Below, one piece after another: positions 1 to 64,000 of a stretch of DNA of 64,000 nucleotides (position 1 is the stretch's first letter; every line of letters starts with the position of its first letter). The position numbers and the translations under genes were made by a program. Source of the stretch: Geoglobus acetivorans (GTDB lineage: Archaea > Halobacteriota > Archaeoglobi > Archaeoglobales > Archaeoglobaceae); assembly GCF_000789255.1 (NCBI RefSeq), contig NZ_CP009552.1, positions 1,550,001 through 1,614,000 of the forward strand, in the 5' to 3' direction. The notes beneath the pieces were generated by a model. That model saw nothing but the letters and a program-made list of their open reading frames with translations, had not been told where the DNA came from and did not search any database.

Positions 1-634
1 TAACTCCAAGCTGTATCGGAGTGTCGAAAACCTTCACGTGCACCTTGCGCTTGATCAGTTCGTATTCCTCCTTTGTGAGATTCATATCCTGGAGAACTTT
101 TCTGAAAGTCGAACCTCTGCCATAGAGGGTTTCGCGGTTTGAGATAACCCTTTCTTCCACCCCCTGCAGGTTCTTCTCCACCATTAGTTTGTAAACGTCG
201 TAGCTTATGACCTTGTCAACATAAAGGCCGTACTCCTTTGCTTCAGCAATTCTTTCAACACCGAGCTTCAGCGCACTTTCAATGTCCATTACCTCGGCCC
301 TTCTCAGATTGTGTATTCCTGCCAGGAACCCCGGTGGTAGAATCTCAACAAACTCCGGAACACCGTTAATGTCGTCTTTGAATTCATACACTGCCTTTAT
401 AACGTCAATGACTTTCAGAAATGCCAGTCCCGCTCCGGTAAGACAGTATTTCTCGTCCTCCCGTCTCACAAGGCCCTCTTCCTCGAAAATTGTGAGGGTT
501 CTTGATAGTGTGGAAGGAGCATAGCCGTTGATATTGAGAATCTCTCTGAAAGTGCAGGGCTTCCCCATTAAACTTTCAAGAATTCGAACCTTTTCCTCCT
601 TTACGAGTTCCTTTGAGATACTATCAAATCCCAT
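1..634 (-). CDS. FilR1/DUF1724-type winged-helix transcription regulator, C-terminus cut by window edge
   Basis: The frame is open from an ATG at 634 to the first base of the window, giving about 211 residues, so the C-terminus lies outside. An N-terminal winged helix-turn-helix (roughly residues 5-70, with a YAPSTLSRTL recognition-helix pattern) is followed by an alpha/beta region with VEILPPGFLAG. That order resembles the archaeal regulators related to methanogenesis regulator FilR1. The start lies 7 bases after the endonuclease III stop, so the two are probably cotranscribed. Target and ligand are unknown. The family call is from recall of the pattern, not a search. Confidence 0.7.
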   Translation of the reverse strand, partial: MGFDSISKELVKEEKVRILESLMGKPCTFREILNINGYAPSTLSRTLTIFEEEGLVRREDEKYCLTGAGLAFLKVIDVIKAVYEFKDDINGVPEFVEILPPGFLAGIHNLRRAEVMDIESALKLGVERIAEAKEYGLYVDKVISYDVYKLMVEKNLQGVEERVISNRETLYGRGSTFRKVLQDMNLTKEEYELIKRKVHVKVFDTPIQLGV

Positions 635-641
635 GTTATAT

Positions 642-1292
642 TCAATCGGCTCTCGGAGATATATTTTTCTCTTTTCGATAATATCTGCAGTGGATGGAAA
701 TCTTGCACTCCTCGCACATGGGTCTGAGAGGTTTGCATACCGTCTGACCGTAACCCACGAAAGCCCTGTTCACCCTTCTCCAGAGCTTTTCGGGAATCCT
801 CTTCTTAAGTTCGATTTCTGTTTCCTCAGGGGTTTTTGTTTCAACGACTCCGAGTCGGTTGGCAATTCTGTGGACGTGCGTGTCCACGGCTATGGTTTCA
901 ACACCAAAGACCTCAGAGAGGACAATATTTGCAACCTTTCTCCCAACTCCGGGAAGTTTCAGGAGACCTTCGAGTGTTGAGGGAATCTCTTTTCCGTCAA
1001 GCTCCTCAGCAAGCTTCTTCAGGATTTTTGCCTTGTTTCTGTAAAATCCAACACCTTTCAGGAGGTCTTCAAGTTCCCGGGTTTCCATGTTTTTCAGATC
1101 TGAAAAATCGCTCACCCTCTGAAACAGCCTGTCTGCAACACTCACGGTCTGTTCGTCTCTTGTCCTTGTGGAGAGTATTGCGGAAATGAGCACTTTAAAT
1201 GGGTCAGATGTCCTTTCTTTCAGCGTGTAAACGGGTGCATTTCGCCTCCTTGCCTCATCCTCCATAATGTCGAGAATTTTATCAATGCTCAC
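642..1292 (-). CDS. nth: Endonuclease III, DNA glycosylase/AP lyase
   Basis: This 216-residue protein has the full endonuclease III layout. The helix-hairpin-helix LPGVGRKVAN lies near residue 115 and contains the catalytic Lys. It is followed by the catalytic Asp in VDTHVHR, and a C-terminal C-x6-C-x2-C-x5-C [4Fe-4S] loop lies near residues 187-203. It removes oxidised pyrimidines in base excision repair. The length is normal for archaeal Nth. Its start overlaps the end of the upstream HAD gene by 11 bases, and the regulator gene follows closely, so the three look like one operon. Confidence 0.93.
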   Translation of the reverse strand: MSIDKILDIMEDEARRRNAPVYTLKERTSDPFKVLISAILSTRTRDEQTVSVADRLFQRVSDFSDLKNMETRELEDLLKGVGFYRNKAKILKKLAEELDGKEIPSTLEGLLKLPGVGRKVANIVLSEVFGVETIAVDTHVHRIANRLGVVETKTPEETEIELKKRIPEKLWRRVNRAFVGYGQTVCKPLRPMCEECKISIHCRYYRKEKNISPRAD

Positions 1293-1863
1293 TGAGCCTC
1301 ATCTCCAGGATTTTCACGAGTTCTGCATGGGACCTGAATGTGAAATCTGGCGTGAACCCGAATTTTTCTGCAAGGCCCTTATTTCGCCCATTTTCAAAAA
1401 ACCAGAATTCAATACCTGTGTTTCTTGCAGTGAGATAGTCATATACGTAGTCTCCAACCATGGCCGCCTCGCTTTTGTCCACCCCGACCTCCTCCATGGC
1501 GTGAATCACGGGCAGGGGAGAGGGTTTGATGTCGTCCTCTCTCGTAAACACAAAATCGAATTCAAGTCCGTGCCTTTCCATGTTAATTCTCACACTTTTG
1601 ATTGAGTTTCTTGTGTATAGGGCCGTGTAGATATCCCTCCGATCAAGATACTCTAACAGGTCTTTCACGCCAGGATAAAGCCGTGATCTCTTCGCACACT
1701 CAAGCTCATAACTTTCCAGAACCTTCAGCATCTCTCTGCCTTTTTCACTCCGGATTATCTCCTCAAGAATGGGTCCATTTATCCTGAGAACGCTTTTTAT
1801 TCTGTCAACCGGAATGTTGAATTCCACCAAGGTACCATCAAGGTCAAATATTATCAGCTTCAC
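1282..1863 (-). CDS. HAD-family hydrolase, phosphoglycolate phosphatase-like
   Basis: The 193-residue protein opens with the HAD nucleophile motif DLDGTLVEF, has the threonine motif in YTRNS near residue 100, and the late acidic motif GDYVYDYLTA near residue 155. A helical cap lies between motifs I and II. It is a soluble phosphatase. The substrate cannot be read from sequence; phosphoglycolate or another small sugar phosphate is a guess from family size. It is the first gene of the set with nth and the regulator. Confidence 0.8.
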   Translation of the reverse strand: MKLIIFDLDGTLVEFNIPVDRIKSVLRINGPILEEIIRSEKGREMLKVLESYELECAKRSRLYPGVKDLLEYLDRRDIYTALYTRNSIKSVRINMERHGLEFDFVFTREDDIKPSPLPVIHAMEEVGVDKSEAAMVGDYVYDYLTARNTGIEFWFFENGRNKGLAEKFGFTPDFTFRSHAELVKILEMRLSEH

Positions 1864-1890
1864 AGCAAAAAGAGATTTTACGCTGGAGTA

Positions 1891-2862
1891 TTAAAAAGCT
1901 ATGTCGAGGGGATAGTGGCAGGCAAAGCCGTGTTTTCCTTCGGTGATCTCCGGTTCCTCCTTTCTGCATCTGTCCTTTGCAAATGGGCAGCGTGGATGGA
2001 ATCTGCAACCCTTGGGTATGTCTATCGGGTTGGCGATCTCGCCCTTTATGTCCACTCTATCCCTTCGCCTTACGAAGCTTGGGACTGATGACAGCAGTGC
2101 AGCCGTGTACGGGTGTCTCGGGTTGTGGATGACCTCGTCAATATCCCCGATCTCGACGATCTTGCCCAGATACATCACTGCAATCCTGTCGCTGACGATC
2201 TTGCCTACGGAGATGTCGTGAGTGATGAACAGCATGCTAAGGTCGTAGTCTCTCTTGAATTCCATGAGTAGCTGGAGGATTGACGCTCTCAGACTGACGT
2301 CGATCATGGAAACTGCCTCGTCAGCAACAACAAATTCGGGCTTGAGAATCATTGCCCTTGCGATCACGACTCGCTGTCTCTGTCCACCTGAAAGCTGGTG
2401 CGGCATTCTGCTGTAAAATTCTTCTCCTGGAAGGCCAACCCTGTCCAGCATCTTCATTGCAGTCTCTATTGCCTCATTTTTCTCTGCCAGCCCATGAATG
2501 AGCAGAGGGTCAATTAGGTGGTCTCCTATTCTCATTCTCGGGTTGAGGGATGCGTAGGGGTCCTGGAATATCATCTGGATTTTTCTTCGTATTGCTCTGT
2601 ATTCCCCACCCTTCAACCGGGTAATGTCTTTTCCGGCGTAGAATATGCTGCCTTCTGTAGGTTTTTCAAGCCCGACAATCATTCTCCCGGTTGTCGTTTT
2701 ACCGCAACCACTTTCACCGACAAGCGAAAGGACTTCTCCCTTCCCCATGCTGAAGGATATCCCATCAACTGCCCTGATGTACTCTCTCTTCCTCGAAAGC
2801 ATGGCTTCAATTGCAGATTTCTGGACGGGATAGTATTTCTTCAGATTTTTTACCTGGATCAT
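1891..2862 (-). CDS. Dipeptide/oligopeptide ABC transporter ATP-binding protein (OppF/DppF type)
   Basis: This 323-residue ATPase has Walker A GESGCGKTT, signature LSGGQRQRV and a Walker B region ending VADEAVSMID, where the usual EPTSALD is replaced by EAVSMID. The C-terminal extension has the oligopeptide-transporter motif GCRFHPRCPFA and four Cys-rich positions. The chosen ATG at 2862 follows GGTGGGAGA and overlaps the upstream ATPase stop as ATGA, so the longer upstream open frame is not used. It is the last gene of the importer operon and pairs with the OppD-type ATPase at the inner membrane face. Confidence 0.9.
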   Translation of the reverse strand: MIQVKNLKKYYPVQKSAIEAMLSRKREYIRAVDGISFSMGKGEVLSLVGESGCGKTTTGRMIVGLEKPTEGSIFYAGKDITRLKGGEYRAIRRKIQMIFQDPYASLNPRMRIGDHLIDPLLIHGLAEKNEAIETAMKMLDRVGLPGEEFYSRMPHQLSGGQRQRVVIARAMILKPEFVVADEAVSMIDVSLRASILQLLMEFKRDYDLSMLFITHDISVGKIVSDRIAVMYLGKIVEIGDIDEVIHNPRHPYTAALLSSVPSFVRRRDRVDIKGEIANPIDIPKGCRFHPRCPFAKDRCRKEEPEITEGKHGFACHYPLDIAF

Positions 2863-3809
2863 TCTCCCACCTCGTAAAGCCAGCACTTCACAACCCTGCC
2901 GTCCACAATCGTGCTGGGTGGCTCTTTTCGGCAGACCTCCTTTGCGAACCTGCATCGCGGTCTGAACCTGCACCCCTCTGGAGGGTTCGAGAGGTCGGGA
3001 GGCGATCCGGGGAGGGGTTTGATTTCCCTGTCTATCCAGAGGTCCGGAACAGACTGAATAAGTCCTTTTGAGTACGGATGCAGCGGCTCATTCACGAGCT
3101 TTTCTGCACTGCCGTATTCCACCAGCCATCCGGCATACATCACCGCAATTTTATCACTCCTCTCAGATGCAAGGGCGAAGTCATGGGTGATGAGCATAAT
3201 TGCCTTGCCCTCACTTTTAAGGCCGTCCAGAAGGTCCATAATCTTTTCCTGAACTATAACGTCCAGTGCTGTTGTTGGCTCATCGGCTATCAGGAGCTTG
3301 GGATTGAGCATAACAGCCATGGCAATCATTATTCGCTGCCTCTGTCCGCCTGAGAGCTGGTGCGGATAGTAATTCAGCCTGTTTCTGGGCAACCCGACCT
3401 TTTCAAGCATGTCTCCGGCAAGCTCTCTGGCATCGTTTCTGTCCATGTCTTTGTGTGCGAGGATCGTTTCAATCATCTGGTCACCTATTCTCTCGAGAGG
3501 ATCGAGGCTGGTCATCGGATCCTGGAACACCATCCCGATTTCCTTCCCTCTTAGGTCCCTCATCGCTTCCTCGCTGAGACTGAGCAGGTCTCTACCGTCA
3601 AATCTGACAGCCCCCCCTGTTATCCTCCCTGGTGGGGAAATCAAACGCATTATTGAGTATGCAAGTGTCGATTTTCCGCAGCCACTTTCACCAACGACGG
3701 ATATGAATTCCCCGGAATCGAACGACATAGTAACCCGATCAACTGCCTTTACAACTCCCTTTCTCGAGATGAAATGAGTCTCCAGATTTTTGATTTCTAT
3801 GAGCATCAT
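2859..3809 (-). CDS. Dipeptide/oligopeptide ABC transporter ATP-binding protein (OppD/DppD type)
   Basis: This 316-residue ATPase has Walker [10 protein letters not shown], signature LSGGQRQRI, Walker [12 protein letters not shown] and the oligopeptide C-terminal motif [11 protein letters not shown]. It pairs with the neighbouring OppF-type ATPase to drive uptake through the two permeases upstream. The start is the first ATG of a tandem ATGATG after GGAGGGAGAG, and it overlaps the permease stop by four bases. A longer open frame upstream is out of step with the family. Confidence 0.92.
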
Positions 3810-4663
3810 CTCTCCCTCCTCGGAGCGTAAACCTCGCTGAGACCTTCTCCAATCAGGGCGAAACCCAGGGACAGGAGCATGACCATAAGTCCAGGGAACG
3901 TGATCATCCACCAGTAACCTGCCGGCAGGTAGGGTCTTCCCGAACCCAGCTCAAATCCCCAATCCGGAGTGGGGGCGCTGACGATGAAGCCCAGGAAGCT
4001 CAGACCTGCTTCAGTCAGAATCGCATCGGCAATGTTCAGTGAGAACACGACGACAAGAGTGGGAACTATGTTGGGCAGAATGTACTTTCTGAGAATCCTC
4101 GCATCATTTGCTCCAATGGTTTTTGCGGCTTCAACAAACAGCCTCGTTTTCAGGCTCAGCACCTGTCCTCTGATCATTCTGAAGTATGTCGGGACGTAAA
4201 CAACTGAGATTGCGATTACCGCGTTAATAACACTCGGACCGAGGACTGCTGCGATTGCAATTGCCAGAATCAAACTCGGGAATGCATACATGGAATCCAT
4301 AATCATGGAGAGTGCCCGGTCGAGTTTTCCCCCATAATATCCGGAGATAAGGCCGAGAGGAACTCCTATGATCATGGAGAACAAACCTGCAGTGAACACG
4401 ACCATAAGGACGATCCTTGAGCCGTGAATTATTCTTGAAAAAACGTCTCTTCCGAGGTTGTCAGTGCCCATGAGGTGCTTGGCACTTGGCGGCTGAAGCA
4501 CGTCGTTGGTCATCTGTACGGGGTCGTAGGGAGCAATCAGATCTGCGAACACTGCCATGAACACGATTGAGAGGACTATCGCGAGCCCCGCTATGACCAT
4601 GTATCTGCCTTCGTACTTGGGTATGAATCCGAAGATCGCCCTGGCGAGATTTTTTACCTCCAT
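3806..4663 (-). CDS. Dipeptide/oligopeptide ABC transporter permease (OppC/DppC type)
   Basis: The 285-residue integral membrane protein has an N-terminal transmembrane segment near residues 24-45 and the family motif ending in GTDNLGRDVFSRI. The later permease core includes the EAA loop EAAKTIGANDARILRKYILPN, which docks the ATPases. OppC-type proteins form a heterodimer with the OppB type encoded just upstream. Its start is 9 bases after the OppB-type stop. Confidence 0.92.
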   Translation of the reverse strand: MEVKNLARAIFGFIPKYEGRYMVIAGLAIVLSIVFMAVFADLIAPYDPVQMTNDVLQPPSAKHLMGTDNLGRDVFSRIIHGSRIVLMVVFTAGLFSMIIGVPLGLISGYYGGKLDRALSMIMDSMYAFPSLILAIAIAAVLGPSVINAVIAISVVYVPTYFRMIRGQVLSLKTRLFVEAAKTIGANDARILRKYILPNIVPTLVVVFSLNIADAILTEAGLSFLGFIVSAPTPDWGFELGSGRPYLPAGYWWMITFPGLMVMLLSLGFALIGEGLSEVYAPRRER

Positions 4664-4672
4664 TTCACCACC

Positions 4673-5683
4673 TCAGTACCTAATTCTGGGATCAAGCAGT
4701 GCGTAAATGACATCCACTATCAGGCTTATTAGGGCAACAAACACCGCATAGAAAACAATGGCTCCCTGCACTGCGTTGTAATCCCTGTATTCAATCCTCT
4801 CAAGCAGGAATGTACCCATACCCGGCCATGAAAACGTCGATTCCGTAAGAACCGCTCCTGCAAGCAGTATGGCGAACTGCAAACCCATCAGGGTGACAAC
4901 AGGTATGAATGCATTTTTCATCGCATGCTTGATGACCTTCCACTCTCTGACTCCTCTTGCCCTGTATGCAACAATGAAGTCCTGGCTCAGCACGTCTATC
5001 AGGTTGTTTCTCAGGATTCTTGTGTACGCCCCGGACAGGACAATGCCGAGAGTCATGGACGGGAGGAAGAGGTACAGAAGTGAGGTCTTCAGGGATTCGA
5101 GATTGAGAGTGAGAATTGAATCGAGGACATAAAGACCCGTGATGTGATCCGGAGCGAGACCCGGAGTTATTCTCCCGCCAATTGGCAGGATTTTCAGGTA
5201 AACGCCGAAAAACATCTGGAGAAGCATTCCAAACCACGGGATAAAGAGCGTGTATGCAACCACACTGTATATTCTCATTCCCGTGTCGGCTTTGCTACCT
5301 CTCCTGAATGCCGCGATTGAACCCGTCAGTACACCGAGGAGCACGCTTATTGTAAATCCGAATACTGTCAGCTCGAGTGTTGCTGGAAAACGGTCCATTA
5401 TTTCTTCCATGACAGGTCTTCTTCCCCAGATCATGGAATTGCCGAGGTCTCCGGTGAACACCCCTTTCAGGTAATCTATATACTGGATCACAAGAGGCTT
5501 GTTCAACCCTGCCTCTTCTCTCATCCTTTCGAGGACTTCTGCAGGCACCTTCTGACCGACCATGGCTGAAATCGGATCTCCTGGCAGGATCCTCATGATA
5601 AAGAAAACAAGGGTCAGAAGGATAAGAACGGTGGGAATTACCATCAGTGTCCTCGTTACTATATACGCCTTGAGGGAGGACAT
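4673..5683 (-). CDS. Dipeptide/oligopeptide ABC transporter permease (OppB/DppB type)
   Basis: This 336-residue membrane permease begins with a transmembrane helix (residues 8-30) followed by the family motif ILPGDPI. It carries the ATPase-docking loop near residues 235-260 (YRARGVREWKVIKHAMKNA) and ends in the usual LLDPRIRY. It is separated from the substrate-binding protein gene by about 60 AT-rich bases that include T-tracts on the coding strand, which may lower its expression relative to the binding protein. Confidence 0.92.
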   Translation of the reverse strand: MSSLKAYIVTRTLMVIPTVLILLTLVFFIMRILPGDPISAMVGQKVPAEVLERMREEAGLNKPLVIQYIDYLKGVFTGDLGNSMIWGRRPVMEEIMDRFPATLELTVFGFTISVLLGVLTGSIAAFRRGSKADTGMRIYSVVAYTLFIPWFGMLLQMFFGVYLKILPIGGRITPGLAPDHITGLYVLDSILTLNLESLKTSLLYLFLPSMTLGIVLSGAYTRILRNNLIDVLSQDFIVAYRARGVREWKVIKHAMKNAFIPVVTLMGLQFAILLAGAVLTESTFSWPGMGTFLLERIEYRDYNAVQGAIVFYAVFVALISLIVDVIYALLDPRIRY

Positions 5684-5713
5684 GGCTCTGATTCAAAAAG
5701 GCAACATAAAAAG

Positions 5714-5742
5714 CTATTTGTTAATAAAAAATAATAAAAAAT
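5714..5742 (-). terminator. T-rich partial terminator after the binding-protein gene
   Basis: On the minus strand the stop of the binding-protein gene is followed by two runs of six T within about 20 bases. Oligo-T tracts are the known archaeal intrinsic termination signal. Placed between binding protein and permease, such a tract would let a fraction of polymerase through. No hairpin is needed or seen. Confidence 0.4.
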
Positions 5743-7305
5743 TTAGGAGATGTCAAGCAGGTAGTACCTGAAGATCATTGTCGGGTCGAGGGTAATGCCC
5801 TGAATGTTGCTCTTTGCCACAACCGTGAGCTTGCCCTGAACCAGCGGAATTATTGGTGCATCCTCTGCAAGCTTCTCCTGAATCTGCTTGTAAAGTTCCT
5901 CTCTTTCCTGCGTTGACGTTGCCTTTGACGCTTCTTCAATCAGCTTGTCCATCTTTTCATCGGCATACGGATATCCAAGCCAGTTGTTGGCTGTGCTCTT
6001 GAGGAATGGGGCGGTGTAGTCATCGGGGTCGAGGTAGTCCGGATACCATCCGAAGAGCGAGAGCATCATTGCGGACTTTCTCGCATAGTCGGTGTAGGTT
6101 GACCACTCTGCGCTCTTGAGCTCGACCTCTATCATCCCCGTCTTCTCAAGCTGAGCCTTCAGGATCTGTGCCACATCCTTTTCAGTGTCTCCGTAGTGTG
6201 TTGGAGTCCACCAGAGTTCAAGCTTGAGCTTGTTGCTCTCGCTGTAACCTGCCTGGCTGAGAAGCTGCTTCGCAAGCTCGATGTTGCCATCACCGTACTT
6301 GTCCTTGAATGCGTCAATGTGGCTCCACATTCCGTTTGGAACGAGTGAATAGAGCGGCTCCATCGTGCCCATGAATACCTTATCTATGATCTCCTGTCTG
6401 TCTATGGCCGCAGCTATTGCCTGTCTCACGAGTTTGTCCTTGGTCGGATAGTCCGTGTTCTCATTTCCGTTCAGAACGAGGTATCTGATGAATCCACCCG
6501 GTGCCTCGATGACCTGCAATCCCTCTTTACCCTTCAGGGACTGGATGTCGACAGGTGAGAGCGTTCTCCAGGCGATATCGATCTCTCCCTTTTCGAGAGC
6601 AAGCCTCAGGGTTGTTGCGTCCTTGTAGAACTTCACAACAATCCTGTCGACCTTTGGCTTCTCTCCGAAGAAGTTCTCGTTGGTCTCAAGTATCAGCTCC
6701 TGATCTCTGACCCAGCTTGCAATCTTGTATGGGCCAACTCCACCGGCAGTCTGGTCAGGATCGATTGCATCGGGCTTGTAGTTGGGATGCACGGGGAAGT
6801 AAGGCGGTGTTGCCGTCAGTGCCAGGAAGTACGAGATCGGCTCCTTCAGCGTGAATTTGACCGTGTAGTCATCAACAGCCTCAACGTTCTCGACGAACTC
6901 TGTAACAAGCCATGATGGATCTCCCTGGAGTTCCATTACTCTCTTTATGCTCCTGACGACATCCTCTGCCGTGCATGGCGTGCCATCAGCGAACTTCAGG
7001 TCCTTCCTCAGGTGGAAGATGTAGACCTTGCCTCCATCCTGTACCTCATAGCTCTCAGCTAAGAATGGCTCAAGTTCAGTTGTTCCGGGTTTGTATCTCA
7101 TCAGTCCGCCCATGATGTTGTTCATTACTTCCCAGGTGTAGAAGTCGTAGGCGTTGGCCGGGTCAAGCTCTGTAATTTTGTCCGTGACTCCGATTGTTAT
7201 TGTTTTCACTTCCGCTTTTGGAGCCTCCTGCTTCTCTCCGGCACAGCCGAAGAACAGCACTGCAAGAAGCAAGAGGCCCACTATCAGAACCTTATGTTTT
7301 GCCAT
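5743..7305 (-). CDS. Peptide/oligopeptide ABC transporter substrate-binding lipoprotein (family 5)
   Basis: This 520-residue extracytoplasmic solute-binding protein has a lysine-containing start, a hydrophobic segment and a lipobox ending FFGC near residue 21. It is then anchored outside the membrane. The body matches the family 5 binding-protein pattern, with AESYEVQDGGKVYIFHLRKD near residue 85 and FADGTPCTAEDVV. It is the first gene of the five-gene importer operon. The ligand may be peptides or another polar solute; family members vary, so the substrate is not fixed by sequence. Confidence 0.92.
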   Translation of the reverse strand: MAKHKVLIVGLLLLAVLFFGCAGEKQEAPKAEVKTITIGVTDKITELDPANAYDFYTWEVMNNIMGGLMRYKPGTTELEPFLAESYEVQDGGKVYIFHLRKDLKFADGTPCTAEDVVRSIKRVMELQGDPSWLVTEFVENVEAVDDYTVKFTLKEPISYFLALTATPPYFPVHPNYKPDAIDPDQTAGGVGPYKIASWVRDQELILETNENFFGEKPKVDRIVVKFYKDATTLRLALEKGEIDIAWRTLSPVDIQSLKGKEGLQVIEAPGGFIRYLVLNGNENTDYPTKDKLVRQAIAAAIDRQEIIDKVFMGTMEPLYSLVPNGMWSHIDAFKDKYGDGNIELAKQLLSQAGYSESNKLKLELWWTPTHYGDTEKDVAQILKAQLEKTGMIEVELKSAEWSTYTDYARKSAMMLSLFGWYPDYLDPDDYTAPFLKSTANNWLGYPYADEKMDKLIEEASKATSTQEREELYKQIQEKLAEDAPIIPLVQGKLTVVAKSNIQGITLDPTMIFRYYLLDIS

Positions 7306-7322
7306 GACATAACGTAAACTGA

Positions 7323-7336
7323 CAAATATATTTAAT
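7323..7336 (-). promoter_or_regulatory. TATA box of the peptide importer operon
   Basis: On the minus strand TTAAATATATTTG lies about 20-30 bases before the binding-protein ATG at 7305. That spacing fits archaeal TBP-dependent initiation with a very short leader. Confidence 0.5.
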
Positions 7337-7405
7337 TTACTCTAAAATTGAGCAGAGGGTCAAATGCGAAAAAGTGGAAAATGTCCGGGCAGCTAAAGCA
7401 AAACG

Positions 7406-8575
7406 CTAAACTCTCTTTCTGAATTCAGCCGGTAACTTCAGAATGCTTGCAAGTCCAATGAGGTTTTCTTTGCTTATGAGGCCATCTGCGACCTCCTTTA
7501 AAGCCTGTTTTGCATTGAATGCAATGCCAAGTCCAGCCTTCTCGATCATAATTCTGTCGTTTGCACCATCGCCAATTGCGACAATGTTCTCCTTCTTTAT
7601 TCCCTCTTTTCTTGCAATCTCCTCGATAATTCTCGCCTTTTCCTCAGCGTTGATGATTTTACCCTTTATTCTGCCCGTAAGCTTCCCATTCTCGATTTCA
7701 AGCTCGTTTCCAAAGGCGTAATCAAGCCCCAGCTCGTTCTTCAGCTTATCTGTGAAGTATGTGAAACCACCGCTGACAAGAGCAACCTTGTAGCCTGCCT
7801 TTTTCAGGGACTCAATAAGTTCTTTGGCCCCCTCCGTAAGCCTTATGTTTTCGTAAATTTTTTCCATCACCTCAACCGGCAATCCTGCAAGAAGTTTTAC
7901 CCTCTCTCTCAAAGCGGTCTCAAAGTCAATCTCTCCACTCATTGCCTTTTCTGTTAGCTTTTTGACCTCTTCTTCAACACCTGCAACCTTTGCAAGCTCA
8001 TCGATGATTTCCATGTCAATAAGGGTCGAGTCCATGTCGAAGACAATCAGCCTCTTTTCTTCCTTCGCAACACTGTACGGCTGTATAACCACGTCAAGCC
8101 CCGTCTTTTCGATCTCCTGTTTTAGCTTGTTTTTCACTTCCTGAACATCGGCCTCGCCCATATCCACCACTATGGAGATGGATATCAGCTGATCTCTTGC
8201 CGTCAGTGACGTCCTCTCTATGTTGGCTCCGTAGGAGAACAGTATTCCTGAAACATCCCTTACTATGCCGACTCTGTCCTTTCCAATGACTGTTACGATG
8301 TATCTGTTCTTTCCACCAACCTTGACTCTCTCAAAGGGGGAAAGATGGTAGTAGACCCCAATTTCATGGGAAATTCTGTCAAGTTCGGCCTTAAGCTCGT
8401 CTATGCTTAACCCCGCCCCGGTGGCATCACCGACGATGAACATCGTGAAAATACCCTGTAGAACGTTCTGCTCGATATCCACTATGTTTACATTGGCTCT
8501 GGCAAGCAGATCAGTAATTCTGAACACTATTCCGGGTTTGTCAATTCCGAATATCGAAAGAGCGAGCAGTTCCAC
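7406..8575 (-). CDS. serB: Phosphoserine phosphatase with two N-terminal ACT domains
   Basis: The 389-residue protein has two ACT regulatory domains (about residues 1-85 and 92-170) and a SerB HAD domain. The nucleophile motif is VFDMDSTLI near residue 178, motif II is LVSGGFTYF near 270, and the late acidic motif is AIGDGANDR near 340. It makes the last step of serine synthesis. The ACT domains suggest amino-acid feedback, probably by serine. It has its own divergent promoter opposite the HdrA-type gene. Confidence 0.92.
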   Translation of the reverse strand: MELLALSIFGIDKPGIVFRITDLLARANVNIVDIEQNVLQGIFTMFIVGDATGAGLSIDELKAELDRISHEIGVYYHLSPFERVKVGGKNRYIVTVIGKDRVGIVRDVSGILFSYGANIERTSLTARDQLISISIVVDMGEADVQEVKNKLKQEIEKTGLDVVIQPYSVAKEEKRLIVFDMDSTLIDMEIIDELAKVAGVEEEVKKLTEKAMSGEIDFETALRERVKLLAGLPVEVMEKIYENIRLTEGAKELIESLKKAGYKVALVSGGFTYFTDKLKNELGLDYAFGNELEIENGKLTGRIKGKIINAEEKARIIEEIARKEGIKKENIVAIGDGANDRIMIEKAGLGIAFNAKQALKEVADGLISKENLIGLASILKLPAEFRKRV

Positions 8576-8636
8576 AATTTTACCCGGAAAAAATTGTTAA
8601 TAAGAGTTTTGAAAAATGCTGTCAAATACAAGAAAG

Positions 8637-8647
8637 ATTAAAAATTA
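8637..8647 (+). promoter_or_regulatory. TATA box before the HdrA-MvhD gene
   Basis: ATTAAAAATTA lies about 45 bases before the ATG at 8690, leaving a leader of about 20 bases that contains the Shine-Dalgarno-like GGTGACT. The element sits in the 114-base divergent region shared with serB. Confidence 0.4.
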
Positions 8648-8689
8648 GCTTCCCACTATCAATTACAAAGATCACATCATGGTGACTGT

Positions 8690-11029
8690 ATGAAGATCGG
8701 CGTGTTTGTGTGTCACTGCGGTCTAAACATCGCAAGGGTTGTTGACATTAATGAAATAGTTGAATACGTGAAAAATCTTCCAGATGTCGGTTATGTGAGC
8801 GACATAAAATACAGCTGCTCCGACAGCGGTCAGGAGGAGATAATTAAGGCCATAAAAGAGTTCAACCTCGATGCGATTGTGGTTGCTGCGTGCAGTCCAA
8901 AGCTGCACGAGGTTACATTCAGAAGGGCGGCAATGAGGGCCGGCCTGAATCCCTACATGGTTGTCATGGCAAACATAAGGGAACAGTGCTCGTGGGTCCA
9001 CCAGGAAAGGCCAAAAGCAGCAACGGCCAAGGCAAAAGACCTCGTCAGAATGGCAGTTGCAAGTGCAAGAGCACTCGAACCTCTGTCAAGAAGGCATACT
9101 GAAGTAAAGCAGGCTGTGGCTGTTATTGGGGGAGGAGTTGCCGGGATTGAGGCTGCGCTGAACATAGCCGATGCAGGGATAAAGGTGTATCTAATAGAGA
9201 AAGCCCCGACCATTGGCGGTCACATGGCAACTCTGAATGAGGTATTCCCCACAAACGACTGTTCAATCTGCATTCTCGCTCCGAAAATGAGTGAAGCCCT
9301 GAACCACGAGAATATTGAGGTGATAACCAACGCCGAGCTTAAGGATTTTGATGGGCATGTGGGTAACTTCAGGCTCAAAATTGTCAAGCATCCGAGATAC
9401 GTTGATGAGGGCAAGTGCAAAGGATGCATTGACGATTGCAGCTCGGTATGCCCGGTGGAGGTTCCAAACGAGTTCGATTATACTATAGGGACGAGAAAGG
9501 CAATTTACCTGCCGATACCCCAATCAACACCGCTCTATGCGGCAATAGACTGGCAGCACTGTATTGGATGCAGATTGTGCGAGAAAGCGTGCGAGCCTGA
9601 GGCGATAGATTTCAGCCAGAATCCAGAGGAGATTGAAATTGAGGTTGGGGCAGTTATTGTTGCCACTGGCTTCAAACCGTTTGACGCACGGAGAAAAGAA
9701 GAATACGGATATGGGATATACAGAAACGTCATCACATCACTCGAACTGGAAAGATTGCTTTCAGCCTCCGGACCCACGCTGGGAGAACTTTTGAGACCTT
9801 CAGATTCGAGCATTCCCAGGAAAATCGCATTCATTCAGTGTGTTGGTAGCAGAGACGAGAAAACGAACAGATACTGCTCAAGAGTTTGCTGCATGTCGAG
9901 TTTAAAGAACGCATTTGCAATAAAGGAGCGTTATCCTGATTCGGAGGTTACTGTATTTTATATTGACATCAGAGCCTATGGAAGAATGTATGAGGAGTTT
10001 TATGCAAGAACACAGGAAAAAGGCATCCGCTTCATCAGGGCAAAGGTTGGAGAGATTTACGAAAAGAGCGATGGCAACCTGATTCTGAGTTATGAGAACA
10101 CGCTGCTTGGGGAAGTAATTGAGGAGGAATTCGACCTCGTGGTCCTATCAATAGGAATGGAGGGCAACACAGAGGCTGCGAGAAAGCTTGGGATATCTGT
10201 TGGAGAGGATGGATTTTACGAGGTGGCGCATCCAAAACTCAGACCTGCAGAAACCGATGTGAAGGGCATATTTCTTGCAGGCACTGCAAGCGGTCCTAAG
10301 GATATTCAGGACAGTGTTGCATCGGCTGGCCTGGCTGCTGCAAAGGCAATGGAACTGATTGTGAGCGGTCAGGCCGAATTTGACCCGTACAACGCTTATG
10401 TAAATCCTGACAAATGCATTGGGTGCGGACTCTGTGTTAGCGTGTGCAACTTCAGCGCTGCGTTTATGGAGGGTAAGAAAGCAAAGATTGACCCGAATTC
10501 GTGTGTTATGTGTGGCGTGTGCGTTGCTTCATGTCCTGCAGATGCGATAGACATGGGCTTTTTCAACGAAAAATCCATAATCTCGGCAATAGATGCGCTG
10601 GCCGAAGAAAAAAGTGCTGAACCATTAGTTCTCATGTTTGCGTGCCATTTCTGCAGTTATGGTGCCCTCGACCTTGCGGGAACAACGAAGGTTCAGTATG
10701 AACCAAATGTGAGGGTCATCAGAACGCTCTGTTCCGGCAGAGTTGATCCTGAATGGATCCTGAGGGCGTTGAAGAACGGCATAGATGGGGTCATGATAAC
10801 GGGATGCAGGCCGGGAGAGTGCCATTTCAAGGTCGGCAACTATCACGCACAGGACAGGGTTAATGCCATGAGAGAGGCGCTCAGGGAAGTGGGAATAAAT
10901 CCTGAAAGGGTAACAACAAGCTGGCACTCTGCTGGGGAGGCAGGAGGCATTGCGGAGGACATCAGCAGGTTTGTGGAGACACTGAAGCAGATCGGATCAA
11001 TTGAGAATGAGGTGAACGGAGATGGTTGA
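8690..11029 (+). CDS. Heterodisulfide reductase HdrA-like flavoprotein fused to an MvhD-like domain
   Basis: This 779-residue protein has an HdrA N-terminal region with CHCG and conserved CS..CSD motifs, and an FAD-binding GGGVAGIEAA near residue 147. An inserted iron-sulfur region follows, with CKGCIDDCSSVCP and CIGCRLCEKACEP. Two more ferredoxin motifs lie near residues 575 and 605. The C-terminal 130 residues (from about 645, with ACHFCSYGALD, TLCSGRVD and TGCRPGECHF) match MvhD, the [2Fe-2S] electron-entry subunit. HdrA is the flavin-bifurcating subunit of heterodisulfide reductase. No HdrB or HdrC gene is next to it; a polyferredoxin gene overlaps its end by 8 bases. Confidence 0.9.
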   Translation: MKIGVFVCHCGLNIARVVDINEIVEYVKNLPDVGYVSDIKYSCSDSGQEEIIKAIKEFNLDAIVVAACSPKLHEVTFRRAAMRAGLNPYMVVMANIREQCSWVHQERPKAATAKAKDLVRMAVASARALEPLSRRHTEVKQAVAVIGGGVAGIEAALNIADAGIKVYLIEKAPTIGGHMATLNEVFPTNDCSICILAPKMSEALNHENIEVITNAELKDFDGHVGNFRLKIVKHPRYVDEGKCKGCIDDCSSVCPVEVPNEFDYTIGTRKAIYLPIPQSTPLYAAIDWQHCIGCRLCEKACEPEAIDFSQNPEEIEIEVGAVIVATGFKPFDARRKEEYGYGIYRNVITSLELERLLSASGPTLGELLRPSDSSIPRKIAFIQCVGSRDEKTNRYCSRVCCMSSLKNAFAIKERYPDSEVTVFYIDIRAYGRMYEEFYARTQEKGIRFIRAKVGEIYEKSDGNLILSYENTLLGEVIEEEFDLVVLSIGMEGNTEAARKLGISVGEDGFYEVAHPKLRPAETDVKGIFLAGTASGPKDIQDSVASAGLAAAKAMELIVSGQAEFDPYNAYVNPDKCIGCGLCVSVCNFSAAFMEGKKAKIDPNSCVMCGVCVASCPADAIDMGFFNEKSIISAIDALAEEKSAEPLVLMFACHFCSYGALDLAGTTKVQYEPNVRVIRTLCSGRVDPEWILRALKNGIDGVMITGCRPGECHFKVGNYHAQDRVNAMREALREVGINPERVTTSWHSAGEAGGIAEDISRFVETLKQIGSIENEVNGDG

Positions 11030-12323
11030 TGTTGAGCGGGACATAGACATGGCTGGAGAAACAAAGTTCAGGTACATCCAGAGAGCGGGGGATGAGGTCA
11101 GAGAGCTTGTTTACGATTATAAAATCTGCAACGGATGTGGAATATGTGTTTATGCCTGCCCCGTAAATGCGATTGAGCTTGGTCCCGTGCATGACATTGC
11201 CATTGGACTCGAGATGCCTCCAGTAACGATAGATCACACAAAATGTGCGTACTGTGGAATATGCTATGCGTTCTGTCCGTTCAGTGCCTATGAATTCTAC
11301 GTAAATGGGGAGAAAGTCGGAAAAGAGGACCTTCCTCTCTCTCCTGTCGGGTTTACTGAGATCGATTGCGAGAAATGCGTTGACTGCACACTCTGTTACA
11401 GGGTGTGTCCGGAGGACGCCATTACGAGGGAGGTAAAGATAACGAGAGATGCAATTCAGCAGAAAAATGAAGATGTAAGGGGCAAAGTGGTCATAGACAG
11501 GGAAAAATGCAACCTGTGCGGGATATGTGCTGAATTCTGTCAGGTTTTCAAGATGGTCGAGAGAGAACCGGGGCCCACCAATCCGATGCCCTATGAGGAT
11601 ATTCTGCTTGACGAATCTACATGCGATTACTGCGTGCTGTGCGAAGATGTTTGTCCCGAAGGCGCGATAAAAGTGGATGGCGGGAAAAGGATTGAGTTCA
11701 GGCTTGAAAAGCTTGCCAACATTTCTGTGGACAATGAAAGATGCTCTAACTGTGCGTACTGTGAGGTTGTCTGTCCCTACGATGCCATAAAAACCACCAA
11801 GCCCATGGAAGGGGAACTGTTCCTTTACGAGCCGAGAATGTATCGCTGCGATCCCGTTGGATGTGGAGCGTGCATTAAAATATGCCAGCACAACAGGGTG
11901 TGGTACGTTTCTGAGGACAAGGGAAGGGTTCATTTCAATGAGGATCACTGTATTTATTGCGGAGCATGCGAAAATGCCTGTCCGTATGATCTCATAGGGG
12001 TCAGGCGGGAGAGCTACTATACCAAGGAGAAGGTTTCATGGGAGCCATGGGTGGAATCGTGGCATCAGGCTTTGAGCAGAATAATTGAAAAGAGAAGAAC
12101 CACTGAGCCTGAAAGGAAACTGTACAGAGAGGAAATGGGAGGGATAATTGCTGAAGAGGAGATCATCGTCAGAAAAGTTGATGAGCGTGTGAGAGCAGAG
12201 CTTGAAGAGAAATTGAGGGTTGTTGAGGCGTTGTTGAAACGACCGTATTATCGAAGGGTTATCGAAAAGGGCAATACGGAAGCTTTTATAAACGGATTGA
12301 GAAAGGAGCTAAGCGAAGGGTGA
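11022..12323 (+). CDS. Polyferredoxin with eight cluster motifs, FwdF/MvhB-like
   Basis: The 433-residue protein has eight ferredoxin Cys motifs, beginning CNGCGICVYACP and ending CIYCGACENACP. The fourth lacks the final Pro, and the seventh is the stretched form CDPVGCGACIKIC. Up to eight [4Fe-4S] clusters form an electron wire. The last 100 residues are a charged helical tail. The spread of motifs resembles FwdF of formylmethanofuran dehydrogenase, but no fwd genes are nearby. The overlap with the HdrA-MvhD gene points to electron transfer to or from that flavoprotein. Confidence 0.85.
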   Translation: MVDVERDIDMAGETKFRYIQRAGDEVRELVYDYKICNGCGICVYACPVNAIELGPVHDIAIGLEMPPVTIDHTKCAYCGICYAFCPFSAYEFYVNGEKVGKEDLPLSPVGFTEIDCEKCVDCTLCYRVCPEDAITREVKITRDAIQQKNEDVRGKVVIDREKCNLCGICAEFCQVFKMVEREPGPTNPMPYEDILLDESTCDYCVLCEDVCPEGAIKVDGGKRIEFRLEKLANISVDNERCSNCAYCEVVCPYDAIKTTKPMEGELFLYEPRMYRCDPVGCGACIKICQHNRVWYVSEDKGRVHFNEDHCIYCGACENACPYDLIGVRRESYYTKEKVSWEPWVESWHQALSRIIEKRRTTEPERKLYREEMGGIIAEEEIIVRKVDERVRAELEEKLRVVEALLKRPYYRRVIEKGNTEAFINGLRKELSEG

Positions 12324-12327
12324 ACCT

Positions 12328-13530
12328 ATGCATCTCGAAAGAATAAAGGGGAGTAAAAACGGAAAACTGACAGGTAAAAAGATTGTTCTTGGAGTTACTG
12401 GAAGCATTGCCGCAATCGAGGCTGTCAAGCTTGCGAGAGAGCTTGTCAGGAGGGGAGCAGAAGTCCATGCAGTGATGAGTGAGGCCGCTAAAAACATAAT
12501 ACACCCGTACGCTATGGAATTCGCAACCGATAACAGAGTTATAACGGAGATTACGGGCAGGATAGAACATGTCGAATTTTTCGGAGAGGGAGGAACTGCA
12601 GATCTTTTTCTAATAGCTCCAGCAACAGCAAACACGATCGCAAAAATAGCGGCGGGAATTGATGACACCCCCGTAACCACAATGGCTACAACAGCGATAG
12701 GGACCGGAAAGCCAGTCATGATTGCTCCGGCAATGCATGAGACGATGATGAATCACCCTTCTGTCAGAAAGGCAATTGAAAAACTCAAAAAAATGGGGAT
12801 TGAATTCGTGGAGCCGAAATACGAGGAGGGCAAGGCAAAGTTTGCCGAAATCGAAAAAATATGTCTTCAGGTTGAACGGAAGCTTCACAGAAAAGATCTT
12901 GAGGGCATGAAGGTTGTGGTCACTTCAGGCCCGACAATGGAGTTTCTTGATCCAATAAGATACATTACCAACAGGAGCAGCGGAAAGTTTGGATATGAGA
13001 TTGCCCTCGAATTCTGGAGAAGGGGAGCAAAGGTTGATCTGATCACATCCAGGCCTCCTGAATTTAATTTACCTGACTTTACGGTGAGAAAGGTTGTCTC
13101 GGTGAGAGATATGCTTTCAGAGAGTCTGAAGGCCATTGAAGATGCAGACGTTTTTGTATCCGCAGCAGCAGCAGCTGACTTTACCGCGCCAAGAAAGGAG
13201 AGCAAAATCAAATCCGATGAGAAGCTCATTCTCGAATTGGAAATAGCTCCCAAGGTTTTGAGAGAGGTAAGGAAGGTCTTCGATGGAAAAGTCATAGCTT
13301 TCAAAGCTGAAACGGGTATTGATGACGAGGAACTTGAGAGAATCGCCATAGACAAGATGAAAACCGACAGGGCAGAAATGATAGTCGCCAACGATGTTCT
13401 TGAGAGGGGCATGGGAACAGAGGATACCAGAGTTCTCGTCATAACTCCTGACAGAAAGGTTTGGCTTGAGGGCAGAAAACAGGAAGTGGCGGAGAGAATT
13501 GTCGAGTACTTCGTTCAGGACTGCTTATGA
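12328..13530 (+). CDS. coaBC: Bifunctional phosphopantothenoylcysteine decarboxylase / phosphopantothenate-cysteine ligase
   Basis: The 400-residue protein carries the CoaC flavoprotein domain first (GSIAAIEAVKLARELVRRG near residue 25, the catalytic-type PAMHETMM near 135). The CoaB ligase domain follows from about residue 185 (TSGPTMEFLDPIRYITNRSSG, AAAAADFTAP). It converts 4'-phosphopantothenate to 4'-phosphopantetheine for CoA. The length matches bacterial and archaeal CoaBC. It overlaps the pantoate kinase gene by 4 bases, so two steps of archaeal CoA synthesis are coupled. Confidence 0.94.
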   Translation: MHLERIKGSKNGKLTGKKIVLGVTGSIAAIEAVKLARELVRRGAEVHAVMSEAAKNIIHPYAMEFATDNRVITEITGRIEHVEFFGEGGTADLFLIAPATANTIAKIAAGIDDTPVTTMATTAIGTGKPVMIAPAMHETMMNHPSVRKAIEKLKKMGIEFVEPKYEEGKAKFAEIEKICLQVERKLHRKDLEGMKVVVTSGPTMEFLDPIRYITNRSSGKFGYEIALEFWRRGAKVDLITSRPPEFNLPDFTVRKVVSVRDMLSESLKAIEDADVFVSAAAAADFTAPRKESKIKSDEKLILELEIAPKVLREVRKVFDGKVIAFKAETGIDDEELERIAIDKMKTDRAEMIVANDVLERGMGTEDTRVLVITPDRKVWLEGRKQEVAERIVEYFVQDCL

Positions 13531-14339
13531 CGTTTGTTTCCGCAAGCATCACCGCATTTTTTTCATCAAAAATTTTGGATTCTCCGGAGAATACCGGATC
13601 TTACGGTGTGGGATTCACGATAGACAAGGGAGTAACCGCAGCGATTTCGGAAAGGGAAGGAGTTTATCTGAATGGCGTGAAGGTGGACTTTCCGACGGTC
13701 AGCTACGTCCTTGAAAAACTTGGTGGACGTGGTGTGGAACTTTTTTCAGATGTCCCTATTTCATCTGGATTCGGAGTCAGTGGTGCCAGCGCTCTGGCAA
13801 CAGCCATAGAAATCAGCATGGAAAACAATCTGGACCATTCGTTTCTTGAGCTTGCAGATCTTGCACATGAGGCAGAGGTGGTTAATCTAACAGGCCTCGG
13901 GGATGTCGTAACCCAGAGTCATGGCGGCATCGTTGTGAGGATAAGTCCGGGCTGCCCGTCAAGGGCGAAGGTGGTGAGATACCTCCAGAGAGCAGACGTT
14001 AAATTCCTTGTCATGGGAACGCTCCCCACGAGAGATATACTCTCTGATGAGGTAAAGAGAAGGAACATCAACAGGCTCGGAAAGGAGCTTCTGAAAGAAT
14101 TTTTGAAGAAGCCACTGATGGATAGTGTTTTCGAGCTATCAAAAAAGTTTGCAGTGGAGAGCGGGCTTGCAGATGGGGATGTGATTGACGCAATTGAGGC
14201 GGTGGAGAGTGCAGGAGGAAAGGCTGGCATGGTCATGCTCGGAAAGACAGTTTTTGCGATGAATGATGCGGGAGTTCTTGAAGAATTTCGGGGTGAAACT
14301 TTTACGGCCAGAATTGCCTCATGCGGCCTATCCGTTTAA
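13527..14339 (+). CDS. Pantoate kinase (archaeal GHMP kinase)
   Basis: The 270-residue protein has an N-terminal SASITAFF, the GHMP phosphate-binding loop PISSGFGVSGASALATA near residue 80, and later TGLGDVVTQ. This matches archaeal pantoate kinase, which works with phosphopantothenate synthetase in place of bacterial pantothenate kinase. The gene overlaps coaBC by 4 bases, which strongly supports the role. Other GHMP kinases are a less likely alternative. Confidence 0.9.
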   Translation: MTFVSASITAFFSSKILDSPENTGSYGVGFTIDKGVTAAISEREGVYLNGVKVDFPTVSYVLEKLGGRGVELFSDVPISSGFGVSGASALATAIEISMENNLDHSFLELADLAHEAEVVNLTGLGDVVTQSHGGIVVRISPGCPSRAKVVRYLQRADVKFLVMGTLPTRDILSDEVKRRNINRLGKELLKEFLKKPLMDSVFELSKKFAVESGLADGDVIDAIEAVESAGGKAGMVMLGKTVFAMNDAGVLEEFRGETFTARIASCGLSV

Positions 14340-14369
14340 TTTATATTCTTTGTGGTTGAAAATAGCTGT

Positions 14370-15056
14370 GTGAAAATTCTTTCCACCGGAATAACACTGC
14401 TGGATAAAAGACTTGGTGGAGGCGTCCCAGCTGGCTCTATGGTCTGCGTTTATGCAAACCCCATAAGCATGCCTGAAGCCTTTCTTTATCAGTTTGCAAG
14501 CAGCACAGTTTCGTATTACTTCACAACATCAAGATTACCCAAGTTCATACTCGAGGATATGGAGAGTTTGGCTCTTGAAGTAGGAAATGTGAATTTTATC
14601 GACGTTTACAGCCGTTACTATCTTTCCGATACGGGAGGATTTATTGTCGAGGATCAGTACAGAGACAGGGATATTTTTGATTTCATCGACGAAAAGCTGT
14701 CGTCGATCGATACTGATGAATGTGCCATAATTTTCGACAATCTCTCGTTCTTCCTCAACCTTCACGTACCTCCGGGATTAAAGGAGTGGCTCGTGAACAA
14801 GATCTATCACACGACGAAGAACCTCAATGCTGTGGCGTACTGCTACATGATAAAGGGAAGCCATCCGAAGGAGATAGAGAACATGGTGATAAACCTCTCT
14901 GACGTGGTTTTCGACATCGACTCGGAAAAGGCCGGAGACAAGATGGTCAACAGGCTCGGAATTCCAAAGATGAGAAAGATGAAGCCGATAGACGAGACGT
15001 TCAGATACTACATCAGTGAGGGAGTGCAGATAGACACATCCAAGGACATCGCATGA
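14370..15056 (+). CDS. RecA/KaiC-like protein lacking a normal Walker A motif
   Basis: About 228 residues. The start reads KILSTGITLLDKRLGGGVPAG, as in KaiC and RadA-type ATPases, but the P-loop that should follow (GxxxxGKT) is replaced by YANPISMPEAF. A Walker B-like CAIIFDNLSFF lies near residue 120, and the remainder keeps the RecA-fold pattern. It is probably an inactive or regulatory member of this superfamily. The GTG at 14370 is preferred because a TTTATATTC TATA box lies about 27 bases upstream; a GTG at 14352 is possible. Confidence 0.6.
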   Translation: MKILSTGITLLDKRLGGGVPAGSMVCVYANPISMPEAFLYQFASSTVSYYFTTSRLPKFILEDMESLALEVGNVNFIDVYSRYYLSDTGGFIVEDQYRDRDIFDFIDEKLSSIDTDECAIIFDNLSFFLNLHVPPGLKEWLVNKIYHTTKNLNAVAYCYMIKGSHPKEIENMVINLSDVVFDIDSEKAGDKMVNRLGIPKMRKMKPIDETFRYYISEGVQIDTSKDIA

Positions 15057-15090
15057 CAAAGCTTTTATTTTTCTCCACGTATCCCTTTCT

Positions 15091-15519
15091 ATGAGGGAGG
15101 AGAGGATAATAAAACAGCTTTCAGTTTTTGCAGAAAATAAGCCCGGAAAGCTCGCAACAATAACCGGGAAGCTTTTTCAGAATAACATTAACATAAGGGC
15201 ATTCACAATTGCTGAGGCAGGAGATTTTGGAATCATCAGAATGGTGGTGGATAACACAGACCTCGCTTACAGGGTGTTAAGGGAGGCAGGATTCACCGTC
15301 TCGCTGACGGAAGTCCTTGCGGTTGAGGTGGCTGATGAACCGGGGAGTCTTTACAGGATAGCGAAAGCGCTTGGGGATGCGGGTGTTAACATAGAATACG
15401 TCTACGCATTCACATCAGAAAAGCATAAAGCACTGATAATTCTGAGGGTGGATGACATCGAAAACGCCATAAAGGTCCTGGAGCAAGAAGGGGTGCTCTT
15501 TAAGGGCAGGATAGATTAA
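15091..15519 (+). CDS. Tandem ACT-domain protein
   Basis: The 142-residue protein consists of two ACT domains: VFAENKPGKLATITGKL at about residues 11-27, and VEVADEPGSLYRIAKAL at about residues 79-95. Such free-standing double-ACT proteins bind amino acids and regulate partner enzymes. A TATA-like TTTTATTTTT lies about 25 bases before the ATG, so the message is probably nearly leaderless. No partner enzyme is fixed by context. Confidence 0.8.
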   Translation: MREERIIKQLSVFAENKPGKLATITGKLFQNNINIRAFTIAEAGDFGIIRMVVDNTDLAYRVLREAGFTVSLTEVLAVEVADEPGSLYRIAKALGDAGVNIEYVYAFTSEKHKALIILRVDDIENAIKVLEQEGVLFKGRID

Positions 15520-15567
15520 TTTCACTTTTCGTTAAGTTTATAAATACATATAAATCATGACAGTTGA

Positions 15568-16911
15568 ATGATTCCCGAAGAAGACGTAAAGGTTGCGATT
15601 ATTGGCGGTGGAGCCGGAGGAATGGCTGCAGCCTCGAGAATTAAAAGATTGAGGCCAGACTGGAGAGTGGACGTTTTTGAAAAAACATCCTATGTCAGTC
15701 ACGCTCCGTGTGGGATACCTTTTTACCTGTCTGGAATGGTGGAATCAGTTTCGGAACTGTGTGCCTACGATGTGAACTTCTTCAGGGAAAAAAGAGGAAT
15801 TAATGTGCACCTCAATTCAGAGGTTGTTAAAGTGGAAGACGGTAGGGTAGAGGTCCTTGAAAGGGGGAAAGTACAGGAATACGAATGGGACAGGCTCGTT
15901 TTTGCAACCGGGGCAAAGGCAAAGAGACTGAATGTCAGGTGCATGGAGCTGGATGGCGTTCTCTGCGTGAGTGGCATAGAAAGGGCGCCAATCATAAGAG
16001 AAATAGCGTCAAGGTACGACAACATTGTGATAATTGGAAGCGGGTACATTGGTGTTGAGGTGGCAGACGCCCTCTCGAGGAAGAAACGAATTACGGTGAT
16101 AGAGCAGGAATCTCACCCAATGCCGGGTTACGATCACGAAATTTCTGACATTCTTCTGGGGGAGATGCGCCAGAAGGTCAACCTGAGACTCGGAGAGAGG
16201 GTTCTGGAAATCAGCGGGAGCGGGAGAGTCGAGAAGGTGGTTACAAGCGCAGACGAATATCGGGCGGACCTGGTCATACTCGCCATAGGCGTCGAACCAA
16301 ATGTAAAGCTCGCTCTTGAGTATGGCATCGAAATGGGGCAGAGTGGCGCAATAAAGACTAACGAGTACATGGAGACAAGCAAGGACAACGTTTATGCTGT
16401 TGGAGACTGTGCAGAGACGACCAACATCATTACCGGAAAACCGGACTGGATACCTCTGGCAGCTCCTGCGAACAAAATGGGTTATGTTGCTGGCTCAAAT
16501 ATTGCTGGAATCCGCATGAGATTTCCGGGAGCGATGAAAAGCCAGATCACTTCATTCTACGACCTTGAGATAGGGAAAGCGGGTTTGAGTGAAAAGGAGG
16601 CGGTAAGGCATGGTTACGATGCTGTCTCTGTTACCATCACCACGAGAAGCAGGGCAAAGTACATACCTGGAGAGGGGAACATAACACTCAAGATGGTTGC
16701 GGATGCGAAGACGCACAGGGTTCTTGGAGTCCAGGCCATTGGTAAAGGGGTCTCCAAGAGAATCTATGGGGCTTCCGCACTCCTATACAAAAAAGCCACT
16801 GTTGAAGACTTTTTCTTTGCAGATTTCCCGTTCTATCCTCCCAAATCTCCGGTGTGGGATCCTCTAGTTCTTGCCGCAAGAAATATGTTCAGGAAACTGG
16901 GAATCAACTGA
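15568..16911 (+). CDS. CoA-disulfide reductase / NADH oxidase-type flavoprotein
   Basis: The 447-residue enzyme has FAD-binding GGGAGGMAAASR near residue 10 and the active-site cysteine in HAPCGIPFYLSG near residue 49. The NAD(P)H-binding GSGYIGVEVADAL lies near 158, FAD motif VYAVGDCAE near 275, and a C-terminal dimerisation domain ends the protein. The single Cys, not a CxxxxC pair, is typical of CoA-disulfide reductases and NADH oxidases. In anaerobic archaea it may reduce CoA disulfide, polysulfide or oxygen. A TATA box TTTATAAATAC precedes it. Its end overlaps the TFE gene convergently by 8 bases. Confidence 0.85.
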   Translation: MIPEEDVKVAIIGGGAGGMAAASRIKRLRPDWRVDVFEKTSYVSHAPCGIPFYLSGMVESVSELCAYDVNFFREKRGINVHLNSEVVKVEDGRVEVLERGKVQEYEWDRLVFATGAKAKRLNVRCMELDGVLCVSGIERAPIIREIASRYDNIVIIGSGYIGVEVADALSRKKRITVIEQESHPMPGYDHEISDILLGEMRQKVNLRLGERVLEISGSGRVEKVVTSADEYRADLVILAIGVEPNVKLALEYGIEMGQSGAIKTNEYMETSKDNVYAVGDCAETTNIITGKPDWIPLAAPANKMGYVAGSNIAGIRMRFPGAMKSQITSFYDLEIGKAGLSEKEAVRHGYDAVSVTITTRSRAKYIPGEGNITLKMVADAKTHRVLGVQAIGKGVSKRIYGASALLYKKATVEDFFFADFPFYPPKSPVWDPLVLAARNMFRKLGIN

Positions 16912-17422
16912 GCAATCCGATGAGTCTGTTTATTTTTTCAAGCTCTTCTCTTATCTGCTCTATTGCTCCAGAACTGTCCAGGAATTCGAGCATGTCCCCG
17001 CATTTCGGGCATGAAAACCCGAATTCCATGGCCTCCTCATAGCTGACCTTCACACAGCCGTTCACGCAGATGTAATAAACGCTCCCGTCTTCAATCTCGA
17101 GTTTTGCCTCAAGTTTTTCTCTTGTTTTTTCCAGTTCCTTTCTCAGCACGTCTCTTTCTCTGTCGTAGCTGATTTTCCAGTAATACTCCATCCAGCCCGT
17201 TTCTTCGTCTCTTGTTCTCCTGTAAGTTGCAAGTCCGATTTCATACAGGGCAAACAGAACTCTTCTAACGTCGTTTATTTCAACTCCAAGCTCCTGAGAT
17301 AACTGTTCGTCTGTGAATTCACCCTCAATCCCAAGAGAATAGATTATGACTCCCAGCTCCCCTGCAACCCTTTCAATCAGCTCTACAAGAAGTTCATCCA
17401 GCTCACTTATCTGTGTCTCCAC
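16904..17422 (-). CDS. tfe: Transcription initiation factor E alpha subunit (TFE)
   Basis: The 172-residue protein has an N-terminal extended winged helix (residues 10-95), a short coiled-coil linker near 100-125 and a C-terminal zinc ribbon with C-x3-C and CPKC pairs. This is the archaeal TFIIE-alpha layout. It assists promoter opening by RNA polymerase with TBP and TFB. Length and domain order match the family. Confidence 0.92.
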   Translation of the reverse strand: METQISELDELLVELIERVAGELGVIIYSLGIEGEFTDEQLSQELGVEINDVRRVLFALYEIGLATYRRTRDEETGWMEYYWKISYDRERDVLRKELEKTREKLEAKLEIEDGSVYYICVNGCVKVSYEEAMEFGFSCPKCGDMLEFLDSSGAIEQIREELEKINRLIGLLS

Positions 17423-17573
17423 GTATGTTTAATTTGTCCTCAACATTATTTAATTTTGCGGTGGATGAATTGTACTGGTTCGAGGTTCGAAAGTGGTGAT
17501 TGCAGGTTCTTCCTGTTCAGGTTTCGACTCTTCAAACTGCCTGGAAGCTTCTTAATACGAAAAAAGTAGAGGA

Positions 17574-18932
17574 TTATTTCCTTTTCGGCTCTATGAAGTC
17601 TTTGGGGGCGCTTTCGATCGGTTCGAGATATTTTCTCAGCACCTTTGGTATTTCAACTCTTCCATCTTCAAGCTGGAAGTTCTCGATTATTGCCGTTATC
17701 GCTCTGGTTGTGGCTATTGCCGTGGAGTTCAGAGTGTGGACAAAACCCTTTGATGGCATTCCTCTCTTCTCTGCAAACCTTATGTTCAGCCTGTAGCTCT
17801 GCCAGTCCGTGCAGTTTGAACATGATACCATCTCCCTGTACTTGCCCTGAGCCGGCATCCAGGCCTCGAGATCGTATTTTTTGGCAGCGACTATGCCCAG
17901 ATCACCAGTGCAGATGTTCACTATCCTGTAGGGTATGCCAAGACCCTGCCAGATTGCCTCAACGTTTTCAAGGAGCTTATCGTGCCAGTCCCAGCTTTCT
18001 TCTGGAAGGCAGTATATGAACTGCTCCACCTTGTGGAACTGATGGACTCTGAATATCCCTTTCGTATCCTTTCCGTGAGCTCCGGCTTCTTTCCTGAAGC
18101 AGGGTGAGACTCCGGCGTAAAGCAAGGGCAGCTCATCCTCCCCAAGAGTTTCGTTCATGTGCATTCCTGCAATGGGGTGTTCGGAGGTGGCGATGAGGTA
18201 CAGGTCCTCATCTTCAATCTTGTAAAGCACCTCTTCAAAGTCACTGAAGGCGGTTACGCCAGAATAGGCTTTTGAATTCATCATGTACGGGGGATTGACG
18301 ATCGTAAAGCCTTTCTTTTTCAGGAAATCGATTGCGTACGTGATCAGAGCGAGATCAAGCCAGACAAGGTCGTCAAGCAGATAGAAAAAGCGTGAACCGG
18401 CAACCTTGGCTGCCCTCTCAATATCTGCCCAGCCGAACTGCTCCACAGCATCGGCATGCCCTACGACCGGTGTGTCTATAACCTCATACTCTGCCTTGCC
18501 TTCACTCTGCTGGAGGAAAGCGTCGAGATGTTCCCTGAAAACTCTCGCCTTTCCCCAGAATTTTACGGGAACATTTTCGGTGTCATCCTCTCCAACGGGA
18601 ACTGACTCGTGAACCATGTTCGGTATTGAAAGCAGAACCCTGTCAAGCTCATCTTCAATTCTCTTAAGCTCCTCCTCGCCTTTTTTTACAAGCTCGGATA
18701 ATTTTTTCGCCTCTTCAATGAGCTTTCTCTTCTCCTCTCCCTGTGCCTTCTTTACCTTGGCAGAGAGCTGGTTTCTTTCTCTTCTGAGCTGATTCAGCCT
18801 GTAAAGCTCTTCCCTCCATTTTCTGTCAAGGGCAATTGCTTCCCCGATGATCTCGATACTCTCGCCTCTTTTCTTCTGAGATTCGATGAGGACCTCCGGG
18901 GCCTCTCTCAACGCTCTGAGTATGCTCCACAT
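17574..18932 (-). CDS. serS: Seryl-tRNA synthetase (standard type)
   Basis: The 452-residue class II synthetase has the N-terminal antiparallel coiled-coil arm (about residues 28-105) that holds the serine tRNA long variable arm. Class II motif 2 is seen near residue 280 (FRKEAGAHGKDTKGIFRVHQF), and motif 3 near 410 in TLNSTAIATTRAI. It is the common form, not the divergent methanogen SerRS. It lies just after a secreted metallopeptidase-like gene, with a 4-base gap. Confidence 0.95.
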   Translation of the reverse strand: MWSILRALREAPEVLIESQKKRGESIEIIGEAIALDRKWREELYRLNQLRRERNQLSAKVKKAQGEEKRKLIEEAKKLSELVKKGEEELKRIEDELDRVLLSIPNMVHESVPVGEDDTENVPVKFWGKARVFREHLDAFLQQSEGKAEYEVIDTPVVGHADAVEQFGWADIERAAKVAGSRFFYLLDDLVWLDLALITYAIDFLKKKGFTIVNPPYMMNSKAYSGVTAFSDFEEVLYKIEDEDLYLIATSEHPIAGMHMNETLGEDELPLLYAGVSPCFRKEAGAHGKDTKGIFRVHQFHKVEQFIYCLPEESWDWHDKLLENVEAIWQGLGIPYRIVNICTGDLGIVAAKKYDLEAWMPAQGKYREMVSCSNCTDWQSYRLNIRFAEKRGMPSKGFVHTLNSTAIATTRAITAIIENFQLEDGRVEIPKVLRKYLEPIESAPKDFIEPKRK

Positions 18933-18936
18933 CGTT

Positions 18937-19968
18937 TCATACCTCCAGGAAGTGTGATGTCAGGGTTACATAATTTCCGTCCAGCTCAACCTTTATTTTT
19001 TGCGGCAGATATTTCCCTTCTATGGTGTATTGGCCATCCTCAAAGTTTCCGAGTATTTTTAGCATGTTGTTAACTGCATAATAAAACTCTACCGCATCTT
19101 TTCTGCTGTCGAATGATATCTTCCACTGCCAGCCAGTGTCATTCAGGGTGTACGCATCCCCGTTCCAGCCTTCTGCCGCAACCCACGCTATGGAATCGTC
19201 GGTGTGAGCCCCGAGGAAAAACAGCATGAATAGCTCCCCGAGCCTGTTCTGGTTGTCTCCAATGGAAACTCTCTCGAAACCCTCTCCTGCGAAGTACTTC
19301 TCAGGATGAATCACCTGTTCCATTGTGGTTGGCGGACGTTTTAACAGAGAAACGGTGTCGTTTGTTCTGTTAAACACCTCGATGGCCAGGTTGTACCCAA
19401 AGAGGTAGGGCGCATAGCCGAGCAGGAAATATGCGTTTTCTTCATCAATCTCGCTCAGGGATTCCTTTGTGTAGTTTTCTCCGGCAAGCACCCTGGAAAT
19501 TAACTTTGCATCTCCCTCAATGGTTGAAGCTTTTGCCTTTTCACCGTCGAAAGTTCCATCGGAAGTTATGTTGAACCTTTCCTGATAGAGGTGTTCAAGT
19601 TCATGGTAAACGGTCCTCCTGAAAGTTTCCTCGTTAAAGTTGTCCTTCACGACGTATATCTTTCCTTCCCAGGTGAATGCAACAAAACTCGACAGATCAT
19701 GTTCTTTGGCTTTTTTGAAGCTGTAGTTTGCTGGAAGGAGCATCATTGCCTTGTAAAAAACCTCATCTTTTTGGTCATAGCTTCCCCATTTTTCTATTAC
19801 CCATTCAGTATCAACAATCTTCAGTTCAGGATTGAGATCGGTGTTTCGGAATGCGTTGAAGGTTTTCAGGGCACCATCGTAATTTTTTCTTATATCTGCA
19901 TCAGTCTGAGTTGTACAGGCAAGAACGAGTGCTGTGAGAAAAATAAGTGAAAGGATTCTCCAATTCAT
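18937..19968 (-). CDS. Predicted lipoprotein with an HExxH metallopeptidase-like motif
   Basis: The 343-residue protein has an N-terminal hydrophobic segment ending in a lipobox-like ALVLAC near residue 18, so it is probably tethered outside the cell. YHELEHLYQ near residue 136 is an HExxH zinc-protease motif, and EGDAKLISR about 25 residues later could supply the third ligand Glu, as in gluzincins. The rest is not recognised. It overlaps the SufB-like gene by 4 bases, which may be chance cotranscription. The peptidase activity is inference from the motif. Confidence 0.6.
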   Translation of the reverse strand: MNWRILSLIFLTALVLACTTQTDADIRKNYDGALKTFNAFRNTDLNPELKIVDTEWVIEKWGSYDQKDEVFYKAMMLLPANYSFKKAKEHDLSSFVAFTWEGKIYVVKDNFNEETFRRTVYHELEHLYQERFNITSDGTFDGEKAKASTIEGDAKLISRVLAGENYTKESLSEIDEENAYFLLGYAPYLFGYNLAIEVFNRTNDTVSLLKRPPTTMEQVIHPEKYFAGEGFERVSIGDNQNRLGELFMLFFLGAHTDDSIAWVAAEGWNGDAYTLNDTGWQWKISFDSRKDAVEFYYAVNNMLKILGNFEDGQYTIEGKYLPQKIKVELDGNYVTLTSHFLEV

Positions 19969-21077
19969 AAAAGGTCTTTTTCGACCAGACTTATAGCCTT
20001 GTCGATTTCCGCTTTCAGCATCTCTGGAATGTCCTTAATCTCGAGGTCAAGGAACCCCCGTATAATGGCAGATGTGGCTTCATCTCTCGAAAATCCCCTC
20101 GCCATGAGATAGTAAATCTCCTCCTCGGCAATTTTTCCTATTGCTGCCTCGTGACTCAGCTCCACATCAGGATATTTTGCCTCAAGTTCGGGGATCGCAA
20201 CAATGCTTCCGTTCTGAGAGAGCATGAGTCCCTTGCATTCAAGGTGTCCCTTTACCTCCGGAGCATTACCGACAAGACTTCCCCTCGCGACAATCCTCCC
20301 TCCTCTGCTGATAGCTCTTGAAATAATCTCTGCACTGCTGTTTTCACCGTTCAGCACGGCTCTGCTTCCAATATCCACAATGGAACCTTCAAGCCCAACG
20401 ACAATGCTGCTGAAAATTGCTCTTGAGTTCCTGCCATTCAGAAATGCCGTGGGATACATCTGAACGAGCCTGACAGGATTCATGAGGACGTAGTTGCTTA
20501 TGAACGTGCCGTTTTCCTCGACAATTGCAGCACTTCTTGGTCTCACCTCTATGTCGCTTTCCCAGCTGTGTATCATTGTGAATGTAAGTCTGGCGTCCTT
20601 TTTAACGAAGAATTCCGATATTCCGATGTGCAATCCGGCGGCAACTCCCGGGTGGGAAGTGCAGCCGGAAATTATGTTGAGCTCACTCCCCTCCTCTGCT
20701 ATGATTATGTTGTGCACTTTCTGTTTGTGTCCCTGTGTCCTCAGGTAGAGGCAGGCTTCTACAGGAAACTGGACTCTGACTCCTTTTTTGGCCCGGATAA
20801 AGTAACCATTAACGTCGGGAGAATCGGCTTCTCTTGTATAGTCGTCCTGATCCTTCTTAACAGCTTTCCAGAAATAGTCTCTCAGCCAGTCATACTTTTC
20901 CAGGGCGTTTTTTATGCTCATTATCTCAACGCCCTCAAAAAAGCTCCTGGAGATCACGCTCTCCTGATCGATCTGAACAAATGTTGCGCTCCTTCTGTCA
21001 CTTTCAAGCTCTATCCCAACGCTCTCCAGTCTCCTTTTTACTTGGTCTGATTCAAGTTCTGAAATTCTCTCAGACAT
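19965..21077 (-). CDS. SufB/SufD-family Fe-S cluster assembly scaffold
   Basis: About 370 residues with the SufBD beta-helix pattern: HNIIIAEEGSELNIISGC, VEENGTFISNY, and SHEAAIGKIAEEEIYYLMARG near the C-terminus. SufBD proteins bind the SufC ATPase and build Fe-S clusters. The ATG at 21077 is chosen because GAGGGG lies about 10 bases upstream; it overlaps sufC by 40 bases. Only one SufBD protein is encoded here, as in many archaea, so it may act as a homodimer. Confidence 0.88.
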   Translation of the reverse strand: MSERISELESDQVKRRLESVGIELESDRRSATFVQIDQESVISRSFFEGVEIMSIKNALEKYDWLRDYFWKAVKKDQDDYTREADSPDVNGYFIRAKKGVRVQFPVEACLYLRTQGHKQKVHNIIIAEEGSELNIISGCTSHPGVAAGLHIGISEFFVKKDARLTFTMIHSWESDIEVRPRSAAIVEENGTFISNYVLMNPVRLVQMYPTAFLNGRNSRAIFSSIVVGLEGSIVDIGSRAVLNGENSSAEIISRAISRGGRIVARGSLVGNAPEVKGHLECKGLMLSQNGSIVAIPELEAKYPDVELSHEAAIGKIAEEEIYYLMARGFSRDEATSAIIRGFLDLEIKDIPEMLKAEIDKAISLVEKDLL

Positions 21078-21817
21078 TTTTTCACACACCCCTCATACCC
21101 GTATTTCCTGACATCATCGAGGATTTCATACGGATTGCCGATGCAGGCGAGCTTGCCTCTGTACAGAATTACACCGTAATCCGCATCGACATAATCGAGA
21201 ATGTTGCCCGTGTGGGTGATTATAATCCCGGATTTTCTCCGTTCTTCTTTTGGAACTTCTCTCTGCAGGAGCTTTCTTATTGCCTCTCCTACGAGAGCAA
21301 CATTCTCTATATCCACGCCGCTGTCAGGTTCATCAAGCATTATAAAGTCAGGATCCATCACAAGTAGCTGGAGCAGTTCGCTCCTTTTCACCTCCCCTCC
21401 TGAAAAACCTCTGTTTATGTCTCTATCCAGAAAATCGCTCATGTTCAGGTATTCTGCATACTCATAAATTCTCTCCTCTGGAATTCCTCTTTTCTCGGCA
21501 ATCTTTTTCAGAACATCAATCAGCTTGACTCCATTTATCGCCGGAGGGGTTTGAAAAGCTATGCCCATCCCGAGATTTGCCCTGTAATCCGTGTCTTTTT
21601 CGGTTATATCCCTGCCTTTGAACACGATTCTGCCGTCGAACACACGGTAGTTCGGATTTCCTATCAGCGTGTTCATCAGTGTGGATTTTCCGCTGCCATT
21701 GGGCCCAAAAAGCGCCAGCGTTTCGCCCCTCTTGATGTACAAATTTATGTTCGTCAGAACTTTTCTCTCTCCGACCTTTACGCCAAGATTGACGACTCTA
21801 AGCATATCCTTGTCCAT
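21038..21817 (-). CDS. sufC: Fe-S cluster assembly ATPase SufC
   Basis: The protein is about 259 residues, with Walker A GPNGSGKST, signature FSGGEVKRSELLQ and Walker B FIMLDEPDSGVD. The GGEvKR variant and the SGVD after Walker B are typical of SufC and not of transporters. It powers the SufB-like scaffold encoded next. The ATG at 21817 follows AAAAAGGTGAT; ATG or GTG codons at 21796-21826 are alternatives. Confidence 0.93.
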   Translation of the reverse strand: MDKDMLRVVNLGVKVGERKVLTNINLYIKRGETLALFGPNGSGKSTLMNTLIGNPNYRVFDGRIVFKGRDITEKDTDYRANLGMGIAFQTPPAINGVKLIDVLKKIAEKRGIPEERIYEYAEYLNMSDFLDRDINRGFSGGEVKRSELLQLLVMDPDFIMLDEPDSGVDIENVALVGEAIRKLLQREVPKEERRKSGIIITHTGNILDYVDADYGVILYRGKLACIGNPYEILDDVRKYGYEGCVKKCLREFQNLNQTK

Positions 21818-21861
21818 GAGCATCACCTTTTTTGTGTCAGAAGTTGTTTATTCCCTCAGGT

Positions 21862-21871
21862 CATATAAATA
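21862..21871 (-). promoter_or_regulatory. TATA box of the suf operon
   Basis: On the minus strand TATTTATATG lies about 45 bases before the SufC ATG. The rest of the region up to 22006 is AT-rich, with no further feature that I can name. Confidence 0.45.
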
Positions 21872-22006
21872 GGTTGCAGAAGTGTCGAAAATTTGCTCAA
21901 ATCCGGTCATATTTTTTATTTAACAGTGTTATACTTTTAGCATCTCAGATTAATGAAAGCATGCAGTAAATGGAAAAGAAAAATCCGGGCTTCAAATCAA
22001 AAATTT

Positions 22007-22471
22007 TTAAAATTCCACTATACTAACAACCCCATCCTCGTATATCGCATAGCTTCTTTTACCTGTCAGATATCCGCAGGACTCTCCGGGGTTTATTACA
22101 AGTTTGCTGCCATCTCTGACTATCCTGGCCTCGTGCGTGTGGCCGGTAACCACGATATCGTATTTCTTCTCCAGAATCTTCAGCAAGCCCGGATTAGTGC
22201 CGTGATAGACTGCAATGCCCTCTGCATAAACAACCTCTCCCGAAACCCATCCCATTTCCAGTGCGATTTCTGTCAGCTTGCTCCTGTCACCGTCGTTGTT
22301 TCCAAAAGCAATGTACAGTTTTTCAATCTCTGAAAACCTTCTCAATGCGAATGGAGAGATCACATCTCCAGCGTGTACAAAAAAGTCGACCTTTTCATTT
22401 TTTATTTCCGAAATCAGGTCATTTATGGCGTCAATGCTGTCGTGGGTGTCTGAAAAGGCGACGAACTTCAT
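22007..22471 (-). CDS. Small metallophosphoesterase, YfcE/MJ0936 family
   Basis: The 154-residue protein has all the metallophosphoesterase metal motifs: FSDTHD near residue 6, HAGD near 34, GNND near 58, and GHTHEA near 117. The small one-domain form matches the MJ0936/YfcE phosphodiesterases, which act on phosphodiesters in vitro with Mn or Ni. The biological substrate is unknown. It stands alone. Confidence 0.88.
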   Translation of the reverse strand: MKFVAFSDTHDSIDAINDLISEIKNEKVDFFVHAGDVISPFALRRFSEIEKLYIAFGNNDGDRSKLTEIALEMGWVSGEVVYAEGIAVYHGTNPGLLKILEKKYDIVVTGHTHEARIVRDGSKLVINPGESCGYLTGKRSYAIYEDGVVSIVEF

Positions 22472-22516
22472 GTTCTCAATACTCTTTGGAGAAATAATAA
22501 GGTTTATCCTCCTAGC

Positions 22517-23161
22517 TCAGAGACCGCATGCAGATTCAAGCATGCAGATCGCCTTGTATGTGGCGTAAAGACTCGTTTTGGGCGTATCGCCAAATCCGGC
22601 AAATCTCGCTTCTGCACGTTCGAAGATTTTGAGGGTCTCTTTTTCGAATTCGCCATGAGGGAATGCCCCAATACAAACTGTTATATTTTTGACCCCCCTC
22701 TCAAGCAACGCTTTCCGGTCATGGCCTTCTCTCAGGACCACAGTATTTTCGGTGAGGAGTTCTGGCAGAGAGAGGTCTGTAAAACTCAGAAGAATCTCAT
22801 CTCCTGAGGAAATCGTTTTTTTCCTGAACAGGTCTTCCATCAAACCCACAAACCGGTTGTAGTTTCTGGGAATTCTCGTCCTGCAATTCACCATGATGAC
22901 CTCGCCTTTGAGTGTATGGATATAGATTTCCGGTTTAAGTGCGGAATCCAGCACCGCCAGCAGACACTGGTGAATTATGTCTGGCCTGCCCCTTTTTTCT
23001 CGATTTTCAATGTTTTTCATGGCCTGATGATGTCTGGAGTCATCAAGAATCATAGTTTCGGGACTCTTTTTTCTCCTTTTGGCGTCACGCATGATTGCGG
23101 GGTGGTTGGAGATCTCTTCAGGTATTGTTTCAAGAGATGCCTCTACAAAAATAAACCTCAT
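22517..23161 (-). CDS. nep1: rRNA small-subunit pseudouridine N1-methyltransferase Nep1
   Basis: The 214-residue protein has the Nep1/EMG1 pattern, including DDSRHHQAM near residue 41, KRGRPDIIHQCLL near 59, the IHT segment near 80, and CIGAFPHGEF near 165 in the trefoil-knot SPOUT fold. It methylates a pseudouridine of 16S rRNA and helps ribosome assembly. The ATG at 23161 (MRFIFVEASLE) fits the family, so the longer open frame is not used. It follows a ferredoxin gene with a 32-base gap. Confidence 0.92.
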   Translation of the reverse strand: MRFIFVEASLETIPEEISNHPAIMRDAKRRKKSPETMILDDSRHHQAMKNIENREKRGRPDIIHQCLLAVLDSALKPEIYIHTLKGEVIMVNCRTRIPRNYNRFVGLMEDLFRKKTISSGDEILLSFTDLSLPELLTENTVVLREGHDRKALLERGVKNITVCIGAFPHGEFEKETLKIFERAEARFAGFGDTPKTSLYATYKAICMLESACGL

Positions 23162-23193
23162 GAATGACGTTTTGAAATAGTCGTATTGAAATT

Positions 23194-23418
23194 TTACGCT
23201 TCCCTCACAATACTGACGCATTTTGTCGGGCAGATTTTCTCACATTTCCTGCATCCAATGCATTTCTCCTGATTTACCGGGAATGGCATCGGCTTTTTGA
23301 ATTTCCTTCCAAGGAAGTTGAACTCGACCATTCTCCACTCCCAGACGCCCTGATCACACACATCAATACACTCCCCAGCGCCACCGCATCTCCTCGCATC
23401 GAATTCCACTTTGAACAT
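23194..23418 (-). CDS. Small two-cluster ferredoxin with one cysteine missing from the first motif
   Basis: This 74-residue protein has a second motif that is complete, CIGCRKCEKICP, at residues 53-64, followed by TKC. The first, C-x5-C-x3-C at residues 11-21 (CGGAGECIDVC), has Ala where the second Cys of a [4Fe-4S] motif belongs. The protein may therefore hold one [3Fe-4S] and one [4Fe-4S] cluster. Partner unknown. It is the first gene ahead of nep1, and its start is about 45 bases from the divergent gene at 23465. Confidence 0.82.
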   Translation of the reverse strand: MFKVEFDARRCGGAGECIDVCDQGVWEWRMVEFNFLGRKFKKPMPFPVNQEKCIGCRKCEKICPTKCVSIVREA

Positions 23419-23464
23419 AACTCCTCCGAAAAAGCTATTTGATTAAAAACAGGTTCTGGTTTTG

Positions 23465-24412
23465 ATGGACAATAACAAAACCGACCTCCTGCAGATGATT
23501 GGTGAGCTGAAAAACTTTCCGGGCATAATCAGAAAAAGGCATGCTGGACTTTTCAGGGATCTCACATCAGATTTCTTTGGAGAGGATGCAGGGTACTTTG
23601 AGCTTGGAGATTATGATGTGGTGATCACCGCCGACGGAATCTGGCACAGGGTACTGGAAGCAGACCTTTACTGGGGGGGTTTTGTTTCAATACTCGTGAA
23701 CATCCACGACATCTACGCAATGGGTGCCAGGCCGGTGATGGCGGTGAACGTCGTTTCGGCGAGAGATGAAAAAAGCCTGCTTGAAATTAAAAGGGGAATG
23801 AAGGATGCTGTGGAAAAGTTTGGCGTGAGGGTCGTGAAGGGACATGTTCATCCGGATGCAAATGAGAATTCTGTGGATGTTGCGATGCTCGGGATTGCGA
23901 GGAAAGGAATGATAATCAGATCAAACGGAGCAAGAGATGGGGATTACATTATTGCGGCCGTTGATGTTGATGGCAGCCCTCACAGACTGCTTCCTCTGAA
24001 TTTCGACTCCACGAACAAACCGGGCAAAGTTCTGATACACCAGCTGGAATCTATGGTTGAGCTTGCAGAAAAAAAACTTGTCAATGCCGGGAAAGACATA
24101 AGCAATGCCGGAATTTTGGGCACCGTGGCAATGATGCTGGAGTCAAGCGGTAAAGGAGGTTACATTGACCTGAGGAGACTGCCCCTCCCTGAAAACATCT
24201 CGCTGATTCAGTGGCTTAAAACATATCCTGCCTGCGGTTTTGTTGTTTCTGCCGGGAATCCTGACCGGGTTCTTGAGGTGTTCAGGAATCACGGGCTATG
24301 TGCTGAGGTTATTGGCAGGGTTGATGACTCACATGAGCTGAAGTTGAGAGATGGAGTGGATGAAGCCATTTTCTTCGATTTTAGAAATGAAAGCATCTTC
24401 GGCTTAAAGTAG
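23465..24412 (+). CDS. AIR synthase/ThiL-superfamily protein, methanogenesis marker 2-like
   Basis: The 315-residue protein has the PurM/ThiL/SelD fold pattern: GEDAGYFELGDYDVVITADG near residue 36, VNIHDIYAMGARPVMAVNVV near 80, and SNAGILGTVAMMLESSGKGG near 217. These are ATP- and metal-binding elements of the superfamily. The overall form resembles the marker-2 proteins conserved in methanogens and Archaeoglobus, whose function is not settled. Thiamine-monophosphate kinase is less likely given sequence differences around the acidic loop. The ATG at 23465 is used in preference to the TTG just before it. Confidence 0.7.
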   Translation: MDNNKTDLLQMIGELKNFPGIIRKRHAGLFRDLTSDFFGEDAGYFELGDYDVVITADGIWHRVLEADLYWGGFVSILVNIHDIYAMGARPVMAVNVVSARDEKSLLEIKRGMKDAVEKFGVRVVKGHVHPDANENSVDVAMLGIARKGMIIRSNGARDGDYIIAAVDVDGSPHRLLPLNFDSTNKPGKVLIHQLESMVELAEKKLVNAGKDISNAGILGTVAMMLESSGKGGYIDLRRLPLPENISLIQWLKTYPACGFVVSAGNPDRVLEVFRNHGLCAEVIGRVDDSHELKLRDGVDEAIFFDFRNESIFGLK

Positions 24413-25138
24413 CCGGGTGATCAGGTAAGTGAGGACGTCTCCCAGAAAGAAGGCGATAACGTAGCCGACTGTGATAAAAATTATAAACGGTATTTGCGGA
24501 GTGACCCAGACTTTTTCGACCTTTCCTTCTCTCTTTGCTTTTTTGAGGGCTTTGATCATCGCACTGTCGGGTTCCACTCCTCTTTTAACTCTCGTGAACT
24601 CCCCTTTGTCATTCACAAATTCCAGCAGGGCGTGATGCTCGGGAATGGATTCCGCATCCACCCTTTTCCCTATGAAGTAATAGAAAGGGTATTTCCTGAA
24701 TCCCCTCGCTCCTTCCTTCAGAAGGTTCCGGATAAGGAAATAGACAACGAACAGGGGAGCAAATATGACTGCATTGGCAAGGGTTGAGAACGCAAAGGAA
24801 AAGCCTTTCATCAGGACTGGAAACACGGAGAATGATGGGTAGAACGGGAATGCAACCGAGATAACCATCAGGGCTTTCGCATCTGCACCGCCGTAAAATC
24901 CGAGGCAGTAGAAAACGTATGATATAAGAATGACGAAAACTGCCTGAAAAATGGCAAGATAGAGTTCGAATCTGAGATGCGGATAAAGTACAAGCTCCAG
25001 GAACACAAATGGCAAGAGTGCAGCGAGAAAGACCTTCCATACCCTGTTGGGAATTATTCTGCTTTTCCAGTCCAGCCTGCTTGCGTAAATTAGTATCGCA
25101 AGGCCTGTGAGAAATTTAATGGCCGTTATCCCTTCCAT
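24404..25138 (-). CDS. A24-family prepilin/preflagellin peptidase
   Basis: The 244-residue polytopic membrane protein has the two catalytic Asp sites of this aspartic peptidase family. The first is DWKSRIIPNRVW near residue 23, and the second is the GGAD motif in FYGGADAKALM near residue 83. A cytoplasmic charged loop (about residues 155-215) lies before the last helix. Such enzymes cut class III signal peptides of pilins or archaellins. No pilin gene is close. Its 5' end overlaps the homoserine dehydrogenase gene by 23 bases. Confidence 0.83.
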   Translation of the reverse strand: MEGITAIKFLTGLAILIYASRLDWKSRIIPNRVWKVFLAALLPFVFLELVLYPHLRFELYLAIFQAVFVILISYVFYCLGFYGGADAKALMVISVAFPFYPSFSVFPVLMKGFSFAFSTLANAVIFAPLFVVYFLIRNLLKEGARGFRKYPFYYFIGKRVDAESIPEHHALLEFVNDKGEFTRVKRGVEPDSAMIKALKKAKREGKVEKVWVTPQIPFIIFITVGYVIAFFLGDVLTYLITRLL

Positions 25139-26111
25139 AGATATCTACCATGTCGGAGATTATTGCGCTTGCTGTTTCCCTGTCTCCTGCGCCCTTTCCG
25201 ATAACAAAGACTTCTCCAGCGAGATCTGTCTCCACGAGCAGGGCGTTCAACGTTCCGTATATTGCAAGAGGGTTGGTTACCTTAATGAGTCTTGGCGAGA
25301 CCTCGAGTTTGCCCCTGCTGTCCGCCTCTGCAACAAGCCGTATGGTGTATCCTTTTTCGCCCGCGACCTCAAAGGCCTCGGGGGTTATGTCCTCTATACC
25401 CACAATCCTCACACTGCTGAACTTTGCATCGAAGGAAAAGGCTGTGTTTGCAAGAATAACGAGCTTCGCTCCTGCATCGTAGCCCTTTACATCATACTCG
25501 GGGTTTGCCTCGGCAATTCCCAGTTCCTGCGCTTCGCTCAGAATCTGAGAATATGGCATTTTTTCCCTCTCCATTCTGGAGAGTATGTAATTGGTCGTGC
25601 CGTTAAGAATTCCCCTCAACCTGAAAATCTGGTTGCCTGCAAGCTCTCTCTTTATGAGCTTCACAACGGGCATCGCTCCCCCCACGGTCGCCTCATAGCC
25701 CATTCTTGCTCCGTTCTTCTCGGCAAGCCTGAACAGCTCTCTAAATGCCACAACAAGGGGGCCTTTACTTGAGGTTATCACATCCCTCCCCATGCTGAGA
25801 GCCTGTTTGATGTAGCTTAATCCCGGCTCTCCCGTAAACACGTCTGTTGGTGTCGTATCAATCAGAAGGTCAAATTCCACATTTTCCATAAGCTCATCAG
25901 CTTTCATATCTCCGGGCAGCCTTCCATGTCTGAGTTTGTATTCCACGGCATATTTCAGATCAATATCTCCATGAATCGAGCTTTTTGAATCAGCTATGGC
26001 GACAACTTCGAATTTGCCTATCTTTTTCTCGATAAGCTCTCTGTTGTTTGTCAGCGCCCTTGCAACGCCTCTTCCCACGTTTCCGAAGCCAAAAATCGCC
26101 ACCCTAATCAT
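25116..26111 (-). CDS. hom: Homoserine dehydrogenase
   Basis: The 331-residue enzyme has the NAD(P)-binding GFGNVGRGVARAL at the N-terminus, SSKGPLV near residue 114 and GGAMPVVKLIK near residue 143. The catalytic region around 205 reads YDVKGYDAGAKL. It reduces aspartate semialdehyde to homoserine for threonine and methionine. It lacks a C-terminal ACT domain; the ACT protein encoded just upstream overlaps it and probably supplies regulation. The ATG at 26111 is preceded by GAGG; an ATG six bases earlier is possible. Confidence 0.93.
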   Translation of the reverse strand: MIRVAIFGFGNVGRGVARALTNNRELIEKKIGKFEVVAIADSKSSIHGDIDLKYAVEYKLRHGRLPGDMKADELMENVEFDLLIDTTPTDVFTGEPGLSYIKQALSMGRDVITSSKGPLVVAFRELFRLAEKNGARMGYEATVGGAMPVVKLIKRELAGNQIFRLRGILNGTTNYILSRMEREKMPYSQILSEAQELGIAEANPEYDVKGYDAGAKLVILANTAFSFDAKFSSVRIVGIEDITPEAFEVAGEKGYTIRLVAEADSRGKLEVSPRLIKVTNPLAIYGTLNALLVETDLAGEVFVIGKGAGDRETASAIISDMVDIYGRDNGH

Positions 26112-26613
26112 ACGCATCCTCGTTTAAAGGTTCTATAACCGTGATATTTTTGTCCGAACATATTTCCTTGAGAATCTGTATTGCTTCCTTCAGCTCTTTC
26201 TTGCCTCTCGCTGAAATGGTGATAAGGGCTGTCGATGGGGCGTTCAGTTTCGGCATCGTTATGTGCATCTCCACGACCTCTGCAAACCCTGACTCATCTA
26301 TTCTGTTCACCGTGTCGCTCAGGTCGGTGTGAATTATATGTCCGATCAGCAAAACGCTTGCAGTAGCCTTCAGCCTCACTTCGTTGAAGCTTCTGATGTA
26401 TATTCCCGACTCTCTAATTCTGCCAATAACCTCGTCGAACCTGTCAGAGTCAATGTCGATCACGAATTCCACCGGTATTCGTTTGAGCGGCGAAATTCTG
26501 TGCCTGTCATGGACTATGCTGATTATATTGCCACCAAGCCGGGAAATCGGCTCAATAACTCTCAAGAGCTGTCCGGGCTTATCTTCCAGCTCGACGACCA
26601 GTGTTACAATCAT
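26104..26613 (-). CDS. ACT-domain protein, probable regulator of homoserine dehydrogenase
   Basis: The 169-residue protein starts with an ACT domain ([24 protein letters not shown]), and a second ACT-like half begins near residue 80. It overlaps the homoserine dehydrogenase gene downstream and the aminotransferase gene upstream by a few bases each, so all three are translated from one message. By analogy to fused ACT domains it likely binds threonine or a branched-chain amino acid. That ligand is inference. Confidence 0.8.
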
Positions 26614-27488
26614 CTGTATATTTCAACCCCCTCGTTTTCTGTTCTCTCCCTGAACTTTTCCATCAGCATTTTAGTAACTTTTCCTGGCTTACCGTTACCA
26701 ACAGTCCTGCCATCTATATATGTTACGGGAGCTATTTCCGCAGCAGTACCGGTGACGAAAATCTCGTCAGCCGAATACAGGTCAAACAGTCCGATATTTG
26801 CCTCTCTGAAAGGAATTTCCAGCTCATTTATTAGTTCTATCACGACCTGTCTTGTTATGCCCTTCAGGTTATTCAGGGTTGGAGGAGTTGTAATCGTGCC
26901 GTTCTTAACGATGAAGATGTTGTCCCCGCTCCCCTCTGAGATGTATCCGTTGTGGTCAAGGAATATGGCCTCGTCTCCACCCTTGGCGTTTGCTTCGATC
27001 TTGGCAAGGATGTTGTTCAGATAGTTCAGGGACTTGATGTTTGGTGGCAGCGAATCGATTGCATTTCTTCTTATCGCCACTGTAATGGCTTTCAGGCCCT
27101 TCTCATACAAATCTCCGTAAAGCTTTCCCCAGGGTTTTGTTATAATTATCACGTTCGGGCTGGGACATTTTCTCGGATCCAGACCGAGGTCTCCGGCACC
27201 TCTCGTCACGATCGGCCTTATGTACGCATCTCTCAAATTGTTCCTTCTCAGCGTTTCGAGAATTGCCTCGGCAAACTCCTCCTTGCTCAGAGGAATTTTT
27301 AAATCAATGACTCTCGCACAGTCGTAAAGCCGGTCAATATGCTCATAGAGCTTGAAAACCTTTCCGTTATACGCTCTTATTCCCTCAAAAACTCCGTCCC
27401 CATACAGGAAACCGTGATCAAATACACTCACCTTTGCCTGACTTTCCGGGACAAATTCTCCATTCATGTAAACGAGCAACTCGCTCAT
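26610..27488 (-). CDS. ilvE: Branched-chain amino-acid aminotransferase
   Basis: The 292-residue PLP class IV enzyme has [31 protein letters not shown]-type N-terminal sequence and [11 protein letters not shown] with the PLP Lys just before it (IKSLNYL). The cofactor-binding EGSGDNIF lies near residue 193, and FVTGTAAEI near residue 250. It transfers amino groups to form valine, leucine and isoleucine. The ATG at 27488 follows GGGGGGTAG. It begins the three-gene amino-acid operon. Confidence 0.93.
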
Positions 27489-27693
27489 GCTACCCCCCGC
27501 CAACCTTGTCAGTATGTATCAAATAAATCTTTCGAATCCAGAGACACGGTATTTCTGTGGATTTCAATAGGCTCTAAACGAAGGGCCAAGCAGATAATTT
27601 GACAGGGGCATTCTGGATAATGTCGCCAGGTCTTTATTGTTCCGGCATCCCTGTAATCGCAATATATTAATGTCTTGCAAACAATAAATTACC

Positions 27694-28500
27694 ATGTTAA
27701 ATCTCCTCATTGATTTTGTGAGAGACCTTGCCAGAAAATATGAGATAGGCAAAGTCATACTTGTTTCTGATGCAGACATTGAATTCGACGATATTGAGGT
27801 TATAAAGGCTCCAAGAAGCTATATAGAGGCGGTTAAAAACACATTTGCAGTTACAAGTTCCTGTGGCCTGACGGAAAGCATAATGACGATTCCCGGAATA
27901 TCTGAATTCGTTGAGGCATATCTTGAGGCGAGGGGCTACGACTCGAAGGCCATAGTCTGTGTGTATCTTCCAAACCTCAAGGGAGCATTTGTTATAGATG
28001 GGGAGAGCAAGCTGAGCAGAATATTGAAAGAATGCTCGGAATACGTACATCCTGAGGCGCTGAGGTCTGCTCTTGGTGTTGCGCTCACAATTGCATTCAA
28101 GGGCAGGGAAGGAAAGAAAATCGGCACGGCATTCGTCATAGGGGACCCTGAAAATGTCCTGAGGAGGTCGAGGCAGATTGTCATCAACCCCTACGAGGGC
28201 CACCCTCCTGAAAAAAGGGACGTCAAAAATCCAGACAACTGGGAGAGTATTATGGAGTTTGCTCAGCTTGATGGAGTGTTCGTTCTCGACTCGAACGGAA
28301 TAATCCTTTCTGCTGGAAGGTATCTCGATATTGAAGGCGAGATATCTCTGAAATACGGTCTCGGTGGAAGGCACATTGCCTGTGCGTCAATAACCAAATC
28401 CACAAAAAGCATAGCGATTGTCGTGTCAGGCAGTGGAGGAGATATAACAATCTTCAAGGATGGGGAAGCTGTCATTGAAATACCGGTTTCAATGATGTAG
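27694..28500 (+). CDS. dacZ: Diadenylate cyclase DacZ (c-di-AMP synthase)
   Basis: The 268-residue protein has an alpha/beta N-terminal domain and a C-terminal DisA_N cyclase domain with DGVFVLDSNG near residue 190 and GGRHIACASITKSTKSIAIVVS near 225. These correspond to the DGA and RHR nucleotide-binding motifs, here DGV and GRHIA. It joins two ATP into cyclic di-AMP, which in archaea and bacteria is tied to potassium and osmotic balance. An AATATATTAATG TATA box lies about 25-30 bases upstream. The changed residues lower certainty of activity a little. Confidence 0.88.
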   Translation: MLNLLIDFVRDLARKYEIGKVILVSDADIEFDDIEVIKAPRSYIEAVKNTFAVTSSCGLTESIMTIPGISEFVEAYLEARGYDSKAIVCVYLPNLKGAFVIDGESKLSRILKECSEYVHPEALRSALGVALTIAFKGREGKKIGTAFVIGDPENVLRRSRQIVINPYEGHPPEKRDVKNPDNWESIMEFAQLDGVFVLDSNGIILSAGRYLDIEGEISLKYGLGGRHIACASITKSTKSIAIVVSGSGGDITIFKDGEAVIEIPVSMM

Positions 28501-28544
28501 CAAACCCACACAATACTTTTAATTTTATCAGCCGAGAATGAAAT

Positions 28545-29780
28545 ATGCTCAGGAATATTCCCTACAGGGACGATTATGTTGAGAGATATCTTTACTCCCA
28601 CGACATCTCCGCTCCACCATTGGTTTCAAGATTCTATAGAAAAGCTGATGGAATTTTTCAACCAGAGCATGAAGAAGACGTCGCTGAGATCTTAAAGCTG
28701 TCAAAAACCAGTAAAAAACCGGCGATCCCGAGAGGCTCTGCAACATCGGGATACGGTGGGGTAATTCCGGTTAAAGGTGGCTATGTTGTTGATTTCTCGA
28801 GAATGGATGGGTTTGAGATTGACGAGGAAAAAAAACTTCTCATTGCTGAGCCCGGTGCCGTGTGGTGGGATGTTGAGGAGAGGCTGAACAGAAAAGGCCT
28901 CACCCTCAGAGTTTACCCCACAAGTGCCCCATCATCTACGGTTGGGGGGTGGATTGCCCAGAACGGATATGGCGTGGGAAGCCTGAGATACGGCAGCATA
29001 GCCGAAAACGTTGAAAGGCTGAGAGTTGCGGACTTTGAAGGGATAAGGGAGACTGAGAAAGTAGAGTTCTACGCCGGGCTTGAAGGAACAACCGGCATAA
29101 TCACAAAAGCGTGGGTGAAGGTTAAGGATCTGGAAGATCTCAGATACTATGCTTTTCACGTGGATGCCGGCAGGGCCGCAAAGCTCGTCCATTCGGGAGA
29201 CCATTATTCAGCTTTATTTCTCAACAGAGAGTACGTGAAAATGAAAAATCAGGTTTTCGATGAGCAGATTCCTGAAAAAGATACTCTCATCATAGCCACG
29301 ACCGAAAGCATGGATGGCGATGAAGCCCTCGGCGAGGAGATATGGGAAACCAGATTTTACCCGATGAGGATTAAAAGGCTTGGGCCGGGAATAATTCCTG
29401 CTGAGGTGATTATACCAGAAAACAGACTTGGGGAATACCTTTCAAAAATATCCGGGTTCGGTGCGGGGAGTGAGGTGTGGTTCCTGAACAATGGCATGTG
29501 CTCTGTCCTCTCGTTCCTGCCTTACGACGAGAGGAAAACAGGATATGCTCTGAAATGGAGGCTCAGTATCAGGGCGCTGAAAATAGCGAAAAAACTAGGT
29601 GGAAAAAGCTACTCTTCGGGTCTTTACCTCAGCAAAGAATCCCCTGTGATCTACGCATTGTTTGACGAATTGAGGAGGTACAAGAAGAAAATAGACCCTG
29701 AAAATCTCCTCAACCCTTTAAAGGTTTTTCCTGAAGGATACATGCCCCTCATTATGACCCTTGCGGAGGTGTTTTCGTGA
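28545..29780 (+). CDS. FAD-linked oxidase, D-lactate/glycolate dehydrogenase type (GlcD-like)
   Basis: The 411-residue protein has the PCMH-type FAD domain, with IPRGSATSGYGGVIPVKGGYVVDFSRM near residue 60 and APSSTVGGWIAQNGYGVGSLRYG near 130. An FAD-oxidase C-terminal domain ends in IDPENLLNPLKVFPEGY. It overlaps by 4 bases a gene for a two-cluster iron-sulfur subunit. Together they form a lactate- or glycolate-oxidising dehydrogenase at the membrane feeding the electron transport chain. Substrate is inferred. Confidence 0.85.
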   Translation: MLRNIPYRDDYVERYLYSHDISAPPLVSRFYRKADGIFQPEHEEDVAEILKLSKTSKKPAIPRGSATSGYGGVIPVKGGYVVDFSRMDGFEIDEEKKLLIAEPGAVWWDVEERLNRKGLTLRVYPTSAPSSTVGGWIAQNGYGVGSLRYGSIAENVERLRVADFEGIRETEKVEFYAGLEGTTGIITKAWVKVKDLEDLRYYAFHVDAGRAAKLVHSGDHYSALFLNREYVKMKNQVFDEQIPEKDTLIIATTESMDGDEALGEEIWETRFYPMRIKRLGPGIIPAEVIIPENRLGEYLSKISGFGAGSEVWFLNNGMCSVLSFLPYDERKTGYALKWRLSIRALKIAKKLGGKSYSSGLYLSKESPVIYALFDELRRYKKKIDPENLLNPLKVFPEGYMPLIMTLAEVFS

Positions 29781-30952
29781 AAATCACAGGCAGACTCATA
29801 GAGGATGAGGCTTTTGTCTGCGTTCAGTGCCATTACTGCAGAGTCTGTCCCGCATATCAGGCGATAAAGTGGGAGAGCGTTTCGCCGAGGGGAAGGATCT
29901 ACCTGCTCAGAGGGGTGCTGAAAGGGGAGATTGATCCTGACAGCACTGCTGTTGAGGATTTTTACAGATGCACCACCTGTGGGGCCTGCGAGACAGTATG
30001 TCAAACATCCATTCCTCTCGTGGATGTGCTGGAGATGGCAAGAGCCGAGTTTGTTAAAGCTGGAAAAGCTCCACTGCCGGTTCACAAAAAGCTCAGAGAT
30101 GTGGCCGAAAAGAACTGGAATCCATACGGTGAGGAAAGGGGAGAGCGAGCCAGATGGGCCTCAAAATACAGCTTTAAAGATAAATCTGACACCATCTACT
30201 TTGCAGGCTGTACCGCAAGCTACAGAATGCATGAACTTGCAGAAAATACTGTGGAGTTTCTCTTTAAAATGAATGTTGATTTTACGTATGCTGGAGAGGA
30301 TGAATACTGCTGCGGTTCGCCCTTTTTGAGAACCGGTCAGAGAGAGCTTGCTTACGAGTTTTTCAGGAAAAACTACGAGGAATGGAAGAAGAGAGGCGTT
30401 AAAAGGATACTTGCCACATGTTCGGGATGTTACAGAACTCTGAAAAGAGATTATCCGAAAATAGCTGAAGAACTCGGATATGAATGGGACTTTGAGGTCA
30501 TGCACACCTCTCAGTTAATACATGACCTTGTAATGGCAGGAAAGGTCGTGTTTGAAAAGAAAGACGAGAAGGTCACCTATCACGATCCGTGCCATCTTGG
30601 CAGGCACATGGGCGTTTACGAGGTGCCAAGACTGGTTTTGCAGGAGATGGGGCTTGAAATTGTTGAGATGGAACACAACAGAGAGAATGCGCTGTGCTGT
30701 GGGGCAGGGGGTGGAGTCAAATCACAGTTCAAAGACCTTGCAAACGATATTGGGGAGAGAAGAATCGAGGAGGCTCTTGAAACAGGAGCAGAGTATATTG
30801 TGTCCTGCTGCCCGTTCTGCAAGCTTCACCTGAATCAGACAGGCGAGGGGCGGATTGTGGTTGTAGATCTCGTGGAGCTTGCGAATAAAAGAACAAAAAG
30901 TTTAAATAATGGCGTGGAAAAGGAGAAGGAACAGCAAACCAGGAGGAGTTGA
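29777..30952 (+). CDS. Iron-sulfur subunit with two CCG domains (GlcF/LldE/HdrD-like)
   Basis: The 391-residue protein has two N-terminal ferredoxin motifs (CVQCHYCRVCPAY near residue 15 and CTTCGACETVCQ near 65). Two CCG domains follow, with CCGSPFLRTG near residue 178 and CCGAGGGVKSQF near 305. CCG domains bind special Fe-S clusters or catalytic sites in HdrB/D and GlcF. Its coupling to the FAD oxidase indicates it takes the electrons from the flavin. The last residues are charged, and the SpoVG-like start follows at once. Confidence 0.85.
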   Translation: MKITGRLIEDEAFVCVQCHYCRVCPAYQAIKWESVSPRGRIYLLRGVLKGEIDPDSTAVEDFYRCTTCGACETVCQTSIPLVDVLEMARAEFVKAGKAPLPVHKKLRDVAEKNWNPYGEERGERARWASKYSFKDKSDTIYFAGCTASYRMHELAENTVEFLFKMNVDFTYAGEDEYCCGSPFLRTGQRELAYEFFRKNYEEWKKRGVKRILATCSGCYRTLKRDYPKIAEELGYEWDFEVMHTSQLIHDLVMAGKVVFEKKDEKVTYHDPCHLGRHMGVYEVPRLVLQEMGLEIVEMEHNRENALCCGAGGGVKSQFKDLANDIGERRIEEALETGAEYIVSCCPFCKLHLNQTGEGRIVVVDLVELANKRTKSLNNGVEKEKEQQTRRS

Positions 30953-30954
30953 AG

Positions 30955-31212
30955 TTGGTAGAAATAACGGAAGTTAGAATATACAAATCGAAAGGAGAAG
31001 GGGCCGTTAAGGCCTATGCATCTGTAAGTCTGGATGGAGAGTTTGTGGTTAAGGGCCTGAAAGTTATTGAGGGCGAAAACGGGCTCTGGGTAAGCATGCC
31101 GAGCAGGAAGGGTAAGGATGGCAGCTATCAGGACATCTTTCACCCGACCAGCAGAGAGGCGAGAGACAAAATTGTTAATGCCGTGATGGAGGCATACAAC
31201 AATCTTGAGTGA
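30955..31212 (+). CDS. spoVG: SpoVG-family protein
   Basis: The 85-residue protein reads almost entirely as SpoVG: EITEVRIYKSKGEGAVKAYASV-type opening, GLKVIEGENGLWVSMPSRK in the middle and FHPTSREARDKI at the end. In bacteria SpoVG is a small DNA/RNA-binding regulator. It starts at TTG 30955 with GGAGG eight bases upstream; a TTG at 30949 is too close to that site. Here it follows the oxidase operon. Its role in an archaeon is unknown to me. Confidence 0.8.
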   Translation: MVEITEVRIYKSKGEGAVKAYASVSLDGEFVVKGLKVIEGENGLWVSMPSRKGKDGSYQDIFHPTSREARDKIVNAVMEAYNNLE

Positions 31213-31313
31213 ATGGTGCCGGGGTTTCCGGAATTTTTAAACATCAAGCTTTTATTTTAATTCGGTTTTGTTTCTTCAGTTCTCTGCTGCAAACAGTTCC
31301 GTCTGGGCTAAGC

Positions 31314-31341
31314 TTTTATATTTCTCCGGGTATTTATACCC
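31314..31341 (+). promoter_or_regulatory. TATA box and dyad operator before nikR
   Basis: TTTATATT at about 31314-31321 is followed by GGGTATTTATACCC at 31328-31341, a six-base inverted repeat with a two-base centre that ends one base before the nikR ATG. A protein bound there would block initiation, so autoregulation by NikR or another repressor is plausible. It does not match the GTATGA half-site known for enterobacterial NikR. Confidence 0.45.
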
Positions 31342-31342
31342 C

Positions 31343-31756
31343 ATGGAGGAGAACATCACCAGAATTGGTGTCAGTCTGCCCCGCAACCTGCTTGAGGAAT
31401 TTGATTCAATAATCCTGAACAGAGGATATTCTTCAAGAAGTGAGGCAATAAGAGATGCCATAAGGAATTACATCCTCGAGTACAAGTGGATGGAAAGGGA
31501 GGAAGGCGAGGCTGTCGGGGTGGTCAACATCCTGTACAACCACAGTGTGAAGGGCATAAACGATGCAATTGTTGCTCTTCAGCACGACTTCCATGAACTA
31601 ATAACCAGCTCGATCCACATTCACCTCAGCCACGAAATGTGCCTGGAGATGGTCATGGTTAGGGGTGACATGAGCGACATAAAGCGGCTTGTGGACAGGG
31701 TTTCATCAACAAGGGGAGTGATAAACGTCAAGCTGATTACTGCCCTGAAAGAATGA
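31343..31756 (+). CDS. nikR: Nickel-responsive ribbon-helix-helix regulator NikR
   Basis: The 137-residue protein has an N-terminal ribbon-helix-helix ([18 protein letters not shown]) and a C-terminal ACT-like nickel domain. The nickel ligands are visible: a His eleven residues before HIH, both His of HIH, and Cys six residues after, giving the H-x10-H-x-H-x5-C spacing of NikR. It probably represses nickel uptake or hydrogenase-related genes. The downstream DMT-family transporter gene begins 6 bases after its stop. The ATG at 31343 is used; upstream codons lie in the promoter. Confidence 0.92.
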
Positions 31757-31762
31757 TGGAGA

Positions 31763-32569
31763 ATGATTGATCTGATTTTGATCGCTCTGCTTTTCAGCCT
31801 TCATCAGATCTGCATAAAGAAAGGAGTCTCTTATGGTGACGCAAACTACGGGGCATTCATAAGCCTTCTCACGACCTCAGTAATCTTTACGATCCTCTCG
31901 TACAACAGAGTTGTTTTTAACTGGCTTTTTATCGGAGTTATGGTTGTAGCGGGCTTACTGCACTTTTTCATAGCAAGGGTGGCGTTTTACAATGCCATCA
32001 GCAGGATTGGGGCCAACAGTGCGGGCAGCCTTTCTGCCACCAGGGTCTTCTTTGCCTCGCTCATAGGCATAATGCTGGGAGAGAACATCACATTCAAGGT
32101 ATTCATGATGTCCGCACTGATATTCATGGGGATCTGGCTCATATCCTCTCCGGCAGGAGTCAGGGATCGAAGAGGCATTGTTCTTGCAGTTCTTACAGGA
32201 TTCATCACCGCTCTGTCTTCGGGTGTCGTGAAATACGGAATGCAAATACGTCCGGACCCTGTTTTTGGGAGCGCAGTTGGATATGTGGCATCCACCGCAA
32301 TCCTGCCTTCCGTTTTCAGGTTTGAACGGAAGGGCGGGGAGAGGTACTTCATTCTGGCGGGAATTTTTGTGGGTGCGGGGCACTATCTGAGATACAGGGC
32401 GCTGATAAGCTACCCCGTGAGTGTTGTTGAGCCGTTTCTCAGTGTTTATCCACTTTTCACACTTATCCTTACTGGTCTGGTTTTCAGAAACATTGAGAAG
32501 GTCAGCAGAAACATCGTAATGGGTTCGCTGCTCATAATACTGGGAATCGAAAGCTATTATCTGCTATGA
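31763..32569 (+). CDS. EamA/DMT-family membrane transporter
   Basis: The 268-residue protein has about ten transmembrane segments arranged as two repeats of five, as in the drug/metabolite transporter family. A repeat join near residue 135 (GIVLAVLTGFITALSSGVVKYG) supports this. It follows nikR closely with a GGAGA Shine-Dalgarno, so the two may be cotranscribed. A metal or metabolite substrate cannot be read from sequence. It overlaps the convergent phospholipid synthase gene by 13 bases. Confidence 0.75.
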   Translation: MIDLILIALLFSLHQICIKKGVSYGDANYGAFISLLTTSVIFTILSYNRVVFNWLFIGVMVVAGLLHFFIARVAFYNAISRIGANSAGSLSATRVFFASLIGIMLGENITFKVFMMSALIFMGIWLISSPAGVRDRRGIVLAVLTGFITALSSGVVKYGMQIRPDPVFGSAVGYVASTAILPSVFRFERKGGERYFILAGIFVGAGHYLRYRALISYPVSVVEPFLSVYPLFTLILTGLVFRNIEKVSRNIVMGSLLIILGIESYYLL

Positions 32570-33114
32570 GAATAGGTGTGGTATATCCTCTGAACTGCGG
32601 TTATGTGGGCAAGAATGGCTATCAGGAGGAGAGCATGGTAAACGTATCCCGTTAGAAGGCCGATAATCAGTATTATAGTCCTCTCACCTCTTTCCGCAAT
32701 TCCAACATCGCATTTTTCTATTATCGCCTCGGCCCTCGCTCTGGTGTAACTCACGAGCAGCGCCCCTGCCATGGCTATCGTGGCGAGCAAAATGTGTCCG
32801 GAGTAAACTCCTGCCCCAATAATGATGGCGATATCGACATATCTGTCGAGAACGGAATCCAGAAATCCACCGAACTCTGTCTTGAGATTTTCGTTTCTTG
32901 CAAGGGCTCCATCGAGAGCGTCCATTAAACCGCTCAGTATCAAAAAGAACACACCGGGAAAACGCATGCCATAAACCAGCAGCAATGCTGATGTGATGCC
33001 GAACAGGAAACCCAGTACAGAAAGGTGATTTGGACGAATGCCGAGAGTGCTTAACCGTCCTGTTAAAAAGCCAAGCTTCGGGGTCAGACCAGCTTTATAT
33101 CTGCTTAACATCAA
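32557..33114 (-). CDS. CDP-alcohol phosphatidyltransferase, archaetidylinositol-phosphate synthase type
   Basis: The 185-residue membrane protein has the CDP-alcohol phosphotransferase signature near residues 65-90: DALDGALAR, then GGFLDSVLDRYVD, giving D-x2-DG-x2-AR-x8-G-x3-D-x3-D. It joins CDP-archaeol to an alcohol phosphate, most likely inositol phosphate for archaetidylinositol. About five to six transmembrane helices are seen. Its start overlaps the HTH regulator gene by 20 bases. Confidence 0.85.
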   Translation of the reverse strand: MMLSRYKAGLTPKLGFLTGRLSTLGIRPNHLSVLGFLFGITSALLLVYGMRFPGVFFLILSGLMDALDGALARNENLKTEFGGFLDSVLDRYVDIAIIIGAGVYSGHILLATIAMAGALLVSYTRARAEAIIEKCDVGIAERGERTIILIIGLLTGYVYHALLLIAILAHITAVQRIYHTYSHSR

Positions 33115-33403
33115 CCTCCCTTCTGAATATGCTGCAAATCTCGCACAGCAAGGAGGACTTCTCCTCTTCGGTCATCGTGCCTTCCTCGATAGCATCGGCA
33201 ATTTCCTTTATCTTGCTCTTGATGTACTCGTTTTCAGCCACCCCCCTTTTTCTGTGAACGTACTGGCTTACCGCCGAAACGGTGATTCCCAGCATTTTTG
33301 CCACGTCTTTCTTTTTGTGTCCTCGCCCCACGAGTTCTCTCGCAAGCTCTCCTCTGATTGCAGGGACTATCTTTGAGGCATAGAGTTCGCATGGTGTTTT
33401 CAT
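33095..33403 (-). CDS. Small HTH (Xre-like) transcription regulator
   Basis: The 102-residue protein has a helix-turn-helix at about residues 28-50 (KKKDVAKMLGITVSAVSQYV) and a charged helical C-terminus with two Cys. It resembles the archaeal predicted transcription regulators with an IVPAIRGELARELV opening. It lies just upstream of the phospholipid synthase. The second of two ATG codons is chosen. An AT-rich TTAAATATT TATA-like box lies about 25 bases before it. Confidence 0.72.
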   Translation of the reverse strand: MKTPCELYASKIVPAIRGELARELVGRGHKKKDVAKMLGITVSAVSQYVHRKRGVAENEYIKSKIKEIADAIEEGTMTEEEKSSLLCEICSIFRREVDVKQI

Positions 33404-33406
33404 CAC

Positions 33407-33769
33407 TGGAATTAAACGCCGATAATATTTAAGATTTTATCAATTTTATCCTGTTGAGGTGAAAAAAACAGGATACGCTTAAATCTTGCATGTTTGCCTT
33501 TTGCAGAAGATTTCAGACCATCCATTGCATTGCAGCACCCCGTATCAAACAGGATTTGACGATGTGTTTGGGCGTAATTAAACCACAGACAACGGTGCAG
33601 CTTGCATGGGGATGGGACTCGATCAGTGGAGTGGCAAATCTGAACCTGTGGACAGTGCTGCCCCAATTGAAAATTAGAATTCCGTCTTCTCAATTTTTCT
33701 GCCCGTACTCCTGAATATGGCCAGAGCCATGCAAAAGCTTAAATAAATCCAGAATCAAGTTATTCCCAA
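33407..33769 (+). other. 363-base intergenic region without a supported gene
   Basis: Divergent region between the HTH regulator and the PhoU/TrkA-C gene. It contains a TATA-like TTAAATATT for the minus-strand gene near 33427-33435, the hairpin at 33447-33475, and a TTAAATAAATC TATA box near 33738-33748 for the plus-strand gene. The open frames present on both strands have poor composition and no motifs. An unannotated small RNA is possible in 33480-33720, but I see no structure that I can name. Confidence 0.5.
33447..33475. repeat. 9-bp perfect inverted repeat (hairpin)
   Basis: TATCCTGTT and AACAGGATA flank an 11-base loop. AACAGGAT recurs as a direct copy near 33547. The position about 45 bases before the HTH gene start suits an operator; a stem in an RNA is the alternative. 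Confidence 0.55.
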
Positions 33770-34951
33770 ATGCCCAAAACCGTAAAGGAGTTGCTTGTAG
33801 AAATTAAAGACACCACCGAGCTGATGGTTGACCTGGCATATTCCGCTATTCTGTTCGATAACGAAGATATTGCCGAGGAGGTTCTTGATCTCGAAGGAAA
33901 AATAAGTGATCTGATCAGACAGCTCAGGGTAGTTTCAATTCTTGCAGGGAGAAGGGCAGAGGAGGCAGAACTGGTTTCGTCTGTCCTGCACATAGCTTCA
34001 GCCGCACAGAAAATCGGTGAATCTGCAGGTGATATTGCTACTCTGGTTTTGAGGGGTTTCAAGCTACCCAAGGAAATGGTCAACGAAATCCTTCTGGAAA
34101 GCGAGGAAACCCTCGTCAGGGCTGTGGTCTCCGAGGACTCGGAAATAGCAGACAGAACACTCGGAGAAATACGGCTTCACAGCATTACCGGCATGAAAGT
34201 GATAGCCATAAAAAGGGGGTTTGACTGGATATTTGACCCGGACAGAGATGTGAAAATAAGGAGAGGAGATGTGCTTTTTGCAAGAGGCGACATTTCAGGA
34301 GTTAAGGACTTTTTCAGACTTGCAAGCAACAAGGAGATTCACATGGAAAGCTCTGAAATCAAGGATAAGCGTCTCGAAAAAACCGTGAGCATTCTGATCG
34401 AGATAAAGGATCTCTCCGAACTGTCTGTGGATCTGGGGTACTCGTCCATAATCTTCTACAATGAGGACATAGCTCAGGAGGTGTACTATCTTGAAGAGAA
34501 GATAGACAATCTGAAGATGGAATTACTGAAGTGGACCCTTCAGGCAGCGAAAAATGCAGAAGGTGATGACGAAATAAAGATTCTGATGTCCCTCATAGAA
34601 ATTGCATACTCTTCGGAGGTTATTGCAGATGCCGCAAAGGATATCGCCGGAATTGTCGTCAATCAGCTTGAAATACACCCGATTTTCAAAACCGCAATGC
34701 TTGAAAGTGATGAGATTATAGCGGTTGTTGAGGTTCTTAAAGGCTGCGAGCTTGATGGAAAGACCCTCGGAGAGGCAAGAGTTGAAACCAACACTGGAAT
34801 GCACGTGCTTGCAATTAAAAGAGGCAACAGATGGATAACGAAGCCAAGAGCATCAACAAAAATTGAGGCGGGAGACCTGCTCTTTGTAAAGGGTCCAAAA
34901 GAAGGAGAAAAGGCACTCACGCAACTCTGCTCTATCTCACTGCCTGCATGA
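33770..34951 (+). CDS. Tandem-duplicated PhoU-like plus TrkA-C protein
   Basis: The 393-residue protein is an internal duplication. Residues 1-200 and 205-393 each hold a helical PhoU-like segment (TTELMVDLAYSAILFDNEDIAEE versus LSELSVDLGYSSIIFYNEDIAQE) followed by a TrkA-C domain (GMKVIAIKRG.DW versus GMHVLAIKRGNRW). TrkA-C domains bind small ligands, in bacteria including c-di-AMP, and regulate potassium or other ion channels. No transporter is attached, so it is probably a soluble regulatory partner. The window also encodes DacZ, which makes a c-di-AMP link tempting but unproven. Confidence 0.82.
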   Translation: MPKTVKELLVEIKDTTELMVDLAYSAILFDNEDIAEEVLDLEGKISDLIRQLRVVSILAGRRAEEAELVSSVLHIASAAQKIGESAGDIATLVLRGFKLPKEMVNEILLESEETLVRAVVSEDSEIADRTLGEIRLHSITGMKVIAIKRGFDWIFDPDRDVKIRRGDVLFARGDISGVKDFFRLASNKEIHMESSEIKDKRLEKTVSILIEIKDLSELSVDLGYSSIIFYNEDIAQEVYYLEEKIDNLKMELLKWTLQAAKNAEGDDEIKILMSLIEIAYSSEVIADAAKDIAGIVVNQLEIHPIFKTAMLESDEIIAVVEVLKGCELDGKTLGEARVETNTGMHVLAIKRGNRWITKPRASTKIEAGDLLFVKGPKEGEKALTQLCSISLPA

Positions 34952-35636
34952 GCTTTGACACGAGTTCGCTTTTTATCTTTGAGTTTCTTCCGCTCTCACA
35001 CACCATTGTTCTGACACCGATTATATCGGGGCGAAGGTCCTTCAGAATGTCTATGTGTTCCCAGGAAAGCGTCCCTGCAAGCGCACAGAACATTCCCCCA
35101 TCCCTCGCAGAGTCGATGAATTTCTCCAGATCTTCTCTGGTCATGAACTCAAACAGGTTTTTTCCGTCCTTTATTGCCGTATCGACCATTATTCCATCGC
35201 ATCCAGCATTGGATGCAGGCTCAGCAATTGCAAGAGGTGAAACCGATCCCACTCTCGAGTGATCAGCGTATGCTGCCGCAACAACGTATGCCGAGGGGTT
35301 GTAATCCTTAACGGCCTTTACGACCTTCTCCATCATCTCGTAAACCTGCTCTGAACTTCTAACTCCATAAAGTCCAACCTTTATGTAATCTGCCCCAGCA
35401 ACTGCCGCCCCCAGAGCCGCAAGGCTTGCAGTTCCTGGCTTGAAATCGAGATCTCCCACGGTGGCGCTCAGAAGCTTTCCGTGTTCTTCGACCAGACCCT
35501 TAACACTTCTGATAACCCACGGAAAATTCGCCCCGAGAGACCCCTCAGCCGGGTTTTTCACGTCTATTATGTCTGCTCCGCCCTTTAGAGATTCCAACGC
35601 CTCTTCGAGATTCATGGGTGATACGAGCACCTTCAT
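34932..35636 (-). CDS. mfnB: (5-formylfuran-3-yl)methyl phosphate synthase
   Basis: The 234-residue TIM-barrel protein opens with VLVSPMNLEEALESLKGGAD and IDVKNPAEGSLGANFPWVI, the typical DUF556/MfnB N-terminus with catalytic Lys in DVKNP. It condenses two glyceraldehyde-3-phosphate into the furan precursor of methanofuran. Archaeoglobales use methanofuran in the reverse methyl branch. It overlaps the convergent TrkA-C gene by 20 bases and is divergent from a HisA-like gene. Confidence 0.92.
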   Translation of the reverse strand: MKVLVSPMNLEEALESLKGGADIIDVKNPAEGSLGANFPWVIRSVKGLVEEHGKLLSATVGDLDFKPGTASLAALGAAVAGADYIKVGLYGVRSSEQVYEMMEKVVKAVKDYNPSAYVVAAAYADHSRVGSVSPLAIAEPASNAGCDGIMVDTAIKDGKNLFEFMTREDLEKFIDSARDGGMFCALAGTLSWEHIDILKDLRPDIIGVRTMVCESGRNSKIKSELVSKLMQAVR

Positions 35637-35657
35637 CGCAACACATGGGATAAAGCA

Positions 35658-35668
35658 GTATATATAGA
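35658..35668 (+). promoter_or_regulatory. TATA box in the mfnB / HisA-like divergent region
   Basis: AGTATATATAG lies about 20-25 bases from the ATG at 35684 and about 25 bases from the mfnB start on the other strand. Being near symmetric, one box could serve either direction. The whole divergent spacer is 47 bases. Confidence 0.5.
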
Positions 35669-35683
35669 TGTTGAAAATTTTCC

Positions 35684-36358
35684 ATGGACATTTACTTCGT
35701 GATGGACATCAAAAATGGTAGGGCAGTTGCAGGCAAGGCGGGCAGAAGGGATGAATATGTCGAGGTCGGGAAAGTTAGCCGTGCCGTAAACACGAGCGAT
35801 CCTTTGGAGATTCTTGAGATTTTGAGGCCCAGAAATGTCTATGTGGCGGATCTCGACAGAATTGAAAGCAAAGGGGACAACTCGGACATAATTTCGGGAA
35901 TTTCTGACATGTCCGTTAAGCTGATTGCTGATCTGGGATACCGGACCTTAGATGAGGCAAGAGACCTGCCATTCACTCCGGTCATTGGTACAGAAACTTT
36001 TGATCTCATGGAGCTTGAAGATGGCAACTACATCGTGAGCATCGACATAAAATCCAGGCTGCTCGACAGAAGCGGAAAATTCCGGAATGTCGAAGAGGTG
36101 CTTGAGTACCTCAACTCCTTCAGGCTCTCAGGGGTTCTCGTTCTGCCCATTCACAGTGTGGGGACCATGAAGTTCGATTTTTCCGTAGTTGAGGAGGCAC
36201 TCAGGATTTCAGATCATGATGTGCTGACAGGAGGTGGCATTTCCAGCTATGAAGACCTGGAGATTGCAAGGGATATGGGCATCAGCGGTGTGCTGCTTGC
36301 TACAGCGATACACAGGGGCACGATAGATGTCGAGGTTTTGAGAGTGGGGAAATTATAG
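35684..36358 (+). CDS. HisA/HisF-like TIM-barrel protein (COG1411 type)
   Basis: The 224-residue protein resembles ProFAR isomerase HisA in its opening (VMDIKNGRAVAGKAGRRDEY) and in the phosphate-binding end (LTGGGISSYEDL). It belongs to the separate archaeal group related to HisA of unknown function. There are no histidine genes around it. It is divergent from mfnB, sharing a 47-base promoter region, so a role in methanofuran or another archaeal cofactor is possible. That link is inference from neighbourhood. Confidence 0.75.
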   Translation: MDIYFVMDIKNGRAVAGKAGRRDEYVEVGKVSRAVNTSDPLEILEILRPRNVYVADLDRIESKGDNSDIISGISDMSVKLIADLGYRTLDEARDLPFTPVIGTETFDLMELEDGNYIVSIDIKSRLLDRSGKFRNVEEVLEYLNSFRLSGVLVLPIHSVGTMKFDFSVVEEALRISDHDVLTGGGISSYEDLEIARDMGISGVLLATAIHRGTIDVEVLRVGKL

Positions 36359-36392
36359 AAAAAAACTTAACTCCTTGAATGTACGGAAGGAT

Positions 36393-37226
36393 ATGAAACT
36401 CATTGCAGGCCCATCTTCTCCATTGCTTGCAAAGAGGCTGTCTGAGGCTGCAAAAATTGATATCGCCGACACAACGTACAGAAAGTTTCCTGATGGGGAA
36501 CTCTACGTCAGGGTAAACGATGCATCCGATGACAGATATGTGGTCGTGAACAGCATAAATTCAAATGAGGATCTGGTTTATCTTCTTCTGATTTTCGAAG
36601 CTCTCTCTGAGAAGGAGATCATCGCAGTAATCCCGTACATGGGTTATGCCAGACAGGACAGGGCGTTTCTTGAGGGTGAGGCTGTCAGCATAAGGGCGAT
36701 TGCAAGGCTGATTGAGGGTTATGCCGAGAGGGTAATAACGGTCAACATCCACAGCAGCGAGGCAAAAAATCACTTCAGGAAGCTTGTTGAGGTCGATGCC
36801 ATGCCTCTGATTGGGGAGCATTACAGGGAAAGAGATGTTATTATGCTCTCACCGGATAAGGGTTCTCTCTCAAGGGTTAGGGTTGCTGCACAGGTTGCAG
36901 GCTGTGATTTTGATTATCTCGAAAAAACGAGGATTGATGCGGAAAATGTTGTGATACAGCCAAAAAATCTGGATGTCGGGGGCAGGAAGGTCGTGATAGT
37001 TGATGATATCATCTCCACGGGAGGCACGATGGTTACTGCAGCAAAACAGCTTGCGGGAAATGCTGAAGGCATCGAAGCTGCCTGTGTGCATGCAGTTCTT
37101 GCCTCAAACGCTCTGAACAAGCTGTATTCCGCCGGAATCTCTGAGGTCATTTCGACTGATACTGTGGAGAGGCAGATAAGTAAGCTAAGTGCAGCGGAAC
37201 TGATCTCAGAGGTGATACTGGATTGA
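36393..37226 (+). CDS. prs: Ribose-phosphate pyrophosphokinase (PRPP synthetase)
   Basis: The 277-residue enzyme has KFPDGELYVRV near residue 32, IPYMGYARQDRAF in the catalytic loop near 85, and the PRPP-binding VIVDDIISTGGTM near 205. It makes PRPP from ribose-5-phosphate and ATP. It is slightly shorter than bacterial Prs, as usual for archaea. The ATG at 36393 follows GGAAGG; the upstream TTG is not used. It overlaps the thioesterase gene by 4 bases. Confidence 0.93.
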   Translation: MKLIAGPSSPLLAKRLSEAAKIDIADTTYRKFPDGELYVRVNDASDDRYVVVNSINSNEDLVYLLLIFEALSEKEIIAVIPYMGYARQDRAFLEGEAVSIRAIARLIEGYAERVITVNIHSSEAKNHFRKLVEVDAMPLIGEHYRERDVIMLSPDKGSLSRVRVAAQVAGCDFDYLEKTRIDAENVVIQPKNLDVGGRKVVIVDDIISTGGTMVTAAKQLAGNAEGIEAACVHAVLASNALNKLYSAGISEVISTDTVERQISKLSAAELISEVILD

Positions 37227-37612
37227 AGTTCGAGATTGAGATCTGGTTCGGGGACCTTGATGCCTACGGGCACGTTAACAACGCAGTTTTTGCGAGATTT
37301 CTTGAGACTGCGAGAGTGAAATTTTTCAGAGAGAGGTTTGGAAAGGTGGAGCCCACCTTTGTGCTGAGACGCATTGAAATCGACTTCATTTCTCCAATGT
37401 TTCTTGGAGAAACTGCTGTGGTCGAAATGGGTGTGGGCGAGATTGGTAACACGAGCTGGGAATTTGTATACACGATAAGAGAAAAGAAAACCGGACGGGA
37501 GGTTCTCAGAGCCAGAACGATTCAGGTATGGGTGGATCTGAAAGAAAATAAGAAAATACCCATTCCGGATGGCGTTAAAAAAGTTCTTGAGGCGGAGAAG
37601 GTGAGCCCATGA
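37223..37612 (+). CDS. Acyl-CoA thioesterase, 4HBT hotdog family
   Basis: The 129-residue hotdog-fold protein has the 4-hydroxybenzoyl-CoA-thioesterase motif [24 protein letters not shown], with the catalytic Asp near residue 12. It hydrolyses acyl-CoA thioesters; the acyl group is not known. It starts at TTG 37223 within the PRPP synthetase stop, with GGTGAT about 8 bases upstream, and its end overlaps the phosphate permease by 4 bases. Confidence 0.85.
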
Positions 37613-38616
37613 CAGATGTGTTTATCTGGCTTACAATAGCCGTTGGCCTTTACATGGCCTGGAATATCGGTGCAAACGACGCTGCAAACTCCATGGCGAC
37701 ATCATACGGAAGTAAAGCATTAACGCTCAGACAGATCATAATAATGGCCGGTATTCTTGAGTTTCTTGGAGCGTTTCTGTATGGAAAAAGAGTTACGCAT
37801 ACAATAGCAAAGGGCATAGTCCCCATTGAAGCCCTCGATAGCAATCTTGTTGTTATCGGCGCCCTTTCAGCCATTCTGGCGGCGAGTATATGGATAACAG
37901 TGGCAACATACTACCGGCTCCCTGTTTCCACCACGCACTCGATTGTGGGGGCGATGGTTGGCTTTGGACTCGCTGCGGTAAGCCAGGATTACATAAGGCT
38001 TGAGGACATACAGTGGGGCGCTCTCTATAGGATCGTACTCAGCTGGATTGTATCTCCAATTGCGGGCGCAGTGATCGCCTTTCTGCTCTTCACGATAATA
38101 AAAATCTCTCTTCTTTCAAGATTCCGCAATGAGTCTGTGGAACATGTTTTCAGGTATCTTCAGGTTATTACGGCCGGTTACATGGCTTTTGCACATGGAA
38201 GCAACGACGTTGCCAACGCCACAGGTCCAATGGCTGCCGCCATGGGTTACCTCGGCACAGAAACTCCAGCTTGGATACTGATGCTCGGAGGTATTGGAAT
38301 AACCATCGGAATTGCTACATGGGGATACAGGGTGATAATGACAGTAGGAGAGAGAATTACCGAGCTCACATACACAAGAGGGTTTTCGGCGGAATTCGCA
38401 ACTGCCACCACAGTCATAATGGCATCCACACTCGGCATGCCCATATCGACAACACACACTCTTGTGGGGAGTGTCATAGGTGTGGGTCTTGCAGGAGGTA
38501 TCGCAAGCATCGACCTTTCAGTGGTGAAAAGAATTATAGCATCCTGGTTGCTTACTGTTCCTGTGGCAGCAGGTCTGGCGATAGTGTTTTACACCCTGAT
38601 GGTGGTGCTTGTATGA
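37609..38616 (+). CDS. Low-affinity inorganic phosphate transporter, PiT family
   Basis: The 335-residue membrane protein has the two PiT signature repeats: [22 protein letters not shown] near residue 14, and [17 protein letters not shown] near residue 195. Matching [11 protein letters not shown] and [11 protein letters not shown] motifs also repeat. It imports phosphate with a cation. It overlaps by 4 bases the DUF47/PhoU-like gene, the usual partner. Confidence 0.93.
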
Positions 38617-39293
38617 AGTTTGTTAGAAGTGTTGCAGACGTGTTTGGGTATTCGCCATTCGAAGACCTTCACAGGCATGCTGAACTCTGTGACAGGGCGG
38701 TTGAAAAACTCATGGAGCAGTTCAGGTTCAGTAAGGATGGTGAATGTGATAGGGTGAGAGAACTTGAAAAAGAGATAGACAGCATGGAGTATCAGGCTGA
38801 CCTGATTAAGCAGGAGATCCGGGCGAATGTTACCAAATCACTGTTGATGCCTGTCGACAGGCAGGATCTGCTGAATTTTCTGAAAATGCAGGATCAGATC
38901 ATCGATAACTGCGAACATGTAACCCACATGATCTCATACAAGATAATCTCTGCCAATGAGGAAATCTGGGAGTTGCTGTTCGAACTTCTTTCCCGGGTGA
39001 GGGAGACTGTGAATGAGTATGAAAAACTTGTAGAGCACTTCAAAGGTCTCATTGAGTCATCGTTCTCCAAAAAAGAGATAAATGAAGCTCTCGATCATGT
39101 CCCGGTAATAGAGGAGCTTGAGCACAGATGTGACAAAATACAGATCAAGCTGCACAGAAAAATTTTCAATTCTAAATCGGAGAATGTTCTCGACCTCATA
39201 CTTCTGAACGAGATTGTTGTTAAGCTGGGGGAGATCGCAAACAGCACTGCGAGGGCCGCCAACACGTTCAGAACCATGATCCTGGGGAGGTAG
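38613..39293 (+). CDS. DUF47/PhoU-like partner of the phosphate transporter
   Basis: The 226-residue, mainly helical protein matches the DUF47 (TIGR00153) family of PhoU-like proteins: [19 protein letters not shown] near residue 50, and [20 protein letters not shown] near residue 160. Such proteins regulate PiT transporters. The start is the ATG that overlaps the transporter stop, and it is followed within 3 bases by the phosphoglycerate mutase gene. Confidence 0.88.
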
Positions 39294-39296
39294 CAG

Positions 39297-40439
39297 ATGA
39301 AGCATCTCATCCTCATTCCTGATGGACTCGCGGACTGGGAAGTCGAGGAACTCGGGAATAAAACGCCCTTGGACTATGCCGATCCTGAGAACATGAACTA
39401 TCTTGCAAAAGAGGGCATCTGCGGAGTGGCGGAGACAATCCCGGATGGCTTCGAGCCGGGGAGCGACATAGCCAACATGACGATACTCGGGGTGGATCCC
39501 AGAAGATACTACACCGGCAGAGGCCCAATAGAAGCAATGGCGATGGGCGTTGAGGGCAGGATATTCTTCAGGTGCAATCTGGTGTACGTGGAGAAGGGCG
39601 TGATGGTGGACTACAGCGGGAACAGGATTGGCAATGAGGAGGCAAGAAGGGCTTTCGAGGCACTCAACAAAGCCTGCAGTTATGACTTCGTAAGCTTCCA
39701 CCACGGCGTAAGCTTCAGAGGGATTCTCTCGCTTCACAGTGAATTTGACGAAATCCCGAGGACGTATCCGCCCCACGACATTATGGGGGAGAGGTTCGAG
39801 AAATATCTGCCAGCAAACGGTTCTTTGGCCAAGCTGCTGAACGAGCTGATGGAGTGGAGCGTGGAAGTTCTTGCAGAAATTGAGAGCAGAGCGAACATGA
39901 TATGGCCGTGGAGCGGAGGAAAAAGGCCAGAATTTCCGAAATTCGCTGAGAAGTACGGCCTGAGAGGGGCGATGATCAGCGAGGTTGACTTGCTCAGGGG
40001 TGTGGGAAAGGCGATGGACATGGACGTCATAGAGGTGGCTGGAGCTACAGCCTACATGGACACCAACTACAGGGGGCTCGCCAGGGCTACGCTCAAAGCC
40101 CTAAAGAGCCATGACGTTGTCGTGCTCCATACCGAGGGCATAGACGAGGTCGGGCATGAAGGTGAGGCTGAGAAGAAGGTCGAGGCGATACTGATGTACG
40201 ACGAGAAGATTGTTGGATACCTGCTGGACAGGCTGGATCTGGATGAGACGAAGATAATGCTCATCCCAGATCATCCAACACCGGTGAAGCTGAGAACCCA
40301 CGTCGCCGAGGAGGTGCCGTTTGTGATCAAGGACGGTAAAAGAGATGGTGTCAGCAGGTTCACGGAGAAGGAATGCAGAAAAGGGAAGCTGGGAAGGGTT
40401 GACGGGCTCAGGCTCATGGAGCTTTTGATGGGGATTTGA
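39297..40439 (+). CDS. apgM: Cofactor-independent phosphoglycerate mutase, archaeal type
   Basis: The 380-residue alkaline phosphatase-superfamily enzyme starts with [11 protein letters not shown] (metal-binding Asp). It has [14 protein letters not shown] near residue 57, with the family's nucleophile Ser in that loop, and ends with metal ligands in [13 protein letters not shown] and MLIPDHPTP. It interconverts 3- and 2-phosphoglycerate. The Shine-Dalgarno GGGGAGG lies just upstream, over the end of the preceding gene. Confidence 0.92.
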
Positions 40440-40456
40440 AGCTAAAACACCATTTT

Positions 40457-41544
40457 TCATTCTGGTAGTCTGAGAAGATACAGTCCATCACTCGATCCGA
40501 GCAGGAAGCTTCTGCTGCCCAAGGACAGTATCGAGAAGGCTTTAGCGTTTAATGGGAATTCTATCTTCTCCTGCATCCTGCCGTTCACGTATTCAAGCCC
40601 GGTGAAAAAGTTCCCGGTTTCGTTGTGAATTACAGCAAAAACTTCATCTTGTCCATCGCCATCACTGTCGTCCACCTCTACGGGAGTAAGATAATACCCC
40701 TCTTTCGCCTCGTAGAGCTTCGCAACGCTTGCATCACTGAGATCCAGCAGATATATGCTCTTTGGACCGTACAGAAGTATGGCTTCTTCTCCTTCAAACT
40801 TCGCCAGAATTATCCCCCAGATGTTCTCGTTCAGCAGCTCAAACCTTCCGTCTTCGACAAAGCTGCCGGATCTGTTCAGAAACACAGAAATGATGCTTTT
40901 CGTGTGATTTTCAAAAACCACGCCTGCAACAATGAAATCTTCCGCCCCATCTCCATCCAGGTCGTGGACGAGGCTGCCGAGAACCCTGTTACCCATGCTT
41001 CTCTCAAAAATCTTCTTTGTACCCTTAATCAGCACAACCTTTCCCGTTCCGGTTTTCACATCAAAGCCCGTTAGAATGAGAGTGCCATCACTCATTCTGG
41101 CCACCTTAAGAACAAACTCTTCCAGCTCGGCGATTTCTCTGATTCTGCCATCAGGAGTTATTTCAATCAGCTCAGAGTGTTCGTGAACATTCGGGCTACC
41201 GGTTACAGCCACATATACGTGTCCATTCGATACGCAAGGGTATGAGAAAATCCGGTAACCTTCAAGCGTGTAATTCCAGAGCACATTCATGCCCGAATCT
41301 TGGGGGATGAGCTCGAAAGTGCTGAGCCTGCCCTCTCCCCAGTTGACCGATATGCTGTCATCATCTTCCACCAGAAAGGACTTCATTGAAACCATAAGGT
41401 AGGCGGTCGCATTCACCTTTTCAAGGCCCACAACAGGCCACTCCGATTTCATTAGCTGGATCAGCTCAGGAGGGGCCGGTGGACGATTGCAATCACAACA
41501 AAAAATAATGTAACAAGGGATAGCGCTACCTTCTTTCCCACCAC
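40457..41544 (-). pseudogene. Exported FG-GAP/VCBS-like propeller protein with a frameshift after its signal peptide
   Basis: The main frame, about 340 residues from PPAPPELIQLM to the end, has calcium-loop repeats DLDGDGAEDFIVAG and DDSDGDGQDEVFAVI, as in FG-GAP/VCBS beta-propellers. In another frame a GTG at 41544, six bases after GGGTGAT, starts MVGKKVALSLVTLFFVVIAIV, a clear signal peptide or anchor, then stops. Adding one C to the C-run at 41472-41475 would join the two into one normal exported protein. It may be a true lesion, a sequencing error or phase variation. It is the last gene of the first island operon. Confidence 0.65.
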
Positions 41545-41578
41545 TGCTATCACCCTTCATAGCACGATGCACGCCATT

Positions 41579-41800
41579 CTACGTCAATGTAGCAGCCATA
41601 AATGGTGGAGCATGAGGCTGAGACTGTCCCATAGACCATAGAACAACTACCCCCACTGCCCCAATAATTGCAGGAGTCATAACCGTACCAGTCCAATACT
41701 GAGAGGGAGTTACATCTTGCAGTTTTGTTGCTGCCACTATGCTGGCCCCAACTACTCTCAACAACAACAGAGCCAGCAGCACTACCAAAGCTCTCTTCAT
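41579..41800 (-). CDS. Small exported or membrane protein with MKRA-type signal
   Basis: The 73-residue frame starts MKRALVVLLALLLLRVVGAS, close to the signal sequences of the secreted proteins at 46164 and 53961. A second hydrophobic stretch, PAIIGAVGVVVLWSMG, follows near residue 44. A different frame over the same bases, ending at 41550, encodes a Cys-, Tyr- and Ser-rich stretch that looks like a mature secreted peptide. I cannot tell which frame is used after the signal. No homologue is recognised. Confidence 0.45.
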   Translation of the reverse strand: MKRALVVLLALLLLRVVGASIVAATKLQDVTPSQYWTGTVMTPAIIGAVGVVVLWSMGQSQPHAPPFMAATLT

Positions 41801-41874
41801 CGTATAACCCCCACATCCGAAATTAGAGCTTCAAGGGCATCCAACTCTCTCTTTTCCACCTTTACCACATACAT
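41797..41874 (-). CDS. Possible 25-residue coupled leader peptide
   Basis: A short frame MYVVKVEKRELDALEALISD and five more residues stops in the ATGA overlap with the MKRA-signal protein. The tight coupling and amphipathic sequence are the only support. It could be a translated leader or a gene remnant. Confidence 0.3.
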   Translation of the reverse strand: MYVVKVEKRELDALEALISDVGVIR

Positions 41875-41973
41875 CACCCATACACCCTACAATCCACACA
41901 CTAACAAAAAACAATCCAAAAATTGTAGCTATTAATTGAAACAATCCGTAAAATAAGAGCAGGCTCTCTCTGA

Positions 41974-42432
41974 TTAAATGGTGCTCAGTGAAAAGCACGT
42001 CATAAGCTGAGGTATCAGTGTTAAAGCAGAATAGAGCAGTACAAAAACTGAAAATCCAATAACAGCTTGTTTTCCGACCTCGATATTGCTGTAGAGAAAA
42101 ATCGAAGCACAGATTATTAAACCCGATAATAGAGCGTATTCGATTACAGCAAAGCTGTCGTGAGTTGGGAAAATGTCTGGATATATTCTGTAGGTTGATA
42201 TCAAGAATACATAAGCCAGAAGAGAAAATGCAAAAGGTATGGCAGATTTCTTATTTTCCACCTCCATGCTCAGAAAAATCAAACCGATTAGTGAGATTAC
42301 TGCAAGCAAACCTCTGAATTCGTAAAAAGACAATTTTGTAAATACTATGTAGATCAGATAGTTCATAAACACCAACGAAGTTAAAAACGATGAAATAAAA
42401 ATTTTAAAAAATTTGAAAGTTAATTTCGGCAT
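41974..42432 (-). CDS. Small integral membrane protein of the secreted-protein island
   Basis: The 152-residue protein has four or more transmembrane segments and lysines at the N-terminus. No family is recognised. It follows the pseudogene at 42507 on the same strand. In position and size it resembles the two membrane proteins at 51595-52872 in the parallel operon, but I see no firm sequence match. Confidence 0.6.
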   Translation of the reverse strand: MPKLTFKFFKIFISSFLTSLVFMNYLIYIVFTKLSFYEFRGLLAVISLIGLIFLSMEVENKKSAIPFAFSLLAYVFLISTYRIYPDIFPTHDSFAVIEYALLSGLIICASIFLYSNIEVGKQAVIGFSVFVLLYSALTLIPQLMTCFSLSTI

Positions 42433-42506
42433 AAGGTCACCCTATCAGCACGTAGAAGTCTGTTATTTTGCCCTGATCTCCGCTCCAAGCATCGCAAGTT
42501 TTCATA

Positions 42507-43162
42507 CTACCACATCCTCTGATAGACCATTCTGATTCTTTCCTCACCATCAACCACCTGCCAGCCTTTCTTTTCTATCTTGAATTCTAAGGTTTTTCCC
42601 CCAGTATATGCTTTCCACCCATATCTCGGTTCCCATGGAATCGTGTAGATGAAAAAGAAAGGCAGAGCTTTGAAACCAGAATGGACAGAGAATTCCACAA
42701 ATATTGTCGAATTGCCTTCGAATTCTGCGTAGACCGGAACATTAATCTTGTATTTTTCTGATAACTCCTCTTCATTTTCGGTTCTTGAAATAAATTCTTT
42801 TTCAAGCAGTGGGGAAAGTGTTATATTGGCTCCATAATGTCTATTGTTTTGCCACTTGTGACGGAGATAACTACGGGAAATAAATCTACTTCCTTCAGCT
42901 CAACTTTCAGCATTTTTCCATAAGATGTATCGATTATGGAAACATTCGTATTGGAAGATTGACTTATCACAGGTTTTCCATCCATATACGGGATTGGTAG
43001 AATAAGTGTAACATTTTTTGGTTTTTCTCTCCCGTAAAAGGTGATCTTATATCAATATTCGGCAGGCAGGTTTACGAAAGCCAGAGTAAATCCTGAAAAG
43101 AGAAATCCTATGAAGAAAATTAAAAAAAGAAAGGAGAATATGATTTTAATTCTCTTGCTCAT
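42507..43162 (-). pseudogene. Broken secreted/membrane protein gene with an in-frame stop and a frameshift
   Basis: From ATG 43162 the frame reads a signal peptide (MSKRIKIIFSFLFLIFFIGF) and LAFVNLPAEY. It then meets TGA near 43052 and continues in frame with YKITFYGREKPKNVTLILP and about 70 more residues. A frameshift near 42840 moves the reading into ANITLSPLLEKEFISRTENE and on to TAG at 42507. Joined, this gives about 215 residues of a beta-rich exported protein. The start overlaps the upstream gene as ATGA. The composition is coding throughout, which supports a recent loss. Confidence 0.75.
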
Positions 43163-43578
43163 TTATTTACCCCCGAAGGAGTGCTGTAAGCATTCTCGTT
43201 GTAATACTCGATGAGTCCTTTCACGTATCCTGCGGTCTTTCTCACAAGATCCTGGGTTATTTGTTTCACTTGATCCATGTCCTCCGGCATAATGTATGGT
43301 GTACCTGTATCCGGATCGATTTTTATAAGTGCATCCAAATCGTCTCGATATTGTCTTGAATAGCTAGCAAGGTCTTTCACTGCTTGTTTTGGATCGGATA
43401 TAGATATGATAGGAGCGTTGTATGCTATTGATTTAAGTCCCCAGGAATCTTGATCGTCAAATTTACTGTGTACAGGGCTTTCATAGAAGTCATACCATCC
43501 TCGGAAGAGATGTTGATACTGCTGAACAAGAATCAAACTGTTGTTTTTAGTCAATGTCTGGAAGGATTTTGCAAACAT
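43159..43578 (-). CDS. N-terminally truncated paralogue of the island phospholipase C-like protein
   Basis: The 139-residue protein aligns by eye to the C-terminal part of the protein encoded at 52879-53961. SISDPKQAVKDLASYSRQYRDDL matches AINDPWDATENLASYSHYYFDTL, and QDLVRKTAGYVKGLIEYY matches EDSLLETAKYVLGLVKYV. It lacks the upstream zinc ligands, and the last His is Tyr, so it should not be catalytic. It has no signal peptide. Coupled to the preceding toroid gene by TGATG, it may be a remnant or a non-enzymatic partner. Confidence 0.68.
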   Translation of the reverse strand: MFAKSFQTLTKNNSLILVQQYQHLFRGWYDFYESPVHSKFDDQDSWGLKSIAYNAPIISISDPKQAVKDLASYSRQYRDDLDALIKIDPDTGTPYIMPEDMDQVKQITQDLVRKTAGYVKGLIEYYNENAYSTPSGVNK

Positions 43579-45335
43579 CAAGTTACACCACCTTCAATTA
43601 GCCTTGCCGTCTTCACCCCATAGTATGTGGTGATAATCGTTGGTTTTTCGTCTTCTGCCGTAAAACTGAACCCACCAACTTTTCGCTTACACCTTTCCAG
43701 AAATTCAAGAACTCCATCGGGATTTTCTGGAGTTTCACCCAATATTTTGAGACTCTTCACAACAAAATACGTGCTTAGAATGTTCGACTTGTTGTCCAAT
43801 CCGAATCCGCCATCGCTATTTTGCTGTGATTTTAGCCACTCCACCAAGCTCTCTTTGTTTTTCGGCTCGGTGTTCAGGTATTTCAGCACCTCTATGAATT
43901 CCATTGTCTCTTTTTGAGCTTCCACGATGTTGCAATCTTTTTCCATGCAAAAGTATCCGTCCCTTTCGAACCCATAAATTCTGTATATTATTTTATCCCT
44001 TGTATCACCTTTCAGAGTTGTATTTACTAATTTGAGAGCTGTCATGCACTCATAAAACACCTGAAGATTGTCAAGTTCTCCACTTGCAAACATCTCGACA
44101 TACGGCATACATGCATCGATAACAACGTCTCTCTCCACAGCCTTCCCCAGAAGAGTTAATCCTGCAATGCTTGGGTAGAAATCAAAATTGTACCTTCCAG
44201 ATTTCAGGTCTTCGACAGCTTCCCAGAATCTATGCTCAAAAAAAGTCTCCACAGATTTGTCGTAGGATTCATTTAAATCCTTAAGGATGCTTACCGCATA
44301 ATACGTGTATTTTGCTGCAGCCAGACCTCTTACGATCGGCGTGTATCCTCCTGTAGGCAATTCATGAAGTGTCACGAGCTTGGCTATTTTTTCCCTATTT
44401 GGGATTTCATAACCTGATTCCACGATAATTTTAAGAGCCGCATACGTTCCAAATTCGTTAGAAACAGGACTAAAATCAAAACCGAAACCTCCATCCCTGT
44501 TTTGTTGGGAGATTATATATCTAATCACTTCATCTGGTATTCCTGGAGACTCATTTAATATACTTGCAACATTTAAATACGCAAGTACATACGCCAGATT
44601 TCCTGATTTTTTCAGCTCTTTTAGGGAAAGAATTTCTTTTTTAACCTCGTTTAGATAGTCTTTTCTCTGGTCAATATTTGGCAATCTTTTCACATCCACT
44701 CCTATGTTGTGGAGAGAGACGATAACTTCTTCAAGGTGGAATAAGTCTCTCATATAACTATCATTCAAGTATTTACTATACATGTATTCGTAAAATTTTT
44801 CAGATGGGATTTGATACAAGCCCATTAACTCAGAGGCTGCAAGATTGGCAAATCCGGTTGGAACACCCCCAACAGCATTTGCAAAACCTCCACTTTCCAC
44901 CTGGTATGAACTCAGCAGACCCATTATTTTATTCCTGTGCTCATAAGACCTTGCTTTGTCGAGATAATACAGAGATTTGGAGATATAGTAGAGGTCTTCA
45001 AGTGTATTTTTTGATGTGTCGAACTTTTCAAGTTCCCTCTCCAAATGTTCTACAGTTTCCTGCCTGTATAGTGGCTCCAAACCAATGAAATCTGAAATCA
45101 TTACAAAATAGTACGTAGAATACAGTTCTGGTTTAGTATTGAATCCTGCGTAACCACCATCCACAGTTCTTGATGCTCTTATAAGCCTGAGAGTGTTTTC
45201 TGTCCAGTTGCTTTCAAAGAAATCATGATTTGAAAACTTGCTGCCAGATTCCTTTTCTGAGTTCAAATTCACCTTAATCCCCATAACTGTTAAAAACAGT
45301 AGGAGAGAAACAAGCAATACAGATTTTTTGTTCAC
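43578..45335 (-). CDS. Exported alpha/alpha-toroid protein with prenyltransferase/terpene-cyclase-like repeats
   Basis: The 585-residue protein has an N-terminal signal peptide or anchor (KKSVLLVSLLLFLTVMGI). It then has repeated QQ-x2-DGGFG-type motifs: SQQNRDGGFGFDF near residue 280 and SQQNSDGGFGLDN near 510, with weaker ones near 58, 148 and 558. Each is followed by a helix with TYY or TYF. This repeat builds the alpha/alpha barrel of prenyltransferase beta subunits and squalene/terpene cyclases. No DXDD or zinc-site motif is evident, so it is probably a binding or structural protein outside the cell. GTG start after GAGGTGAAAA. Confidence 0.7.
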   Translation of the reverse strand: MNKKSVLLVSLLLFLTVMGIKVNLNSEKESGSKFSNHDFFESNWTENTLRLIRASRTVDGGYAGFNTKPELYSTYYFVMISDFIGLEPLYRQETVEHLERELEKFDTSKNTLEDLYYISKSLYYLDKARSYEHRNKIMGLLSSYQVESGGFANAVGGVPTGFANLAASELMGLYQIPSEKFYEYMYSKYLNDSYMRDLFHLEEVIVSLHNIGVDVKRLPNIDQRKDYLNEVKKEILSLKELKKSGNLAYVLAYLNVASILNESPGIPDEVIRYIISQQNRDGGFGFDFSPVSNEFGTYAALKIIVESGYEIPNREKIAKLVTLHELPTGGYTPIVRGLAAAKYTYYAVSILKDLNESYDKSVETFFEHRFWEAVEDLKSGRYNFDFYPSIAGLTLLGKAVERDVVIDACMPYVEMFASGELDNLQVFYECMTALKLVNTTLKGDTRDKIIYRIYGFERDGYFCMEKDCNIVEAQKETMEFIEVLKYLNTEPKNKESLVEWLKSQQNSDGGFGLDNKSNILSTYFVVKSLKILGETPENPDGVLEFLERCKRKVGGFSFTAEDEKPTIITTYYGVKTARLIEGGVT

Positions 45336-45375
45336 AACTTTTCACCTCTTGAAGATTTATAAAATTTGTAAAAAT

Positions 45376-46164
45376 TTAAAAATAAACTTCCGAAATGACA
45401 TGTATCGCATTATTCCCTATTCTGACGTTTGCATCGTCTCGCTGGCGCATACCAGTGATGCCCAGCCAGTCTTCTGCATGGAGGTTTGCGTAGCTGTGCA
45501 TCGCACTTGAAACATCGTTAAACGTGTCTTCAAAAGTTCCGGTGTTGCTGTATTGTGTAAATGATGGAGGCCATGATATTGTCACGAAAAATCCGCTGAT
45601 TGTAACTTCTGTAATTAGCTTTATCTCATCCGCATTGCCGCTTCCATACCACGTTCCTGAGGACCAGCCTTTCAGATCGCAGCTAGTATATATGGGGTCG
45701 CACTTTGCCACAAAATAAGTCTGTCCCTCAACATAACCACCATTCCAGTATTCCCACTGATCATCCCATCCGGCACACGTTACAATGTCCCTGGAGGTAT
45801 CCAGTATGCACGTGCCCCTTATGGAATTTGGGGACACAATCGATCCAGAAGTTTTGGAATTTCTTTCTCCTGGTGAAGGTACCTGAATCCCTTTTTTCTT
45901 GAGATTTTCTAAGTCTTTAGTAGCTTTGTTTTTAAGATATTCTGAAATATCCTTCAAAATTTTATTTCTTATTTTGCTGTTTTCGTCAATTTTTACAACA
46001 TATTTGCCCGGACCGACTTTTTTGATGTACTCTTTCCCTGTTCCATTGTATTTCGATATCAGAGAGTCAAGATCCCCAGCACTGGTCATTTCTGCAGCCA
46101 TCACTGGACTTATTATGCTTCCCACAATCACCAATACCAGCAATACTGCAAATGCCCTTTTCAT
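45376..46164 (-). CDS. Secreted protein heading the first island operon
   Basis: The 262-residue protein starts with a signal peptide (MKRAFAVLLVLVIVGS, cleavage after VMAA), then a charged helical stretch of about 100 residues and a Cys- and Trp-rich C-terminal region. Four Cys fall within about 55 residues from residue 124 (GTCILD, VTCAGWDDQWEYW, AKCDP, TSCDL), enough for two disulfides. I do not recognise the family. The signal resembles those at 41800 and 53961. Its promoter is the shared inverted-arm element. Confidence 0.7.
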   Translation of the reverse strand: MKRAFAVLLVLVIVGSIISPVMAAEMTSAGDLDSLISKYNGTGKEYIKKVGPGKYVVKIDENSKIRNKILKDISEYLKNKATKDLENLKKKGIQVPSPGERNSKTSGSIVSPNSIRGTCILDTSRDIVTCAGWDDQWEYWNGGYVEGQTYFVAKCDPIYTSCDLKGWSSGTWYGSGNADEIKLITEVTISGFFVTISWPPSFTQYSNTGTFEDTFNDVSSAMHSYANLHAEDWLGITGMRQRDDANVRIGNNAIHVISEVYF

Positions 46165-46216
46165 CGCATCACCTCATACCTACATAGCAGTATTACATCA
46201 TACTGACATATAACAA

Positions 46217-46275
46217 TTCTGACCATATTTTCAGAATTATTTTTACAATTTTATTTTCTCAAAACATGGTCAGAA
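46217..46275. promoter_or_regulatory. Island element 1: paired inverted 20-bp operator arms
   Basis: Left arm TTCTGACCATATTTTCAGAA (46217-46236) and right arm TTCTCAAAACATGGTCAGAA (46256-46275) are inverted copies with 18 of 20 matches and a 19-base AT spacer. The left arm faces the minus-strand secreted-protein gene 52 bases away. The right arm abuts GTTTATTTAG, a TATA-like box facing right. The closest plus-strand gene is hicB, 150 bases on, which has its own TATA box. Confidence 0.8.
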
Positions 46276-46424
46276 AGTTTATTTAGAATACCAGACAAGT
46301 AATGTAGACTTCATTTTCTAATAGATCCACCACCCCCGTAAATGATTGCGATCTCAGCTCATGCCCCAGCAACGTTCTAATTCCGGAAACAGGATTTATA
46401 AACTACAGAGCCAATATTATCAAT

Positions 46425-46646
46425 ATGAAACTCAGTGTAATTGTCTGGAGAGAAGAGGAGTGGTACATCATCACAGAAGTCTTCACAGGCGTTACGACGC
46501 AGGGCAAGACGATAGAGGAGGCAGTTGAAAACATAAAGGAGGCTGTGGAGCTATATCTGGAGGAAATGCCGGAAATCAGGGAGGAGCTTGAAAGAAGGGA
46601 TGTCGTAGGTGTGCTGAATGTCGAAATTGCCGAGATTGTCGGGTGA
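46425..46646 (+). CDS. hicB: HicB-family antitoxin
   Basis: The 73-residue protein has the HicB fold pattern: SVIVWREEEWYIITEV..GVTTQGKTIEEAVENIKEAVELYLEE. It neutralises the HicA RNase encoded next and overlapping by 29 bases. A TTTATAAAC TATA box lies about 25 bases before the ATG. Many archaeal HicB proteins of this size lack a DNA-binding tail, as here. Confidence 0.87.
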   Translation: MKLSVIVWREEEWYIITEVFTGVTTQGKTIEEAVENIKEAVELYLEEMPEIREELERRDVVGVLNVEIAEIVG

Positions 46647-46851
46647 AGATGTCATTAAAGTTCTCACCAGAAAATTTGGCTTCAGAGTCAGCAGGCAGAG
46701 AGGTAGCCATGTATCCTTAGTTAAGTACGCCGGTGGAAGGAAGATTACCACTGTTGTCCCACTGCATGATGAGCTCAGGCCCGGAACGCTCCTGGGAATC
46801 CTGAAGCTGGCAGAAATCGAGAAAGAGGAGTTCATCAGAAGTTTAAAGTAG
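46618..46851 (+). CDS. hicA: HicA-family toxin, mRNA interferase
   Basis: The 77-residue protein has the HicA pattern: LPRLSGEDVIKVLTRKFGF near residue 5 and RQRGSHVSLVK near residue 29, with the catalytic His in GSH. It then has TTVVPLHDELRPGTLLGILK. HicA cuts mRNA and is held in check by HicB. The pair is complete and compact. Confidence 0.9.
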   Translation: MSKLPRLSGEDVIKVLTRKFGFRVSRQRGSHVSLVKYAGGRKITTVVPLHDELRPGTLLGILKLAEIEKEEFIRSLK

Positions 46852-46868
46852 AAATTTACATTCATCGC

Positions 46869-47534
46869 TCATTTAACATCTGCGTGCAGCCCACACTCAT
46901 GCAGGAAATACACCCTATCGGCATACTCCTTTACACGCTCATCGTGTGTTGCCACCACCACCGCAGCGTCATTACTCTTTCTGAATTCGTCAAGCAATTC
47001 CAGAACTACTCTGCCATTTGAATCATCTAAATTTGCTGTCGGCTCGTCAATGATTGCAAGCTTGGGCTTTTTGCACAGAGCCATTGCTATGACTGCCCTC
47101 TTCCGCTCGCCAAAACTGAGCTGAAAGGGATACTTTCCAAGTCTGTTTGTCAGAGCAAGCCTCTCGGCAATTTCCTTCGCTATTCTGATACCCTCACTTT
47201 TAGGAGTACCTTTGATTGATAGGGGTAGCGTGAGATTGTCGGCCAGAGTTAGCGAGTTTACCATCTTGCAGGACTGATAGGCGTATCCTATGTAATCCCT
47301 CCTCAGGATATTCAGTTCGTTTTCTGATATTTTCAGGACACTTTTACCGTTTATCCTCACGTCTCCCTTATCCGGTTTGAGAACTGTTGCAAAGATGTTG
47401 AGGAGCGTTGTTTTACCCGATCCCGATGGAGCAAAAATTGCTGCAAATTCTCCGGGAGCAACTCTGAAGTCAATGCCTTTCAGGACTTCATGATTTCCAA
47501 AGCTTTTGCAGACTCCTGTGGTCACAAGCATCAT
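46869..47534 (-). CDS. ABC transporter ATP-binding protein, LolD/MacB type
   Basis: The 221-residue ATPase has Walker A APSGSGKTT near residue 36, Walker B LAIIDEPTAN near residue 158 and a signature LSFGERKRA, in which the normal LSGGE has Phe for the first Gly. The short form is typical of LolD/MacB/FtsE ATPases that power FtsX-type permeases. Its start overlaps the permease gene by 4 bases. Confidence 0.88.
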   Translation of the reverse strand: MMLVTTGVCKSFGNHEVLKGIDFRVAPGEFAAIFAPSGSGKTTLLNIFATVLKPDKGDVRINGKSVLKISENELNILRRDYIGYAYQSCKMVNSLTLADNLTLPLSIKGTPKSEGIRIAKEIAERLALTNRLGKYPFQLSFGERKRAVIAMALCKKPKLAIIDEPTANLDDSNGRVVLELLDEFRKSNDAAVVVATHDERVKEYADRVYFLHECGLHADVK

Positions 47535-48622
47535 CTCACCTCCGAAAGAGTTCTGGCAAGATCAAAATTTCTGAAAAGCCAGTAGGATGCAAGATAGGAT
47601 ACAATGACAGAGAATACCGCGAGCAGGGAAACCGAAATGATGAAGCTGGCATCCAGTGGCATGAAGAGTCCCACAAAGTTTTCGACGTATGCCTTAGCCA
47701 CAACGTACGAAACCGGCAGCACAATCAGCAGCCATCTTAAAACGGTCAGCGCCGTAAAAAGAAGAGACACAAAATTCCTGGATGCGCCCATCATGATCAG
47801 AACTGCAAAGTCCCCGGACCTCAGGTTAAATGTGGACTGAACATCCCGCAAAAGAATGGCGAGAATTACCAGAAATCCACCATAACGCATGGTTCTCATA
47901 ATCGTGGCATTTTCCAGATTGTCAAGTTCTGCTTTCTTTTTATCCAAAATTTCAGTCCTTTTTGCAACGAAATACGATTCGTCAGCGATGAGTGCCACAT
48001 CACCCATATCACTTTTGTTAGACAGCTTAACCCATAAAGAGGAATATCCCCTGAACATATCTGCGATGTTCTTAACAGCCCTTTCATCCACCACTATTCT
48101 GTTTCGGGATGCAGAAGTTGGGTACAGTATACCGGTTATTTCTACATTTTCTGTCACATTTTTCACCTGTATGGTCACATAACTGCCCAGTTCGACATTC
48201 AGCTTTTTTGCAGTAGCCACATCTATGATGGCACCACCATTTCCGATACTTTCTTTGAGATATGCTGAATTTATTTCCGTCAATTCAAGCGCTTTCGTCA
48301 GATTGTCCACAATAAACAGGTCCAGCTTTCTACAGTTGCCCGATTGGCCACACACTTCAACTCCTCCAATTATCTTGCCTTTGACTACCAGATTCCCACT
48401 ATTTTCCAGCTTTTTTGCAAATTCTTCACTTATGGGGCCGGTTACAAACAAGTCGAATTGGGCAACCTGATACGGGCCAACCTCACTAAACGCAGTTATG
48501 GAGGGTATGGAAACCACAAAAAACCAGAAGGACAAGACAATGATTGACAGAAACAAATACTTCAATTCCGATTTAATGTCTGTCTTGATGCTCTTTAAAA
48601 AAAATTTTAATAATAAAGACAC
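47531..48622 (-). CDS. FtsX/MacB-like ABC permease
   Basis: The 363-residue protein has one N-terminal transmembrane helix (about residues 20-45), an extracellular domain of about 190 residues, and three C-terminal transmembrane segments. A coiled-coil-like stretch before the second helix (AELDNLENA) completes the MacB-type layout. Two Cys in EVCGQSGNCRKL could pair. The GTG at 48622 is chosen because GGAGGTGAAACA precedes it directly. With its ATPase it may move or release surface proteins or peptides, not import solutes. Confidence 0.8.
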   Translation of the reverse strand: MSLLLKFFLKSIKTDIKSELKYLFLSIIVLSFWFFVVSIPSITAFSEVGPYQVAQFDLFVTGPISEEFAKKLENSGNLVVKGKIIGGVEVCGQSGNCRKLDLFIVDNLTKALELTEINSAYLKESIGNGGAIIDVATAKKLNVELGSYVTIQVKNVTENVEITGILYPTSASRNRIVVDERAVKNIADMFRGYSSLWVKLSNKSDMGDVALIADESYFVAKRTEILDKKKAELDNLENATIMRTMRYGGFLVILAILLRDVQSTFNLRSGDFAVLIMMGASRNFVSLLFTALTVLRWLLIVLPVSYVVAKAYVENFVGLFMPLDASFIISVSLLAVFSVIVSYLASYWLFRNFDLARTLSEVR

Positions 48623-48642
48623 TGTTTCACCTCCATCAAATG

Positions 48643-49080
48643 TCAATTCACATAGAGATATGTCGTATACGGGTATGCGTACGGAATGTATCCCGGACCA
48701 CCACCCATTAACGCCCTGTATGTACCAGTGCTTCCAGCTTTTGTCTTAACATTCAGGTACATGTGGGTACTGTCAATAACCCAGAAACTACTGCGATAAT
48801 GCCATGCTGGACCGCCCAAATCGTTATTGAATTGCTGATATTCTAAGGCCAGATTGGGAAGATTTACATGTGACCACGCATCAAATCCAGAATCGCCACT
48901 CGATACCATGTAGCCCTGTAACAGCCTTTTGCGTGAATTTTTAAGCTGAAAAGAATAATAGTCTCCGGCTGTTAAGTAGACAGAAACTGAAGCACTTTCA
49001 TTATTTGGGCCTTGTGTTGGTGAATATCCTGTAAGACTGGTCACATCTTTTTCAGACGCAACATTCATAGACCTTTTCAT
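48643..49080 (-). CDS. Unknown 145-residue protein between a secreted protein and its ABC system
   Basis: The protein is beta-rich, with ASVSVYLTAGDYYSFQLKN near residue 30 and a Gly/Pro/Tyr-rich C-terminus (ALMGGGPGYIPYAYPYTTY). There is no signal peptide from ATG 49080, which is preceded by GAGGGG. A longer start at TTG 49110 also lacks a signal. It may therefore stay in the cell or be exported by the ABC system encoded next. I do not recognise the family. Confidence 0.55.
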   Translation of the reverse strand: MKRSMNVASEKDVTSLTGYSPTQGPNNESASVSVYLTAGDYYSFQLKNSRKRLLQGYMVSSGDSGFDAWSHVNLPNLALEYQQFNNDLGGPAWHYRSSFWVIDSTHMYLNVKTKAGSTGTYRALMGGGPGYIPYAYPYTTYLYVN

Positions 49081-49142
49081 TATATCGTCCCCTCTCATCT
49101 GCTTATCCAATATTACATAATTAATAAAAAATATTTTTAATT

Positions 49143-50321
49143 CTATATTTTAAACTCCACATATCCTTCATCAGTATATGTCCAGAAGAATACGTTGAAT
49201 TTACCGTATTTTACACCATAATGCTCCCTCCACTCCATTGGATTACCATCTGGAACTCTGATAGTGGCTCCTGGTTCAATTTGATAGGTATTTGACCTTA
49301 CGGCCTTTCCTTCATCAACGTTATGCCACCATTTTGCCAGTTCCTGAGAATAGTCGCTCTGGTCGTAAACCACAACATCAGGGATTGTGTAACTCCAAGA
49401 CTGCGATGCTGACACCTGTGCACCATCGGTTCCAGCTGTGACACCAACTGAAACGGTAACCGTCGAGGCACCCGATGTCGTGGTTGGAGAGTAGTCTGAA
49501 AGGAAGTAACCGCTCCGATAGTAATTGGCATCAACCCATGTGTACATGTCCGCAGTTTTCCATCCGGAGTTCCACAGCAATTCACCTGGCACAGACTGTT
49601 GTCTGACATGTACATTATACCAGTCATAAGTCCCAGAACCATCATTGTACAGTTTGTAATACAGGGTTCTCACATTTAGTCTCCCGTAAGGTTGCCAGTC
49701 ATTTCCTGTTGTGTAATTAAGCTGATATATTTGATTCCAGTAGGGTGACGTCTGAATCGTAAAATCGCCTGCATATGGGTGTATGTTCTCCTCAGCCCAA
49801 GAGTAAGCCTCCTTTACAATGGCGGAACTTGGATCAGTCGAAACAAATACTTTGCTAAACAAAGTCCTATTGATCTGATAGATTATAAATCCGTACACTT
49901 TCTCTTCTCCAATTTTTTTACCATCAGGCCTCCTGCCATCAACAATCTGGGGGCTGAACTGACCCTCAAACAGATTTTTTGCTATTTCGGTACTTCCATT
50001 CACGACGATTACAGGTATTCCTGACAGAATTTCTTCACGCAGAAAATCTCTTATTCCGGGCAAGTTTCTTGCTTTCCATCCATCAACAACAAGAATGTGC
50101 TTTCCTGCAATTTTTCTAAAGTCTTTCATCTCAGTTGATGAACTGAAGTATTTTCCGACATCTTTACCTATGTAGTATACTGGAAGGCGGTTATTCACTT
50201 TCTCAAGTTCATCAGATTTTGTCCCCTTTAAGGGTCCGCCGTTTGACGCTACCATTGCGGCACTTCCGACAAATACAACACTCAGGAGGCATAAAACCAC
50301 CAGTTCTCTCAAACCCCTCAT
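49143..50321 (-). CDS. Secreted beta-rich protein heading the second island operon
   Basis: The 392-residue protein has a signal peptide (residues 1-25). A region of about 150 residues with a Rossmann-like feel follows (KHILVVDGWKARNLPGI, GIPVIVVNGS). The C-terminal 200 residues are Tyr-, Trp- and Thr-rich with beta pattern (TVTVSVGVTAGTDGAQVSA, SWSYTIPDVVVYDQSD). The alternating small and polar residues recall beta-barrel pore-forming or surface-adhesive proteins, but there is no sure family. It has the shared leader and element 2 upstream. Confidence 0.65.
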   Translation of the reverse strand: MRGLRELVVLCLLSVVFVGSAAMVASNGGPLKGTKSDELEKVNNRLPVYYIGKDVGKYFSSSTEMKDFRKIAGKHILVVDGWKARNLPGIRDFLREEILSGIPVIVVNGSTEIAKNLFEGQFSPQIVDGRRPDGKKIGEEKVYGFIIYQINRTLFSKVFVSTDPSSAIVKEAYSWAEENIHPYAGDFTIQTSPYWNQIYQLNYTTGNDWQPYGRLNVRTLYYKLYNDGSGTYDWYNVHVRQQSVPGELLWNSGWKTADMYTWVDANYYRSGYFLSDYSPTTTSGASTVTVSVGVTAGTDGAQVSASQSWSYTIPDVVVYDQSDYSQELAKWWHNVDEGKAVRSNTYQIEPGATIRVPDGNPMEWREHYGVKYGKFNVFFWTYTDEGYVEFKI

Positions 50322-50378
50322 GCCGCACCACCTCTTGGTTTTGTCATCTAATATTATAACCCTATAGAAATAAAAACT
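50322..50378 (-). repeat. Shared leader/promoter cassette, copy A
   Basis: The 55 bases between the gene start and the first arm match 53962-54016 at about nine of ten positions, with no gaps, including the Shine-Dalgarno GAGGTGGTG and the TTATAATATTAGATG block. The coding regions behind the two copies are unrelated. Confidence 0.8.
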
Positions 50379-50436
50379 TTCTGACCATATTTTGAGAATA
50401 TATTTTTGTTTTTATTTTCTAAAAACATGCTATTCC
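50379..50436. promoter_or_regulatory. Island element 2: one good arm, one decayed arm
   Basis: Left arm TTCTGACCATATTTTGAGAA (50379-50398) is intact and sits next to a TTTTTATTTC TATA-like box on the minus strand. The partner TTCTAAAAACATGCTATTCC (50417-50436) has lost most of the GGTCAGAA end. There is no divergent gene on that side, only the 3' end of the kelch gene. Confidence 0.75.
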
Positions 50437-50449
50437 ATTGCAATATTTG

Positions 50450-51445
50450 TTAACCACTTTTCCTGTAATCGAACCTCAATATTTCGTTGAGATACATTCT
50501 GCTACTCCACCCTCCCACGACGTACACGTATCTGCCATCCCAAACCGCGACAGCTCCACCCCTGGGAGTGGGAAGTCTGGACTTCATCACGTTTGCATCT
50601 CCAGTTTCCGGATCAAATCTGATGATTTCGTCAGTAAAGTTTGTGAAGCCATTGCTTCCCCCAATAACGTAAATCCCATCATCCATAGCTACCGCTGCTC
50701 TTGTCCAAGCGTCAGGTTGCTTTGTTGGAAGCTTTGTTTCAAGCCACACAAACGAGCCCTCCGATGGATTGAAGCGGGCAATCCTGTCTTTGTAAAATAG
50801 AAATATGCTACCATCAAACCAGACTGCTGAATGAACTGTGAAGCCGGGATTGTCGAAACCTTCTGGATAATCAACATTAAGCTTCTCCATTAAGCTGTTA
50901 TTCGGGTCGAACCTCCAGACTTCTGGAGTATCTGAGTTTTCGCTTTTCATGAAGAGATACGCGTATTCTCCAGTCCACACTGCCGAAATGTCTGCTGTCG
51001 GATATGGAAGTGTAACATTCAGCACCTTTAGCTCGTATGTCTCAGGATTAAAGCTCACAATCTGCTCTGTCGGAACATATCTGCCAGCGCTGTCTGTAAC
51101 AATACCGCCAAAAATTAGAATCTCTTTCCCTGTCCAAACTGCAGCTTTGCGGTCACTCAGCCCATCAAGCTCCAAAATTTTTTCAGTGCTGTTCTGCTGT
51201 GGGTCAAACTTCAGAAACTTCATAGACATGTTTTCATTCCGGATTGTGAAAACATCTGTGAGGATTATATCTTTACCAGTCCAGATGGCGTTTCCCACTG
51301 TTACGTGTGCGGCATCTGCTATTTTACCTACGTATACAATGTCCTGATTCCCGCTTTTAGCTTTGATATCTCTTGTGGGCTCTAAAAAAATGAAGAACAA
51401 AATGGCTGAGAAAATTAGAGCAGTAAGTAGCAGTAACTTCTTCAT
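50450..51445 (-). CDS. Membrane-anchored kelch-repeat propeller protein
   Basis: The 331-residue protein has an N-terminal anchor (KKLLLLTALIFSAILFFIFL) and kelch-type repeats. Examples are AAVWTGKEILIFGG near residue 105, AVAMDDGIYVIGGSNGF near 260 and AVAVWDGRYVYVVGGWSS near 305, each about 45-50 residues with F-P-type linkers. It probably forms a beta-propeller on the cell surface, which often binds proteins. Its ATG overlaps the small protein upstream by 4 bases. It closes the third island operon. Confidence 0.82.
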   Translation of the reverse strand: MKKLLLLTALIFSAILFFIFLEPTRDIKAKSGNQDIVYVGKIADAAHVTVGNAIWTGKDIILTDVFTIRNENMSMKFLKFDPQQNSTEKILELDGLSDRKAAVWTGKEILIFGGIVTDSAGRYVPTEQIVSFNPETYELKVLNVTLPYPTADISAVWTGEYAYLFMKSENSDTPEVWRFDPNNSLMEKLNVDYPEGFDNPGFTVHSAVWFDGSIFLFYKDRIARFNPSEGSFVWLETKLPTKQPDAWTRAAVAMDDGIYVIGGSNGFTNFTDEIIRFDPETGDANVMKSRLPTPRGGAVAVWDGRYVYVVGGWSSRMYLNEILRFDYRKSG

Positions 51446-51573
51446 GGAGATCCTCCATAGAACGTTAGCACCTTCTTTTCACCATTTCTGTAGTATACTG
51501 TTAGTGTACCATTATAAACATCCGCTCTAACAGGCAGTGCTTTAGAGATTACCTCTTTGCTCTCAGGACCCAT
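51442..51573 (-). CDS. 43-residue protein coupled to the kelch gene
   Basis: ATG 51573 starts a 43-residue frame with VRADVYNGTLTVYYRNGEKK and an end in FYGGSP. GGTGAG lies 5 bases before the start, and the stop overlaps the kelch start as ATGA. It has no signal peptide and reads as a short beta-hairpin protein. The Shine-Dalgarno, the coupling and the normal composition support translation. No homologue is recognised. Confidence 0.55.
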   Translation of the reverse strand: MGPESKEVISKALPVRADVYNGTLTVYYRNGEKKVLTFYGGSP

Positions 51574-51594
51574 ACATCTCACCCGCTCACCCCA

Positions 51595-52179
51595 TCACAC
51601 AATCCAGAAAAGATATCCCATAATTACAGGCATAGGCAGGAAGACGAGAAAGGTTTTCGCCTTTCTGTAGAGGAGGCAGAAGGCCACAGGAATCAATACC
51701 GATTCGAGATATTTTATCAGACTGAGCAAAACGGGATTTTCCACATCCAGCTTTGGGTAATCCAACTCGTGACCAGTTGGTAAGTTGAAAAGAAGAGCTA
51801 ACGCAATAGAGATGAGAACCCAGATGAAAAACGCTGCCCTTTCTGGCATGCTCGGCTTTGCAACTCTGACAAGAAATGACGTTGCAACAAAGGCGGAAAT
51901 TAAAAATGATGCGACCATTAGTGTTGAATAAAATCGATATGGCACCAAAGCAGAAAATGCAGATATGCCAGAGCCAATCAGGAATGCAAGCAGAATTACG
52001 TATGTATTGGACGATTTTTCAGGAAACTTCAAAATAAAGACTAAAGGGGTCGCAAAGCTAGCCACAACCAGTAAAAATCTTAACGAACCTAAATCGGTCT
52101 TATACAATCTCAATCCGAAAAAGATGATGCCAACAGCAATAAAAAAGATTAACAGATTCGAATATTTCCTGACGTCCAT
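51595..52179 (-). CDS. Integral membrane protein of the third island operon (distal copy)
   Basis: The 194-residue protein has six predicted transmembrane helices and an N-terminal DVRKYS. Its layout parallels the protein at 52303-52872: a helix pair, a LPTGHELDYPKLDVENP loop where the other has LPHPFQPPREP, then two helices with FCLLYRK against FCYIHSK. It is probably a divergent paralogue. The phospholipase-like remnant lies just upstream. Function unknown. Confidence 0.6.
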   Translation of the reverse strand: MDVRKYSNLLIFFIAVGIIFFGLRLYKTDLGSLRFLLVVASFATPLVFILKFPEKSSNTYVILLAFLIGSGISAFSALVPYRFYSTLMVASFLISAFVATSFLVRVAKPSMPERAAFFIWVLISIALALLFNLPTGHELDYPKLDVENPVLLSLIKYLESVLIPVAFCLLYRKAKTFLVFLPMPVIMGYLFWIV

Positions 52180-52180
52180 T

Positions 52181-52261
52181 TTATCTCCTCACGTATTTTA
52201 CTAAGCCAAGAGTGTACTTTGCTGTTTCGAGCAAGCTGTTTTTTGTGGTTCCTTCTATCCT
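52181..52261 (-). pseudogene. C-terminal remnant of a phospholipase C-like gene
   Basis: The bases encode NSLLETAKYTLGLVKYV and a stop, against DSLLETAKYVLGLVKYV at the end of the intact gene at 52879. The DNA is also similar, by eye about three of four bases. Only the last 26 codons are left. With the membrane genes on both sides this shows a tandem duplication of a phospholipase-like plus membrane-protein unit, followed by loss of one phospholipase copy. Confidence 0.72.
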
Positions 52262-52302
52262 AAATGCTTTGTTACAGGTTACGTAACCACAACACACAAA
52301 CT

Positions 52303-52872
52303 TCACCACATCATACCCCCTGTAACATATGATAAAACAGAGTGGGTTAAAATCAGCGAAAAGGGTATGGAAAGAATTAGCAACGCTCTCAGAAACTGAT
52401 TCTGGGTTTTTGAATGAATGTAGCAGAATAAGAGCGGAATGAATGTGGCGATGAGGTAGCTCAGCAAGTCTGAGAACACTAAAAAGCTGGCAGTTATGCT
52501 AATTTTTATCCACGGTTCTCTTGGGGGTTGGAAGGGGTGAGGCAAACGGAAGGCCATTGCCACAATCTCAGAAAGCATGATGAAGACGAAATAGTCTGTT
52601 ATCGACACCCTTCTCCTGTCAAGAACCGAGATCGAGATCAGCGAGGGGATGACGATGTACGTGACGAGAATTCCAGTAATGCTAACATACCATATTCTCG
52701 GGTAAAAGAGGCTTCCGGAAGCTAATGGAGCGATCATAAGGCCCCCAAAGAAAAGAACTAGAACAGTCTTGGAATTTAGAATCGTATTTGCATTCTTGGA
52801 TAGAATGAAAATAACAGAAATAGCGAGAGAGGTAGAAGTCAAGAGATCTACTAAAAAAATTGTCAATGACAT
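52303..52872 (-). CDS. Integral membrane protein of the third island operon (proximal copy)
   Basis: The 189-residue protein has six predicted transmembrane helices and a basic loop (DRRRVSITDYF). It starts 6 bases after the phospholipase-like stop, so the two are cotranscribed and may work together, for example as an anchor or immunity-type partner. That role is only inferred from position. It resembles the 51595-52179 protein in layout. Confidence 0.6.
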   Translation of the reverse strand: MSLTIFLVDLLTSTSLAISVIFILSKNANTILNSKTVLVLFFGGLMIAPLASGSLFYPRIWYVSITGILVTYIVIPSLISISVLDRRRVSITDYFVFIMLSEIVAMAFRLPHPFQPPREPWIKISITASFLVFSDLLSYLIATFIPLLFCYIHSKTQNQFLRALLILSIPFSLILTHSVLSYVTGGMMW

Positions 52873-52878
52873 AGATAT

Positions 52879-53961
52879 TCATCCCGTCACGTACTTGACA
52901 AGTCCAAGGACGTATTTGGCTGTTTCAAGAAGACTGTCCTCAGTTATGCTCCTTACCAGTGTGCTACTCTGCCAAGTATCTGGATTATTGTAAATCGTAA
53001 GGTAGAGTGTGTCAAAGTAATAGTGAGAATAGCTTGCTAAATTCTCAGTTGCGTCCCATGGATCGTTGATTGCATAGTAGTACCGGTTGTCTTCAATTAC
53101 CGATTTAAAATTGTAACCACTTTCCCAGTTATTTGAAACATAGTCTTCATATGCTGTATGTACCCATTTATGGAGGGCCTGATCTGCCTCTCTTCCAGTA
53201 TGTAAAGGATTTCCTACATCAGTCAGAAAGTGACTTGCCCAACCTAAACCCTGAAAAGCATTGTACATATCTCCGTTTCTGTAATAAGATCTCGCACCAT
53301 ATGCATAATACCAGCAGTAATATGGTGCTGACCCCACTCCAGTGTCTGGATTGTAGTAATGGTCGGATGGTAAATGGGGCCAGTAGTCTGGATCATCAGC
53401 ATGATCCATCGTGATGTTGCAGTAGTCTCTATAAATCCCCCACTTTATACATGAGATGTAGATTATGCTCTGATGAGTATCCACATTCCAGAGTATCCCC
53501 ACATCTCCACCATACTTTGTACTGAAGTACTCGTTCACAGCCTGAGCAACCTTTTCCAGCATAGCCTTCTCCTCTTGTGTAAGGTTTAGCCCTGCTTTTG
53601 AGTTCAGAGTAATCAGAGTTACGTTACCATCTTTAATGCTCCTTACGCGGTACTTCCTCCAAAGTTCTTTCACGAACTTCTTCAGTTCGATTTTCTCTTC
53701 TTTCGTCAGATTTGTACTGCTATCGATGTACTTGAAGGTTGCTGCTCTGCCTTTTTCTATGATGCCAGCTGCGATGATTATCCAGTAAGGTGTTGCGTTT
53801 TCGAGAACTGGATCGACTTTTATGATGTTTATGTTCTTGTGTAATTCTGTCCTTTCTGTTGCCATTATTGGCTTCATTTCTGCAGTGTTTGCTGCCATTG
53901 TCGGACTCACTACACTGCTCAACATTACGAAAACCAACAGCACTGCCAATGCTCTTCTCAT
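52879..53961 (-). CDS. Secreted zinc-dependent phospholipase C/P1 nuclease-superfamily protein
   Basis: The 360-residue protein has a signal peptide (MRRALAVLLVFVMLSS, cleavage after TMAA), a helical propeptide-like region of about 120 residues and a C-terminal catalytic domain. The zinc ligand spacing of bacterial phospholipase C is intact: H-x3-D-x5-H-x13-H-x3-E at about residues 244-272 (SHFLTDVGNPLH then WVHTAYE). Extra candidate ligands are His163 in DTHQS and His201 in SDHYY. It may cleave phospholipids or nucleic acid outside the cell. The ATG at 53961 follows GAGGTGGTG. Confidence 0.8.
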   Translation of the reverse strand: MRRALAVLLVFVMLSSVVSPTMAANTAEMKPIMATERTELHKNINIIKVDPVLENATPYWIIIAAGIIEKGRAATFKYIDSSTNLTKEEKIELKKFVKELWRKYRVRSIKDGNVTLITLNSKAGLNLTQEEKAMLEKVAQAVNEYFSTKYGGDVGILWNVDTHQSIIYISCIKWGIYRDYCNITMDHADDPDYWPHLPSDHYYNPDTGVGSAPYYCWYYAYGARSYYRNGDMYNAFQGLGWASHFLTDVGNPLHTGREADQALHKWVHTAYEDYVSNNWESGYNFKSVIEDNRYYYAINDPWDATENLASYSHYYFDTLYLTIYNNPDTWQSSTLVRSITEDSLLETAKYVLGLVKYVTG

Positions 53962-54016
53962 CGCACCACCTCTTGGTTTTGCCATCTAATATTATAACCT
54001 TACAGACATAAATATT
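53962..54016 (-). repeat. Shared leader/promoter cassette, copy B
   Basis: This matches copy A at 50322-50378 (see there), with the same 55-base distance from CGCACC next to the start codon to the first operator arm. About six substitutions and no gaps separate them. Confidence 0.8.
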
Positions 54017-54075
54017 TTCTGACCATATCTTGAGAATTATTTTTCTAATTTAATATTCTCAAAACATGGTCAGAA
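54017..54075. promoter_or_regulatory. Island element 3: paired inverted operator arms in a divergent promoter
   Basis: Left arm TTCTGACCATATCTTGAGAA (54017-54036) and right arm TTCTCAAAACATGGTCAGAA (54056-54075), with a 19-base AT spacer exactly as in element 1. Both outer ends touch a TATA box: AATATTTATG on the minus strand for the phospholipase-like operon, and GTTTATATTC on the plus strand for the gene at 54107. Both arms are well kept, in line with two active promoters. Confidence 0.82.
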
Positions 54076-54106
54076 AGTTTATATTCCTTTAAAATCAACA
54101 ACAATT

Positions 54107-54484
54107 ATGAAATCAAATCTAATTGCAGCGATGGTGGCGGCGGTTCTTATTATCTCTTCCCCGGTCTACGCAAAATCCGGAGAAGCTGGGATAGATACTG
54201 TGTATGACTCTATCAAGCAGGGGGAAACCGACTGGTTCAGCAGGTACATCTCTTCACCCACATTCGACGTTTATCTTGTATGGATCAACCCGTCCAGCAG
54301 CCTCACTCTAACGCTATATTCTCCAAATGGAGATGTGTATGGCCCCTTTAGAGATTCGAGTGATGGTGCGGTTGATGGTAAAATAGCATTAACCGTCGAG
54401 AATGCCGAACAGGGAGTGTGGTACTTCAAGGTGTATGGCGAGAGGGTGAGCGGGTTTCAGCATTATTCTTTAGCAGTGTTATGA
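54107..54484 (+). CDS. Small secreted beta-sandwich protein (PPC-like)
   Basis: The 125-residue protein has a signal peptide (cleavage after VYA) and a mature part of about 103 residues. That part resembles the bacterial pre-peptidase C-terminal domain: IKQGETDWFSRYI, DVYLVWINPSSSLTLTLYSPNG, and GVWYFKVYGERVSG. It overlaps the membrane regulator gene by 4 bases, so it may be the outside sensor or ligand of that regulator. Divergent from the phospholipase-like gene through element 3. Confidence 0.72.
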   Translation: MKSNLIAAMVAAVLIISSPVYAKSGEAGIDTVYDSIKQGETDWFSRYISSPTFDVYLVWINPSSSLTLTLYSPNGDVYGPFRDSSDGAVDGKIALTVENAEQGVWYFKVYGERVSGFQHYSLAVL

Positions 54485-55164
54485 GGACTAAAATCCCAAT
54501 TTTGCTCCTGTTAACGTTTTTACTGGTTTTTCAGACTTTATCTCCCACTTCCGAGGCTGCCACGGTAAAACCGGCAAACATAAGCGATGAAGAGTTAATG
54601 AAGAGGGTTAAAAACGACCCTGCAGATGAGGTCAAGGTTTCCTTCTGGGATCTGCCTCTGTGGATAAAGGTGCACCACATAGCCACTCTCGCTGTAAGTG
54701 CTCTTGCCATCTGGAAGCTCCTTCCGTTCTTCGCCGGGAAAATTAAGGTCAGGCTGGAGAACAGAAACAGAAAAAGGATTCTTGAGTTCGTCATCAAAAA
54801 TCCGGGAGTCAGCCTGAGAGATCTCGAAAGGCACCTCAAAATGAACAGAAGCACGCTCAGGCACCACATCGAGGCTCTCGAAAGGGAAGGGACGGTAATA
54901 ACCATAAAGGCGGGAAAGGAAAGGCTCGCATTTCCACTTGAGTACCTCATCTTCAACGGTAGAAATCTTGACAGGAAAATTGTTCTCAGATCTGATGCGA
55001 GAAAAAAGATTCTTGATGTGCTGAGCAGAAATGGAGGGATGAGGATGAGCGAGCTGGCAAATGCTCTCGAAATGAGCTACAAGACCCTGCACTACCATGT
55101 GGCTGTTCTGCAGAGAGCGGGCCTTGTCGAGTTTGATGGTCAGACCGTGAAAGTGAGAGTTTGA
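54481..55164 (+). CDS. Membrane-anchored tandem winged-helix transcription regulator
   Basis: The 227-residue protein has a signal peptide (residues 1-26) and a short outside segment (27-60). One transmembrane helix lies near 65-85 (VHHIATLAVSALAIWKLLPFF), followed by a cytoplasmic part with two winged helices. Their recognition regions read SLRDLERHLKMNRSTLRHHIEAL near residue 120 and RMSELANALEMSYKTLHYHVAVL near 190. The layout suggests an outside signal passed to DNA-bound wings. The neighbouring inverted arms are natural candidate targets. Confidence 0.82.
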   Translation: MRTKIPILLLLTFLLVFQTLSPTSEAATVKPANISDEELMKRVKNDPADEVKVSFWDLPLWIKVHHIATLAVSALAIWKLLPFFAGKIKVRLENRNRKRILEFVIKNPGVSLRDLERHLKMNRSTLRHHIEALEREGTVITIKAGKERLAFPLEYLIFNGRNLDRKIVLRSDARKKILDVLSRNGGMRMSELANALEMSYKTLHYHVAVLQRAGLVEFDGQTVKVRV

Positions 55165-55178
55165 GGATTGTTTGATTT

Positions 55179-55682
55179 TCAGGTGACGGCAAGCATTATT
55201 TCGAACTCCTGTCCCCGGTAGCTGACGCACTTTCCGAAGTATTTCCCGAGCTCCTTCGAGTCTTCATTCGGGATTTCAACGATAGCGCTCCCTGAATTCA
55301 TGGCCGACTCAATTGCCTTTTTCAGTGTTGGATACCGGTTCAGCTCCTCCTCAGAAACGGGGATGCAGGCGTTGTCAACCTCTACCTTCCTGACGTGCAG
55401 CCACATTCCCTGCTCGGATTTAAGTGCAAAACCAAGAACGAGGGTAAACGCTGCGAGAGATATCACAAGCACGGCAAATGCCGAGAAAAAGAGAAGTCTC
55501 CTGTCTCCAAGTTTTCCGATGGCAGCGAGGTACAACGCGGTGAGAGCGCAGCTAATGGCTATGGAGGTTGCTAAAAAAGCTTGAAACCCCCTGATTTTCT
55601 CGAAGGTACTCATAGCTCCAAACACAATCAGGCCAGAGACGATTCCCAAGACCACCACGGCGATCGAGTGCCTCAGATTCAT
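55179..55682 (-). CDS. Four-helix membrane protein with an extracellular C-terminal domain
   Basis: The 167-residue protein has four transmembrane helices (about residues 7-95) and a C-terminal domain of about 70 residues with two Cys (NACIPVSEEELNRYPTLKKAIESA and GKCVSYRG). No family is recognised. It is convergent with the membrane regulator, with a 14-base gap, and lies 44 bases after the beta-propeller lipoprotein on the same strand, so it may be cotranscribed with that one. Confidence 0.6.
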   Translation of the reverse strand: MNLRHSIAVVVLGIVSGLIVFGAMSTFEKIRGFQAFLATSIAISCALTALYLAAIGKLGDRRLLFFSAFAVLVISLAAFTLVLGFALKSEQGMWLHVRKVEVDNACIPVSEEELNRYPTLKKAIESAMNSGSAIVEIPNEDSKELGKYFGKCVSYRGQEFEIMLAVT

Positions 55683-55726
55683 GGCATCTCACCTCAAAAA
55701 AATGGGAAGAATATGGAGCCGCTCAA

Positions 55727-57667
55727 TTATCCAAACCTGAACTCCGCAACCCTCTCCCAGGTGTTCTCGTCGTAAACTGCTATAGAGTCTCCGAGGACGT
55801 AGAGGTAGTCGTCTATGTAAATTGCCCTCACTGCAGGCACGTCTATCGCCTTCACAAGCTTCAGGCCATCCCCGTAGCTGAACACGTATCCGTGGTTTCC
55901 TGCAGGCAGGAAGAACACCCCGTGCTTGCTGTCCATCAGGAAGGCGTGGTGGTTGTAAAGCACCTCGCTCCACGACTCCTTGAGAGTGTACTTGCTTATC
56001 TCTTTCGGATTCTTCGCGTCGCTGACGTCGAACAGGGAAAGCTTCACGTAACTTCCCTCTCTCCCGACTCCGAGGATTAAGTGCCCGGAGACCGGGTGGA
56101 GGTATGAGGAGAAGCCGGGTATTTTCAGCTCGCCCTTTATCTCCGGCTTTCTCGGGTCGCTCAGATCAATGACGAAGAACGGGTCTGTCTCCCTGAACGT
56201 GACTATGTAGCCCCTGTCTCCGATGAACCTGACCGCGTAAATTCTCTCGTCCTCGCCAAAGCCGGCAATCTTTCCAGCAACCCTCAGCTTTTCGTCAAGC
56301 ACGTAAAGGTCGTTCTCATCGCCAAGGGTGGTTGCAACCCTCAGGTAGCCCCCGTATTCGTCCATCGAGAACTGGTTGAGCAGCCTTCCCGGAATTTCTC
56401 CGTCCGCGAGAGACTCAAGGTTCAGGCCAACCTTGACGATGTACGTCCTCTGAATTTCTCTCTTGTGCTCCTTCCGGAAGTCCTGCATCCTGTTCCAGAA
56501 GTCGTTCTCGAACTTCAGCCTCTCCTCCTTGTCGAGGGTGAGCAGGTACTTTGAGATTGCACTCTGAATCTCGATGAACTTGGCCTGATTGCCTATGTCG
56601 TAGCTCATCACCTTCTCTATCCTGCTAAGCACATCATCTGGCAGCAGATCCCTGTTCTCCTGCAGGAATTTGAAGTAAATTTCGTCCTCCCCCATCCTCT
56701 TGCTGTAGGCTATGTAAAGCGCATTCTCGGACATGTAAACGGTGGAGCCGTAGCTTCCCATGAAGCTGAACGTCTTCTCAATTTCCCCGTTTTCGGGATT
56801 GACCTTCATCACGGTGTACAGCACTTCCGAGCTAATACCCCTCGGGAAGTAGATGTCCGTGCACCTGATCTCTAAAGCCTCTCCGTTAACCCTCACAGGC
56901 TCTACCGGGCAGGGGTCGTAGTAGTCGAGGTAGTTCCTTGTGATGACGAAGATGTAGTCTCCATAAAGCCTCGCCGTTACAATGCTGCCGTCGACATCAA
57001 TCCTCCACACGTTTTTCCCGTTCTCCTTGTCGTAGCCGGATATTTCGTTGTACCTCAGCACAATCAGCCTGTCCTTGTGGAGGAGCAGGTTTCCGTCCTT
57101 CGGTATCTCGAAGCTGACGCTCATGTTGTCTGGAGGGAAGGCAATGACGGACAGAATCTTCCCGTAGTATTCCGGCATTATAATTTGCGGCATGTAGATT
57201 CTGGCCATGCCGATGGAGTAGTAGATGTTCTTCCCATCCGTCTTGACTATGTCCGGCTCGTCTATGCCCTTAACCTGAACGTTGGTCTCGGAGTACCTCT
57301 CCGCAGCCCTTTCCTCGATCATTGGAGTCGGGACGGGTGTTGCTGTGGGGACAGGCATGGGAGTTGGCGTGCCAGCTGGCATTTCCATTGGCATAGGCAC
57401 ACCCTTCTGCACGGCAACGCCGAACATCGGGTAGCCGTAGTAAACCTCTTTCAGAGCAAGGTACTCTTTAAGCTCATCTTCCGATTTGAAGCGGGCAAGA
57501 TTGCCAAGTCCGGAAACATTCTCTCCCACAACTTCCGGAGTCTTTTCAGGATACGGTGTTGCTGATGGCGTGGGTGTTGGAGTTGGTTTCACCTGATTCT
57601 CGGTGCCTGTACATCCCGCCGCCACCATGACTGCTATCAAACTTAGAATCAGTACAATTTTTTTCAT
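55727..57667 (-). CDS. Secreted lipoprotein with a C-terminal beta-propeller domain (Beta_propel type)
   Basis: The 646-residue protein has a lipobox ending VAAGC near residue 19, a Pro/Thr linker (PTPTPTPSATPYP), a second such linker near residue 105, and a beta-propeller of about 500 residues. The start VKGIDEPDIVKTDGKNIYYS and repeated D-L-Y-V-L/V-L-G blades fit the archaeal and bacterial secreted beta-propeller family. It is probably a surface adhesion or scaffold protein. Its codon use looks less AT-rich than the island proper. TATA box at about 57714. Confidence 0.85.
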   Translation of the reverse strand: MKKIVLILSLIAVMVAAGCTGTENQVKPTPTPTPSATPYPEKTPEVVGENVSGLGNLARFKSEDELKEYLALKEVYYGYPMFGVAVQKGVPMPMEMPAGTPTPMPVPTATPVPTPMIEERAAERYSETNVQVKGIDEPDIVKTDGKNIYYSIGMARIYMPQIIMPEYYGKILSVIAFPPDNMSVSFEIPKDGNLLLHKDRLIVLRYNEISGYDKENGKNVWRIDVDGSIVTARLYGDYIFVITRNYLDYYDPCPVEPVRVNGEALEIRCTDIYFPRGISSEVLYTVMKVNPENGEIEKTFSFMGSYGSTVYMSENALYIAYSKRMGEDEIYFKFLQENRDLLPDDVLSRIEKVMSYDIGNQAKFIEIQSAISKYLLTLDKEERLKFENDFWNRMQDFRKEHKREIQRTYIVKVGLNLESLADGEIPGRLLNQFSMDEYGGYLRVATTLGDENDLYVLDEKLRVAGKIAGFGEDERIYAVRFIGDRGYIVTFRETDPFFVIDLSDPRKPEIKGELKIPGFSSYLHPVSGHLILGVGREGSYVKLSLFDVSDAKNPKEISKYTLKESWSEVLYNHHAFLMDSKHGVFFLPAGNHGYVFSYGDGLKLVKAIDVPAVRAIYIDDYLYVLGDSIAVYDENTWERVAEFRFG

Positions 57668-57713
57668 ATTCTAACCTGTTTATTTATTTACTAATAGGTT
57701 TTTGTTTTGTTAG

Positions 57714-57724
57714 CTTTTATAAAA
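57714..57724 (-). promoter_or_regulatory. TATA box of the beta-propeller lipoprotein
   Basis: TTTTATAAAAG on the minus strand lies about 50 bases before the ATG at 57667. The rest of 57668-57845 holds no gene I can support. Confidence 0.4.
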
Positions 57725-57845
57725 TTTCTTATGATTTAAATGTAGGCGATTCTCAGGACGGATGGTTTCAGACCCATAGCGGTTCAATCAGTATGCAGAG
57801 CATCTTAAGGGGGATTTAAAAATAGGGATGTGGACCAGAAGTAGA

Positions 57846-57948
57846 TGGTCCCGCCTCCCGGATTTGAACCGGGGACCACGGGATCACTGCCCCCCTGCAG
57901 GGGCAGGGCAGACTACAGTCCCGCGCTCTACCTCTGAGCTAAGGCGGG
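57846..57948 (-). tRNA. tRNA-Tyr (GUA) with a 28-base intron; 3' CCA encoded
   Basis: On the minus strand a seven-pair acceptor stem CCCGCCT/AGGCGGG, D-arm GCTC..GAGC, anticodon stem CGGGA/TCCCG and T-arm CCCGG-TTCAAAT-CCGGG all fold. The loop reads CTGTAG, then an intron at 57885-57912, then A. The anticodon GTA is at 57914-57916. The intron is GC-rich, can pair CTGCC with GGCAG, and sits at the usual position after base 37. The sequence ACCA closes the gene, so discriminator A and CCA are in the DNA. Confidence 0.92.
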
Positions 57949-58071
57949 ATTCAATAGCGCTGTGATGCGAGTCTGTTTAAAAATCTTGTGGACTCTTTCA
58001 AACAGCTTGGAGGGAAGGAATTTAAATTCTGACAGCAAAATTTCAGGAAATGACCGAGAGGAGGTGTTTCT

Positions 58072-58596
58072 CTGCCCCACGATGGAGATCACGTTGAAAG
58101 AGTAAAAAAACTCGCACTGTTCATAGCGGAGCGCGAGGGAGGGGACAGAGACGTTATACGGATTGCAGCAGAACTTCACGACATAGCGAGGAATGAGGAA
58201 AACCATGCGATCAGAGGGGCAGAAATTGCCCGGAACATTCTGGTGGAAAAGGGTTACAGCGAGGATTTCGTGGAGAGAGTTTGCCACTGCATTGAGGCTC
58301 ACTCTTTTTCGGGAGGAATCAGACCAAAGACACTTGAGGCCAAAATTCTGAGTGATGCAGACAAACTCGACGCAATGGGGCTGATAGGAGTTGCGAGAGC
58401 GTTCATGTATTCCGGGGAGAGGGGCAGAGACATAAAAAGCACGCTGAAGCACTTCGAGGAAAAGCTGCTGAATCTCAGAGATCTGATGTACACGAACACT
58501 GCAAGAAAAATAGCCGAGATGAGGCACAAAAAGCTGGAAAGTTTTTACCTCGAAATCCTTTCCGAGCTTGACATGGGGGACGTCGATGACTCCTGA
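58072..58596 (+). CDS. HD-domain phosphohydrolase, apparent CTG start
   Basis: The 174-residue protein has HD-domain metal sites: His in PHDGDHVERV at the start, LHDIARNEE near residue 40, His in CIEAHSF near residue 75, and the late Asp in SDADKLDAMG near 100. Stop TGA at 58052 bounds the frame, and there is no ATG, GTG or TTG before the first HD ligand. CTG 58072 lies 5 bases after a perfect GGAGGTG, so it is the best start. From GTG 58243 the first ligands would be lost. Nucleotide or phosphate ester substrate unknown. Confidence 0.75.
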   Translation: MPHDGDHVERVKKLALFIAEREGGDRDVIRIAAELHDIARNEENHAIRGAEIARNILVEKGYSEDFVERVCHCIEAHSFSGGIRPKTLEAKILSDADKLDAMGLIGVARAFMYSGERGRDIKSTLKHFEEKLLNLRDLMYTNTARKIAEMRHKKLESFYLEILSELDMGDVDDS

Positions 58597-58639
58597 TTTG
58601 GTTAATTATTTAAATACCTTCCATACATTCTGATGCTAA

Positions 58640-60493
58640 ATGTCAGAAAACATTGATGAACTGCTGGGTGGGCTGGAGTTCAGAACTACTGAAGAAATAG
58701 AGGTCCCCAAGAGCCTTATTGATCAGGTCATCGGTCAGGATCATGCGGTGGAGGCAATAAGAAAGGCAGCAGTCCAGAAAAGACATGTGATGCTCATAGG
58801 TTCTCCCGGAACAGGGAAATCGATGCTTGCAAAGGCTATGGCGGAACTGCTGCCAAAAGAAGAGCTTGAGGACATTCTGGTATATCCCAATCCTGAGGAT
58901 CCTAACCAGCCCAGAATAAGGACGGTACCTGCCGGAAAGGGTAAGGAGATCGTCGAGGCGTACAAACAGGAAGCGATGAAAAAGGAACAGGCAAAGAACA
59001 TGTTCCTTTTCACACTCGTGTTCTTTGTCATAGCCTATTCTGCCCTCATCGGCGAATTTCTCTGGGGCATCATTGCGGCAGTTATGATATTCATGCTCGC
59101 GAGATACATGATGCCGAGGGAGGAAAAGAATGTTCCAAAACTCCTTGTCAACAACTCGGGCAGGGAAACTGCACCTTTTGAAGACGCAACCGGAGCGCAT
59201 GCCGGAGCCCTTTTTGGAGATGTCAGACACGATCCGTTCCAGAGCGGCGGGCTCGAAACTCCTGCACATGAGAGAGTTGAGTCGGGAGCAATCCACAGGG
59301 CGCACAGGGGTGTGCTTTACATTGATGAAATCAACACGCTGACAATCGAATCTCAGCAGAAGCTGCTGACAGCCCTCCAGGAAAAGAAGTTTCCGATCAC
59401 CGGCCAGAGTGAGAGGAGCAGCGGAGCCATGGTCAGGACTGAGCCAGTTCCGTGTGACTTTGTCCTTGTTGCCGCCGGAAACCTTGATGCACTTTACGGG
59501 ATGCATCCTGCCCTGAGAAGCAGAATAAGGGGTTATGGGTATGAGATATACATGAACGATACAATGGAGGACACTGAGGAAAACAGAAGAAAGCTCGTCA
59601 GATTTGTTGCTCAGGAGATTGTGAGGGACGGAAAAATTCCTCATTTCACGAGAGAGGCTGTTGCTGAAATTATACGGGAGGCAAAGAGGAGAGCAGGGAG
59701 AAGAGGACACCTGACCCTGAGGTTGAGAGAGCTTGGAGGCATAGTAAGAACCGCTGGAGATATAGCGAGGTCTGAGGGAGCGGAATACGTAACCGTGGAG
59801 CATGTACTCAAGGCCAAGAGGATTTCCAAGAGCATAGAGGAACAGCTCGCGGACAAATACATTGAAAGAAGGAAGGACTACAGGCTTTTCATAACTGAAG
59901 GAGAGATGGTGGGCAGAGTTAACGGTCTGGCAGTCATCGGAGAATCAGCCGGAATTGTTCTGCCAATAATAGCGGAGGTAACACCTGCACTGAGCAAGGA
60001 AGAAGGAAAGATCATAGCAACCGGAAGGTTGCAGGAGATTGCGAGAGAAGCAGTGATGAACGTTTCGGCGATAATCAAGAAGATCATCGGTAAGGACATG
60101 TCAAACTACGACGTGCACATTCAGTTCGTCGGAACTTACGAGGGTGTGGAGGGAGATTCTGCAAGCATCAGCATAGCAACCGCTGTTGTCTCTGCTTTAG
60201 AGGGTGTTGAGGTGGATCAAAGCGTTGCCATGACCGGAAGCCTCTCTGTTAAGGGAGATGTTCTGCCCGTTGGGGGGGTTACGCAGAAAATCGAGGCAGC
60301 AATTCAGGCGGGCTTGAAGAAGGTAATAATTCCAAAGGACAACATTGATGATGTTTTGCTTGATGCGGAGCACGAGGGCAGAATTGAGATTGTTGCTGTC
60401 TCAAGAATTGACGAGGTGCTTGAACACAGCCTTGTGGATTCAGAAAGGAAAGAGAAGCTGCTGGAAAAGCTGAAATCATTCAACGCTTCTTAA
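58640..60493 (+). CDS. lonB: Membrane-anchored ATP-dependent Lon protease, archaeal LonB
   Basis: The 617-residue protease has Walker A GSPGTGKS near residue 54, two membrane helices at about 117-155 inserted in the AAA domain, Walker B GVLYIDEIN near 222, and a C-terminal protease domain. The Ser-Lys dyad is in EGDSASIS (about 506) and GGVTQKIEAA (about 550). It is the main energy-dependent protease of the archaeal membrane. A TTTAAATACC TATA box lies about 30 bases upstream. Confidence 0.95.
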   Translation: MSENIDELLGGLEFRTTEEIEVPKSLIDQVIGQDHAVEAIRKAAVQKRHVMLIGSPGTGKSMLAKAMAELLPKEELEDILVYPNPEDPNQPRIRTVPAGKGKEIVEAYKQEAMKKEQAKNMFLFTLVFFVIAYSALIGEFLWGIIAAVMIFMLARYMMPREEKNVPKLLVNNSGRETAPFEDATGAHAGALFGDVRHDPFQSGGLETPAHERVESGAIHRAHRGVLYIDEINTLTIESQQKLLTALQEKKFPITGQSERSSGAMVRTEPVPCDFVLVAAGNLDALYGMHPALRSRIRGYGYEIYMNDTMEDTEENRRKLVRFVAQEIVRDGKIPHFTREAVAEIIREAKRRAGRRGHLTLRLRELGGIVRTAGDIARSEGAEYVTVEHVLKAKRISKSIEEQLADKYIERRKDYRLFITEGEMVGRVNGLAVIGESAGIVLPIIAEVTPALSKEEGKIIATGRLQEIAREAVMNVSAIIKKIIGKDMSNYDVHIQFVGTYEGVEGDSASISIATAVVSALEGVEVDQSVAMTGSLSVKGDVLPVGGVTQKIEAAIQAGLKKVIIPKDNIDDVLLDAEHEGRIEIVAVSRIDEVLEHSLVDSERKEKLLEKLKSFNAS

Positions 60494-61210
60494 AAATTCC
60501 ATTACTATTTTGTTGAACTCTGACGGTTTTTCCACCATCGGCATGTGTCCTGATCCGTGAATCACTGCGAGCTTTGAAGTTCGTATGTGGTCTCTGAGAA
60601 ATTCAGAAAAGGCCAGGGGTGTCATCACATCTGCGTTTCCGCAAACTATGAGAACCGGGATTTTGAGGTCAATATCTCCTGAAATATACCTGTCTTCGAG
60701 ATTGAATGTGTTGCAGAGCATAAAATCCTCCAGGACGGCGTCTCTGTTCTGAAAGAGAATGCTTTTTATTTTCTGCTTTAACCTGAGTCCTTCAAAATCC
60801 TCAGCGAAAATCCATTTTCCAAGTTTCTCCACCATGTCTTCAAAGTTATTCTTCAAACCATCGATGAGTTTTGGATTTACGGGAAGTTTTGCCCCTGTTG
60901 AGATCAGAATGAGACCTCTGGCTTTTCCAGCCCTCAAAATGTATTCCTGAGCGATGGCACCACCCATTGAATGACCTGCAATCACTGGCTTCAACCCGAG
61001 TTCGGAAACAAGTTCGATCAGAAATTCAGCATAGTCTCCAAGGGATTTAACATCAAGCTTTCCACTTCTTCCGTGGTTTGGGAGATCGATGGCCACACCA
61101 ATGTTTTTTTGCCGTTCAAAGACGTCTGAACTCATTCCTGCTCCATGAATGAAGAGAAGGTCTCCGCTACCATCAGCATAAATTTCGACACCATTCACAT
61201 CAATAATCAT
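60476..61210 (-). CDS. Alpha/beta hydrolase
   Basis: About 244 residues, with the oxyanion motif FIHGAGMSSDVF near residue 18, nucleophile elbow AGHSMGGAIAQ near residue 80, acidic Asp in CGNADVMTPL near residue 185, and His in GSGHMPMVEKP near residue 222, so the triad is complete. Substrate unknown. The ATG 61210 fits the family start; a GTG at 61246 that overlaps the gene upstream is the alternative. It overlaps the Lon gene end convergently by 18 bases. Confidence 0.85.
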   Translation of the reverse strand: MIIDVNGVEIYADGSGDLLFIHGAGMSSDVFERQKNIGVAIDLPNHGRSGKLDVKSLGDYAEFLIELVSELGLKPVIAGHSMGGAIAQEYILRAGKARGLILISTGAKLPVNPKLIDGLKNNFEDMVEKLGKWIFAEDFEGLRLKQKIKSILFQNRDAVLEDFMLCNTFNLEDRYISGDIDLKIPVLIVCGNADVMTPLAFSEFLRDHIRTSKLAVIHGSGHMPMVEKPSEFNKIVMEFLRSVE

Positions 61211-61235
61211 AAACGGGACTGAGTTTGAAACTATT

Positions 61236-62105
61236 TTAATCTTCACCCAGGACTATGTGCTGTATGTGCTCAGGGATGTCCTCGTCACCCTCATAACCAA
61301 GTGCTCTGTTCACGGCATGCCTTACAGAGTAGCCTGCGATGTGCAGTATGGTTTCGTTGTACTCGTTGTCCCTCTCCATGCTGCCCGTGCACGGGAAGCT
61401 GTGGTGCGCCTCAGCAACAACATTCCATAGCTCCCTCATGTCCTCGAACTCAAGTTCCCTCAGCTTTATTGCAACATACCATGCCGCCCCACACGGTTCG
61501 CTTTTCAGAATTCTGACAGAAGTTATCTTCTTTTTCCCGTTAACCTCATCCACTTCGATCTCGAATTCCGGATATCCCATCCCCATTTCCCTGATGAAGC
61601 GATTTATCGTGGGGTGTTCGGGACTCTCTCTGAGAATGCAGAAGGGCTTGGGTGCCGCAAACTCTAAGCCAAGCTCGTCGCACTTCTCCTTTATCTGCTT
61701 TGCCAGCCCAGCGCTGCACCATCTTGAATCCTCAACAGGGACGATGTATGCCCTGTATCCCAGCTCTGCCAATTTTTCTGGCAGAGCAATCAGAATATCG
61801 GGGTGCAGGTTTATGGCGATGGCTATATCCGCCCTGGGGATCTCCTTTGGCAGAAATTCGTCTGCATCCTCAATAAAATCTGGCATGTTCATGGGATCAA
61901 TCATGCCGAAAGTTGCCACTATGTTTTTGGAGAAGCTGTAAATGTTCTCCTTGCACTGGACACATCCGTCGATGCTGCATGCGCCGAATGAAGGACAGGA
62001 ATTCCTGTAGTTCATGAGGTTGGCTATGAACCTCTCGCCAAACTCACCGTGATAGAATATTGTGAGCTTCAAATCAGATCTGAACTTTTTCTGCTCGGGT
62101 TCCAT
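61236..62105 (-). CDS. DUF166-family protein
   Basis: The 289-residue protein has a Cys-rich N-terminal part (SCPSFGACSIDGCVQC near residue 35) and the conserved PVEDSRWCSAGLAKQI near residue 125. It also has EPCGAAWYVAIKL near residue 207 and HHSFPCTGSMERD near residue 237. This matches the archaeal DUF166 group, which has been called thymidylate-synthase-like without firm proof. The many conserved Cys suggest a metal or Fe-S cluster. It precedes the hydrolase gene. Confidence 0.78.
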   Translation of the reverse strand: MEPEQKKFRSDLKLTIFYHGEFGERFIANLMNYRNSCPSFGACSIDGCVQCKENIYSFSKNIVATFGMIDPMNMPDFIEDADEFLPKEIPRADIAIAINLHPDILIALPEKLAELGYRAYIVPVEDSRWCSAGLAKQIKEKCDELGLEFAAPKPFCILRESPEHPTINRFIREMGMGYPEFEIEVDEVNGKKKITSVRILKSEPCGAAWYVAIKLRELEFEDMRELWNVVAEAHHSFPCTGSMERDNEYNETILHIAGYSVRHAVNRALGYEGDEDIPEHIQHIVLGED

Positions 62106-62147
62106 GAGATTATGTTTATTAAAAATATATAATTCTGTTTTCCCGAA

Positions 62148-64000
62148 TTACTTAGGCTCGGCAATTCTTGATCTTCCGGGTGGGAGGAATTTTGCTATCT
62201 CGTCTGGAGATGCAATTGCCCTCACAACGTGCTTTTCATCGTCTTTTGCCATTTCAACGAGTTTTCTTGCAAGGAGAGTCTGCATCTCGTTAACGCTCAG
62301 ATCTCCAATCTCAAGAACCACATAATAGTCGCAGTTTTGCATAACTCCGTCAACTGGGCCGCCAAAAAGCCTGAGATTGCTCAAATCCACTCCTACTGCC
62401 ATTTTAAGTTCTACGGTCGTGTAATTCCGCTTACCCTCTATGAAAAAGCTACCTTTTGGTAAATACTCTCCGGGTCTTGCCGCCTTTTTAACCTGTTCCG
62501 GGCGAACATAGTATACCTCTCCGGCGTGCTTGCCCTCCTTCCAGAGAGCAGAGTAAATCGCTGCAAATTCTGCTGCCTCTTCTATGCTCTTTTCTCCAGC
62601 ATCTTGGCCTTTCTTCAGTATCGTTGCAGCTCCTCCGGGCATTTCAGTGTGGAAGAAGAGGTCTCTGCTTTCAAGATGCTTAGAGACAATTTCCTCGTTC
62701 ATATCGGCACTTCTTCCGCCTATGACCAGAAAACCCTCAGAGGTTATGTACCATCTGTACTTTTCGTACCATTCTCTTTTTCTTGCAATTCTTATTGACG
62801 AAAGGATTCTCTTCTCTTCAAGGTTTTCAGCCTTTTTCATTTCATCTTCGGTTTTTTTCAGAGCTTTGGTAACTCCTTCAAGTTTTTCCCTGAATTTCTT
62901 CGCTCTGCTGTAATACTCATCCGCAATCTCGTGGATCGACTTCCTCAACCACAGTCTTATGGTGTGCCCTTCCAGCTCAACGTCAACCGCATTTTCTTCA
63001 GGTATGAGGGCAACGATCTCTTTCAGCTTTCCATTCTTTTTCTGCTCTTCAACTATTTTCATAACTTCTTTCCAGCCCCTGCTCTCCACCGCTTTCCTGA
63101 ATGAGGAATGTATGGCTTCCATTTTCTGATAATTCTCGTATATGAGGTCTCCAATTCTCCTGAACTTTTCCATCTCCCTTTCAAATCTTTCTTTTGCTTC
63201 TTTCTGCTCTCTATATCTCCTTTCGAGTTTTTCAAGAACTTCGTTTCTTTTTTCCTGCTGTTCAACACTTTCAACGGTCTTGGATGAAAAGAAGTCATCT
63301 ATGGCCTTCCAGTACTCCTCGAAGTATTTTTTATCGTATTTATCGTAAGCGAGAAGCTCCACGGGCTGGTAATCCAGATATTTTCCCTCGTCAAGAACTA
63401 TGTGCGGCTTTATTTTCCCGGGCATGTAAATCTCATGCATCGCCCTGATTATCCTTCTGATTTCGTCATCCTCAAGCTCGTCGCTCTTCTTGGTTTTATC
63501 AACCCCCGCTCTCCTCAGAATCTCTTCGGCGTACAGCCCCCCAGTCCCGAGCCTCCGAGCAATCGTCCTAACGACCTCCCTCCCATCTATTATTTTCCTG
63601 AAATCCTCGACCTCCCTCACCTCCCTTGGACTCGGCCTGGGCTCTGGAAACGAGTATGTCGAGCCAATCTTTATCTCATGCTTTAAGGGCATTATAACTC
63701 TGAAATTCTCGTCTGCGAGAATAACGTTCCCCTTGCTGAAAAGCTCTGCAATGATGTGCTTTCTTTCCTCTCTCTGAAATGTCAGAACGACGACCCTGTC
63801 AAAATCGTGCTGTTTTATGTCCACAACTCTCGCATTGTCGAGGTGCTTTCTTAGGAGCATGGCAAAGGATGAAGGAAAGCGGGGACTCTCCTTTGGGAAA
63901 AGGGTTGGATGCACTCTGATTCCTGCCTGAATCGTGAGGTCCACTCTCTGTTTTCCCCTCAGCTTTATTCTGATTTCGTCAGGGGGGTAATGGTATATCT
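62148..64000 (-). CDS. rqcH: Rqc2/NEMF homologue (NFACT protein), N-terminus outside the window
   Basis: The frame is open to the window end, with at least 617 residues. The visible part has NFACT-N sequence (AGIRVHPTL, FPSSFAMLLRKHLDNARV), a long coiled coil at about 225-400 of the visible part, and NFACT-R (RDLFFHTEMPGGAATILKK, LPKGSFFIEGKRN). These proteins bind split 60S/50S subunits with peptidyl-tRNA and add tails to stalled chains. Only the first tens of residues are missing. Confidence 0.9.
   Translation of the reverse strand, partial: IYHYPPDEIRIKLRGKQRVDLTIQAGIRVHPTLFPKESPRFPSSFAMLLRKHLDNARVVDIKQHDFDRVVVLTFQREERKHIIAELFSKGNVILADENFRVIMPLKHEIKIGSTYSFPEPRPSPREVREVEDFRKIIDGREVVRTIARRLGTGGLYAEEILRRAGVDKTKKSDELEDDEIRRIIRAMHEIYMPGKIKPHIVLDEGKYLDYQPVELLAYDKYDKKYFEEYWKAIDDFFSSKTVESVEQQEKRNEVLEKLERRYREQKEAKERFEREMEKFRRIGDLIYENYQKMEAIHSSFRKAVESRGWKEVMKIVEEQKKNGKLKEIVALIPEENAVDVELEGHTIRLWLRKSIHEIADEYYSRAKKFREKLEGVTKALKKTEDEMKKAENLEEKRILSSIRIARKREWYEKYRWYITSEGFLVIGGRSADMNEEIVSKHLESRDLFFHTEMPGGAATILKKGQDAGEKSIEEAAEFAAIYSALWKEGKHAGEVYYVRPEQVKKAARPGEYLPKGSFFIEGKRNYTTVELKMAVGVDLSNLRLFGGPVDGVMQNCDYYVVLEIGDLSVNEMQTLLARKLVEMAKDDEKHVVRAIASPDEIAKFLPPGRSRIAEPK

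Follow-up and report, generated by a model that had tools for sequence, protein, structure and literature searches.

A candidate archaeal co-component transcription regulator, with a secreted PPC-like partner, linked to oriented promoter arms and secreted-protein genes

Regulators of the ToxR/CadC family have an N-terminal cytoplasmic winged helix-turn-helix (wHTH) domain and a C-terminal periplasmic domain. Co-component systems, in which a transmembrane transcription regulator (TTR) is encoded with a partner protein, include ToxR/ToxS, TcpP/TcpH, VtrA/VtrC and PsaE/PsaF (PMC10269533), and a table in that paper lists an archaeal example, ArnR, with no associated protein. ArnR and ArnR1 of Sulfolobus acidocaldarius, which control the archaellum and pili without a partner protein, consist of an N-terminal HTH, a HAMP domain, a sensor domain and two C-terminal transmembrane (TM) helices (PMC6396743). 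Two further archaeal activators, TFB-RF1 (PMC5937170) and EarA (PMC5512572), act at weak BREs. Little is known of how archaea control secreted proteins, or of membrane sensing without two-component systems, for which the literature that we consulted offers ArnR as the archaeal case. In the literature searched, which covered few subscription journals, we found no description of the gene pair, operator or regulon presented below, or of COG3398/2512-type regulators of such a kind.

The locus in Geoglobus acetivorans that we analyze here encodes a secreted PPC-like protein and a membrane-anchored regulator, a pair that we consider likely to be an archaeal co-component TTR controlling both itself and a local secretome regulon. 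As in the co-component TTRs (PMC10269533), a DNA-binding protein predicted to be held in the membrane is co-encoded with an extracytoplasmic partner and would exert its control directly from the membrane. Unlike those systems, the archaeal pair has tandem C-terminal winged helices rather than one N-terminal DNA-binding domain, a partner that is a secreted PPC-like beta sandwich and not lipocalin-like, a tiny outside stub, and its own conserved candidate operator and secretome regulon. The domain order of the ToxR/CadC family is likewise not found in the regulator, where the outside stub and TM helix come first and the tandem wHTH domains are C-terminal. The pair resembles ArnR/ArnR1 in that these are archaeal membrane-bound HTH one-component activators with two inverted-repeat boxes in a target promoter, but the layout given for our regulator by Pfam and AlphaFold differs from the ArnR family architecture (PMC6396743). 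The candidate operator lies directly upstream of BRE/TATA, as do the sites of TFB-RF1 (PMC5937170) and EarA (PMC5512572), which, unlike the regulator, are soluble proteins with unrelated sites. Finally, the genes at these sites recall archaeal "dark matter islands", in which genes for secreted proteases and uncharacterized proteins cluster and undergo rapid reshuffling, and for which the sections of the source used here describe no linking regulator or promoter element, unlike the genes studied here (PMC4158269).

The gene pair and its predicted products

The window, i.e., the whole stretch of 64,000 nucleotides that we analyzed, corresponds to positions 1,550,001-1,614,000 of contig 1 in a genome (G000) made up of one contig of 1,860,815 bp. 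The preliminary description of this DNA had proposed that the two genes overlap by 4 bases, that the first encodes a signal peptide with a PPC-like domain, and that the second encodes a signal peptide, a stub, one TM helix and two winged helices. The overlap is present as a shared ATGA (Table 1), and both protein layouts agree with our structure and family predictions. The AlphaFold model of the first product consists of an N-terminal helix followed by an 8-strand beta sandwich, with a block-mean pLDDT of 93-96 over residues 31-80 and 91-125 and of 74 in residues 81-90. Foldseek places it in the PDB beside the C-terminal beta domain of Tk-SP subtilisin (E = 2e-5) and the PPC/collagen-binding domains of collagenases (E = 9e-4 for the collagenase PPC domain 5sv5), with TM-scores of 0.58-0.60 by query length. 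The Pfam match to PPC (PF04151; E = 0.0012, 20.1 bits) is under the family cut-off of 25.9, 3 of 18 relatives match this family with E values no higher than 0.01, the best being 4.5e-6, and a search by sequence for a solved relative gave no convincing hit among PDB chains. On the basis of the model, we assign the first product to the PPC beta-sandwich fold.

In the regulator, both wHTH stretches belong to HTH_24 (Pfam, 4e-20). Its AlphaFold model shows a signal helix at residues 4-19 and a poorly ordered stub, which ends in a conserved FWDLPLWIK at residues 55-63, and then an unbroken helix (residues 60-106) that joins the membrane segment to the first winged helix, of which it forms helix 1, with the second winged helix following. 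Hydrophobic segments are also present in relatives of the regulator. With a DNA-binding domain and at least one TM segment predicted in a single protein, the regulator falls within the definition of a TTR.

Table 1. Positions of the pair, arms, promoters and arm-associated genes in the window (ORF coordinates and arm positions in window numbering; regulator domains in residues)
Feature	Position	Strand	Remarks
PPC-like secreted protein	54107..54484	+	125 aa; signal peptide, 8-strand beta sandwich (predicted), conserved D..DG..DG motif
Membrane-anchored tandem winged-helix regulator	54481..55164	+	227 aa from ATG 54481
Predicted regulator domains	TM helix ~62-84; wHTH1 ~92-155; wHTH2 ~165-225	+	Pfam, AlphaFold
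Element 3 left arm, TTCTGACCATATCTTGAGAA	54017..54036	+	Candidate operator, leftward promoter
Element 3 right arm, TTCTGACCATGTTTTGAGAA	54056..54075	-	Candidate operator, PPC-regulator operon
Putative TATA box of PPC-regulator operon, TTTATATT	54078..54085	+	~25 bp to ATG 54107; from sequence and register to arm
TATA-like box of divergent secreted gene	54007..54014	-	From sequence
Element 3 divergent target, secreted 368-aa protein	52879..53985	-	Alternatively 360 aa from ATG 53961
Element 2 arm, TTCTGACCATATTTTGAGAA	50379..50398	+	Right partner ~50417-50434 degenerate
Element 2 target, secreted 392-aa protein	49143..50321	-	No Pfam family
Element 1 left arm, TTCTGACCATATTTTCAGAA	46217..46236	+	Arm pattern
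Element 1 right arm, TTCTGACCATGTTTTGAGAA	46256..46275	-	Arm pattern
Element 1 target, secreted 262-aa protein	45376..46164	-	No Pfam family over cut-off

Oriented arms at divergent promoters

A 20-bp arm pattern matches 11 times in the window, with both strands of imperfect dyads counted, versus 1.3 matches expected, and none of 100 shuffles had as many. The genome contains three elements inside the window and one at 31.9 kb. The pair had been proposed to be driven from element 3, and indeed both arms of this element and a TATA box precede the operon, whose mRNA is expected from the promoter spacing to be leaderless. The divergent target of element 3 has weak similarity to zinc-dependent phospholipase C (ASHFLTDVGNPLHT motif) and no Pfam match over the cut-off. 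The target of element 2 shares ~60% identity over 283 aa with an arm-driven protein of another genus (G021), and in G001 and G002 the orthologue of the element 1 target is the gene divergent from the PPC-regulator pair itself.

Several further features accompany these elements. On the right side of element 1 (46425-46851, + strand) are genes for a HicB-like antitoxin and a HicA toxin (HicA Pfam 1.4e-15), and the HicB-like gene occurs at the same place in G001. Downstream of the 392-aa secreted gene and on the same strand, positions 46869-49110 (- strand) hold a pair of MacB-like ABC transporter genes together with a gene for a small protein; this could be an export or antagonism cluster, and the small protein has a segment, SEKDVxSLTGYxPTQGPNNESASVSVYLTAGDYYS, in common with an arm-driven protein of G016 (G016_301). 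At the fourth element (G000 contig 1, 30.8-31.9 kb; L080 8818-9932) the secreted target is frameshifted, and in G001 this target is intact (334 aa), with a transposase-like ORF on the other side. An Rfam search around the locus found nothing but a nearby tRNA.

Among 28 distinct arm pairs (56 arms) from Archaeoglobi, the arm is an imperfect dyad with the consensus TTCTGACCAT-NNNTTGAGAA, in which ACCA, T15 and AA19-20 never vary. Beyond the TTCT end of nearly every one of these arms, a few bases out, an outward TATA box starts. The spacing between arms varies, with start-to-start distances of 38-40 in 22 pairs and 53-54 bp in 6 pairs, and from 21 to ~170 bp in methanogens. In 84 methanogen sites, read outward from the TGNCCA end, the register is the same, with a BRE-like A run ahead of a TATA-like box (positions 8-13), and the distance from the 18-20-bp arm to BRE/TATA is fixed across these 84 sites and the 56 Archaeoglobi arms. 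We therefore regard the arm as an oriented, promoter-proximal site, because the outward TATA box is in fixed register to it. Single arms with one flanking gene point towards that gene in 33 of 34 cases (8 of 8 in Archaeoglobi and 25 of 26 in methanogens). Given that single arms exist and that spacing varies, the inverted arms of the preliminary description are better read as two independent, back-to-back candidate operators for two divergent promoters.

The inverted layout and the several near-identical copies could also suggest the end of a mobile element or a transcribed hairpin, a reading to which we give almost no weight. The arms sit between divergent TATA boxes, so that transcription of the arms is not expected, which argues against a hairpin or attenuator; as for mobile-element ends, there is no consistent transposase, spacing is variable, oriented single copies are frequent, and most copies keep a fixed register to TATA although the secreted genes on either side are unrelated. 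Two other candidates were rejected: an extended BRE read by an alternative TFB, in the case of the window genome, since it has one TFB gene and therefore no alternative TFB, and a viral origin, as no relative is encoded on any viral contig.

The outer end of the arm abuts or overlaps the BRE on nearly every promoter, and repression is therefore possible, with the regulator as a membrane-tethered repressor that would block TFB at the BRE until released by the PPC protein or its ligand. We consider this unlikely, in that the arm, always in one orientation, occupies the ~20 bp that precede the BRE, as at the promoters of archaeal activators that help TFB (PMC5937170, PMC5512572). By analogy with these proteins, the regulator is probably an activator.

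Distribution of the pair and the arms

Our survey of 59 Archaeoglobi genomes identified the full regulator in 13 and the PPC gene in 13; the arm-pair pattern, in its exact gapped form, matched 14 genomes and its reversed control none. Both arm pair and regulator are present in 11 genomes, arms only in 3, the regulator only in 3 and neither in 42 (Fisher p = 4e-7, with genomes taken as independent despite relatedness and the truncated regulator of G024 included). This co-occurrence spans six genera, with arms clustering around the pair, and the Archaeoglobi PPC gene occurs almost only in genomes with the regulator or its remnants. Of the regulator-only genomes, G060 contains a slightly diverged arm pair and a seemingly broken PPC gene, and the closely related G035 and G065 have neither a PPC gene nor an arm pair, with one weak single arm each.

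The arms might instead belong to one or more other DNA-binding proteins, with the PPC-regulator operon merely another of their targets. For example, arms are present without the regulator in G005, G006, G011 and G069, and in G006 one single arm is kept before an intact secreted gene. However, the reading frames beside the arms of G011 and G069 are broken, as expected after regulator loss, and the assembly of G005 is fragmented and contaminated. Together with the co-occurrence across six genera, the clustering of arms by the pair, and methanogen arms that have a related but distinct sequence in the same place before the pair, this makes another binder improbable.

Beyond Archaeoglobi, the PPC family is present in 113 of 394 genomes of the phylum, and the regulator is encoded directly downstream of the PPC homologue in 107 of 108 loci across its classes, these loci being the best-scoring ones of a PPC-ranked search and not a random sample, with some overlaps and 95 unique pairs. 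The stop-to-start gaps of these 95 pairs are mostly -4 to +36. By this adjacency, the PPC gene is placed as the partner genes of co-component TTRs are. Among named carriers, the regulator is present in Methanolobus, Methanogenium, Methanocella and Candidatus Methanoperedens. Methanomethylovorans hollandica has the pair on plasmid pMETHO01, annotated as "hypothetical protein" and "winged helix-turn-helix transcriptional regulator", with genes for a disaggregatase-repeat protein and for a member of the zinc-dependent phospholipase C family nearby. In methanogen loci L144-L223, the mature N-termini of the PPC protein and the regulator often share GGYxVxP, possibly a shared contact or sorting feature, and this motif was not found in Archaeoglobi pairs.

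Inverted repeats of 18 bases are present upstream of 23 of 90 operons at up to 2 mismatches, versus 0 of 450 dinucleotide shuffles, and of 38 of 90 at up to 3 mismatches, versus 9 of 450. The methanogen arm consensus is TGNCCANATCNTCNAACT, of which TGACCATATC is common to the Archaeoglobi arm. At up to 2 mismatches, this motif was identified in 34 of 79 operons versus 11 of 196 other upstream regions of the same loci, with two or more sites in 22 operons versus 3 other upstream regions. Approximately half of the methanogen loci, mostly lower-scoring and more diverged, contain no recognizable arm of the methanogen consensus. The earlier expectation that the regulator would not be found without inverted arms nearby is thus weakly contradicted by these loci and by G035 and G065, and otherwise arms are found where the pair is, among other places at the promoter of the pair itself.

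Domains of the PPC type generally serve as helpers of secreted enzymes. The PPC protein could accordingly be a secreted effector with no signaling role, encoded first in the regulator operon by chance, and regulators without a PPC gene occur in G035, G065 and L300. Against this, adjacency is retained in nearly all of the loci above, across classes, while other targets reshuffle, and the PPC gene of Archaeoglobi is almost confined to genomes with the regulator or its remnants; we consider a bystander role doubtful, if less so than a repressor role. Our confidences in these readings overlap, as a bystander PPC protein and a repressing regulator are both variants inside the main explanation.

Secreted neighbors and a proposed circuit

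Signal-peptide-like N-termini, scored by a simple hydropathy rule, are encoded by 29 of 33 Archaeoglobi genes that start beside arms (a count that includes one PPC gene), versus 75 of 334 other genes (p = 8e-14), and by 24 of 27 methanogen arm-adjacent genes versus 42 of 74 others (p = 0.002). One of the arm-adjacent genes encodes a C39-type protease that carries a Spi inhibitor domain, and others a metalloprotease-like secreted protein with an HEIxHNFNAxDxG motif that shares 43% identity between a Geoglobus relative and a methanogen and is arm-driven in both. The preliminary description had called for a search for the same pair in other archaea, together with arms and secreted genes, and most of its proposal is supported by the 107 loci, the 11 genomes with both arms and regulator, and the 29 secreted neighbors. 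Since the pair and its promoter sites recur beside exported-protein genes in many methane-cycle and hyperthermophilic archaea, they look like an undescribed form of membrane control of secreted enzymes.

In the co-component circuit that we favor, the wHTH protein would be tethered by one membrane helix, rigidly continuous with its first winged helix, and the outside stub, with its conserved FWDLPLW segment, would be the expected contact for the PPC-like protein or for a ligand that it presents. From gene linkage, we infer that the PPC partner probably contacts the stub from outside, in the way that ToxS or VtrC serve their regulators. The tandem winged helices in the cytoplasm would bind the 18-20-bp arms, whose imperfect dyad could be covered half by half, and from this activator-type position directly upstream of BRE/TATA the regulator would help, or else block, TFB at the BRE. 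It would in this way control its own operon and nearby genes for secreted proteins (protease-like, phospholipase-like and unclassified), and the cell could tune its secretome to a cell-surface signal. More tentatively, and as a possibility that we would not yet favor, the PPC protein, itself under regulator control, may across the phylum report conditions at the cell exterior (substrate, matrix, calcium or cell density) to a membrane activator of a dedicated, reshuffling secretome regulon, i.e., an autoinducing one-piece circuit that would be new to Archaea.

The candidate operator, secreted partner and membrane regulator form a conserved three-part module, which occurs in cultivable and plasmid-borne cases and whose operator consensus is readable in both Archaeoglobi and methanogens. 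It is therefore feasible to predict regulons and to test directly whether transcription is controlled by a membrane-tethered protein.

Two groups of arm-driven genes were also observed. The genes at 45376-46164 and 52879-53985, and those in L081, L085, L087 and L096, encode a near-identical signal peptide (like MRRALAVLLVLVMLGSVVSPxxA) followed by unrelated mature bodies, which suggests that mature bodies are exchanged behind one promoter and signal-peptide cassette. In addition, a single arm is present before a conserved secreted protein of ~402-418 aa (KHLRLxPGDxxTFTVK) in G016, G032 and G006 (loci L062, L093 and L097), and this gene keeps its single arm even where the regulator is missing.
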